Shown in pieces: positions 1 to 41,661 of a DNA stretch of 41,661 nucleotides. Every line of letters starts with the position of its first letter. The first letter of the stretch is position 1. The notes under the pieces were generated by a model. It was not told the origin of the DNA. It ran no database searches and was given only the letters and a program-made list of their open reading frames with translations. The DNA is taken from assembly GCA_002869015.1 (NCBI GenBank), contig PKTT01000044.1, positions 1 through 41,661 on the forward strand. The letters are read 5' to 3'. Origin of the DNA: Deltaproteobacteria bacterium (lineage in GTDB: Bacteria; Desulfobacterota; Deferrisomatia; Deferrisomatales; BM512). Both the position numbers and the translations under genes were made by a program.

Positions 1-2
1 AG

Positions 3-8
3 TATAAT
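3..8 (+). promoter_or_regulatory. -10 box of the tRNA-Met promoter
   Basis: TATAAT lies 12 bases before the first base of the tRNA, a normal distance for a stable-RNA promoter. The -35 box would lie upstream of the window edge and cannot be seen. Confidence 0.6.
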
Positions 9-20
9 AGCGCCCCTTCC

Positions 21-97
21 GGCGGTGTAGCTCAGCTGGTCAGAGCATGCGGCTCATATCCGCAGAGTCCGGGGTTCAAGTCCCTGCACCGCCACCA
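21..97 (+). tRNA. tRNA-Met (CAU anticodon)
   Basis: A full cloverleaf can be drawn. The acceptor stem GGCGGTG (21-27) pairs with CACCGCC (87-93), the D-arm reads AGCTCAG, the anticodon stem is TGCGG/CCGCA around the loop CTCATAT, and the T-arm contains TTCAAGT. The discriminator A is followed by an encoded CCA. The anticodon is CAT. The first base pair is G-C, so this is not an initiator tRNA, which has an unpaired first position. The overall sequence looks more like elongator tRNA-Met than the lysidine-modified tRNA-Ile(CAU), but that second identity is not fully excluded. Confidence 0.93.
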
Positions 98-98
98 T

Positions 99-142
99 AA
101 AAAACGAGGCCCGTACCCAGAGATGGGGGCGGGCCTTTTTTA
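99..142. terminator. Bidirectional terminator between tRNA-Met and the hydrolase operon
   Basis: AGGCCCG (107-113) pairs with CGGGCCT (130-136). A run of T follows on the plus strand and a run of A (99-104) precedes it, so the minus strand also reads a stem followed by U-tract. It can end both the tRNA transcript and the minus-strand operon that stops at 147. Confidence 0.85.
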
Positions 143-146
143 TCTC

Positions 147-881
147 TCAAACAGAAAATTCTTCAATCCTCGCTATAAGCCTTGAAATGTCCGCACCGGT
201 GGATAACCGGTGGTCGCCGCTCTTGACTAATTCTACAGCAACGCTACCGGAGGCTATGAGTTCAGCTGCTTTTAGGGAAGTCTCCCATGGAATTCTCTCA
301 TCCGACAAACCGTGGATTAGGTGTGCGGGGCAGTTGATCTCTATAGGCGCACCTAAAAGAAGGTGCTCTCTGGATTCATCGATGAATCTCTTTGTCATTA
401 TAGTGCCGCCTCCAAGGTCTAAAATCCCCTCGCTGGAAAGCACCTCAAGCCCCTCTTTCCCAAGTTTTTTTTCGACAACGTTCACAGTGAAGTCTGCCGC
501 GCATGCGACGGTCACAACAGCCCTTGTCTTTTCAGGCAGTCTTCCGGCAACAAGAAGGGATATCCACCCTCCCATTGAGGAGCCGACCAAAATCTGCGGT
601 TCCCTGGTAAGCTCCTCGACAACCGCGAGCGCTTCATCCCGCCATTGACCAAGGGTTCCCTTTGTGAACTCCTCTATAGAGCCGCCATGCCCGGAATAGT
701 CAAAACGGATAAAAGAGCGGCCATTCTCCATCGCCCACTCCCAAAGCGCTGAGGCCTTCTCTCCAAAGCGAACTGAGGAGTAACCGCCGAAAAATACTAC
801 GCCGGGCCCATTGCCCAGAATCCTGTCAACGGTAATCTCCAGCCCATTTACAGGTAGGACGAGCCCCTTCTCTATTTTCAT
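147..881 (-). CDS. Alpha/beta hydrolase, ABHD10-like
   Basis: A 244-residue soluble alpha/beta hydrolase. The nucleophile elbow is GSSMGG near residue 102. The acid is probably the Asp in HGLSDERIP (around 194) and the base is the His in SGDHRLS (around 224), which completes a Ser-Asp-His triad. An early FFGGYSS and FDYSGHGGS resemble the ABHD10-type esterases and depalmitoylases common in proteobacteria. The family hydrolyses esters or thioesters; the substrate here is unknown. It is the last gene of a three-gene minus-strand operon, and its ATG overlaps the stop of the lipid-kinase gene by 4 bases (ATGA). Linkage to lipid and envelope genes suggests an acyl-ester substrate, but this is inference. 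There is no signal peptide, so it should be cytoplasmic. Confidence 0.85.
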   Translation of the reverse strand: MKIEKGLVLPVNGLEITVDRILGNGPGVVFFGGYSSVRFGEKASALWEWAMENGRSFIRFDYSGHGGSIEEFTKGTLGQWRDEALAVVEELTREPQILVGSSMGGWISLLVAGRLPEKTRAVVTVACAADFTVNVVEKKLGKEGLEVLSSEGILDLGGGTIMTKRFIDESREHLLLGAPIEINCPAHLIHGLSDERIPWETSLKAAELIASGSVAVELVKSGDHRLSTGADISRLIARIEEFSV

Positions 882-1744
882 TTAATTTCTCCGCAAATTA
901 CCTTCACCGGAGTCTCCTGGGTGTAGATCGTCGCTGAAAAAGCGGTCTCCATATCCCCGTCTATTTGAATGCGGCCTGTTGGACTAGTGAATGTGGCAAC
1001 TTTACCTAAGCGCCTAATCGATCTCCCCTCGCTGATTAGGCCCCCGGTCATTATGGAGATATACAGCCTAAGAAGAGCCAGACGGCCTCTCCCGGTTGCC
1101 AATACCTCAACTCCAGCCTTCTCCAAAGACGCCGCCTTCCCAAAGCGATAGGTCCCGCCATAGAAGGGCCCTCTGAGCAGCGTCAATGAACCTGCTTTAA
1201 ACTCTTCTCCATCAACCGAGATGGGGATTTCGGCAATAACCGGTTTAAAAATCCTTTGTATGAAGCTGACTGCGTAGGCAAAGCGGCCAATCAACCTCTT
1301 CAGCCTCAATCTGACAGAGTGTATTGCATCGGCGTCTGGTCCTGCCGAGATGGCTAAAAGAAATGGTTTCGTGTATTGAGGTGTCGCTATGACGCCTGGG
1401 AAGATGTTTTTTGTTTCACCCTTTTCTATGAGGTCAAGCGCGCCATCAAGCGATAGGGGTATCCCGAGGTGGCGGGGAACCAGATTAAGCGTGCCAAGTG
1501 GGAGGAAGGCCAGGATTGAGCCCTCTTCGGCTCCCTCAAGAACTTCACGCAAGGTGCCGTCGCCTCCGCAGGCCACAAGCACCTTCTCTCTTTGGGAGAG
1601 GATTCGGGCGAGTCGCACGCCATCCCCGGCGGTTTCAGTGAAGTGTAAAGTAGCTTCTGGGAAACGCTCTCTGATTCGAGCTACCAGCCTCGCTGAAAAT
1701 GAGCCTGCTTTTGGATTTATGATAAATGAAATTTGCCGGTTCAC
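878..1744 (-). CDS. Diacylglycerol kinase-like lipid kinase (DagK/YegS family)
   Basis: This 288-residue protein has the N-terminal INPKAGS motif and the nucleotide-binding ACGGDGT motif near residue 60, which mark the DAGK catalytic domain shared by DagK, YegS and sphingosine kinases. The C-terminal half is the expected beta-sandwich region, ending in a conserved IDGDME segment. The family phosphorylates diacylglycerol or a related lipid with ATP at the inner membrane face; the exact lipid cannot be told from sequence. The start is GTG at 1744, chosen because it puts the first beta strand (QISFIINPKAG) at the usual place; no strong ribosome site precedes it. It lies 6 bases after the sulfatase-fold gene and overlaps the hydrolase gene, so translation is probably coupled. 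Confidence 0.85.
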   Translation of the reverse strand: MNRQISFIINPKAGSFSARLVARIRERFPEATLHFTETAGDGVRLARILSQREKVLVACGGDGTLREVLEGAEEGSILAFLPLGTLNLVPRHLGIPLSLDGALDLIEKGETKNIFPGVIATPQYTKPFLLAISAGPDADAIHSVRLRLKRLIGRFAYAVSFIQRIFKPVIAEIPISVDGEEFKAGSLTLLRGPFYGGTYRFGKAASLEKAGVEVLATGRGRLALLRLYISIMTGGLISEGRSIRRLGKVATFTSPTGRIQIDGDMETAFSATIYTQETPVKVICGEIK

Positions 1745-1750
1745 TTGTCG

Positions 1751-3604
1751 CTACTTTTCAAAAAAGAGGCTCATCTGCTTTAGGGCTGATAAGAGCACTT
1801 CATTTGCGCGCTGGGGCTTTTCGCCGGGTTGATAGTTCCCATCTCTATATTCCAGCTCACCGGATGGTAGAGAGACAATGGTCCAGTCATCCCCTATAAG
1901 GCCATATGATCCCCAGGAGCCCACAAATAAAAATGCCCGCGCTTCGTCACCGAAGAGGCTGGCACCATTTGAATATTTTTCTTCTTGAGCTTCAAACCCC
2001 AATACTTCGCTCATGAGGGTGGGGGCCAGATCAACATGTGAGGTTCTGCGCGTTATCTTGTCAGGGCCTTTGCCTGGCCAGTGGAGGATAAAGGGGACCC
2101 TTGTCTGCCATGGCGAAAAACTCGAATTGTGGCCCCAAAAGGAGAGACCGTTGTCGTTGAATTCCTCACCGTGGTCGCCGGTTATGACTATTACGGTTTT
2201 TTCCAGGAGTCCCTTGGCCTTAACTTCATCCAGTACCTCTCCAACCAGTGAATCGACGAAATGGTAGGAGTTTTTAAGTTTGTTCTTCAATGGCAGCGGG
2301 TCTGTATCAGCATCAAGGGCCAGGTGGTTAACCTCTTCGGCGTAGGGCGTGAAGGGAGCGGGGTAACCATCGGGGATGGCGTAGGAGTGTGGCGAGTCGT
2401 AAAAGATCAGGGAGAAGAAAGGGCTTGCATCATCCTTCGCCAAAAAACCTTTGAATTTCTCAGTTATCCTAAGATCTCGAGATACCGCATTCGCACCTTC
2501 CGTTGTTACATCAAGCTCTTCGCGGATGGAGTTAAAGATTGTTCTGTCGAATTCCGGGCTGTCCAACTGCGCGCTTGAAAAGATTCCAAAGCGGTACCCA
2601 AGGTTAGCTGCCTCCTCAACAAGAACCGCGCCCTTACCCTCGGCGAGGGCGGCGTGCCAGTAATTTGAATTTATTCCGTAAAAAAGTCCGAATGTGCCAA
2701 AGCGGGTTGCGTTGCCGCTGCTGTAATGGTTGGTGAAGTTGAGAGCCCCCTCGCTAAATTTCCAAATATTGGGTGTTACCTCAGGCGCGAGCCCATCCTC
2801 TCTCCACCCATCAAGCATTATCACGAGGATATTCTTTTCTGGGGCTTCTCCGTTGTGGATGAGCGGAGAGGCTGGGTAGGCAAGATTCCCCTTAAGCTTA
2901 ACCTTGGCGGAGCCCTCTGCCTTAGCGGTTTCGACGCCAAGTTTTCGTAGGAACCGCTTTGATGTCAGCGGCATATAAGCCGGGAAGTACCTAACCTGGC
3001 TGACCACCGGCGTATAGGCTTTGGCGTCAGCCCAGGCGTGTATTGAGTTTGCTCCGACGAGGGTGGCGAAGAGGGATATAAGGACCAATTTATTCTTTGC
3101 GGGTCGCCCTTTGGTCAACCAGATCCAGGTGGCGCCACCTCCCTCAACCAAGAGCAGCCCAAGTAGCGCCGCAGCAATAGTCAGCCAGGTATTAGAGGAG
3201 ATAGGCAGCGTTTCAGAGGCCGCGCCGCCTGTCAAAAGTTCCCATACCATTGCGTTTAGATGAAACCGATATAGACGAAACACCTCTGTATCGACGAGGA
3301 GGGTGAAACATATGGCGATATTTATGACTACTGCGATTGTCGTAACTATGCTGCGGCTGGGCCAGATAAGGGCAAAGAGAGCTGGGAGTATCGTTGCTAT
3401 GATAACGATTGAAAAGGCGTGCGCAGGCACTGATAAGACGAAGAAAGTCCTTGCCAGCGGGCCGCTTATCTCTGGAATCGATGAGGCATATCTAAGAAGC
3501 AAAAGGGCGACAACCGCGACATTGAATAGAGCGAATCTGACTAACCAGGAGAGTACCCTTTTGCGGGGGGTCGGTATGAAAAGGTTGTCTTTGGGCGGTG
3601 TCAT
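1751..3604 (-). CDS. YejM/PbgA-like inner-membrane protein with sulfatase-fold domain
   Basis: A 617-residue protein with about five hydrophobic segments in residues 15-175, followed by a periplasmic alkaline-phosphatase/sulfatase-fold domain. The domain shows ILVIMLDGWRED (first metal Asp), the Thr in GNATRFGTFGLFYG, ITGDHGEEF, and WGHNSSFSPW. NIWKFSEGALNFTNHYSSGN and FSSAQLDSPEFDRTIF closely recall E. coli YejM (PbgA/LapC), which senses lipopolysaccharide and controls LpxC turnover. YejM itself is not an active sulfatase; here the metal-site residues look intact, so catalysis such as phosphoglycerol or phosphoethanolamine transfer remains possible. The start is ATG at 3604 behind GGAGG. It heads the operon with a lipid kinase and a hydrolase, consistent with an envelope-lipid role. 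Confidence 0.8.
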   Translation of the reverse strand: MTPPKDNLFIPTPRKRVLSWLVRFALFNVAVVALLLLRYASSIPEISGPLARTFFVLSVPAHAFSIVIIATILPALFALIWPSRSIVTTIAVVINIAICFTLLVDTEVFRLYRFHLNAMVWELLTGGAASETLPISSNTWLTIAAALLGLLLVEGGGATWIWLTKGRPAKNKLVLISLFATLVGANSIHAWADAKAYTPVVSQVRYFPAYMPLTSKRFLRKLGVETAKAEGSAKVKLKGNLAYPASPLIHNGEAPEKNILVIMLDGWREDGLAPEVTPNIWKFSEGALNFTNHYSSGNATRFGTFGLFYGINSNYWHAALAEGKGAVLVEEAANLGYRFGIFSSAQLDSPEFDRTIFNSIREELDVTTEGANAVSRDLRITEKFKGFLAKDDASPFFSLIFYDSPHSYAIPDGYPAPFTPYAEEVNHLALDADTDPLPLKNKLKNSYHFVDSLVGEVLDEVKAKGLLEKTVIVITGDHGEEFNDNGLSFWGHNSSFSPWQTRVPFILHWPGKGPDKITRRTSHVDLAPTLMSEVLGFEAQEEKYSNGASLFGDEARAFLFVGSWGSYGLIGDDWTIVSLPSGELEYRDGNYQPGEKPQRANEVLLSALKQMSLFFEK

Positions 3605-3710
3605 CTATCCTCCATGGTTAAGGGTAAAAACTACCACAAAGAAGAGCTCTTATGAAAGCAGCGCGATAAAAGTATAATTCTGGTATAAGAAGTGGGAGGG
3701 AGGTCCTTAT
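3605..3710. promoter_or_regulatory. Divergent promoter region between the sulfatase-fold operon and the yihY operon
   Basis: This 106-base gap separates two divergent operons and must hold both promoters. On the plus strand a TATAAT sits at 3673-3678, about 38 bases before the yihY start, with only a weak -35 match (TTATGA near 3650). A GGGAGGGAGGT ribosome site follows at about 3692. No convincing minus-strand promoter could be picked out. Confidence 0.4.
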
Positions 3711-4940
3711 ATGAAAGCCAAAAAGAGAGTCGACGAATTCGTATGGAGAGATGAAAAGTCAGGCTTTTTAGGGGAAGGGTTGCGGCTTTTAGCTGTTTCA
3801 ATCTGGAAATTTCGCCGTGACGACGGAACTCTTCGCGCTTCCGCGCTTACATACACTACCGCGCTTAGTATCGTCCCATTCCTCGCCATAACTTTTTCCA
3901 TGCTCAAAGGGCTTGGGGTGCAAAAGCGACTTGAACCCAAACTCCTTGAATTCTTTGCCTCCGGTCATCAGGAGGTCGGCACGAAGATAATGGAGTACGT
4001 TGACCGTACCAATGTTGGTGCTTTAGGCGTGGTTGGGCTAATAGCGCTTATCCTCACCGCGATCTCGCTTTTGGGAAGCGTGGAGCGCTCATTCAATACT
4101 ATCTGGGGGGTCGATAAGGGCCGCACTGCTTTGAGAAAAGTGACGGACTATACCGCCCTCATGCTTGGCTGCCCTGTGCTCTTGTTGCTCTCCACCTCCA
4201 TCTCAACAACGGGGCAGATACAAAAATACCTTCCCGATGAGGTTGCCAGCAGGGCGCTGCCAATCCTCTTTGCTTTAATACCCTTCCTGGCAAAGGGTAT
4301 AGCCTTTGCTGCAATGTATTTGATAATGCCCAATCGCCGAGTGTCCTTTAAAGCGGCGATCATCGGAGGGATAGTTGCAGGGCTTGGATGGCAGGCTACC
4401 GAGTGGATATATATTCGCTTTCAGGTCGGGGTGACCAAGTATAATGCTATTTATGGCGCCATGGCCCAGTTGCCGCTATTTCTGGTGTGGATGTACCTTG
4501 GGTGGTGCATAATTCTAATTGGTGCTCAGGTGGCATGCATACTTGAGCTGCCCGGCAGAGGGCGCGCGCTTAAGGCAAGACTTTATGCATGGATGCCCCG
4601 TCCGGGCATCTTCTTGCCGGTTTTGCGTGAAGTAGGACGATGCTTTGAAAGTGGCACACAGCCATTTAGCATTGCCGACCTTGCCGGTGAGACTGGCATC
4701 TCCACCGACATCCTGGGGTCTATCTGCGAAAACCTTTCCGAAGCGGGATATATATCGTTAACCGACGAAAATCCTCCGCGCATACTCCCATCTATCTCCC
4801 CCTCCAAGGTGAGCATGGGCGACCTTGTATCTGGCCTTGCCGCGATTGAGGGACAGAAGGGCTATGTGGATCAATTTATGGAGGAGCTGTCCAGCTCTAT
4901 TGGGCAGGTAACTTGGGCTGAGTGGTCGCAGAAGGATTGA
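3711..4940 (+). CDS. YihY/BrkB-family inner-membrane protein with C-terminal winged helix
   Basis: A 409-residue protein. Residues of about 30-285 form the YihY (formerly RNase BN/BrkB) membrane domain with roughly six hydrophobic segments. Typical features are the early RASALTYTTALSIVPFLAI, SFNTIWGV, and the late WQATEWIYIRF followed by YGAMAQLPLFLVWMYLGW. Family function is not settled; despite the old name it is not a ribonuclease. About 120 C-terminal residues form an extra soluble domain, with IADLAGETGISTDILGSICE resembling a winged-helix, Rrf2-like fold, as seen in many deltaproteobacterial members. The start is ATG 3711, with a strong GGGAGGGAGGT in front. Its TGA overlaps the ATG of the downstream HAD gene (TGATG). 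Confidence 0.85.
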   Translation: MKAKKRVDEFVWRDEKSGFLGEGLRLLAVSIWKFRRDDGTLRASALTYTTALSIVPFLAITFSMLKGLGVQKRLEPKLLEFFASGHQEVGTKIMEYVDRTNVGALGVVGLIALILTAISLLGSVERSFNTIWGVDKGRTALRKVTDYTALMLGCPVLLLLSTSISTTGQIQKYLPDEVASRALPILFALIPFLAKGIAFAAMYLIMPNRRVSFKAAIIGGIVAGLGWQATEWIYIRFQVGVTKYNAIYGAMAQLPLFLVWMYLGWCIILIGAQVACILELPGRGRALKARLYAWMPRPGIFLPVLREVGRCFESGTQPFSIADLAGETGISTDILGSICENLSEAGYISLTDENPPRILPSISPSKVSMGDLVSGLAAIEGQKGYVDQFMEELSSSIGQVTWAEWSQKD

Positions 4941-5584
4941 TGGATTTGGACCCGACCTGGCTGATTGACTGCGACAACACCCTCTACCCCGCCGATAACA
5001 GGCTTTTCGACAATGTCAACGCGCTCATCATTGAGTATATGCGAGACCTGGTCGGGATACCGGAGGATGAGGTAGAGCCACTAAGGCTTGGATATTGGCA
5101 GACCTACGGAGTCACACTCGGCGGCCTTATGGCTGATTTCAATGTGGACCCCGAGCACTATCTGGCTTATGTGCACGACGTGCCGCTTTCGGATTATCTC
5201 TCACCTGACCCCGGCCTATTGGCGGCTCTTGAAAGGCTTCCGGGGCGAAAGGTGATCTTTACCAACGCAACCGAGGAGCATGCCAGGGGGGTCATGAATA
5301 TTATTGGCATGAGCGAGGTGGTGGAGAGGGTATATGACATTAGAGATTTTAACTACATCCCCAAACCCAAGCGCTATGCTTATGAGAGGGTTTTGGAGGG
5401 AGAGGGCGTTTCTGCTGAAAGGTGCTGGTTTGTTGAGGATTCAGAGGATAATCTTATAACTGGTAAGGAAATGGGGATGACCACTATCCTCGTGGGAAAA
5501 AGCCCTGTTGCCGGGCATCACCATATAAAGATGATCCATGACCTGCCATCGCTCTACGAGCGGCTGTCAGCCGATAAACTCTAA
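4940..5584 (+). CDS. HAD-superfamily pyrimidine 5'-nucleotidase
   Basis: A 214-residue HAD phosphatase of the Sdt1/Phm8-like pyrimidine 5'-nucleotidase group. The catalytic motif I is WLIDCDNTLYPAD, with Asp10 and Asp12; motif II is VIFTNATEEHA; motif III is the Lys of IPKPKRYAY; motif IV is FVEDSEDN. The helical cap lies between motifs I and II. The family removes the phosphate from UMP, CMP or similar monophosphates. The open frame extends upstream to GTG 4922, but ATG 4940 is preferred because it forms the TGATG overlap with yihY, has GAAGGA just upstream, and puts motif I at the usual distance. Its TAA overlaps the stop of the convergent flavodoxin-like gene. Confidence 0.82.
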   Translation: MDLDPTWLIDCDNTLYPADNRLFDNVNALIIEYMRDLVGIPEDEVEPLRLGYWQTYGVTLGGLMADFNVDPEHYLAYVHDVPLSDYLSPDPGLLAALERLPGRKVIFTNATEEHARGVMNIIGMSEVVERVYDIRDFNYIPKPKRYAYERVLEGEGVSAERCWFVEDSEDNLITGKEMGMTTILVGKSPVAGHHHIKMIHDLPSLYERLSADKL

Positions 5585-6075
5585 CCGAACCACCTCCTCA
5601 ATTTTAGACGTAAAATCATGGTTGCAAGGCCCCTGTCAACGCTTCTCCTGCGAAACGTTTCCCCGCCAAGCACTTGAATCCGTGCCCGCCTAAGTTTTCT
5701 TAAATAGCCCTCAAGGTAACGGGCCTCGTCCCACCCACCGCAGGTGACTATTAAAGCTGTTGGCGGAAAGCGATTCGCCTCCCTCTTTATTAAATAATTT
5801 ATCAGGGGGTGGGCGAAGGTCCATTTGGGGAAGATGAGCAGGAGGGCGTCAAAGTCTTCGAATTTCGCCTCCACCTTAAGAGCAGGCAGTGATATCCCGG
5901 GTATAAAGGAGAGGAGAAGGTTTAAAATGTAGGGTAGGGAGTACTTCGCACGGATGGCCTCAACCCGGACCTTGTGCCCCGACGCTTCCAAGTGACCTCT
6001 GGCCATTCTTCCCAGCTTTGCCGAAACTCCCGTCAGGGAGTGCTGGAGTATCAGAACCCTCTTATAGGCAGCCAT
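5581..6075 (-). CDS. Flavodoxin-like / NAD(P)H-oxidoreductase-fold protein
   Basis: A 164-residue protein with a flavodoxin-type alpha/beta pattern: a first strand and loop KRVLILQHSLTGVSAKL, where a flavin phosphate loop would be expected, then LLLIFPKWTFAHP and ALIVTCGGWDEARYLEGY near the flavin-ring positions. No exact family is recognised. It could bind FMN, but the phosphate loop is poor in the Ser/Thr residues of classical flavodoxins. The C-terminus is very basic. The only ATG, at 6075, lies 14 bases inside the end of the Nudix gene, so translation is probably coupled. It is the last gene of the ubiX-Nudix operon; an FMN-linked role beside a flavin prenyltransferase is only a suggestion. 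Confidence 0.55.
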   Translation of the reverse strand: MAAYKRVLILQHSLTGVSAKLGRMARGHLEASGHKVRVEAIRAKYSLPYILNLLLSFIPGISLPALKVEAKFEDFDALLLIFPKWTFAHPLINYLIKREANRFPPTALIVTCGGWDEARYLEGYLRKLRRARIQVLGGETFRRRSVDRGLATMILRLKLRRWFG

Positions 6076-6619
6076 TTTTTCTTGAGTAAAGGGTCAGCCA
6101 GTGAAAGGCGGTGAGCATCATCGAGTGGGATATCTCTCCACTCAATACGAGTTGGTCCAGGGAGTCAAGCGGGTGCAGCTCTACTTTCAAGTCCTCTCCA
6201 TGGTCCTGGGCTAATTCGGCGGTTAGCTCGGCATCCAGCACGAGATAGGTGTGGAGTGCGTTGTTCTGTATCGCGGGCTGCGCGTCCACCGTTCCTATAT
6301 GATGAACGCGTTCGGAGGAGTAGCCCGTCTCCTCCAAAAGCTCTCTTACGGCTGCTGTGCCGGCTTTCTCTCCGGGGTCGACTACTCCCCCCGGAATCTC
6401 AAGGGTATCGCGGGAGATGCCGTGCCGGTATTGCCTCACGAAAATCATCTCGCGCTTTGGGGTAATCGCGATAACGTTGACCCAGTCACAAAGGTCCATG
6501 ACGTAGGCATCAAATTCATGGTCGTTTCGCGGGTTTACCACACGCTCACGCTTCATAGTAAAAAGCGGTGTCTTTGCCACTATATCCGAAGAGAGCTTTT
6601 TCCAGTTGCCCGATGACAT
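6062..6619 (-). CDS. Nudix hydrolase, ADP-ribose pyrophosphatase-like
   Basis: A 185-residue Nudix protein. The Nudix box runs GGVVDPGEKAGTAAVRELLE followed by ETG (around residues 96-118), with the REUXEE core intact for divalent-metal binding. The preceding FVRQYRHGISRDTLEIPGG is typical of ADP-ribose or sugar-nucleotide pyrophosphatases of the NudF type. The likely reaction is cleavage of a nucleoside diphosphate linked to another group; the substrate is not certain. ATG 6619 is chosen because it forms TGATG with the ubiX stop and has GGAGGG 8 bases upstream; a TTG at 6622 is the alternative. It sits between ubiX and the flavodoxin-like gene with overlaps at both ends. Confidence 0.85.
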   Translation of the reverse strand: MSSGNWKKLSSDIVAKTPLFTMKRERVVNPRNDHEFDAYVMDLCDWVNVIAITPKREMIFVRQYRHGISRDTLEIPGGVVDPGEKAGTAAVRELLEETGYSSERVHHIGTVDAQPAIQNNALHTYLVLDAELTAELAQDHGEDLKVELHPLDSLDQLVLSGEISHSMMLTAFHWLTLYSRKNGCL

Positions 6620-7182
6620 CAAGAGCCCTCCCAGCGTTTAAAGAGATTATGCTCAACCTTTAACGCGTCAAGGAGCCTCCCGACGGTGTGGTCAACCATC
6701 TCCTCTACGCTTTTGGGCCTATGGTAGAAAGTCATCATAGGGGGGATTATGCGAGCGCCTATCTCAGATGCTTCAAACATAAGTTTCAGGTGCCCGCGGT
6801 GGAGCGGCGTTTCCCTCGGAGATAGTATGAGGGGTCTGCCTTCCTTTACGGTAACGTCAGCCGCGCGGGTTAGGAGGTTTGCGTTATATGAGTTGGCGAT
6901 TGCGGAGAGCGCCTTAATGGAGCAGGGGACGACCGCCATGCCCTCGACAAGGAAGGAGCCGCTAGCAATAGATGCGGCGATGTCCTCAATCGGGTAGCAA
7001 ATATCGGCAAGGGCTTTAACTTCTTCTACCGTGAGAGGTGTCTCCAAAGCGATGTTCATCTTAGCGCCGTCGCTCAAGACTAGGTGCGTCTCAATTTCCG
7101 GGTCTTTTTTAAGCTCCTCAAGTAGCCTGACGCCAATAATTGCCCCGGAGGCCCCGGTCATTCCAACTATAAATCTTCTCAT
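6619..7182 (-). CDS. ubiX: Flavin prenyltransferase UbiX
   Basis: A 187-residue protein of normal length for UbiX. It opens with the Rossmann-like FIVGMTGASGAIIGVRLLEE, has LVLSDGAKMNIALE, VVPCSIKALSAIANS, and ends the core with RPLILSPRETPLHRGHLK and PPMMTFYHRP. UbiX joins dimethylallyl phosphate to FMN, making the prenylated flavin used by UbiD-type decarboxylases in ubiquinone synthesis or aromatic-acid metabolism. No ubiD is in this window, so the client enzyme must be elsewhere. It starts with ATG at 7182 behind a GGAGC-like site and heads a three-gene minus-strand operon, divergent from the trp operon. Confidence 0.92.
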   Translation of the reverse strand: MRRFIVGMTGASGAIIGVRLLEELKKDPEIETHLVLSDGAKMNIALETPLTVEEVKALADICYPIEDIAASIASGSFLVEGMAVVPCSIKALSAIANSYNANLLTRAADVTVKEGRPLILSPRETPLHRGHLKLMFEASEIGARIIPPMMTFYHRPKSVEEMVDHTVGRLLDALKVEHNLFKRWEGS

Positions 7183-7274
7183 AGAAAGCTCCGCTCAAGC
7201 TTTTGAAATACTTAAATCCAATATAACATGAAAGGTTGAAGTTGCGCCCCTATAACAGCAAAGTTCATTTGTTC

Positions 7275-7303
7275 TTGACGGAAGATTGTGGCTTTGTTAG
7301 CTT
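7275..7303 (+). promoter_or_regulatory. Promoter of the trp operon
   Basis: TTGACG (7275-7280) and TAGCTT (7298-7303) are separated by 17 bases. The -35 is one base from consensus; the -10 is weak. It would start transcription near 7310, about 28 bases before the leader peptide and 220 bases before trpE. No palindrome like the E. coli TrpR operator was seen here. The 92 bases between ubiX and this promoter hold an AT-rich stretch (7208-7230) that may contain the minus-strand ubiX promoter. Confidence 0.55.
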
Positions 7304-7337
7304 CGCCTTAGATTAAAGTGCGCGAAACGGAGAAAAG

Positions 7338-7388
7338 ATGCTTACACGCATTTCCGACAACTGGCTGTGGTGGTGGACCTGGAGATAG
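7338..7388 (+). CDS. trpL: trp leader peptide, five Trp codons in 16 residues
   Basis: A short open frame encodes M-L-T-R-I-S-D-N-W-L-W-W-W-T-W-R and stops at TAG 7386-7388. GGAG at 7329-7332 gives a ribosome site about 5 bases before the ATG. Five of 16 codons are TGG, three of them consecutive, against two in E. coli trpL. It lies upstream of a terminator and trpE, so it is a transcription-attenuation leader: when charged tRNA-Trp is scarce the ribosome stalls on the Trp codons and changes the folding of the RNA behind it. It is too short for ordinary gene finders and would usually be missed. Confidence 0.93.
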   Translation: MLTRISDNWLWWWTWR

Positions 7389-7476
7389 GGCCAACCGCAG
7401 TCGTGCACCTTTGAATCGACCACGCGGGCGGCCCTTATGAGCCGCCCGTGGCCGTTTATAAAACTGAGGCCCCGGG
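7365..7476 (+). promoter_or_regulatory. trp attenuator: competing leader RNA hairpins
   Basis: Alternative pairings are visible. (a) 7365-7373, inside the Trp codons, can pair with 7392-7400 (8 of 9). (b) 7387-7398 can pair with 7424-7435 (10 of 12). (c) 7420-7432 can pair with 7441-7451 (11 pairs with a two-base bulge). (d) 7445-7453 can pair with 7468-7476 (8 of 9). Pairings b and c exclude each other, as do c and d, and d excludes the terminator. Stalling on Trp codons would block (a), allow (b), prevent (c) and allow (d), which is antitermination. A ribosome reaching the stop codon would cover 7387-7400, favouring (c) and termination. The pairings are seen; the mechanism is inferred. Confidence 0.75.
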
Positions 7477-7497
7477 ATTATGACCGGGGCCTTTTTC
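7463..7497 (+). terminator. trp attenuator terminator
   Basis: GGCCCCGG (7468-7475) pairs with CCGGGGCC (7484-7491) across the loop GATTATGA, followed by TTTTT. It lies between the leader peptide and trpE, about 35 bases before the trpE start, so it must be a conditional terminator rather than the end of a transcription unit. Confidence 0.9.
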
Positions 7498-7528
7498 AGT
7501 TTTGGATTTAACAATAAGGGGTTAAACG

Positions 7529-8998
7529 ATGTTGATGATGGACAAAGATAGATTCATGGAGCTTGCGAAAGAATACTCGCTTGTCCCCGTGGCTAAGCGC
7601 ATACCGGCGGACACGCAGACCCCGGTGTCAACCTATCTCAAGACAGCAAAGGGGTGCTGGTCGTTCCTCCTTGAGTCGGTTGAGGGCGGCACAAACTGGG
7701 GGCGCTACTCCATAGTAGGGTTTGACCCCCTTATGGTTTACGAATGCACGGGCGAAGAAGCTCTTTTGAAGCATAAAAACGGTGGTGAAGAGAGAGGAGA
7801 GCCGCTGGCCCTGCTCCGCTCTGTGATAAGGGCCAACGAGATGCCCCGCATTGAGGGGCTGCCACGCTTTAGCGGAGGGCTCGTTGGTTACTTCGGGTAC
7901 GGTTCGGCGCGCCTCTTCGAGGAGCTCCCCCCGCGAGGAGATGACCCTGTCGGGCTGCCGGATATACGGCTCTTTGCTCCAGGTAAGCTTTTAGCCTTCG
8001 ACAACGTCTCAAAAACACTAGACATCATAGTTCTTGCCAGGCCCGAGAGCGACCCCGCCCTTTCTTATGAGCTGGCCTTAAAGGAGATTGACGGTGTCCT
8101 CTCAAATCTAAAGGCGAATCTCTCCGAGGAGGAGGCTTTCCCGCCACCCAGCGGGGCAGTCACACTATCTCCCGTCATTGCCCGGGAGCGTTTCGAGTCC
8201 ATGGTGGAGACCGCGCGGGAAGCAATTCACGCAGGTGAGGCTATCCAGATAGTCCTCTCACAAATATTTGAGGGGGAGGGTGAGATAGACCCCTTCACGG
8301 TATATCGCGCGTTACGTATTTTAAACCCCAGTCCTTATCTTTTCCATCTTGCAATGGGCGAAGAGGTGCTGGTAGGCGCTAGCCCCGAGGTAATGGTAAG
8401 GGTTGAGGAGGATAAGGCGATGGTCCGCCCCATCGCGGGGACGCGCCACCGCGGAAAAAATACGGTGGAGGACCTGGCCCTGGAGCAGGAGCTCCTGGCA
8501 GATGAGAAGGAGCGTGCGGAGCATGTCATGCTTGTAGACCTCGGCCGCAATGACCTTGGCCGAATCGCCAATCCGGGCGAGGTAACCCTTGAGGAGTCCT
8601 TCGTCGTGGAGCGCTACTCGCATGTCATGCACCTTGTCTCAACCGTCTCAGCAAAGGTCGGTGGAGAGCGCGACGCACTGGACGTATTGGCCGCAACATT
8701 CCCGGCGGGCACGGTGTCGGGAGCGCCAAAGGTGAGGGCGATGGAGATCATCGCCGAGCTTGAGGAGCGCGAACGCGGCTTTTACGCCGGCGCCGTGGGC
8801 TACCTCGGCTTCGATGGCAACCTCGACACCTGTATAACCATCCGCACTATCCTCTTCAGTAAAGGAAAGGTGTATCTTCAGGCGGGGGCAGGGATCGTCG
8901 CCGACTCCTCACCCGCCTTCGAATATGAAGAGACGCTACACAAATCAGACGCTCTTCGCCGCGCCCTTGAGATGGCGGCGGAGGGGCTTTCCTCTTAG
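7529..8998 (+). CDS. trpE: Anthranilate synthase component I
   Basis: A 489-residue TrpE of normal length. The N-terminal domain carries the feedback-site segment FLLESVEGG, where LLES binds tryptophan in known enzymes. The chorismate-binding domain shows GEAIQIVLSQ, PIAGTRHRG, DEKERAEHVMLVDLGRNDLG, AGTVSGAPKVRAMEII and YAGAVGYLGFDGN. With TrpG it converts chorismate and glutamine to anthranilate. The start is ATG 7529 behind AAGGGG. It is the first structural gene after the attenuator, followed 8 bases later by trpG. Confidence 0.97.
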   Translation: MLMMDKDRFMELAKEYSLVPVAKRIPADTQTPVSTYLKTAKGCWSFLLESVEGGTNWGRYSIVGFDPLMVYECTGEEALLKHKNGGEERGEPLALLRSVIRANEMPRIEGLPRFSGGLVGYFGYGSARLFEELPPRGDDPVGLPDIRLFAPGKLLAFDNVSKTLDIIVLARPESDPALSYELALKEIDGVLSNLKANLSEEEAFPPPSGAVTLSPVIARERFESMVETAREAIHAGEAIQIVLSQIFEGEGEIDPFTVYRALRILNPSPYLFHLAMGEEVLVGASPEVMVRVEEDKAMVRPIAGTRHRGKNTVEDLALEQELLADEKERAEHVMLVDLGRNDLGRIANPGEVTLEESFVVERYSHVMHLVSTVSAKVGGERDALDVLAATFPAGTVSGAPKVRAMEIIAELEERERGFYAGAVGYLGFDGNLDTCITIRTILFSKGKVYLQAGAGIVADSSPAFEYEETLHKSDALRRALEMAAEGLSS

Positions 8999-9006
8999 GA
9001 GACGAC

Positions 9007-9579
9007 ATGCTCTTGATGATAGACAACTACGATTCCTTCACCTACAACATCGTCCAGTATCTGGGAATTTTGGGCGCGGAGGTAAGGGTATATAGAAACG
9101 ATAAGATATCGGTAGCCGAGGTGGAGGCGCTGAAACCCTCCGGTGTCGTAATCTCACCCGGCCCCGGTGACCCGACTGACGCAGGAGTCAGCGTCGATGT
9201 CATAAAGACCCTGGCAGGTCGAGTGCCAATCCTCGGCGTATGCCTCGGCCACCAGTCAATGGCTTACGCCTTTGGCAGCGAGATAATAAGGGCCAAGAGA
9301 ATCATGCATGGCAAGGTTTCAAAGGTTCACCATGACGGTAAAACCATCTACGAAGGCATAGACAACCCCTTCGACGCGACCCGTTACCACTCCCTTGTTG
9401 TTAAGAAAGGCACCCTCCACGAGCGCTTCCGGGTCAACTCCTGGACCGTAGAGGATGACGAGATAATGGGCATCGCAGATGATGAGGCTCGCCTCTACGG
9501 CATCCAGTACCACCCTGAGTCGATTCTTACCGGCAGCGGGATGGATATCCTTAAAAACTTCCTCAAGATAACGGAGTAG
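9007..9579 (+). CDS. trpG: Anthranilate synthase component II (glutamine amidotransferase)
   Basis: A 190-residue class I glutamine amidotransferase. It opens with LLMIDNYDSFTYNIVQYLG and has the nucleophile Cys in ILGVCLGHQSMAYAFG near residue 79. The catalytic His and Glu are in IQYHPESILT near residue 171. It supplies ammonia to TrpE. Its place directly after trpE supports trpG; the same subunit can also serve PabB in folate synthesis in some bacteria, and no separate pabA is seen here. AGGAG lies just upstream of its ATG. It is not fused to trpD, unlike E. coli. Confidence 0.96.
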   Translation: MLLMIDNYDSFTYNIVQYLGILGAEVRVYRNDKISVAEVEALKPSGVVISPGPGDPTDAGVSVDVIKTLAGRVPILGVCLGHQSMAYAFGSEIIRAKRIMHGKVSKVHHDGKTIYEGIDNPFDATRYHSLVVKKGTLHERFRVNSWTVEDDEIMGIADDEARLYGIQYHPESILTGSGMDILKNFLKITE

Positions 9580-9582
9580 AGA

Positions 9583-10641
9583 ATGTTTAAAGGGTTCATA
9601 AAAAAACTCATCGATGGCGCAGACCTGACCGAGGGGGAGATGGTCGAGGCGATGGCGATGATAATGGGAGGCGAAGCAACCCACGCCCAGATGGCGGCCT
9701 TTTTAACCGCGCTGAGGCTTAAGGGTGAGACAGTATCGGAGATAACCGGCGCGGCGCGGGTTATGCGCGAGCGGGCGACAAGGATAGGAGTAGCCTCAAA
9801 AGCTCCCCTCGTCGATATCGACCGCGACGAGATCAATGTGGAATATGAGTCCATATTGGATACCTGCGGAACCGGCGGCTCAGGCACAAACACCTTCAAC
9901 ATATCAACAACAACGGCTTTTATCCTTGCCGCCGGAGGGGTAACAGTAGCCAAACACGGAAACCGCTCCGTATCGAGCCTCTGCGGGTCCGCAGATGTTT
10001 TGGAGGCGCTTGGAGTCAACCTCGATGTGACGAAGGAAACCGTTGAGCGCTGCCTTGGCGAAATTGGCATCGGCTTTCTCTATGCCCCGCTCCTTCACTC
10101 TGCAATGAAGCATGTTGCCCCTGTGCGACGGGAGATTGGAGTCAGGACGATATTCAACATCCTCGGGCCGCTCTCAAATCCGGCGGGCGCTCAGTACCAG
10201 GTGCTGGGGGTCTACCAGCGGGAGTTAACCCGAGTGATGGCGGAGGTCCTTGGAAACCTTGGTTCAAAGAGGGCAATGGTGGTGCACGGCTCGGATGGGA
10301 TGGATGAGATCACGACCACCGGACCGACCTACGTTGCCGAGCTCTCCGGCGGCGAGGTCAGGGAGTATGAGATAACCCCGGAGGAGTTCGGCATTCAAAG
10401 GGTCTCCATTGACGATATCAGGGGGGGTGACGCCGAAGTAAACGCGGGGATAATTCGATCGGTGTTAGCAGGTGAAGCCGGGCCTAAGCGTGATGTGGTG
10501 CTTTTAAATGCCGGCGCGGCTTTCTATCTTACAGGCAAGGCTGAGAGCCTTGAGGCTGGAGTGGCAATGTCCGCTAAGGTGGTCGATTCAGGCGCGGCAA
10601 GCGATAAGCTAGAGGCGCTCGTGGGGATGACAAACGAATGA
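9583..10641 (+). CDS. trpD: Anthranilate phosphoribosyltransferase
   Basis: A 352-residue TrpD. It shows the helical N-terminal segment ending in [20 protein letters not shown], the phosphoribosyl-pyrophosphate loop [29 protein letters not shown], and the anthranilate-site region [20 protein letters not shown]. It transfers the phosphoribosyl group to anthranilate. An acidic stretch [12 protein letters not shown] (about residues 78-89), between the helical domain and the GTGGS loop, is a little longer than in typical members. The stop overlaps the trpC start by 4 bases (ATGA). Confidence 0.97.
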
Positions 10642-11432
10642 AGACGATTCTCGACAGAATCGCCGAATCCCGGATTGTAAGGGTGATGGAGTCGAGGCTT
10701 TCTCGCCCCGAGGAGCTTTTAAAGGAGCTTATCTCCAGCGGGCGGACCACGCTCAATGCCTTGGAGAGACTTAAAAGTTTTCCTGTTGGGCAGCGTCCGG
10801 TCATTGCCGAGGTTAAACGCCGAAGCCCCTCCAAGGGTGATATAGCACCCCATCTGGACGCCGGTGGGACTGCAGCTGCCTATGAGCGGGGCGGTGCTTT
10901 CGCAATCTCCTGTCTTGTCGAGCCTGACTTTTTCGGTGGCTCCTTAAGTGACCTCGCAGCTGTGCGCCAAGCAGTCGATATCCCTCTGCTCTACAAGGAT
11001 TTTGTGGTTGATCCATATCAGTTTTTGGAGGCGCGCGCCTTTGGCGCGGACCTCGTGCTTCTGATTGTAGCGCTGTTGGGTGAAAAGACGCAGGAGTATC
11101 ATGATATGGCGGTTGAGGTCGGCCTCACTCCATTGGTGGAAGTTCATGATGCAAAGGAGCTTGAGGTGGCCCTGAATGCGGGGTCATGTCTTGTGGGCGT
11201 CAATAACAGGAACCTCAAAACATTTGAGGTCGACCTGAAAGTGGGGGCCTCTCTTCTCTCCGGAATTGGAGAGGATATCTTTGGGGTGGCTGAGAGTGGG
11301 ATACACTCTGTAGCCGATATTGATTATCTGGCTGATAATGGGGCTAGAGCCTTTCTTATTGGCGAATCGTTGGTTTCCTCCGGTGACCCGGAGGGCACGC
11401 TGAGAAAGTTCGTGGATAGGGGGCGAGGATGA
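10638..11432 (+). CDS. trpC: Indole-3-glycerol phosphate synthase
   Basis: A 264-residue TIM-barrel enzyme, with trpC and trpF as separate genes rather than the fused enzyme of E. coli. Motifs are [15 protein letters not shown], with the catalytic Lys, then [54 protein letters not shown] and the late VAESGIHS and FLIGESLV. It closes the indole ring on carboxyphenylamino-deoxyribulose phosphate. It overlaps trpD and trpF by 4 bases each, which suggests coupled translation. Confidence 0.97.
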
Positions 11433-12061
11433 CCCGCGTAAAAATTTGCGGACTTACAAGGGTTGAGGATGCCCTAGTTGCCGCAGCGGCGGGGGCGGAT
11501 GCCCTCGGCTTTGTCTTCGCCAAGGTGACAAAGAGACCCTGCGATATAGCCACGGTGCGGGAGGTAAGCGCAAAAGTGCCTCCCTTTGTTACCCTCGTAG
11601 GGGTCTTTAGAGACCAGCCCCTTGAGGAGGTGCGCAGGATAATGTCTGAGGGGCGTATACATGTGGCGCAGCTCCACGGCGATGAGGACCAGGGATATAT
11701 AGATGCATTGGGCCTACCTGTCCTGAAGGCGTTAAACGCCGAAACCGCCGAAGTGGAGGAGAGGATGAAGCGCTACCGGGAGGATGTGAATATCCTCTTT
11801 GATGCTGGAATCGGAGGGTCTGGAAGGCTCTGTGACTGGTCGTTGGCAGCTCATGCCCAGCAAAAAAGAGAGATAATCCTCGCTGGTGGGCTCACCCCCG
11901 ATAACGTAAAAGATGCGATAAGTTCCGTCTCACCCTGGGGTGTGGATACGGCGGGGGGTGTTGAAGCCTCAAAGGGTATAAAAGACCACAATCTGATAAG
12001 AAAATTCATAAGGGCGGTAAAAGAATCCGACGCCGCCCTCCATAGAGGAGATAGGGTATGA
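11429..12061 (+). CDS. trpF: Phosphoribosylanthranilate isomerase
   Basis: A 210-residue TIM-barrel isomerase. It begins [20 protein letters not shown], with the catalytic Cys, then [23 protein letters not shown], the catalytic Asp in [21 protein letters not shown] and [15 protein letters not shown]. Most family members have a Ser-Ser-Gly at the last phosphate site, here Ala-Gly-Gly, a mild variation. The enzyme opens the ribose ring by an Amadori rearrangement. It overlaps trpC and trpB by 4 bases each. Confidence 0.95.
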
Positions 12062-13251
12062 CGATAAGAGGAGAGACGGGTCGCTTCGGCCCCTTCGGCG
12101 GGCAATACGTGGCCGAGGTCCTCATGCCGGTGCTTGGTGAGCTTGAAGAGGCTTTCGCCGCAGCAGCCGAGGATAATGGATTCTGGGATGAGTACCACCG
12201 AATCCTCCGCGAATACGTTGGGCGGCCAAATCCGCTCACCTTCGCGGCCAACCTAACACGCCTTGTCGGCGGCTGCGAGATATACCTCAAAAGGGAGGAT
12301 CTAAACCACACCGGCGCACACAAGATAAACAACACCATCGGGCAGGTGCTATTGGCTACCCGCATGGGCAAAAGGCGGGTCATAGCTGAGACGGGCGCAG
12401 GTCAACATGGAGTCGCCACAGCCACCGCAGCGGCCCTATTCGGTTGTGAATGCGCAGTATTTATGGGCGAAGAGGATGTAAGGCGTCAGGCTCCTAACGT
12501 TGAAAGAATGAGGCTCCTCGGTGCCGAGGTTATTCCGGTTACATCCGGTAGCAGGACCCTTAAGGATGCGATGAACGAAGCTATGCGCCACTGGGTCTCG
12601 CATGTCGAAAACACTTTTTATGTCATCGGCTCAGCCGCTGGGCCGCACCCCTACCCGGTGATGGTGCGTGAGTTTCAGCGCGTTATAGGAGATGAGATAA
12701 AGGCGCAATCGATTGAGCGGTTCGGCAAATTCCCGGACTGCGTATTGGCGTGTATAGGTGGCGGCTCAAATGCCATCGGAGCGTTTGCCTCATTCCTTGA
12801 TGATGATGTTAAGCTAGTCGCCGTTGAGGCTTCCGGCGAGGGTATAGAGACGGGGCGCCACGCTGCCGCAATTGCGGGCGGGCAGGTGGGGGTGCTCCAC
12901 GGACAAAAATCCTACCTCCTTCAAGATGCGAATGGGCAGGTGCTGGAAGCGCACTCAATCTCCGCTGGCCTTGATTACCCCGGAGTAGGTCCGCAGATCG
13001 CCGAATTAGCCAGAACTGGGCGCATTGAGGTCTTAACCGCCACAGACGATGATGCGCTAAAAGGTTTTCATCTCTTGACGCGCACGGAGGGGATAATCCC
13101 CGCCCTTGAGTCCTCGCACGCCCTTGCGCGGGCTGTTGACGTGGCTAAAACACTGCCAAAAGAGGCGAAGCTTGTCGTAAACCTCTCCGGCAGGGGCGAC
13201 AAGGACCTTGCTACGGTCCTTGCCTTCGAGATGAGGGGAGGTGAGGCATGA
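12058..13251 (+). CDS. trpB: Tryptophan synthase beta chain
   Basis: A 397-residue TrpB1-type beta subunit. The pyridoxal-phosphate lysine is in [34 protein letters not shown] binds the serine carboxylate, [12 protein letters not shown] holds the cofactor phosphate, and LSGRGDKDL closes the C-terminus. The N-terminus [17 protein letters not shown] is typical of the beta subunit that pairs with TrpA. It condenses indole with serine. ATG 12058 overlaps the trpF stop, and its own stop overlaps trpA by 4 bases. Confidence 0.98.
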
Positions 13252-14042
13252 ATCGCTTAGAAAAGAAACTTAAGGATAAGCGAGCATCGGGAGGTAAAAT
13301 TCTCCTGCCCTTTCTCACCGGGGGCTACCCCGATATAGAGACCTTCATAGACCTTCTCCTTGAATTGGAGAGGGTCGGGGCTGACGGCGTAGAAGTGGGC
13401 CTGCCCTTCTCCGACCCCGCCGCGGATGGTCCCGTAATACAGGCCTCAAGCCAGATCGCGATTGAGCGTGGGGCATCCGTCACCTCTATCTTCGATGCTG
13501 TGGCTAAGGCGCGTGAACGTGGCCTTACGATACCGCTCCTTTACATGACCTACTACAATCCCGTCTTTCACCTCGGCGCCGAGGAATTTTCAAAGCGCGC
13601 GGCTAAAAGCGGCGCAGATGGCGTCCTCGTCGTAGACCTTCCACCTGAGGAGGCCGCTGAGTTCGCGCCAGCCGCAAGAGCTTCTGGCCTGGACACTATC
13701 TTTCTCGTCGCACCGACGACTCCTGAGGAGAGGATGGAGAGGGTTACCCGCGAGTCGAGCGGCTTTCTCTACTGCGTCTCTGTTACCGGGGTGACCGGCG
13801 AAAAGAAGCCGGTTACTGAGCTTGTGGGTGAGATGGTCGAAAGGATAAGGCCCCATACGGACCTCCCTGTGCTGATTGGTTTCGGGGTATCTACAGGGGA
13901 GGGGGCAGCTTCTCTCGCTGAGGTTTCAGATGGAGTAATCGTCGGTAGCGCCCTGATATCAGCGTTGGGAGATGCAAGAGGTGAAGAGGCGGTTAAGCGA
14001 GGCGGCGAGTTCATAGCCGATATACGAAAAGCCCTTGATTAA
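13248..14042 (+). CDS. trpA: Tryptophan synthase alpha chain
   Basis: A 264-residue TIM barrel. [12 protein letters not shown], then [18 protein letters not shown] with the catalytic Glu, [19 protein letters not shown] with the catalytic Asp, [12 protein letters not shown], and LIGFGVST near the phosphate site. It splits indole-glycerol phosphate and passes indole to TrpB. It is the last gene of the operon and is followed 15 bases later by a strong terminator. Confidence 0.97.
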
Positions 14043-14056
14043 AATAAAGCCCTGAA

Positions 14057-14087
14057 AAAGCCCCGCTTATTGGCGGGGCTTTTTTTA
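14057..14087. terminator. Terminator at the end of the trp operon, probably bidirectional
   Basis: AGCCCCGC (14059-14066) pairs with GCGGGGCT (14073-14080) and is followed by a T run on the plus strand. An A run before it (14055-14059) gives the minus strand a U-tract as well, so it may also end the minus-strand gene that stops at 14122. Confidence 0.92.
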
Positions 14088-14121
14088 TCACATCAATTCT
14101 TTTTGCGGGGTGCCGCCCTAT

Positions 14122-15810
14122 CTATTTTATCCAGATGCCCCTTAGGAACCTGGGGTCAGGAGTCTCTCCCGGCGGCAGATGCCCGTATTCATCCTCAAGG
14201 AGGGCGACCGCATCACCAAGGAAGTCCGACAGGTACCCCTTTTCTTCCATGGTCATTTCCATAAAACCATCTGACCAGTTGATCGCCGCGAGGGTAAACT
14301 CTCCTTTTACCCTCTTCGGTTTTGAACCCTCTAACCAGAGCTTGTCAAGGGCCTCTCCCACCTTTGCCCTTGGTATGGGAGCAAAGATGAAACCATTACC
14401 CAGCGCAGCGTTCAATAGTCCGGTATTAAAGACCGTCGAACCCTTCATGTTCTCATCAGCTATGTCGGTTACCGCCTTGTTCAGGTTGCCCAGCGAGAAA
14501 TCGATAGCTTTTAATAAATATCTTCCAATGAAATCAATCTTTGCCACACCGCGCTCAGCCTCTTCCACCTCGGAGAGCGAGTAGAAATCACGGTAGCGTT
14601 CATCCCTTTTTGTGACATGGAAATATTTTGGCCGTTTAAAGAGCAGTCCGCTCATCGTGGAGATCAATGGCTCGTCAATTAGAAGCAAACGCTCCATCTT
14701 CCGCTGCGGCCATCCCTCATTGAGTAGTCTTCTCGCAGCTTTCGCGGCGCTCTGAACCCGCCACCAGCCAACCCTGAAAATATTCTCGATCCAGTGCGTA
14801 TAGAGGGTCTCTCTCATCTTGGCCTCATCCAAACCATTCAGGGTCGCAAGCGCGATTGAGAGATATCCGGTAACCTTGCTCCCCGCAGTGTAATACGACT
14901 CCTCATCACCCACGTCCAACCCGTCGGCTGCGATCACCTTGTGGGTTAAGGTTGCAAGCTGGGAATAGATGACAGCACCCTCCGGTGTATCATTGAAATA
15001 TTCTAGAAGCTGCGCGAAGGAGACATTTTCTTCACCGGTAGTGAGCAGGTAGGAGGCGGGAGCGAGGTGCTCTACCACATCTAACGGTGCCGTTCTATGA
15101 GGCAGATTGTAGATTGCGGCTGGGGCCACAGCTTCATATATAGACTGGGCTTCGCCGAAAGAGACATAGCCGAGCTCCGCTATGCGCACACTGCGCATTT
15201 GAAAGGCTTCCTCCTCCTTTTCAGGGTCAAAACCCATGAGGAGTGTCTCAAGTACGCTCTTGAAGGTCTCTGGAAAGTCACGCAGGAGGAGCGAGAGGAG
15301 CCTCTTGGCAGCGTCAGCTAGCTTCTCTTGAGCTATGAAGTAATAGGTGCCGTCAAGGGTGAATGTTATGCAGCCCTCTAGCTCCGGCGGGTCTCCATCT
15401 TCATCCGCCAGCGCGGCGGTTACGTTTGGAGCAAGCAGTATGGTCAGCTCAGGTGATTCAAGCTTCCGCAGCCAGCGAACAAGGGACTTTTCAGGCATGT
15501 CGGCCAGGAAGAGGAGCCAATAGGCGGTGCGTTCGCCGCTTAAGATATCCTCATCCCAAAGCTCAAGGTCAAATAACGATATGAGCTGTTCCGCGGTAGC
15601 GCATGATATTATCTCGAGCGCATTCTCCCGGGCTGCCGACCGCAGGGTAAAGAGCAGCTCATCTGGAGGGAGGAGCGGTACAAGCTCTCCAATATTGTCG
15701 GAGTTTACGAGGTAATCTTCTCTGGCTTCGCCGCGCAGGGTTAGAAGCTCCCGAGCTTTAGCTTTAACCTTCGCGAGGCGTCCACCTTCTGAAGAGGCAG
15801 TCTTTGTCAT
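14122..15810 (-). CDS. DUF6178-type protein of unknown function
   Basis: A 562-residue, acidic, mostly helical protein without signal peptide or membrane segments. It has early LVPLLPPDELLFTLR, ISLFDLELWDEDILS, LRLLLLRDFPETF-like helices in the middle, and a C-terminal RFLRGIWIK. I recall this pattern as the DUF6178 group known mainly from deltaproteobacteria; no function is established. The open frame extends to ATG 15867, but ATG 15810 is preferred because GAGGAG lies 10 bases upstream of it, while the longer start would run into the divergent peptidase gene. It is a single-gene unit between the trp terminator and the M16 pair. Attribution to the DUF is from memory and could be checked directly. 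Confidence 0.6.
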   Translation of the reverse strand: MTKTASSEGGRLAKVKAKARELLTLRGEAREDYLVNSDNIGELVPLLPPDELLFTLRSAARENALEIISCATAEQLISLFDLELWDEDILSGERTAYWLLFLADMPEKSLVRWLRKLESPELTILLAPNVTAALADEDGDPPELEGCITFTLDGTYYFIAQEKLADAAKRLLSLLLRDFPETFKSVLETLLMGFDPEKEEEAFQMRSVRIAELGYVSFGEAQSIYEAVAPAAIYNLPHRTAPLDVVEHLAPASYLLTTGEENVSFAQLLEYFNDTPEGAVIYSQLATLTHKVIAADGLDVGDEESYYTAGSKVTGYLSIALATLNGLDEAKMRETLYTHWIENIFRVGWWRVQSAAKAARRLLNEGWPQRKMERLLLIDEPLISTMSGLLFKRPKYFHVTKRDERYRDFYSLSEVEEAERGVAKIDFIGRYLLKAIDFSLGNLNKAVTDIADENMKGSTVFNTGLLNAALGNGFIFAPIPRAKVGEALDKLWLEGSKPKRVKGEFTLAAINWSDGFMEMTMEEKGYLSDFLGDAVALLEDEYGHLPPGETPDPRFLRGIWIK

Positions 15811-15865
15811 GTTTAAGTTCTCCTCACGTCGATTTAATGAGCGGTTGACATTTCGAGAGGTTATC

Positions 15866-17416
15866 ATGGGGAAGGTTCTTCCACAAAGAGATCATGAGAA
15901 ACGGGGTCTACGCAAAGTGCCGATTAGATACTCAAAAAGCTTGATTTTACTATTCTTTCTACTCCTTTCGGCGACCTGCCTCGCAAGCGGAGGGAGTCTG
16001 GAAGGGCGGGTGGTGGAGCATACCCTCAAAAACGGTATGCACCTGCTGATGCTGCCCCGCACGGGCGCGCCTGTCGTAACCCTTCAGATTACCTTCAAAG
16101 TCGGAAGTGTCGATGAGGTTGAGGGCAAAACAGGAATGGCCCATCTCTTTGAGCATATGCTGTTCAAGGGCACTACCACCCTCGGCACAAGTGATTGGGA
16201 GGCTGAGCGCCCTATTATCGAAGAGATTGAGGCGGTTGGTGAGGAGCTGGATGCACTCAGGGCCGCAGGTGAAGGCGAGAGCGAACGGAGCAGGGCCCTT
16301 TTGGAGGAGCTCGCAAAGCTCCAGGAGTCTGAGAGAAGGTACATAGTAAAAGATGAGATAGACGCAATATATTCAAGAAACGGAGGCACGGGCTTCAACG
16401 CCTTTACAACCCCTGATATGACAAGCTACATAGTCTCTCTGCCCGCAGGGAGGGTGGAGCTTTGGGCATCAATCGAGTCTGCGAGAATGCGCGACCCGGT
16501 GCTTCGGGAGTTTTACGTGGAGCGTGATGTGGTTAAGGAGGAGCGCCGCCAGCGGCGAGAGGGTGAACCCGTAGCCAGAATGATGGAGGAGCTTAAAGCC
16601 GCAGCCTTTACGACGCACCCATACCGCAACCCCGTTATAGGATGGCCGGGGGACCTTGATACACTTAGCGTGAAGGATACAAGGGCCTTCTATAAAAAAT
16701 ATTACGGGCCCGACAACGCCGTAGTAACTGCTGTGGGCGATATAAACCCAGATGATTTCATAGCACTATGCGAACGTTACTTCGGCCCCATACCCAGCAG
16801 CGGCTTCAGGCGCTATCCCCTGCCTTCGGAGCCCAAACAAACTGAAGCCCGCAGAGTAGAGCTAAAGCTCGACGCCGAGCCGATAGCGATACTCGCCTAT
16901 CACAAGCCGACCCTTCCACATAGAGACGATTATGTGCTGGACGTCGTCGATGGGATACTCTCCTATGGACGCTCTTCCCGCCTTGTTCGTTCCTTGGTTG
17001 AGGAGAAGAAGGTACTCACCTCCGTTTCTACCCAGAACGGTAGCCCCGGCGCCAGATATGACAACCTCTTTTTACTCTATGCAGAGCCTGCCCCAGGGGT
17101 CACCGCAGATGAAGCGCTTAAAGCCCTCCGGGAGGAGTTGGCGCTTCTGGCGGCGATCCCACCCACTCGCGAGGAGCTTGAGCGGGTTGTGAGGAAGATG
17201 GAGGCGGATATGGTCCGCTCGCTGCTTTCAGATGGAGGCCTCTCCAGGCGGCTATCATATTTCCAGACCGTTGCTGGCGATTGGCGGTACGCCGAGGAGA
17301 ACCCGCGTATACTAAAGACGGTTACCCCTGAGGAGGTTAGCGCCGTCTGCGCAAAATACTTCGCCCCGGAAAATGAGACCGCTGTATTACTTATACCGAC
17401 AGGGGGAGAGGGATGA
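15866..17416 (+). CDS. M16 zinc peptidase, catalytic subunit, exported
   Basis: A 516-residue pitrilysin-family peptidase. A long basic N-region is followed by a hydrophobic signal segment (LILLFFLLLSATCLASG) with probable cleavage near CLA-S. The inverted zinc motif is complete: GMAHLFEHMLFKGT (HxxEH), with the third ligand Glu probably in WASIESARMRDP. An acidic coiled stretch (EEIEAVGEELDALRAAGEG and onward) is inserted between them. The C-terminal half has M16_C features but lacks the Arg/Tyr pair that the neighbouring gene carries. ATG 15866 has GAGAGG six bases upstream; the frame is open to 15809, but that start would sit inside the divergent gene. It overlaps the next gene by 4 bases. 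Confidence 0.88.
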   Translation: MGKVLPQRDHEKRGLRKVPIRYSKSLILLFFLLLSATCLASGGSLEGRVVEHTLKNGMHLLMLPRTGAPVVTLQITFKVGSVDEVEGKTGMAHLFEHMLFKGTTTLGTSDWEAERPIIEEIEAVGEELDALRAAGEGESERSRALLEELAKLQESERRYIVKDEIDAIYSRNGGTGFNAFTTPDMTSYIVSLPAGRVELWASIESARMRDPVLREFYVERDVVKEERRQRREGEPVARMMEELKAAAFTTHPYRNPVIGWPGDLDTLSVKDTRAFYKKYYGPDNAVVTAVGDINPDDFIALCERYFGPIPSSGFRRYPLPSEPKQTEARRVELKLDAEPIAILAYHKPTLPHRDDYVLDVVDGILSYGRSSRLVRSLVEEKKVLTSVSTQNGSPGARYDNLFLLYAEPAPGVTADEALKALREELALLAAIPPTREELERVVRKMEADMVRSLLSDGGLSRRLSYFQTVAGDWRYAEENPRILKTVTPEEVSAVCAKYFAPENETAVLLIPTGGEG

Positions 17417-18816
17417 TGGGGCGCTTATGCAATGTGGTTTTGCTCTTTATCGCGGGGATTGTGTTAGCAGGATGCGCCGCTGGACAAGGCAAACTTAATC
17501 CGCGCACGGCCACTTTTGAGCGCGAGAACTTCACCCCCCCGGCTGTGGCTGAGGAAGCTCTTCCTGGCGGGGTCAAAGTCTTTATGCTTGAGGACCATGA
17601 TATCCCCCTGGTGCGCCTATACCTCTCATTTAGAGGTGGCGCTGTCTACGACCCCCCCGGGAAGAAGGGGCTTTCGGATGTGCTCTCTACCCTCTGGCGA
17701 ACAGGCGGCACAAAGGAGAGTGACCCCGCGACCTTTGATGAGCGTGTGGATGCGCTCGCCGCCGAGCTCTCGGTGGGGTTAGGTAGGGACACAGGTTTTG
17801 CCTCGCTATCTGTACTTAGCGAGGAGTTGGAGGGGGGGCTTGACCTTATGAGAGAGCTGCTCCTTGAGCCTCGCTTTGACGAGGGGGTCTTTGAGTGGGC
17901 TAAGGCAAAGGAGCGCGCAGCTGTTTCGAGGGTAAAAGACAACCCGTCATCGCTGGCTTTCAGGGAGTTCAGAAGATATCTTTATAAGGGGCACCCGCGT
18001 GGCGTTATCACTACGGAGGAGTCCGTCGCAAACGTTACAAGAGAAGATGTAGTCAACCTTCACCGGCAGCTCACAACAGAGTCCGGTTGGGTCATAGGCG
18101 CGGTGGGGGATTTTGAGCCCGCTGCTCTCTTTGATGCTCTTACATCGCACTTTGGCGCTCTGCCCGCCAAGGGGGGGTCCTTTCTGCCCCTCGACGCCCC
18201 CCCAGACCCCGAGCCGGTGCTTGTCCTTGTGGAGAAGGAGACGGAGCAGTCGACGCTCCTCTGGGGTGCGTTGGCTCCAAAGGTTGAGAGCTCCGAGAGG
18301 ACTCCGATGGAGGTGGCGGACCAAATTTTAGGTGGGAGCGGCTTTCAGTCCAGGTTGATGCGGGAGATACGATCCGACCGGGGTCTAGCGTATGGGGTGG
18401 GGAGCTTTTACTCCCCCTTTAAAGAATTCGGTGTCATGGGAATGAGCGGTGAAACAGGCTTCTCCACTACAAGGGAGGTTTGGGAGCTAATGGCTGAGGA
18501 GGCCGGAAAGCTGGCCTCATTTGGGGTCACCGAGGGTGAGGTGGAGCTCGTCAAAAACACCGTCGCAAACAGCTACATCTTCCGCTACCGGGACCCCGCC
18601 AATCTGGTCCTTGAGAGGATGGGTAGTGAACTCTCCGGCCTGCCAAAAGACCTGGCTGAGCGCTTTATGAGAGAGCTTGACATGGTAACGGTGGACGACG
18701 TATCAGAAGCTGCCAAAAACTTTAAGGTCGGCGAAGGTATATGGATAGTCGTGGGTAAGGCTGCTCTTGAGGATGAGCCCTGGCCTGGGTGGAGGGTCGA
18801 AAGGGTCAAACCCTAA
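17413..18816 (+). CDS. M16 peptidase-like lipoprotein, non-catalytic subunit
   Basis: A 467-residue protein with a lipoprotein signal (IAGIVLAGC, acylated Cys near residue 21), then the two-domain M16 fold. At the place of the zinc motif it reads GKKGLSDVLSTLWRTGG, so HxxEH is absent and it should not bind zinc. The C-terminal domain keeps the conserved IRSDRGLAYGVGSFY, the Arg/Tyr pair used in substrate binding. In known two-subunit M16B enzymes one subunit carries the zinc motif and the other the Arg/Tyr pair, which matches this gene and its upstream partner. ATG 17413 follows GGGGGAGAGGG; ATG 17416 is equally possible. The lipid anchor would hold the pair at a membrane facing the periplasm. 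Confidence 0.87.
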   Translation: MMGRLCNVVLLFIAGIVLAGCAAGQGKLNPRTATFERENFTPPAVAEEALPGGVKVFMLEDHDIPLVRLYLSFRGGAVYDPPGKKGLSDVLSTLWRTGGTKESDPATFDERVDALAAELSVGLGRDTGFASLSVLSEELEGGLDLMRELLLEPRFDEGVFEWAKAKERAAVSRVKDNPSSLAFREFRRYLYKGHPRGVITTEESVANVTREDVVNLHRQLTTESGWVIGAVGDFEPAALFDALTSHFGALPAKGGSFLPLDAPPDPEPVLVLVEKETEQSTLLWGALAPKVESSERTPMEVADQILGGSGFQSRLMREIRSDRGLAYGVGSFYSPFKEFGVMGMSGETGFSTTREVWELMAEEAGKLASFGVTEGEVELVKNTVANSYIFRYRDPANLVLERMGSELSGLPKDLAERFMRELDMVTVDDVSEAAKNFKVGEGIWIVVGKAALEDEPWPGWRVERVKP

Positions 18817-18819
18817 GGG

Positions 18820-20160
18820 TTATTTTAGCCCCTTCTTTTCCCGCATCTTTTTCCACCACTCTAGGCGCTGGGAGATTGTCTTCTCAAAACCGAACTGAGT
18901 AGGGGAGTAATACTTCCGGTTCTTGAGCTTCTCGGGAAAGTAGCGCTGAGCTACTACCGCATCGGGGTCATCATGGGGGTAGAGGTAGCCCTCTGCGCAG
19001 CCCATCTCCTTTGCCAGCTTCGTTGGGGCATTGCGAAGGTGCATAGGCACGGGCAGGTTTCCATGCTCCTTTACGTCCCGCTTAGCCATTTTATAGGCCA
19101 AATATGAGGCATTTGATTTTGGAGCCGTGGCTAGGTAGACGACGCCCTGCGCGAGGGGAATCCACCCCTCAGGCATCCCTACGAAGTGGACAGAGTCCTT
19201 CACCGCCAACGCCACCCTTAAGGCTTCAGGGTCTGAATTGCCTATATCCTCGGAGGCAAAGATTACCATTCTCCTTGCTATGAAGAGAGGGTCTTCCCCG
19301 GCTTCGACCATCCGGGCTAGCCAGTAGAGCGCGGCGTCAGGGTCTGACCCGCGCATCGTCTTGATAAACGCGCTTATAATATCGTAGTGCCAGTCTCCAT
19401 CTGTGTCGTAGTAGAGGGTGGGAGACTGGAGTGTCTGGCTCATAAGCTCAAGGGTTATCCTGCGTTCCTCCGACCCTTCCGCTTGTTTAGTCGCAAGGGC
19501 AGCAGCCTCCAAAACGTTGAGCGCGCGCCTGGCGTCACCCATCGAAGTTCGGATCAAAAGGTCACGCGCCCCCTCCTCCAAGACTGGGTGAAGCTCTCCA
19601 AGGCCGCGCTCCCCATCCTCAAGCGCTCTATTTATCAGCTCGCCTATATGTTCTGCTTCAAGGGGCGACAGCCTCAAAACCAGGAGCCTTGAGAGGAGCG
19701 CTGAGTTGACCTGGAACGCCGGGTTCTCGGTCGTAGCTCCCACTAGGGTGATTACCCCGGCCTCTACATGTGGCAAGAGCGCATCCTGCTGTGCTTTGTT
19801 AAAGCGGTGTATCTCATCGAGAAAGAGGAGTGTTTTGGTCCCAAGCCGCTGCAGGTCTTTGGCCTCCTCAATCATCGCTCGCACCTCTTTTACTCCGGCC
19901 GTTACTGCGGAGGTTTGGATGAGGTGATAACCTGTAACATTAGCTAGAAGGCGCGCAAGGGTGGTCTTCCCTGAGCCCGGCGGTCCCCAGAGGAGGAGAG
20001 ATGGCAGGGTGCCGGAATTAAGGGAGTTTATTAGTGGCGTTCCAGCGCCGATGACATCCTCTTGGCCGACAATATCGGAGATAGTTGAGGGGCGCATCCT
20101 CTCCGCCAGAGGTGCAAAGGAGGGCTGGGACGCTTTCTTCTCTTTTTGCGTGCGTGTCAT
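18820..20160 (-). CDS. rarA: Replication-associated recombination protein RarA (MgsA)
   Basis: A 446-residue AAA+ ATPase. LAERMRPSTISDIVGQEDVI opens the domain, Walker A is LLWGPPGSGKTTLA, Walker B is LLFLDEIHRFNKAQQD, sensor 1 is VGATTENPAF, and the C-terminal tetramerisation region has AALYWLARMVEAGEDP and FIARRMVIFASEDIGNSDP. RarA acts at stalled replication forks and interacts with SSB. A start at 20184 is also open, but ATG 20160 gives an N-terminus like known RarA; neither has a clear ribosome site. It stops 3 bases from the end of the convergent M16 lipoprotein gene. Confidence 0.93.
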   Translation of the reverse strand: MTRTQKEKKASQPSFAPLAERMRPSTISDIVGQEDVIGAGTPLINSLNSGTLPSLLLWGPPGSGKTTLARLLANVTGYHLIQTSAVTAGVKEVRAMIEEAKDLQRLGTKTLLFLDEIHRFNKAQQDALLPHVEAGVITLVGATTENPAFQVNSALLSRLLVLRLSPLEAEHIGELINRALEDGERGLGELHPVLEEGARDLLIRTSMGDARRALNVLEAAALATKQAEGSEERRITLELMSQTLQSPTLYYDTDGDWHYDIISAFIKTMRGSDPDAALYWLARMVEAGEDPLFIARRMVIFASEDIGNSDPEALRVALAVKDSVHFVGMPEGWIPLAQGVVYLATAPKSNASYLAYKMAKRDVKEHGNLPVPMHLRNAPTKLAKEMGCAEGYLYPHDDPDAVVAQRYFPEKLKNRKYYSPTQFGFEKTISQRLEWWKKMREKKGLK

Positions 20161-20205
20161 GGCTGCTACAATACCACATTGCATTTATTCAGCGAAGGAG
20201 CCGTA

Positions 20206-21057
20206 GTGAAGATCGGAAGCATAAGGGTATTTAAAAAGCATGAATCCGCCCCCGCCGACGCCTTGGCGCAAAAGCTGGCTTCGTGGGCAAAGGATAAGGG
20301 TATTGATTGCGTCGGTACAAGCGAAGAGGAGCTTGAATGCGCCGCCGACCCAGACCTTCTGGTTGTGCTTGGAGGAGACGGCACCTTTCTCTCCGCCGTG
20401 CGTTGGCTGGGCGGGCGCCAGATACCCCTCTTGGGTGTAAACCTGGGCTCCCTGGGTTTTCTCACTGAGATAACCACGGGGGAGCTTTTTACGGCACTGG
20501 AAAAGCTCTTGAATGGTGAGGGGCTGGTGGAGAGCAGGATGACCCTCCATGGCACCGTGGAGCGTGACGGCAGGGTGGTATCAAAATTTTCGGTCCTGAA
20601 CGATGTGGTCTTCAATAAGGGGGCTTTGGCTCGAATAAGCGAGATTGAGGTCTCCGTAGACGGACTATTTTTGACGACCTACAGGGCTGATGGACTTGTA
20701 ATATCAAGCCCAACGGGGTCAACCGCGTATAGCCTTTCGGCCGGGGGCGCCATAGTGCATCCGAGCCTCTCCTCAATCCTCCTCTCTCCCATCTGCCCCC
20801 ATGCCATGACAAACAGGCCAATTGTCCTCTGTGACACCTCGGTGCTTGAGGTCAAGCTTAGGGAGAAAAACGGTGAGCTCTTTGTCACCCTTGATGGGCA
20901 GGTAGGGATCGAACTCGAAGCAGGAGATGTGGTCAAGGTCAGCAGGGGCGTATCAGACGTTCTGATGATCCGCTCCCCAAGCATGGATTACTACAGCCTC
21001 CTTAGAAGTAAGCTCCTTTGGGGAGACAGGAAGAGCCGGAGGGGCACAGGTGATTGA
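20206..21057 (+). CDS. nadK: NAD kinase
   Basis: A 283-residue NAD kinase. Signature motifs are LVVLGGDGTFLSAVR with the catalytic Asp, GVNLGSLGFLTE, NDVVFNKG, SSPTGSTAYSLSAGG and LDGQVGIEL. It phosphorylates NAD to NADP. The frame is open to TTG 20146, inside the divergent rarA gene; GTG 20206 is chosen because GAAGGAG lies 6 bases upstream and the first strand IGSIRVF then falls at the usual place. It overlaps recN by 8 bases, the head of a four-gene run. A possible -10 (TACAAT, 20167-20172) lies in the short divergent region. Confidence 0.93.
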   Translation: MKIGSIRVFKKHESAPADALAQKLASWAKDKGIDCVGTSEEELECAADPDLLVVLGGDGTFLSAVRWLGGRQIPLLGVNLGSLGFLTEITTGELFTALEKLLNGEGLVESRMTLHGTVERDGRVVSKFSVLNDVVFNKGALARISEIEVSVDGLFLTTYRADGLVISSPTGSTAYSLSAGGAIVHPSLSSILLSPICPHAMTNRPIVLCDTSVLEVKLREKNGELFVTLDGQVGIELEAGDVVKVSRGVSDVLMIRSPSMDYYSLLRSKLLWGDRKSRRGTGD

Positions 21058-22711
21058 ATCCCTCTCCATAAGGGATTTTGCTCTCGTTCAGCGGCTCGAC
21101 CTGAGACCGGGGGACTCCTTCAACGTCTTTACAGGTGAGACGGGGGCGGGAAAGTCAATCCTCTTGCAAGCTCTGGGGCTTCTTTTAGGGGACAGAGCGA
21201 GCCGCGAGCTTGTGCGCACCGGGGCTGAGGCAGCACGGGTTGAGGGTGTCTTTAGCCTTTCCGGTGCTTGCGCCGAGAGTGTAAAAGCTATTATCGAAGA
21301 GGCCGGTATACCCTGGGAGGAGCCGCTGGTTATCTCCCGGCAGGTCACCTCTGAAGGCAAGAGCCGAGCACATGTAAATGGGGCAACGGTGGGGGTTGGG
21401 GTGCTCTCAGAGGTTGGCGCCAAGCTCGTCGAGGTGTCAAGCCAGCACCAACACCAGGCGCTTTTAAATGAGCAAAACCACATCTCCATACTGGATAGCG
21501 CGTTATCCGCAGAGGGTGTATCCGCAAGGGAGCTTTATCTGGAGGCCTTCACCAAGTGGGAGAGGGCAAAGGGGGAGGTTGCACGCTTAAAGAGGCTGGA
21601 GGTGGAGTCGGTTGAACGCCGTGAGTTCGTCTCCTTCCAGTTAAATGAGATAAAAAGCGCGATGCTGGAGGTGGGAGAGGAGGAGACTCTCTCTGAGGAG
21701 CGAAACATACTCCTTAACGCAGAGAAGCTCTCGGAGGCATACTCCGGCGCAGAGGGGGAGCTCTTCAGCGGCACGCAGCCCGCCGTTGATTCGCTGGGGC
21801 GCGCCAAGCGTCACCTGGAGCGCGCCCTCGATAAAGACCCGGAGGCCTCAAGGCTCATGGAGCTCTTAAGGGAGGCTGAGGTGTCCCTTCAGGAGGCTTC
21901 AGAGGGGCTGAGGGAGCGCATCGATACTGTTAAGAGCGACCCTGATAAACTTGAGCGTATCGAAGACCGTCTTGCTTTGATAAAAAGACTCAGCTTGAAA
22001 CACGGCAATACAATCGAGGCTATACTATCAAAAGGCGAAGCCCTTGAGAGGGAGCTTTGGGAGCTTGAAAACCGTACCATAGCGCTCTCCGATGCAGAGG
22101 AGGCGCTCTCCGACTCAAGGGAGGCGTTGGAAAGCGCCGCGCCGCTTCTCACAGCGGCGCGAAAAGAAGCGGCAATAAGGCTTGAGAAACTCGTCGGTGG
22201 TGAGCTTGAGGGCCTTGGCCTTGGCAGCGCGGCCTTTATCGTGGGCATTGAGGGTGGAGCCCCCGGTCCGGAGGGTGTCGATGAGGTCACCTTTCTCCTT
22301 GCTGCAAACCCCGGGGAGGCCCCGAAGCCGCTTGCAAAGATCGCCTCGGGGGGTGAGCTCTCCAGAATCCTCCTCGCCGTAAAGAATGCGCTAAGGGACG
22401 GGTCGGTGGAGACCCTTGTTTTTGACGAGGTTGATGCCGGAATTGGGGGCATGGTTGCCGAGAGGGTGGGGGAGAGGCTAAAAGCTCTCGCAGCTTCCTG
22501 TCAGGTAATATGCATAACGCATTTGCCGCAGATAGCGGGGCGCGCCGGCAGCCACTTTCTTGTTGAAAAGGCTGTTGTTGATGGGCGGACCCTCACCAGG
22601 GTCGAAGAGCTTGATTTTGATATGCGGGTTAAGGAGCTTTCCCGTATGCTGGGCGGCTCCGAAGGGTCGGAGGCGGCCTACAGACACGCCCTTGAGTTGG
22701 CGAAGAGGTGA
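21050..22711 (+). CDS. recN: DNA repair protein RecN
   Basis: A 553-residue SMC-like ATPase of normal RecN length. Walker A is VFTGETGAGKSILLQALGLL, the signature is KIASGGELSRILLAVKNAL, and Walker B is TLVFDEVDAGIGG. Residues of about 160-350 form the two coiled-coil arms, rich in Glu, Leu and Lys. RecN acts in double-strand-break repair. The start is GTG 21050 with GGAGGGG upstream, inside the end of nadK, so the two are translationally coupled. The nadK-recN pairing is common in bacteria. Confidence 0.96.
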   Translation: MIESLSIRDFALVQRLDLRPGDSFNVFTGETGAGKSILLQALGLLLGDRASRELVRTGAEAARVEGVFSLSGACAESVKAIIEEAGIPWEEPLVISRQVTSEGKSRAHVNGATVGVGVLSEVGAKLVEVSSQHQHQALLNEQNHISILDSALSAEGVSARELYLEAFTKWERAKGEVARLKRLEVESVERREFVSFQLNEIKSAMLEVGEEETLSEERNILLNAEKLSEAYSGAEGELFSGTQPAVDSLGRAKRHLERALDKDPEASRLMELLREAEVSLQEASEGLRERIDTVKSDPDKLERIEDRLALIKRLSLKHGNTIEAILSKGEALERELWELENRTIALSDAEEALSDSREALESAAPLLTAARKEAAIRLEKLVGGELEGLGLGSAAFIVGIEGGAPGPEGVDEVTFLLAANPGEAPKPLAKIASGGELSRILLAVKNALRDGSVETLVFDEVDAGIGGMVAERVGERLKALAASCQVICITHLPQIAGRAGSHFLVEKAVVDGRTLTRVEELDFDMRVKELSRMLGGSEGSEAAYRHALELAKR

Positions 22712-23178
22712 AGCGGGTGTCAAACATTATCATAGAAAACGCGAAGCTCTCCGATGTGGAGGCGATGAAGTCTGTTTTGGACGTATGGGCGAAGAAGGGC
22801 CTCCTTTTGAGTCGTTCGCGCCTTGATATGTACGAAAATATACGTGATTTTACCGTCGCTAAGGATGACGGGGTGGTAGTAGGCCTTGCGGGGCTGCACA
22901 TTCTCTGGTTCGACCTAGTGGAGATACGATCCCTGGCTGTCCTCGAGGAACGGCAGGGTGAGGGGATTGGCAGGCTCTTAGTGGAGCGTGCCCTTGAAGA
23001 CGCCAAAGAACTTGGCATAAAGAGAGTCTTTTCGCTAACTTATAAGCCGGGCTTTTTTGAGAAGCTTGGCTTCTCAGAGGTTGAAAAGTCGGAGCTCCCC
23101 CATAAGGTTTGGATGGATTGCCTTAACTGCACGCAGTTCCCGGACTGCGCTGAAATAGCTATGACCCGCGAAGTTTGA
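22708..23178 (+). CDS. GNAT acetyltransferase, short ArgA-like N-acetylglutamate synthase
   Basis: A 156-residue single-domain GNAT protein. The acetyl-CoA loop is RQGEGIGRLLVERALEDA, preceded by EIRSLAVLEE. The late GFFEKLGFSEVEKSELPHKV and a Cys-rich tail (DCLNCTQFPDC, spacing C-x2-C-x5-C) match small ArgA-like acetyltransferases that replace the classical two-domain N-acetylglutamate synthase in deltaproteobacteria and some other groups. The probable reaction is acetylation of glutamate, the first step of arginine synthesis. GTG 22708 overlaps the recN stop; GTG 22717 has a better ribosome site (AGAGGTGA) and may be the true start. Without arginine genes nearby the assignment rests on sequence alone. 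Confidence 0.75.
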   Translation: MKRVSNIIIENAKLSDVEAMKSVLDVWAKKGLLLSRSRLDMYENIRDFTVAKDDGVVVGLAGLHILWFDLVEIRSLAVLEERQGEGIGRLLVERALEDAKELGIKRVFSLTYKPGFFEKLGFSEVEKSELPHKVWMDCLNCTQFPDCAEIAMTREV

Positions 23179-24518
23179 TGCGAAACCTCCAAGAGATTAT
23201 CGAGCGAATTGAGAGAAAGCTGAAGGGAGGGCGCTACCTTCTCAATCTTTCCCTGGAAGAGAGCTTAGCCGTAGAGGTCAAAAGCGGGGAAGCATGTGAG
23301 GTTGAGCATCTAAGGGAGGGTGGACTTGGCCTAAGCGTTGAGCTGCCGGGGGGGAGGGTTGGCTTTACCTCAGCGACATTCGGTGATGAGCCGCCAGAGG
23401 TTGAGCTTCTCTGTGAACGTGCAATCGCCGCCGCTAAGGTCGCCTCTGCTGTAAGGGGAAGCTCCCTGCCGGAGATTCTGGGTAAACCCAAAGATAAATC
23501 GCTGGATATATTGGACCCTCTCTATCTGAATTTCACCCCGGATGTAGCCCTCTCCTATGCGGCCGAGGCGGAGCGCGAGGCCTATGGCGTGGATAAGCGC
23601 GTCACTTCGGTAAGAAGGGCGCGGTGCGAGGGCGGGGTTACCAAGAATGTGGTGGCGGTGGCCGGGGGTCACTATAGTTGGGAGGAGAGCGGCTATTCAC
23701 TTTCCCTTGAAACAGGCGCGCGTGAGGGCGACGAGGGAGAGAGCAGCTGGGCACAGGGCGAAGCGCGTATCTTAAGTTATCTGGACCCTTGCTCCATAGG
23801 CCGCGAAAGCGGAGAGCGGGCTGTCGGGCTGCTTGGAGGAGAGCTGCCCATAAGTGGACGCTATGCTGTGGTTCTTGACTCGAGGGTGGCGCTCGATATG
23901 CTGGACGTTTTCGGCTTCTCCTTGATTGGAGAGAATGTTACGCGGGGCAAATCGCTACTTGCGGGCAGGGTTGGTAAAAGAATCTTCTCAGATAAGTTAA
24001 CCATAGTTGACGATGGTCTTCTCCCGGGAGGACTTAATAGTTCTCCCTTGGATGGCGAGGGGAGCGCAAAAGGCCGCACCGCTTGTGTTGAGGGCGGGGT
24101 CCTCAATGCCTTCCTGTATGACAGGCGTTCCGCCGCCGAGGCTGGAGTAAGTACAACGGGCAATGGCGGAGGAGGGCTTGCTTCGCCAGTTGAACCCTCA
24201 TCCACCAACCTCTTCATAGACTGCGGCGAAGGGCCTTCACGGGAACAACTTGTCCAGAGTCTCAACACGGGCGTGCTCATAAGTGAGGTGATGGGCCTTC
24301 ACACCATCGATCCCATATCCGGGCAATTCAGCCTTGGTTTTTCAGGCCATCTGATTAGGGGGGGAGAAATATTCGCTCCCCTTACTGGTGGCACGATCTC
24401 CGGGAATATATTGGACCTCTTTAATAATGTTGAACTCGTGGGGGGAGATTTGCGCTTTCAGGGGGGATTCGGGGCTCCCTCGCTTCTGCTCTCAGGGGTT
24501 GAGATAGCTGGTCAATAG
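23178..24518 (+). CDS. pmbA: TldD/PmbA-family protein, PmbA (TldE) type
   Basis: A 446-residue member of the TldD/PmbA family. It lacks the HExxxH zinc motif found in TldD, so it is the PmbA/TldE partner. Recognisable parts are AVEVKSGEACEVEHLREGGL, the middle YAVVLDSRVALDMLDVFGF, and the C-terminal LFIDCGEGPS, MGLHTIDPISGQFSLGFSGH and GGTISGNILDLFNNVE. TldD/TldE together form a protease that processes ribosomal peptides such as microcin B17 and the antitoxin CcdA in E. coli. No tldD is in the window. ATG 23178 forms TGATG with the upstream stop; a TTG three bases earlier is the alternative. Its stop overlaps the convergent glycosyltransferase by 7 bases. Confidence 0.9.
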   Translation: MRNLQEIIERIERKLKGGRYLLNLSLEESLAVEVKSGEACEVEHLREGGLGLSVELPGGRVGFTSATFGDEPPEVELLCERAIAAAKVASAVRGSSLPEILGKPKDKSLDILDPLYLNFTPDVALSYAAEAEREAYGVDKRVTSVRRARCEGGVTKNVVAVAGGHYSWEESGYSLSLETGAREGDEGESSWAQGEARILSYLDPCSIGRESGERAVGLLGGELPISGRYAVVLDSRVALDMLDVFGFSLIGENVTRGKSLLAGRVGKRIFSDKLTIVDDGLLPGGLNSSPLDGEGSAKGRTACVEGGVLNAFLYDRRSAAEAGVSTTGNGGGGLASPVEPSSTNLFIDCGEGPSREQLVQSLNTGVLISEVMGLHTIDPISGQFSLGFSGHLIRGGEIFAPLTGGTISGNILDLFNNVELVGGDLRFQGGFGAPSLLLSGVEIAGQ

Positions 24519-25522
24519 AGCAAGAGGTAATCCCTCCCGAATTTGAGGCCGGATTTATTAAGTTCTTTTACCACAAGCTCACGCGAGTCCCTGTGCCTGA
24601 CGGCGACAAGATGGAGATACTTAAAGGGGTCGAGATCGTCCGGGGACAATACAGGCGCTCCGTCAAAATTCTCCCCGGCTTTGACTGGGTCTATGAATGC
24701 CTCTACATGAACGCCGGCTTTATTTAGCTCCCTTTTAAGAAGCCTTCCAGTAATTCCTGCGCCTCTAATTACCAGAGGTAGTTGAGAAAGCTCAGGGTAA
24801 ACCCCTGCTTCCAATAGCGCTTTAAAGTAGGCGGCCTTAATCTTTAAAAAGGCGTCACCGCTCGTTCTTTTTGAGGTTCGGGTCAGCCTCTTTGGGTGGT
24901 CACGCCAGCCAACTGCAAAGCCCTGAGACTTTTCACATTTTACCCCTGAGGAGATGAGGCGCAAAAAAAGCTCATAGTCCTCAGGGAAGGGCCCCTCCCG
25001 GTAACCCCCAGCGATCTTGAGGGCGTTTGTGCGAAAGAGCCACGTGGGATGGGGTAAGGGTGATTCGGTAAGGGCGCTAGCGCGGATATCCTCCGCTGTT
25101 GTCACCGAATTAACCCAGGATAGATAATCTCCCCAACCCTCCCTGCACTCTCCCAGGGGCTTTACCAGCCCACCGACCAGCGCCACCTCCTCGCATCTAT
25201 CAATCAAATCAAGTTGACTGTATAAGCGCTCCGGCAGGGAGATATCGTCGCCATCCATCCGTGCACAAAATAACGTTTTCGCCTCCCCAAGCAATATGTT
25301 CAGCGCTTTGACAATCCCAAGCCCTCTCTCACTCCTCAAGATATTAAAGCGGCTGTCCGCCTTGGCATGGGCAGCCAATATTGACGCAGTTGAGTCCTCT
25401 GATGCGTCATCCATGATGAGGCACTCCCAATCGCCGTAGCTCTGCGAAGAGAGTGAGTCAAGCGCCTCCTGAAGAAAGCTTTCCTCATTCCTGACCGGCA
25501 TCAATATCGTAAGTTTCTTCAT
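24512..25522 (-). CDS. Family 2 glycosyltransferase with C-terminal Rossmann-like domain
   Basis: About 336 residues. The N-terminal 220 form a GT-A fold: LTILMPVRNEESFLQEALDS, ECLIMDDASEDST, and the metal-binding DxD region ARMDGDDISLPERL, followed by FPEDYELFLRL. This is the usual inverting GT2 pattern with an unknown nucleotide sugar. Residues from about 245 (LPLVIRGAGITGRLLKREL, then VEAFIDP) look like a small nucleotide-binding domain similar to the N-terminus of PglD-like sugar enzymes. ATG 25522 is used because GGA precedes it at a normal distance; ATG 25528 is possible, and a longer frame to 25567 would include a terminator. It lies behind the pilin terminator, so it is probably transcribed separately or by read-through. 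Glycosylation of pilins is possible but unproven. Confidence 0.82.
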   Translation of the reverse strand: MKKLTILMPVRNEESFLQEALDSLSSQSYGDWECLIMDDASEDSTASILAAHAKADSRFNILRSERGLGIVKALNILLGEAKTLFCARMDGDDISLPERLYSQLDLIDRCEEVALVGGLVKPLGECREGWGDYLSWVNSVTTAEDIRASALTESPLPHPTWLFRTNALKIAGGYREGPFPEDYELFLRLISSGVKCEKSQGFAVGWRDHPKRLTRTSKRTSGDAFLKIKAAYFKALLEAGVYPELSQLPLVIRGAGITGRLLKRELNKAGVHVEAFIDPVKAGENFDGAPVLSPDDLDPFKYLHLVAVRHRDSRELVVKELNKSGLKFGRDYLLLY

Positions 25523-25530
25523 GCTCATCC

Positions 25531-25561
25531 GAAAAAAAGGGCCGCCGCATAAATTGCGGCG
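25531..25561 (-). terminator. Terminator after the pilW-like gene
   Basis: Read on the minus strand, CGCCGCA and TGCGGCG form a perfect seven-pair stem around ATTTA, followed within four bases by seven or more T. It lies 27 bases after the stop of the giant pilin gene and directly before the glycosyltransferase start. Confidence 0.85.
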
Positions 25562-25588
25562 ACCCATAGGTCTTAACAGTGTTTAGCG

Positions 25589-28500
25589 CTATTTCATAAT
25601 ACACTGCATTGCAAAGTCCTTAAAGCCAGCCCAAGTTGCAGCGCCTAGGTCGCTCTGTGATTCGGCGTAAGGGCCAACGTAGAGGGGCGTCCCCACCGGA
25701 ATTGCATAGGTAAGTGAATCTATGAAGGTCCAGCTGGCATCCGCCGGGTACTTGTAGTAGGCGGAGTAAACCCCCGCATTTCTAACTACAAGAATGTTGT
25801 AGGGCGGTTTGACGGTTATGCCCGTCGCCTTGTCTACCTCGCCGGCGCCAATATCATACTTTATGTGCAGCTCCTGGGGTTCGTATTTTGCAGTCAGATT
25901 TGCCAGATAAAGTGGCGGGTTAGCGTATCCGACAACCGTAAAGTGGTTGGAGGGGCCAAATTGAGCCTCTCGAACCGAGAGACCCTGTCCCGATGTTGTG
26001 ATATCGGCATCATCGCTGTCAATCATGCCGGTTGCGGTGACCGTTGCGAAAAAATCCTCGCCTTCGAGTGTTTCATTGAGGCTCTGGTCCACCGTTGCTT
26101 GCCCGTACATCCTGCCGCCTATCGCCGGGTCATTGAAGACGACAACGCCAAGCCCCAGCGGATATTCGTTGTTCAAGGTTTGGATTGTCAGGTAGCCGGA
26201 GTAGCAATTACTGCCTACACAGGCAAAGCGCCAGGCCGGGTCCAGATATGTGAAGTTGTCGACCCAGTCAAGCTGGCAGTTGTCGATGGTTATCGTCGTT
26301 TCGCTTACGACAGGGGTCGTGGCATCGGGGCAGCCAGTTGATATCTCCGGCGATGTGTAATTAGTGTACGCGGTAGCGGTCAGGAGGTAATCGCCGTCGG
26401 GCCACTCGGAGATATCTATGCTGTTAGCAGCGCAGCTGTCAGAGGGGAATAGACCGCAGTATTCAAAGGTCGAGTCTATTATCGGCGATATACCCATCGG
26501 GTCAGGGCTGATTGTAAATTCAACCCTGTCTATCTCATCAAGCCCCGTAACCGGTGCCGCCGGGTTGAACTGGTGGTCGTCAAAGGGCTCAGCCTGCCAG
26601 TAAAGATTAACTCCGTTAGTCGTTAGCTCGCCCCACGTTGAGAAGTTGGGCGGGTGAACCGTCGCTACGGTAGGCTCCGGGCAGTCGACGTAGAAGTCTA
26701 CAATGTCCGCAACGCAGTTCAGCTCATCGTAGGCGTCAATGCTGACCGGCTCGACGGCGTAGTTGAAGGTGACGTTGACAGTCTCTCCGGACATTGTGTC
26801 GAAGGTGACCGCTGTGGGAGGTCTCGCGACCCAGAGTATAGTACCGTTACCTCCAGTGGCGTTTAGCGTTACAGTGTCGCCGACCTCATAGCGTGTTTTG
26901 ACCGGGCTGCTCTGACGAATCGCCAGCGGCGATGATACTGTAACAATAGATTCGTAAATACCGCCGCATATTCCAGTGGTGTCCTCAGCGCGAACCACGG
27001 TAGTGCCGCACTTCTGCGCTGTAATCCAGGCGGTATGAACGCCTTCGCCCAGCGGGGTGACAGTTACAACGTCATTGCCAAGCGGGTCGGGGTCAGCAGT
27101 CCATACCCAGTCGGAGTAGGGGTATGGGTCGCCATCACTATTGACAATTGTAAGTATTTCGGTGTCGCCGTTAAAGTCCGATATCTGGAAGGGCGCGTTA
27201 ACAGGGTCTTCCGGGACGGAGGGCGGCTCCATGGCGTAGCCAACGCACTCTGTTGCAACGCGTGTCGGTATGGCCTGCGTGCAGTTGTTGGCGTCGACCA
27301 CCCAGATGAGGGCGTCGCCTACGTTGTGCGCGGTTACGTAGCCGGATGAAGAAACCGTGGCTATGTTGGTGTCTGAGGACTGCCAGACTATGTCGCCATA
27401 TGAGTCTTTTACCGTCAGCTGCTGAGAATCACCTACTCCCAGGTCAAGTACCCTTGGGGAGACCTCAAGGGCGCAGCACTCAACGCATAGTGCGTTCTGG
27501 CTGCCGGATTCGTTGAGGGAGTAGTTGTACCAGACCTCCGGGTTACCGTTCCCGCTGTAGCCGCGTTCGGAGTTAAGCGCGCCATATACCTGGGGGTTAC
27601 CGCTTCCGGCGAATTCGCCGTCACAGTAAACCGCGCCGTTGATATGAACTCCTACAGTCGGATTGGGTGACAGCCTAGATACTGTCGGGTCGGGTCTTAT
27701 AGGTATATCTGCCTCGGTGAAGTTTATGGAGTTGTGGTTATAGTGCATCTCCTGCCCTGGCGGTGTCTGTACTACAATCGGGGTGGTTCCGCCTAGGCCG
27801 CCAAAGGACATCGATCCTGCGAGATATATTATGCCTGTGGTGTAAAAATCGCCGGAGATCTCGTGGCGCGGCAGGGCGTCTGTCATTACCTGACCCGCTT
27901 TCGCGTTGTGGATGGCGGGGGTATTGTCAATTAGCTCGCCTGTGAGAGATTGGTCGGGAACCCATGCCGGTCCACCTGCTACAGTGTTTTTGAGCCCCCA
28001 TGTATCGATGAAGACATAATCGCCATCGTAGTTGGGATTAGAGTCGGGGAACCGGAGCAGTTCGTTAATGTTGTTTAGAAGCACCTTGGTCTTGGGGTTA
28101 TAGAGCCCCGGCACAGCGCTTCCCATATCAACTGACAGCCAGTAGGAGTTTTCACTGTGGTTAAGGGCAAGCTCACGCATAAGGTCGTATTGGAGCTGGA
28201 CGATTAGCTCACTTATCCTCGCGCGGCTTATGTTTGTGAAGTAGTTGCCGTACCCGTCGGGTTTATAGGGCTGGTAGACGAAGCCGGGTATATAGTTGGG
28301 GTCTGTGGTCGGGTAGACCCCCTGGATGAGGCCATCGTTGACCTCTCCCGTTCCGGCCTTGCCTACGTAGACATCGACAAAGCGGTCGGAGTTGTTCGCG
28401 CCACCGAAGGGGGCGCCGTTAAACTGACCGTCAATACGCTTTTCAATACGCTTATTGACTGAGGGGACGGTTAGCTGCCCGCGTACGACGACGTCGCCCC

Positions 28501-31500
28501 AGTGGACTAGGAAGTTGCCGGACCACGCCGCGCCGCCGCCGGAGGTGATCGCGTTGGGGAAGCAGACCGGGATGGGGGGAATAAGGGTGATATTCCACGC
28601 GTCAGCCGGACAGGAATCAGCGCCATCGTTGTGGTTTGTCCAGGGCTGCACAGAAATCGATGAACCACGCCCCTCCGGGTACTCAAGGGAGTCGCTGTAG
28701 GGCACGCCTTTGAGAGCGTTGTAGGGGATCATGTTTATCTGCCCCCTGAAGGTTGTATTTGCAGTGCCGGTAGAGGTTAGCGGGTAGAAGTAGATCCGCT
28801 CCCTGTCGTACTCCTGCCCCACCTCATCCAGCATATAGATGGTGAGAGGGGTCGGGAGATGACCATCGACCAGGTTTAGTGCGGTGTCGTCAAAGCAGTG
28901 ATCAAACTGGAAGTATATCTCGAAGAGGTTGGAGGCGCAGTATTTGCCACCGTTAACTATTGGATTGACGATATTGTCAGCCAGATAATACATCTGAAAG
29001 TTCTGGCAGAGGTTGTCAACCGTCAGCGTGCCTTCGTTGTTGCATGACCATGCGGGGCTTTCGGCTTCTTCTATTAACTGTGATGATAACTCGTAGCCAC
29101 CTGTAACCAGGGGCTTAAAATAAGCCGCTGTTATTCCTATCGAATCTGCTTTAACGGAAGTGGCCTTTATTGTGATAGTTTCGCCTGTGGCCGTATTACC
29201 GATGGAGAGCTTGGCGTAAGCCGCCGCGCGCTCGTCATCGCCTGGGTAGTCGGAATCGGGGATTGTGAAGACAAGTGCTTTTCTCGGATTTGCCGGGTTG
29301 ACCGTTACCGGGGAGGCTGTAGGTGTAACACCGGCCAGTTCGCCAGGGCTTGAGAACCAATAGGGGTTAGTGCCGCCGACTATTTCAAGTTCTACAAAGC
29401 GGTATTGAGGCTGGCAGAAGGCAACCTTCACCTCACTAACGCCCTCACAGGTAGCGACAACGTCGGGGGAAACCGTTACGCTACAATCCTTGCATGGTGG
29501 TACGTCCGGTGTGATGGTGGTAGTTGTACCCGCGTAGCCTACTGGGGTGAGGTCGAAGGGAGGCCTCATCGGAGAGGCTGCGGTAAAATCGCCGGGGCTT
29601 ACGGAGCACCAAGAGTCGTAATATACGCGGTACTCGCCATCTAGGTAATGGTTATCAAGATATATAGCGTCTGCGGGGTTTTTATTTACCGGCGAAGAGC
29701 CGGGGTTGTCGAAGAGGCCAGCTGTATCGGTGAAGGCATAATAATCATCATACCCTGTCTGGGGATTGTTTGGATCCCAAGTTGGGTTAGTGGTCGTGTC
29801 CTCATTGGTCGGGTAGAAGACGGTGTAGAGGTTGCCGCGCTGGTCATCGGGGATGAATGATGAGCTTTGCAGCTGAGCAAGCGTAGAATACCCTGAGACA
29901 GGCGCTGGAAGAGTGCTTTTCACCCTTCCCTTATCCTGAGGGGTGTTTGTGTTGTAGACGCGGTTTCCGTTGCAGTCTAATACCTCAAGGGATGCATAGA
30001 GCCTGTCTGTGTATAGTTCGCAGTCCTGAGAGACCTGCCCGCTAATATTATCTGTTAGCATGTTGTAGCTGTTTGGCGCCCAGGGATAGAGGTGTATCAG
30101 ATCAGAAGCGAACATTTGATCGTTTACCGGCGCAGGAGTAGATGCACCGTAATCGCCTAAGTGGAAGAGCTTGACCAATGCTGGCAGCACACCACCCTCC
30201 GGGTAGACGTTGAGGTTGAAAAATCCAAACTCCGGGTCGGGTGTCGTCACTGACGGGTCTATCCAGGCTTTCGGGCCAGAAACCGAAAAATACTCAAAGG
30301 ATTTGGTCAAGTTGACTGTGGCGCCGGCTTCAGTGTGGTCATATTGCGGAGTAACCGAAGCGCCGTTGTCCACGGTGTTGTACATCTTGCCTAGCTGGTT
30401 TCCGAGGTCGTCGTAGACGCTGAATTTGAAGTCGCTGGTTGGCACGACCTCATTGCCGCAAGAGTCAGTCACCTTTGCGCTGAAGATGTAATTATCATCG
30501 TAGCAGGTGGTCATGGGGTCGGCAAAGCCATCTGTATGGGGGGGGACGTCGAGGTCAACTGTTGCAGACCTGTAATCTTTTGCCACGAAATTGACATAAA
30601 CGTTTGTAGGCTCGCCGGGTAGAAAGTTCACCGTGTAGGTGGCGTAAATTGTTACATCTCCGGCGTCGCCGCAATCAACCTTAGCCGCAGCTTCGACTAT
30701 AAAGGCCCTAGCAGGCCCGTCGTAGGAGAGAACCGTTGTGGCGACGCCTCCACTTGTCGTAGTGGTTGTTGGCGAGAGGGAGGGCTGCTTTGGCTCAGAA
30801 GGATTGAGGTTTAAAATGTCAAAGGTTACCGTTGTTGCATCGCTTACAAGGTTGTTGTCGCCATCTTTAACAGTGGCTTTAAGTGTTACTCCATCTGGGC
30901 ATATCGGTATTCCGTCGGGCTCGAGGGAGATTGTGCCGCAGTTATTTGTTGCCAGGTTTCTTAATGCCGAACGCGATTTGTAAGTTCTACGCCTGTACTG
31001 AGCGTTTAACGTTGCGTCATCGTCACCTGTTCCCCCGAATGTGAAACCAGCGCGGGGAGTTCCAGATGCGTTATAGGTGCCGACCGAGTAGTTCTCGACA
31101 GGGTACTCCTCTGAAAATTTAGGGTCTCTCTTCTCCGCCCGGAGGACTATCTCCGACTCTACCGTCTGTATCAACGATACCTCAGGGTTGGTCCCCGTAT
31201 TGGTAAGCTCATAGGGCATGTCCAGCGGTTCTTTGGTATTTGGGTCGGAGGGTATGCGGATGCCGTTTTTGTCGTAGTATTTTAGGACGAAGTTGTCAAC
31301 GTTAGTGGCGATTAGCTCCCTGTAGGGCTCTGCCCCGGAGGGGTTTGCGTTGTCGGGAGTGTAACGGTAGAGGTTGTAGGGAGGGCCATCGAGAAATAAA
31401 TCTATATCAACGTCAAACTGCTCCCCCGCTTCGACGGTGCCATCGCCGTCCTGGTCGAAAGCCACGGGTATAGTAATTTTCTCCTTGGCGGTGCCGGATT

Positions 31501-31867
31501 CCCTTGAGACAGCGAAGATGGCTATCTCGTCATTTGACACAACATTGGGAGTTTCACCATGAGGGTCGTCAAATTGCACGGCGATAAAGTGGTCTCCAGC
31601 CGCCATAATGGGCCGCCCAAGCATTGAGACTACTTCATTGCGGTCGGCACTTGCTCCTGCCTGCTGGATAGCTTTCAGGAGAAAATCCTCAGCTACCCTG
31701 GCGCGCTGCTGCATCTTCGCCGTCTCGTCCTGAATGGAGTAGCTCTGCTGCTGCGAGGTGAATAGCTGCCATATACCGGCTATTAGGATGAGTCCAATCG
31801 CCATAGCGATCATAAGCTCGATCAGCGTCATGCCTTTGGAATTCCGCTGCTTTTTCGCCGCGTTCAT
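25589..31867 (-). CDS. Giant PilW-like minor pilin with Ig-like and lectin-like modules
   Basis: A 2092-residue protein. It opens with a type III prepilin signal (SKG-MTLIELMIAMAIGLILI, Glu at +5), cut by the prepilin peptidase. Residues 1-310 match PilW-type minor pilins, including a calcium-loop-like DQDGDGTVEAGE near 138-149 and an end YRRRTYKSRSALRNLATN. From about 325 come Ig-like segments (VTLKATVKDGDNNLVSDAT resembles Big_1). Residues of about 1120-1455 look like a PilX-type C-terminal module (IIYLAGSMSFGG, GSGNPQVYGALN). About 1465-1535 is a Big_2-type domain (SPRVLDLGVGDSQQLTV, SSDTNIATVSSSGYV). The last 220 residues resemble a concanavalin/DUF1349-like beta sandwich. Typical PilW is only a few hundred residues. 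Start ATG 31867 has GGAGG upstream. It is probably a pilus-tip adhesin. Confidence 0.8.
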   Translation of the reverse strand: MNAAKKQRNSKGMTLIELMIAMAIGLILIAGIWQLFTSQQQSYSIQDETAKMQQRARVAEDFLLKAIQQAGASADRNEVVSMLGRPIMAAGDHFIAVQFDDPHGETPNVVSNDEIAIFAVSRESGTAKEKITIPVAFDQDGDGTVEAGEQFDVDIDLFLDGPPYNLYRYTPDNANPSGAEPYRELIATNVDNFVLKYYDKNGIRIPSDPNTKEPLDMPYELTNTGTNPEVSLIQTVESEIVLRAEKRDPKFSEEYPVENYSVGTYNASGTPRAGFTFGGTGDDDATLNAQYRRRTYKSRSALRNLATNNCGTISLEPDGIPICPDGVTLKATVKDGDNNLVSDATTVTFDILNLNPSEPKQPSLSPTTTTTSGGVATTVLSYDGPARAFIVEAAAKVDCGDAGDVTIYATYTVNFLPGEPTNVYVNFVAKDYRSATVDLDVPPHTDGFADPMTTCYDDNYIFSAKVTDSCGNEVVPTSDFKFSVYDDLGNQLGKMYNTVDNGASVTPQYDHTEAGATVNLTKSFEYFSVSGPKAWIDPSVTTPDPEFGFFNLNVYPEGGVLPALVKLFHLGDYGASTPAPVNDQMFASDLIHLYPWAPNSYNMLTDNISGQVSQDCELYTDRLYASLEVLDCNGNRVYNTNTPQDKGRVKSTLPAPVSGYSTLAQLQSSSFIPDDQRGNLYTVFYPTNEDTTTNPTWDPNNPQTGYDDYYAFTDTAGLFDNPGSSPVNKNPADAIYLDNHYLDGEYRVYYDSWCSVSPGDFTAASPMRPPFDLTPVGYAGTTTTITPDVPPCKDCSVTVSPDVVATCEGVSEVKVAFCQPQYRFVELEIVGGTNPYWFSSPGELAGVTPTASPVTVNPANPRKALVFTIPDSDYPGDDERAAAYAKLSIGNTATGETITIKATSVKADSIGITAAYFKPLVTGGYELSSQLIEEAESPAWSCNNEGTLTVDNLCQNFQMYYLADNIVNPIVNGGKYCASNLFEIYFQFDHCFDDTALNLVDGHLPTPLTIYMLDEVGQEYDRERIYFYPLTSTGTANTTFRGQINMIPYNALKGVPYSDSLEYPEGRGSSISVQPWTNHNDGADSCPADAWNITLIPPIPVCFPNAITSGGGAAWSGNFLVHWGDVVVRGQLTVPSVNKRIEKRIDGQFNGAPFGGANNSDRFVDVYVGKAGTGEVNDGLIQGVYPTTDPNYIPGFVYQPYKPDGYGNYFTNISRARISELIVQLQYDLMRELALNHSENSYWLSVDMGSAVPGLYNPKTKVLLNNINELLRFPDSNPNYDGDYVFIDTWGLKNTVAGGPAWVPDQSLTGELIDNTPAIHNAKAGQVMTDALPRHEISGDFYTTGIIYLAGSMSFGGLGGTTPIVVQTPPGQEMHYNHNSINFTEADIPIRPDPTVSRLSPNPTVGVHINGAVYCDGEFAGSGNPQVYGALNSERGYSGNGNPEVWYNYSLNESGSQNALCVECCALEVSPRVLDLGVGDSQQLTVKDSYGDIVWQSSDTNIATVSSSGYVTAHNVGDALIWVVDANNCTQAIPTRVATECVGYAMEPPSVPEDPVNAPFQISDFNGDTEILTIVNSDGDPYPYSDWVWTADPDPLGNDVVTVTPLGEGVHTAWITAQKCGTTVVRAEDTTGICGGIYESIVTVSSPLAIRQSSPVKTRYEVGDTVTLNATGGNGTILWVARPPTAVTFDTMSGETVNVTFNYAVEPVSIDAYDELNCVADIVDFYVDCPEPTVATVHPPNFSTWGELTTNGVNLYWQAEPFDDHQFNPAAPVTGLDEIDRVEFTISPDPMGISPIIDSTFEYCGLFPSDSCAANSIDISEWPDGDYLLTATAYTNYTSPEISTGCPDATTPVVSETTITIDNCQLDWVDNFTYLDPAWRFACVGSNCYSGYLTIQTLNNEYPLGLGVVVFNDPAIGGRMYGQATVDQSLNETLEGEDFFATVTATGMIDSDDADITTSGQGLSVREAQFGPSNHFTVVGYANPPLYLANLTAKYEPQELHIKYDIGAGEVDKATGITVKPPYNILVVRNAGVYSAYYKYPADASWTFIDSLTYAIPVGTPLYVGPYAESQSDLGAATWAGFKDFAMQCIMK

Positions 31868-31997
31868 TTTTTCGCCTCCTGTGGGTCCCCGGCCCATTCC
31901 TTACGGGCGCTGAGAGACCGCAGGTTTCCCCCCGTGGGTGCCTGCTTAAGTGTCTGCCTCTATTTATCTTTCGCCAACGCCCCCTAGGAGCGTCAAC
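31868..31997 (-). other. Structured spacer upstream of the giant pilW-like gene
   Basis: This 130-base gap is the only long spacer inside the minor-pilin run. Read on the minus strand it can form three hairpins: GACGCTCC/GGGGCGTT (31976-31994, with wobble pairs, just after the pilX stop), GCAGG/CCTGC (31920-31945, with an inner CCC/GGG), and GCCC/GGGC (31892-31908), followed by the GGAGG ribosome site. No T-run follows any stem, so none is a standard terminator. I looked for cyclic-di-GMP and cGAMP riboswitch cores and did not find the GCAAAGCC or GGGACGC elements. It may be an RNA-processing or translation-control site. Confidence 0.4.
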
Positions 31998-33941
31998 CTA
32001 TTCTTCCTGCCAAGCCTCACGCTCCACCCCGTAAATTTTCGGTATGTAGGGCGGATTTGTATACATTACATCCCTCAAAGCCGGGTCCCAACCTATCGAG
32101 TATAAGGGTGGTGAGGTGAGCCCGGAGTTGTATGCTCCCGTTGCCTGACCGCTGAACCAGGGGCTAATGAAAGCGCCGTTGGTCTCCAGCGTTTTAAACC
32201 CCCAGTTTTCAACTTTGCGCAGAAGGTCCTCAACGCCTTCCGCTACCCCTCCGCCGCCTCCGGTAGTTGATTCCCTGCCGGTGATAAAGGCGGCGTTGTA
32301 AGTAGTAGCGTTGTCGACGCTTGTAATTCCTGCAACCACCCCATAGTGTTTCTCTCCCCAATCGTTGGAGAGGACGGTGATGGCATCGGAAATAATCGCG
32401 AAGGGGAGGCTGGTAACGTTGAGTTCCCCATCAATATATACCGGATTTGGTGTTACGAAGGTCGTTGGGACTACAAGTGAGCCTGTTACAGATGCATATG
32501 AGGGCTCAATTGCCGGATTTCTCTCACGGCCCTTGAATGAGCCGATGAGCTTTATCGCCTCCAATCCGCCAACACCCCTTGAGCGCTCGGCATAGATAAG
32601 AAGCCCTCTGTCACCTGACGGGAAGCTCCCCGTCTCCGCATTGTAATAGTTCATGTACCAGTGGCTTAGCCGCTGTAAATCGATTACGGTGAAATTTACC
32701 TGTGTGCCCTCGCGTGGGTCGTTCGTCTCAAGGATAGTGGGGTAATCCTGGTCTACTGTTGCCGGATTGGCGGCTGGCTTATCCTCAACAGAGTAGACTA
32801 TTGACCCTTGTACAAAGGTAGACGTATTTCCGTCCGGGTTGATTCTCACCGCTGAGGACCAGCCAGTGAAGTCGGTAGGATTTCGGATATCGTTGGTAAC
32901 GTCTACCGGCGCGCCTCCATCAATGCTGCATTTAATCGATATGGCGCCGCCATCGTTTGTGATGTGTAAGGTATCTACATCTTCCTCAAAAGGCAGCGTA
33001 CCCTGATGAAGTGAATAGCTCTCATAGCGCCCGCCGCTCTGGATGGCGCTTCTGTCTATTGTGGTGAGGGTGTCCACTCCGGTGCGGAGAATAGAGTCAA
33101 GCCCGAAGGCGAAGAGATCCTCGACCTTTGCCCTAGTCTCGGGGAGTATGTCTTCAGTTAGGTTAACGTCCGTGGAGGTAGTCCCACCCGCGTCAGGGAC
33201 GGCGATTATCACGTTGCCCGCCCCGGCGCCGCCCGAGGTCCCGTTGGTGTAGTGAACCTGGTGGTAGAGTATGTCGCCCGTCGCTGTTATGGCGTTGGAG
33301 TCAAAAGTCGGGTCGTATGTGAACTCTATCCCCGCCCTCGGCGCCATATAGATATCACCGTTGGCGTGCACCCTGCCGCCCTCGACTGAGAGGAGGGAGC
33401 TCTGCTGGGGGCGCCAGTTCATATCCCCCTCGTAGAAGGCGAGGTACTGCGTCACCGGCCGCTCCAGAATTTTTATCGTCTCAACAATCTCTTCCCTGTC
33501 GGTGCCCGTGTTGGATACGGCGCGCCCGGTGATCAAGTATTGGTATGAGATGTTGGTTATCGGCCGCTGATTTTCAGTGGTCGAGTAGACAATGGGCTGT
33601 GGCGTGGTCGCAGTTGGGTCTTCGCTGTTGGGTGGGAGGTCCACCTGATAGGTGATGGTGTAGCCGTTGAAATCACTGCCCGTTACGGGGGCGGTTATAG
33701 CAACAGTGGCTCCATCAACTTCATAGATTTTGCCGGCCCTGAACTCAGCTAGAATATCGCCTACGGCAACGTCCAATGCTGCCTCCGCCGCGTAGAAGGA
33801 CTGCCTAGATGCGCGTTGGTTAGTTACTGAGCGGGTATCCAGGGTGGCGCTCAAGAGCGCCCCTGCGCCCATAAGCGAGAGGAGCGCCAATACGAGGAGG
33901 CTCGTAACGAGGACTGCGCCGCGATCTTTTTTTATGCGCAT
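31998..33941 (-). CDS. PilX-like minor pilin
   Basis: A 647-residue protein. The N-terminus (IKKDRG-AVLVTSLLVLALLSLMGAG, then ASRQSFYAAEAALDVAVGDI) matches the PilX N-terminal domain. A cleavable Gly is followed by Ala and there is no Glu at +5, the feature that in GspK-type tip pseudopilins marks the end subunit. The rest is a long periplasmic or surface region, with VEGGRVHANGDIYMAPRAG and DRGLLIYAERSRGVGGLEA, PSYASVTGSLVVP, and a glycine run near residue 570; it lacks Cys pairs in its core. It lies 2 bases after pilV, with GGAGG before its ATG. It is long for a PilX but not rare in deltaproteobacteria. Confidence 0.82.
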   Translation of the reverse strand: MRIKKDRGAVLVTSLLVLALLSLMGAGALLSATLDTRSVTNQRASRQSFYAAEAALDVAVGDILAEFRAGKIYEVDGATVAITAPVTGSDFNGYTITYQVDLPPNSEDPTATTPQPIVYSTTENQRPITNISYQYLITGRAVSNTGTDREEIVETIKILERPVTQYLAFYEGDMNWRPQQSSLLSVEGGRVHANGDIYMAPRAGIEFTYDPTFDSNAITATGDILYHQVHYTNGTSGGAGAGNVIIAVPDAGGTTSTDVNLTEDILPETRAKVEDLFAFGLDSILRTGVDTLTTIDRSAIQSGGRYESYSLHQGTLPFEEDVDTLHITNDGGAISIKCSIDGGAPVDVTNDIRNPTDFTGWSSAVRINPDGNTSTFVQGSIVYSVEDKPAANPATVDQDYPTILETNDPREGTQVNFTVIDLQRLSHWYMNYYNAETGSFPSGDRGLLIYAERSRGVGGLEAIKLIGSFKGRERNPAIEPSYASVTGSLVVPTTFVTPNPVYIDGELNVTSLPFAIISDAITVLSNDWGEKHYGVVAGITSVDNATTYNAAFITGRESTTGGGGGVAEGVEDLLRKVENWGFKTLETNGAFISPWFSGQATGAYNSGLTSPPLYSIGWDPALRDVMYTNPPYIPKIYGVEREAWQEE

Positions 33942-33943
33942 CG

Positions 33944-34582
33944 CTACTGCCTCCTGTTGACTAGAGAGACGAAGGTGACGCTACGCTCCGTGCCAGTTCT
34001 ATCTATAAATTTGGAAGTCACGGTCAGCTCCGCGTAATCAACGCCAATCGGCTCGACGGTCCACGCCGTAGTCACCACAAAGGCGGTGGTGCCGGCTGGG
34101 CCAAGCACCTCTTCATCCCAAGTAGCGCCGAAAACGCCGTCACCTGAACCGCCGTCCTCGTGCCCGCCATCGTCATACATCACGAAGTAGTCTGGCTTAG
34201 CGTCGGCTTCTCCGTAATCTGGGTTCCATGGCGCCACTTTGCTAGCGCCGCCCTTACCGCCTGAGAGCATGCCGTCAACTATCAAAAGGGGTTCCTTGAC
34301 GGTCCCGGAGATGTCCTTTTGGGCGAAGGAGGTGAAGTCCGTCTCCGTGCTTGTGAGATAGTCGAAGTCGAGGGCTGAGTACCTGTCCGCGCGGTCGCTC
34401 CTCGCGTAGCTGCGCAGCTCCTCCATCTTCTCCTGTGCCAGGATTGTCGCTTCGCTCATCATGTGGTTGAAGGTGTTTGCGTTGATATAGGCCAGCGAAA
34501 GCTGGATCACCGCCAAAAGCCCTATAAGGAGGATCACAAGCGAGATAAGCACCTCAATGAGGGTGAAACCCTTGCGATTCAT
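33944..34582 (-). CDS. PilV-like minor pilin
   Basis: A 212-residue prepilin with the cleavage site RKG-FTLIEVLISLVILLIGLL (Glu at +5), then SEATILAQEKMEELRSYA, the usual helix continuation in PilV-type proteins. The C-terminal globular part has a Gly/Asp-rich loop (MYDDGGHEDGGSGDGV) and ends in beta strands typical of the family (FIDRTGTERSVTFVSLVNRR). ATG 34582 directly abuts the fimT stop, with GGGAGGGG at a normal distance, so the genes are coupled. Confidence 0.87.
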   Translation of the reverse strand: MNRKGFTLIEVLISLVILLIGLLAVIQLSLAYINANTFNHMMSEATILAQEKMEELRSYARSDRADRYSALDFDYLTSTETDFTSFAQKDISGTVKEPLLIVDGMLSGGKGGASKVAPWNPDYGEADAKPDYFVMYDDGGHEDGGSGDGVFGATWDEEVLGPAGTTAFVVTTAWTVEPIGVDYAELTVTSKFIDRTGTERSVTFVSLVNRRQ

Positions 34583-35209
34583 CTAAAACCCCTCCCATTT
34601 GTAATCACCGGTCTCTGTATCTGGCGGAGTATATTTAAATGCTCTTATTATACCTGCCCTTTGAACCTGCACTGCGCGAGTGTTGTAAAGCTCGGTGTTT
34701 GAGCTGTGGGTAATATAGAACTCACCGCCGTAATTACTTATTCCGTTTGGCATAAAGGTCAACTGGTTGTAAGTGGCCGACCCCCCTGGCACACCGAAAG
34801 CGATTGCGGCGGAGGTGTTTTCGGTGATGGATTGGGGAGGGAAGGATACTCCGCTTGGGCGGTTTACCTTGACACCCGGAAAGTCCGGGTTGGCACGACC
34901 GGAGAGCTCGAAGAGGTATTTTTTAATCAGCGTGACTGAATTGTCGTCCTCAATCCGCTCAACAAAGAGAGTCTGCCCGCTCTGGTCTATCCTTATCCTG
35001 TAATCCAAGTTCTTCGCTATCGCTTCAGCGCGGGCCAGTTGAAGCTGCGCGGTCAGCGCTTTGGTCGCGGAGTTAACCTTGTAGGTCGGAATGTAAATAA
35101 AGAGGCCGGGTGCTGCGACGAGCGCCAAAATGGCAATCACGGCTACCGTTATCATGAGCTCGACCAGGGTAAAGCCCTTTTTGCGTTTACTGCCCAAAGT
35201 TAAAAGCAT
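34583..35209 (-). CDS. GspH/FimT-family minor pilin
   Basis: A 208-residue prepilin. The processing site is RKKG-FTLVELMITVAVIAILALV with Glu at +5; VNSATKALTAQLQLARAEAI is the characteristic GspH/FimT helix, followed by YRIRIDQSGQTLFVERI, GVSFPPQS and LTFMPNGISNYGGEFYITH, the conserved beta-sheet core. It is the first of the four minor pilin genes and is preceded by AGGATC at a ribosome-site distance from the ATG. Minor pilins of this type prime pilus assembly at the inner membrane. Confidence 0.88.
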   Translation of the reverse strand: MLLTLGSKRKKGFTLVELMITVAVIAILALVAAPGLFIYIPTYKVNSATKALTAQLQLARAEAIAKNLDYRIRIDQSGQTLFVERIEDDNSVTLIKKYLFELSGRANPDFPGVKVNRPSGVSFPPQSITENTSAAIAFGVPGGSATYNQLTFMPNGISNYGGEFYITHSSNTELYNTRAVQVQRAGIIRAFKYTPPDTETGDYKWEGF

Positions 35210-35314
35210 TCAACGGATCCTCTTTTTGCATGGCTCTTTAATGTCATAGACAGATAATGCTTATTAGTCACAGCCTTTAATTATATAACATCTTGAGGCC
35301 AAATCCCAGCCGGG
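35210..35314 (-). promoter_or_regulatory. Spacer with possible promoter before the minor pilin genes
   Basis: A 105-base AT-rich gap between pilB and fimT. Read on the minus strand, a perfect TATAAT lies at 35285-35280, about 70 bases before the fimT start, but the -35 region is poor. A clear sigma-54 GG-N10-GC pair was not found. It may let the minor pilins be transcribed apart from pilB. Confidence 0.35.
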
Positions 35315-37108
35315 TCACTTTTCTTCGATGAAGGTGTGGCGTAGTACCTCCGCAGGTGTTGTCGCTCCTGCAGCCACCTTCTCAGCACCTGAGTTCAGGA
35401 GTGTCTTCATCCCGTCGTTTATAGCTATCTCGGTTATTCGCCCTGTAGTTGCTTTTGCGTGTATCGCATCGCCTATATCTTTTGTTATCGGCATTACCTC
35501 AAAGATACCAGTCCTTCCAATGTAGCCTGTTTGGCGGCATTTGGGGCAACCCGGCCCCAACTTTATCACTGTATCTTCAGGTAGCCCCAACATTGCCGCC
35601 TCATGGGCGGGGATGACGACATCCTTGGCGCAGTAGCTGCAGGGGCTCCTTACAAGGCGCTGCGCCATGGTGCCGACTAGGGTCGAGGCCAGCAAAAAAG
35701 GCTCCACGCCCATGTCGATCAAGCGGTTTACCGCGCCCGGTGCATCGTTAGTGTGAAGGGTGGATAGCACGAGGTGGCCCGTTAGCGCTGCCTGGATAGC
35801 CATTTTGGCCGTCTCGCTGTCGCGGATCTCACCCACCATAATTATGTCGGGGTCCTGCCTGAGGAGTGTCCTAAGGGCGCTGGAAAAAGTGAGGCCGATG
35901 CCAGGCTGCACCGCCACCTGATTAAATTCAGGTGATATATTCTCAATCGGGTCCTCAACGGTGGAGATGTTGAATTCATCCGTGGAGAGTTTTTTTAACG
36001 CGGTATAGAGGGTGGTTGTCTTACCCGAACCAGTTGGGCCGGTAACCAGGAATATGCCATGAGGACGGGCGAGGAAGCTCTCCACTAGCCTCAGATCGTT
36101 TCCCCAAAGGCCAAGTTGAGAGAGGTCCTGCTCAAGGAGGAGGGGGTCGAAGATTCTCATGACCACCTTCTCGCCAAATGCCACGGGCAGGGTCGAGACC
36201 CTCATCTCCAGCTTCGTTGATTCATATTCTGTTTTGATCCTGCCGTCCTGAGGGACGCGCTTCTCCGCGATATCCATCCTCGCGAGGGTCTTCAGGCGGG
36301 AGGTGATGGCGGCATGTACCCTTCTGGAGAACCTGTGCGCCGTGTGCAGCACCCCGTCTATTCTGAGGCGCACGACCGCTTCATTTCGCTTGGGCTCTAT
36401 GTGTATGTCGCTGGCGCGTTGGTCGAAGGCGTAGCGGAAGAGATGGTCCACCGCGCGGACTATGTGGCTATCGGTCGCGTCGAGGTCCGCGTCGGAGCGC
36501 ATGGAGAAGAACTGCTCAAGGTTCTGGATGTCGGGAGACTTCGCAAGGTCCTTTTCAGCCTCGGCGACTGAGTTTTTAAAGCCGTAAATCTCTTTTATGA
36601 GGTGGAGTATCTCCGTCGCCGGAGCGATGTAGACCGTCAGAGACGCTCCAAGCTTTGCCCTTACGGTGTCCAGCACCTCCTGATCGAGGGGGTCTGCGAG
36701 CGCGACTGGCGCTGGCCGCGCTTTTGGGTCTAGGACGAGGACCGCGTGTTTGAAGGCATATGCGCGGGGCAGGGACCTGACGATAGCTTCGCTGTCAAGC
36801 TTAAGCGGGTCTATCTCTATGGTGGGAACCCTGAGTCGCTTGGAGATCGCCGCAACTATCTCTCCCCCTTCAAGGGGCTCTTTTTCACGTCCCGGCGGGG
36901 TCAGCCCGAAAGATTGGATTAGAGATACAGGGCTCTGCGCTTCCACGGCGGAGCGTTGCGCCGCTATCTTGGCCGCTTGAATCTTCCGCCGCTCGCGTAC
37001 GTATTTACCCTGTATTTCGCTTAAAAGCCCATCTTCAATAAGCGCGGCCAGGGCCATATCCAGTGTAAGGCCTCTTGCCGCGGCGCCCCTCGGGGCTTCT
37101 TCAGCCAA
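35315..37108 (-). CDS. pilB: Type IV pilus assembly ATPase, PilB/GspE family
   Basis: A 597-residue hexameric secretion ATPase. The N-terminal region (1-200) is only loosely like the MshEN domain, and a clear cyclic-di-GMP RLGxxL motif is not seen. The ATPase has ASDIHIEPKRNEAVVRLRID, Walker A VTGPTGSGKTTTLYTAL, the Asp box STVEDPIE, Walker B DPDIIMVGEIRDSETA, the His box LVLSTLHTNDAPGAVNRL, and a four-Cys zinc site (CSYC, CPKC) near 500-540, which indicates an extension ATPase rather than PilT. It starts with TTG 37108, supported by AAGGAG 8 bases upstream. The adjacent minor pilins favour a pilus role over type II secretion. Confidence 0.9.
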   Translation of the reverse strand: MAEEAPRGAAARGLTLDMALAALIEDGLLSEIQGKYVRERRKIQAAKIAAQRSAVEAQSPVSLIQSFGLTPPGREKEPLEGGEIVAAISKRLRVPTIEIDPLKLDSEAIVRSLPRAYAFKHAVLVLDPKARPAPVALADPLDQEVLDTVRAKLGASLTVYIAPATEILHLIKEIYGFKNSVAEAEKDLAKSPDIQNLEQFFSMRSDADLDATDSHIVRAVDHLFRYAFDQRASDIHIEPKRNEAVVRLRIDGVLHTAHRFSRRVHAAITSRLKTLARMDIAEKRVPQDGRIKTEYESTKLEMRVSTLPVAFGEKVVMRIFDPLLLEQDLSQLGLWGNDLRLVESFLARPHGIFLVTGPTGSGKTTTLYTALKKLSTDEFNISTVEDPIENISPEFNQVAVQPGIGLTFSSALRTLLRQDPDIIMVGEIRDSETAKMAIQAALTGHLVLSTLHTNDAPGAVNRLIDMGVEPFLLASTLVGTMAQRLVRSPCSYCAKDVVIPAHEAAMLGLPEDTVIKLGPGCPKCRQTGYIGRTGIFEVMPITKDIGDAIHAKATTGRITEIAINDGMKTLLNSGAEKVAAGATTPAEVLRHTFIEEK

Positions 37109-37139
37109 TTTCTTTCTCCTTGTACGTCAAGAGCATCAT

Positions 37140-37169
37140 TTGATAAAACCCCCAATGACATAATAGTAT
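37140..37169 (+). promoter_or_regulatory. Possible promoter for DUF3842-CooT-transglycosylase
   Basis: TTGATA (37140-37145) and TAGTAT (37164-37169) are 18 bases apart, within the 77-base divergent gap between pilB and the DUF3842 gene. Both boxes match consensus at four or more positions. On the minus strand the same stretch contains TATACT, which could serve pilB with a TTGTCA 19 bases away. Confidence 0.3.
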
Positions 37170-37185
37170 ACGCTGGAGGCGAAAA

Positions 37186-37620
37186 ATGGTGACAATAGCC
37201 GTTGTAGACGGCCAGGGCGGCGGAATAGGGAGCCACATTGTGCGCCGTCTCAGGGAGGAATTGCCCCCGGAGGTGGATATTGTCGCCCTTGGCACCAACG
37301 CCGTTGCAACACAGGCTATGATGAAGGCGCGTGCCAACAAGGGTGCTTCAGGGGCAAATGCAATAAAGGTTACTGCCCCAAAGGTCGATGCAATAGTTGG
37401 TGCCCTCGCAATAATAGCACCCCACCAGATGATGGGGGAGGTGACCCCGGAGATAGCAGAAGCGCTGGCGCTTTCACCCGCCAGAAAATTTCTTCTGCCC
37501 CTCCGCACCGAGGGTATAACCCTTGCCGGTCATACATCGATGCCCTTTCCTCACCTTATCGACAAGCTGGTTAGCGAGCTAAAGCGTTGTTTTTTCGATA
37601 GCGGAGTAAAAAATGTGTGA
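37186..37620 (+). CDS. DUF3842-family protein
   Basis: A 144-residue protein. The N-terminus TIAVVDGQGGGIGSHIVRRL looks like a nucleotide-binding Rossmann loop, followed by VDIVALGTNAVATQAMMKAR and DAIVGALAIIAPHQMMGEVT. The C-terminal third has LLPLRTEGITLAGHTS. I recognise this as the DUF3842 group, which has no known function and is often next to CooT-like genes. The start ATG 37186 has GGAGG in front. It overlaps cooT by 8 bases and so is probably translated with it. A role in metal handling is suggested only by that neighbour. Confidence 0.75.
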   Translation: MVTIAVVDGQGGGIGSHIVRRLREELPPEVDIVALGTNAVATQAMMKARANKGASGANAIKVTAPKVDAIVGALAIIAPHQMMGEVTPEIAEALALSPARKFLLPLRTEGITLAGHTSMPFPHLIDKLVSELKRCFFDSGVKNV

Positions 37621-37813
37621 AGCGACGGTGTTTTTAAAGCGCGGCACCGATGAAGAAGAGCTTCTCTTGGAGGATGTCTGCATCATCCGCCCAGATGAGG
37701 AGACCGGGGGACTATTTTTACAAAACATCTTCGGTGAGCAACGTATCGTAAGTGCTACCTTTGACGTTGCCAACCTCTCCGGTCACCGAATAGTTCTCAA
37801 GGCGACAACTTGA
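37613..37813 (+). CDS. CooT-family nickel-binding protein
   Basis: A 66-residue protein that begins MCEATVFLKRG and has EELLLEDVCIIRPDE, FLQNIFGEQRIVSATF and the terminal GHRIVLKATT, all characteristic of the CooT fold. In Rhodospirillum rubrum CooT the second-residue Cys binds nickel in a dimer and helps to mature carbon monoxide dehydrogenase; Cys2 is present here. No carbon monoxide dehydrogenase or other nickel enzyme is visible in the window, so the target is unknown. It overlaps DUF3842 by 8 bases and the lytic transglycosylase gene by 4, though its function is likely independent of the latter. Confidence 0.85.
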   Translation: MCEATVFLKRGTDEEELLLEDVCIIRPDEETGGLFLQNIFGEQRIVSATFDVANLSGHRIVLKATT

Positions 37814-39534
37814 TATATCTTTTGCGGAAACACGCTTACGTTTTTCTCACAGTGTTCCTAATGGCGGGGTGTGTTTCAGCGCCCGTTACTGTGTCCGAGG
37901 CTGAATCTGCGCCGCAGCCGGTAACCGCCGCCGAGACTTCCCAGCTAGATTTGCATGAAGAGCCGGTTCATGATGCCGTCTTGGTGGTTGAGGATATTGA
38001 GCCACCCGGGACGACTTTGGCGGATGAGCCTAATGAGACAGGTAACTTTCAAAACCCTTTGCTTCCAATTGACGGAGAGGATGAGGGCGTTCCTGCGGTC
38101 ACCCCATCATTGACAGATGATTCTGCCTTTGCGCCGGAGGTCCCCGCCGATGAGGGCGAAGCTCTTTGTGTGCCCGCTGCCGTCGGCGACGACTCCCTTA
38201 CACAGGAGAGCGAAGCCGATTTCTGGGAAATCCCGGAGAATAATTCAGTCGAGTCTCTGCTAGGTGAGTTCACGGGGCCCCTTAGCCGCTCCACAGCTTA
38301 CGCTCTGAAAAGGGCGGGCAGATATATGCCCATGATTGAGCGGGTTCTTGCCGAGGAGGAGCTTCCTCAGGAGTTGTCATCTCTGCCTATGGTGGAGAGT
38401 CACTATCTGCCCGAAGCCCGCTCAAGAGCCGACGCGGTAGGGTTATGGCAGTTTATAGAGAGCACCGCTGAGGCTAGCGGACTTAGGGTGGATTGGTGGG
38501 TGGATCAGCGTCTGGACCCGGAACTTGCAACCAGGGCGGCAGCGAGGCACCTGAAGGAGCTTTATGAACGCTTCGGTGATTGGGAGCTCTCTTTGGCCGC
38601 CTATAACGCCGGGCCGGGTGGGGTCTCACGGGCGCTTGAGCGGAGCGGCACCGATAACTTCTGGGAGCTGGCCGATTCGGGTATTTTACGCCGAGAAACA
38701 ACTCGCTACGTTCCTAAGTTCTATGCCGCGCTGGCTATACAGAGGGCCCCTGAATCATATGGCTTCTCTGTAGACCCGGAGATGCCGGAGGAGTTTGACA
38801 CCGTCATGGTGGACTCTCCCGTGGACCTCCTTACGGTATCAAGGCTGAGCGGGATATCAAGGAGCAGGCTTCACCGCCTTAACCCCTCACTTCGTAGGGA
38901 GTGTACGCCGCCGGGGGCTTCCTCTTATCCTTTAAGGGTACCCTCGGGGATGGGCGAACTTGTTAGGGCGGAGTTGGATAATCTAACCCGGGCGGAGCGC
39001 CTTGATTTCGTCAAGTACACTGTAAAAAGTGGCGATTCTGTTCATGCTATAGCGCGCAGATTCTCCACCTCGGTGGATGCAATAACCGACCTCAATGCGC
39101 TCTCAAACCCCAGACTGATAAAACCAAAGCAAACATTGGTGATACCGGTGCGCAAGGGGACCGGCGCCGAAATCGCTGCTTTGGGGTCAAAGCATGATGG
39201 CAGAAGGACCTACGTAGTACGGGGGGGAGACACGGTCTGGAGGATAGCACGCGCTTTTAACGTTCCAGTAAATGATATCCTCAAATGGAATGGACTTGGA
39301 AAGAATGGTTCCATTCGCCCGGGAGACAAACTTTACGTTTCTGGTTTAAGCGATGTCGGAGAGATCGCTTCCAGCTCAGGAGAAGTTTACGTTGTATCAG
39401 CTGGGGATTCCCCCTGGTCCATAGCCGAACGGTACGGTGTTGATGTAGATGATCTGCTCCGGTGGAATGGTTTGGGCAAAGGGTTTGTGATACGTCCCGG
39501 GGACAGGTTGACAGTCTCCCCAAAAGGTAATTAG
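37810..39534 (+). CDS. Lytic transglycosylase lipoprotein with three LysM domains (MltD-like)
   Basis: A 574-residue lipoprotein (signal FLTVFLMAGC, acylated Cys near 21). An acidic low-complexity linker covers about residues 25-150. The SLT domain follows: LPMVESHYLPEARSRADAVG holds the catalytic Glu, then GLWQFIESTAEASGL and LSLAAYNAGPGGVSRAL, and a RYVPKFYAALAI region. Three LysM repeats end the protein, starting YTVKSGDSVHAIARRF, YVVRGGDTVWRIARAF and YVVSAGDSPWSIAERY. The order SLT then LysM is the MltD arrangement: it cleaves peptidoglycan, forming anhydro ends, while LysM binds the glycan. The start is TTG 37810, overlapping cooT. Confidence 0.93.
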   Translation: MIYLLRKHAYVFLTVFLMAGCVSAPVTVSEAESAPQPVTAAETSQLDLHEEPVHDAVLVVEDIEPPGTTLADEPNETGNFQNPLLPIDGEDEGVPAVTPSLTDDSAFAPEVPADEGEALCVPAAVGDDSLTQESEADFWEIPENNSVESLLGEFTGPLSRSTAYALKRAGRYMPMIERVLAEEELPQELSSLPMVESHYLPEARSRADAVGLWQFIESTAEASGLRVDWWVDQRLDPELATRAAARHLKELYERFGDWELSLAAYNAGPGGVSRALERSGTDNFWELADSGILRRETTRYVPKFYAALAIQRAPESYGFSVDPEMPEEFDTVMVDSPVDLLTVSRLSGISRSRLHRLNPSLRRECTPPGASSYPLRVPSGMGELVRAELDNLTRAERLDFVKYTVKSGDSVHAIARRFSTSVDAITDLNALSNPRLIKPKQTLVIPVRKGTGAEIAALGSKHDGRRTYVVRGGDTVWRIARAFNVPVNDILKWNGLGKNGSIRPGDKLYVSGLSDVGEIASSSGEVYVVSAGDSPWSIAERYGVDVDDLLRWNGLGKGFVIRPGDRLTVSPKGN

Positions 39535-39547
39535 GCTCATGCGCTTG

Positions 39548-39577
39548 TTGACACAAGCGAAGGGGTTTTGATAGAAG
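39548..39577 (+). promoter_or_regulatory. Probable promoter of the acidic barrel gene
   Basis: A perfect TTGACA (39548-39553) is followed after 18 bases by TAGAAG (39572-39577), four of six matches to the -10 consensus. Transcription would begin near 39585, leaving a leader of about 105 bases. The -35 box lies inside an inverted repeat, CGCTTGT/ACAAGCG (39542-39559), which might be an operator or the weak end of the upstream transcript. Confidence 0.5.
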
Positions 39578-39644
39578 TAGATAGGTTTTAACCCGGATTT
39601 TTTATTATATCGTCCGCGGTGCCTTTTGGTTCTGGAGGGTGACT

Positions 39645-39662
39645 GCCGTGCTTTTGCACGGC
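39645..39662 (+). other. Strong hairpin in the leader of the barrel gene
   Basis: GCCGTGC and GCACGGC form a perfect seven-pair stem with a TTTT loop. There is no T-run after it, so it is not a terminator. It lies 5 bases after GGAGGG (39634-39639), the best ribosome site in the leader, so it may mask or help present it. Confidence 0.6.
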
Positions 39663-39719
39663 GGCATTCATTTTATGCGTCGCCGGGTCTATGAAGGCCT
39701 GGGCCGGACACACTTTTAA
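39648..39719 (+). CDS. Possible 23-codon upstream ORF in the barrel leader
   Basis: GTG 39648 follows GGAGGG at an ideal 8-base spacing and opens a 23-codon frame, V-L-L-H-G-G-I-H-F-M-R-R-R-V-Y-E-G-L-G-R-T-H-F, ending at TAA 39717-39719. It overlaps the first ATG of the barrel gene in another frame and stops 13 bases before the internal ATG 39733, so it could couple translation to that start. No family is recognised and the frame may be accidental. Confidence 0.25.
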   Translation: MLLHGGIHFMRRRVYEGLGRTHF

Positions 39720-41541
39720 ACGGGCAGCCTGTATGTCACTACTGGGTTTGCGTTATTTTCCTTTGACTTTGTCGGCCTTTGCCGCCCTCATTGTCTCTAT
39801 TAATGTAAACGCCGCCGAATGGACCGTTTCCGCTGACGCCTCCACTGAAATCACTAATGAAAAGAGCGATGAGGAGACCAAAACCTCCGTCTCTGAAGAA
39901 GAGTCTTTTTCACTCTCCTACAAACACGAAATAAACAAAGATCTCTCCACCTCCATAGATTATACCTTCGACCGTGCCTACGACACCGCTGACAGGGAGT
40001 GGGATGAGACCACCATCGACAACGAGTTAACCTATGAGCTCACTGGCGCATGGTGGGGGGTATCCGCGGGGTGGGCGCAGACAATATCCGAGTATGACGA
40101 CCCCGACTCAGAGGACACCACTGAGAACTCTTACGAATTCGAGGCGGTGCTGGAACCAGAGAGCCAGGAGTTGCCAGACCTAAAGTACAACCTTGAAGTC
40201 GATGACGACACCACCGATAAATCCTATGAGGGTGTCTTTGAATACAAGCTCCTCCATGAGGACTTGGTCTTCTCCCTCGAACTCCAAAAAGAGACGACCA
40301 CGCCCAAGGACGACCTTGAGGACCGTACCGACGACCGCTCATTCACAACCGGGCTGACCTATGACCTCACGGTAAACGATGCCTGGAAGCTCTCCTTGGA
40401 GCATGAGCACACCCACGAACAGAATTTGACAAACGACACAGAGGGTCGTCTTCTAGACGCCGAGGAATCGATGGAGGATTCATTAAAGGCCGATCTGGAG
40501 TTCACCCCCTATGACTGGATAGATTTTGCCTTCTCGTGGGAGGAGAACTGGACCAACGATCTTATGATCGATGAGCCGACGCAGTATACGGTGGATTTTA
40601 CAGCCGAGGTTACCTATAAACCCCCGGTAACTGAATATATCGATCCTGAAGTGTATTATTCCTATGAAAGCAGTGAGGAGCATGGCTCAGACTCCGATAC
40701 AAACGAGATAACGAACTCTTCCGGCGTCTCCATTGATTACAAGCCATTTGAAAAATATACCTTCAGCACCTCTTATGAATGGGAGCTGGTAAACTCCTAT
40801 CCCGAGGCGGAGAGCTCTACTGAGACCCGCACGGACGACATCTCTTTTGAGTTCGACGCGCAGGTTTTTAAGGATCAGATTTCCTTTACCATTACCAAAG
40901 ATTATTCTTATGAATGGGAAAATGGGGTTCAAACCACAAAAACGGATGATTGGGAGTTGTCGGTAGAGGCTCAATTTGAAAACTTTCCCAACCTAGAGGT
41001 TAAACCAACATTTAGCACCACAACAGAAAAAGACCTTCAGGCGAGCACCAAAGATGTCGAAAATGAATTGGAAGTAGAGTTGGTCTACACAATTGCATTG
41101 GGTGACGTTACAGAGTTTCAGGTTGACCACACTTACACAAGAACGGCTACATTCCCTGATGACGGGAAGGATTATATCTCGCGCGAGGACGCCACTGATT
41201 TTTCACTCAAATTCAGTGATTTTCTGCGCGCAATGACGCTTGAGCTTGCCTACTCATACGAGGCCTCCGATGAGAGTGAGGATGATCTGCCTCCTGAGTA
41301 TGGCTACAGCTTTGAAAGCAGCTACACATGGACTGCTCTTGACCTCTATGAATTTGAACTTGAGTTCGGCCACGACTGGGGAACCGACACCGACGCAACA
41401 AAGGATTATGGGGCCTCATTGAGCTTTCCTATTTTTCACGACCACTTTCAATTTACTTTTGAGTATACTTTTGAAACACAAATCGAAGGCGAAACTGACG
41501 ATTCTGAAACCTACCTTATTGAGGTTAGTGGAGAATTTTGA
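39691..41541 (+). CDS. Very acidic exported protein, probable outer-membrane beta barrel
   Basis: A 616-residue protein. A hydrophobic signal segment (LTLSAFAALIVSINVNAA) is followed by likely cleavage before EW. The mature part is dominated by Asp, Glu, Thr, Tyr and Ser in short amphipathic strands (FSLSYKHEINKDLSTSIDY, FSTSYEWELV, ITKDYSYEW) separated by acidic turns, with no Cys, and ends in Phe as outer-membrane barrels do. By rough strand spacing it may hold two dozen strands. No substrate, haem site or family was recognised. ATG 39691 is the first in frame but lacks a ribosome site; ATG 39733 would give a shorter signal peptide and may be the real start. The negative charge might bind divalent metals or cationic ligands, but that is speculation. 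Confidence 0.65.
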   Translation: MKAWAGHTFKRAACMSLLGLRYFPLTLSAFAALIVSINVNAAEWTVSADASTEITNEKSDEETKTSVSEEESFSLSYKHEINKDLSTSIDYTFDRAYDTADREWDETTIDNELTYELTGAWWGVSAGWAQTISEYDDPDSEDTTENSYEFEAVLEPESQELPDLKYNLEVDDDTTDKSYEGVFEYKLLHEDLVFSLELQKETTTPKDDLEDRTDDRSFTTGLTYDLTVNDAWKLSLEHEHTHEQNLTNDTEGRLLDAEESMEDSLKADLEFTPYDWIDFAFSWEENWTNDLMIDEPTQYTVDFTAEVTYKPPVTEYIDPEVYYSYESSEEHGSDSDTNEITNSSGVSIDYKPFEKYTFSTSYEWELVNSYPEAESSTETRTDDISFEFDAQVFKDQISFTITKDYSYEWENGVQTTKTDDWELSVEAQFENFPNLEVKPTFSTTTEKDLQASTKDVENELEVELVYTIALGDVTEFQVDHTYTRTATFPDDGKDYISREDATDFSLKFSDFLRAMTLELAYSYEASDESEDDLPPEYGYSFESSYTWTALDLYEFELEFGHDWGTDTDATKDYGASLSFPIFHDHFQFTFEYTFETQIEGETDDSETYLIEVSGEF

Positions 41542-41543
41542 TA

Positions 41544-41574
41544 CTCTTCACGCTGTTTGAAGAGTTCTGTTTTG
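41544..41574 (+). terminator. Possible weak terminator after the barrel gene
   Basis: CTCTTCA (41544-41550) pairs with TGAAGAG (41558-41564) around a seven-base loop, followed by a T-rich but interrupted stretch. It begins 3 bases after the stop codon. The following gene has its own strong ribosome site, so full or partial termination here is plausible. Confidence 0.45.
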
Positions 41575-41622
41575 CCTTAACGGTGCATTTGCCGGAGATG
41601 GCATTTTAAGGAGGGCTTTAAC

Positions 41623-41661
41623 ATGCGGACTTTGTGGGCGGGTTTTTTTGCGCTTGCGCTA
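41623..41661 (+). CDS. Start of an exported protein, cut by the window edge
   Basis: Thirteen codons are visible: M-R-T-L-W-A-G-F-F-A-L-A-L. AAGGAGGG (41608-41615) precedes the ATG by a normal spacing. The basic second residue and the hydrophobic run suggest a signal peptide, so the product is probably exported. Nothing else can be said because the gene continues beyond the window. Confidence 0.6.
   Translation, partial: MRTLWAGFFALAL

Follow-up and report, generated by a model that had tools for sequence, protein, structure and literature searches.

A 2092-residue PilW-type modular pilin with a predicted lectin-fold tail, a candidate pilus-tip adhesin in an order without detected PilY1

The window analysed here, a stretch of 41,661 nucleotides, carries on its minus strand a run of type IV pilus genes in the order ATPase-fimT-pilV-pilX-giant pilW, and this arrangement, with pilW last, is conserved across the order to which the source genome belongs. 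The run is headed by a gene for a PilB/MshE-like extension ATPase (35315..37108, 597 aa; PF00437 and PF05157), followed by genes for three minor pilins: a FimT/GspH-type protein (34583..35209, 208 aa; PF12019), a PilV-type protein (33944..34582, 212 aa; TIGR02523 just below the cut-off) and a conserved PilX-type protein of 647 aa that matches PilX_N (PF14341) and lacks Glu5 (31998..33941). The last gene, at 25589..31867, encodes a giant PilW-type modular prepilin. The longest open reading frame at the locus spans 25589-31897 (2102 aa), and the ATG at 31867, preceded by AGGAGGCGAAAAA and lying after an AGGAGG, gives a product of 2092 aa ending at the stop codon 25589-25591. The length claimed in the earlier note, which gave no strand, thus stands, as does its placing of the gene at the end of the minor-pilin run. 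Class III signal, Gly-1, hydrophobic helix and Glu5 are all present at the N-terminus, and the signal peptide with its N-methylation motif, SKG/MTLIELM, occupies 31772..31846 (minus strand). N_methyl (PF07963) is significant in Pfam at 1.8e-8 and TIGR02532 scores above its cut-off; together with Glu5 and the position in the fimT-pilV-pilX-pilW run, these agree with the PilW-type prepilin start proposed earlier. The mature protein is computed to have 2080 aa, 225.6 kDa, a pI of 4.2 and 35 cysteines.

Several other features surround the gene. The gap between pilX and the giant pilW contains a leader with two hairpins (31870-31950, minus strand) that ends at the ribosome-binding site and is conserved in the sister species (G001), where the pairing of the second hairpin is maintained; a riboswitch was considered and rejected, as Rfam gave no match and folding was barely better than that of shuffled sequences. 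Directly downstream of the giant pilin, and in the same place in three other genomes (G001, G002, G003), lies a gene for a family-2 glycosyltransferase that carries an additional C-terminal part (24512-25567, minus strand) and might glycosylate the pilin. On the plus strand, an acidic repetitive protein of 616 aa (39691-41541) with no significant Pfam match is probably an outer-membrane barrel.

Homologues of the giant PilW split into two paralogous groups. Group A comprises the orthologues of the window gene (36-46% identity over the best segments), and group B, at about 31% identity to it, is found as an additional locus in several genomes of high GC content. Along the protein, the pilin head and residues 1101-1550 are the best conserved parts and the tail the least conserved, and 17 cysteines are invariant across 17 homologues from both groups. 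The PilW-type head reaches to about residue 316 (30950..31771) with about 50% identity among orthologues; PF16074 matches it in 6 of the 17 homologues (best 1.3e-5), the window protein itself giving no match. The following Ig-like or stalk region (28598..30949), whose cysteines are conserved in both groups, contains Big_1 after the pilin head in 8 of the 17 members, and the Ig-like domains described there in the earlier note are therefore supported mainly through homologues. A conserved module (residues ~1101-1470, 27488..28597) with 42-64% identity among orthologues precedes a Big_2 Ig-like domain (residues 1478-1537, 27287..27466), which is confirmed by PF02368 at 2.2e-7. Residues ~1550-1869 (26291..27250) probably form further Ig-like beta domains, as the AlphaFold2 (AF2) model is all-beta there; the number of these domains differs between homologues, whose regions match Big_2, Big-like and BiPBP_C.

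The module of residues ~1100-1470 is, by profile search, confined to the order. A profile of residues 1085-1560 gave full-length matches in 11 of the 12 genomes of the order and in none of the 285 other genomes of the phylum, and the matches outside the order cover the Big_2 end, one of them beginning slightly earlier. Part of this segment had been read as a PilX-type module, but alignment by hhalign with the adjacent PilX gave a probability of only 0.7%, and DUF7305, a domain of a relative's large PilX, was found in 1 of the 17 family members at E=0.013. An internal module derived from PilX is thus rejected at the sequence level, and the name was not adopted.

The C-terminal domain (residues 1870-2102, 25592..26290, minus strand) is predicted to adopt a ConA-like lectin fold and appears as an exchangeable tail. 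The AF2 model, of medium confidence (pLDDT 68.6, pTM 0.76), is a two-sheet antiparallel beta sandwich, and nearly all of its top 50 Foldseek matches are ConA-like proteins, legume lectins for the most part, at a probability of 1.00 and a TM of about 0.4-0.5. Foldseek with the 1018-residue C-terminal half was dominated by tandem Ig proteins and did not resolve single domains. The window protein's own tail shows no similarity to lectin families in Pfam or to PDB sequences, so that its likeness to lectins comes from the fold and from the tails of orthologues. At the same position, two orthologues (G007 and G010) carry two or three domains of the H-type lectin family (5e-12 for the best match) and a third (G011) carries DUF1349 (1.2e-8) or GH43_C2. 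The lectin-like beta sandwich of the earlier note, and with it the resemblance to a binding fold, is therefore borne out by the model, although a fold alone is not proof of binding and we infer that the tail may bind glycans.

Comparison of two species of one genus (G007 and G011) points to the tail as the variable part. Identity between their proteins is 54-75 out of 75 positions per window as far as residue ~1425, reaching 75/75 twice, whereas beyond it identity drops to background and the tails are unrelated, three H_lectin domains versus a DUF1349/ConA-like one. Judged from these alignments, a domain has been exchanged at the distal end while the rest of the protein stayed conserved, the pattern expected of a ligand-binding tip. 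Nevertheless, in group B and in two members of group A (G008 and G009) the protein ends before the lectin position; the lectin tail is thus not universal, which weighs against the reading favoured below.

The source genome encodes a type IVa pilus (T4aP) machine in which PilM, PilN, PilO, PilP and the secretin PilQ lie in one run (contig C27), the platform protein PilC is found together with PilT and PilB (C64), and two pilA-like genes lie elsewhere (C39). It also carries a separate type II secretion system (T2SS). A further PilB-like ATPase of 578 aa (L107:5385-7121, on C56 of the source genome G000), with 25-31% identity to the others, has no platform of its own. The earlier note had seen no PilY1. 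Two profiles, PF05567 and a purpose-built one, find no PilY1 in any of the order's 12 genomes, whereas the same kind of profile search finds it in 160 of the 285 other genomes of the phylum-wide survey (297 genomes in total). The PF05567 beta-propeller is likewise found neither in the giant PilW nor anywhere in the source genome. As PF05567 also gave no match in 14 control genomes, positive controls were drawn from the phylum instead, and the second profile (A4) was built from relatives; within the order no match is better than E=2, and outside the order it reaches down to 1e-124 in 14 of 27 relatives.

On balance, we consider it probable that in this order the role of PilY1 falls to a modular PilW adhesin located at the tip, acting with an enlarged PilX. 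The pilin head would be processed and then built into the type IVa pilus within a FimT-PilV-PilW-PilX priming and tip complex. The stalk of about 1,550 residues, made of Ig-like domains, cysteine-rich and probably disulfide-bonded, and the order-specific module, would project from the tip, and the lectin-type domain at its end (ConA-like here, H-type lectin or other tails in relatives) may bind a glycan of a surface or a cell. The covalent PilW chain and the enlarged PilX would thus supply adhesion at the tip, and probably capping as well, where other diderm T4aP use PilY1. The analysis shows the gene with its operon and prepilin motif, the lack of PilY1 throughout the order, a tail of lectin fold and the exchange of tails among close relatives; the tip location, the binding of glycans and the functional replacement of PilY1 are what we infer. 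A PilY1 gene, an assembly join and a tail unlike any binding fold, each named in the earlier note as refuting, were all looked for and none was found. The pilin-anchored tip adhesin proposed in the earlier note is kept to that extent; the fusion with PilX that it included is not. The strongest caution comes from M. xanthus, in which a bulky PilW3-sfGFP is incorporated yet makes the machine jam, possibly at the secretin (PMC7541494). How a 226-kDa PilW gets past PilQ therefore has to be explained; narrow Ig-like domains strung in a flexible chain might fit through. The order represents few independent evolutionary events, which also weighs against this reading.

The division of labour between the two large pilins may also differ from this. 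A possible, though somewhat less probable, reading is that the enlarged PilX (647-776 aa in the order), without Glu5 and in a GspK-like position, mainly replaces the priming and capping functions of PilY1, the giant PilW being only an added adhesin. PilX is conserved beside the giant PilW, with column identities averaging 52% across the order and a weak match to GspK, and in M. xanthus PilX has been placed atop the complex (PMC7541494). Its size tracks PilY1, which keeps this reading alive: PilX measures 145-214 aa beside PilY1 in three relatives (G021, G031, G033) and at least 398 aa in the relatives examined without it, namely G020, G028, the order itself and G024 (805 aa), a comparison of few genomes that is not corrected for descent. 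Two of these PilY1-less genomes (G020 and G028) have a PilW of ordinary size, so loss of PilY1 alone does not require a giant PilW. These sizes suggest that the tip pilins grow as a set where PilY1 is missing. Against PilX as the main replacement, it is PilW that carries the lectin-type domains and shows the tail swap. Two of the genomes without PilY1 deserve separate mention. G024, from another family of the phylum, encodes giant N-methylated pilins of 1706 aa (L093:5862-10979) and 1385 aa (L065:9501-13655, with fn3 domains) and is a first case of a giant PilW outside the order; in G028, a 419-aa protein (L066:7329-8588) matches PilX_N and also contains DUF7305 (1.9e-16).

Another alternative is that the giant PilW decorates the pilus shaft or serves a separate type IV filament rather than the T4aP tip. 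The dedicated ATPase with an MshEN domain at the head of the operon, which is included in group A operons wherever the extent of the contig lets the operon be seen and was not found in a search of the group B loci, would suit such a filament, but the canonical PilB likewise has MshEN. The source genome contains only two inner-membrane platform proteins, one each for the T2SS and the T4aP, and no third one, so the minor pilins of the window, which lack a platform of their own, most likely serve the T4aP. As bulky modular pilins have additionally been argued to fit at tips only (PMC8179133, PMC9934059, PMC6561018), we regard this alternative as unlikely. In two genomes, G008 (L082) and G009 (L084), giant pilW genes of groups A and B lie on one contig a few kilobases apart, which suggests duplication of the minor-pilin set.

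That the length of the giant PilW is an artefact, with separate genes fused by an assembly or frame error, is hardly conceivable: although pilins of this length are generally rare (860 aa at most in a 2021 survey, PMC8179133), single-frame, stop-free homologues occur in 11 of the 12 genomes of the order, one of them closed as a single contig, and the closest of them shows 90% identity from end to end, so the gene is neither an assembly join nor a product of chance. Uncut homologue frames range from about 1530 to 2103 residues, and no giant PilW homologue was matched in the twelfth genome (G004, 650 contigs).

As a general concept, the adhesin anchored by a pilin is not new: such proteins are called modular pilins (PMC8179133, PMC9934059), and over 1200 of them in 264 architectures have been described, the longest with 860 residues (PMC8179133). 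The giant PilW probably belongs among them, as its pilin head bears extra modules that are not specific to type IV pili: Big_2, the ConA-like fold and, in orthologues, H_lectin or DUF1349. Its closest counterparts are PilC and PilB of S. sanguinis, which likewise have a class III signal, a pilin head with Ig-like and ConA-like lectin modules, a predicted role as tip adhesins and no PilY1 in the species; PilC binds glycans and is predicted at the tip (PMC9934059). These proteins of about 53 kDa belong to a monoderm, whereas here a diderm with a PilQ-type secretin encodes, within a full FimT-PilV-PilW-PilX set, a 226-kDa pilin whose central module is specific to the order and whose tails are swappable. 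CofB and TcpB of type IVb pili are also long minor pilins located at the tip, with an H-type-lectin-like domain 3 at the C-terminus (PMC9565799; compare the G007 and G010 tails), but they are far smaller, form homotrimers binding a secreted protein and lack the FimT-PilV-PilW-PilX set. Thermus ComZ, a minor pilin onto which a large beta domain is grafted and for which a tip position is argued (PMC6561018), differs in that a beta-solenoid of ~380 residues is inserted within the pilin fold, in its DNA binding and in its much smaller size. PilY1/PilC (PF05567) shares the presumed role, a large modular tip protein working with minor pilins, but has no homology, is not a pilin, ends in a beta-propeller and is absent from this order. 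Large minor pilins, of unknown role, have also been noted in the Pih pilus of Pelobacter carbinolicus (PMC3543383). A literature search, mostly of papers outside subscription, returned no description of pilins of this kind. What sets the present case apart is the size, the order-wide occurrence of a diderm T4aP with a full minor-pilin set and no PilY1, the module confined to the order and the exchange of lectin tails.

In published descriptions, PilC/PilY1 at the tip counts among the parts of the conserved T4aP machine of diderms (PMC10191384). It seems an even call whether an entire diderm order runs its T4aP without PilY1, with a pilin-anchored chain of ~2,000 residues and an enlarged PilX that prime, cap and adhere, and with recombining lectin tails that alter the grip. 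With a clade that has the T4aP machine and minor pilins but no PilY1, one can ask what PilY1 truly contributes. A pilin of 226 kDa tests the upper size of a folded tip able to pass the PilQ secretin, and the exchange of tails among close relatives provides naturally occurring ligand specificities for comparison.
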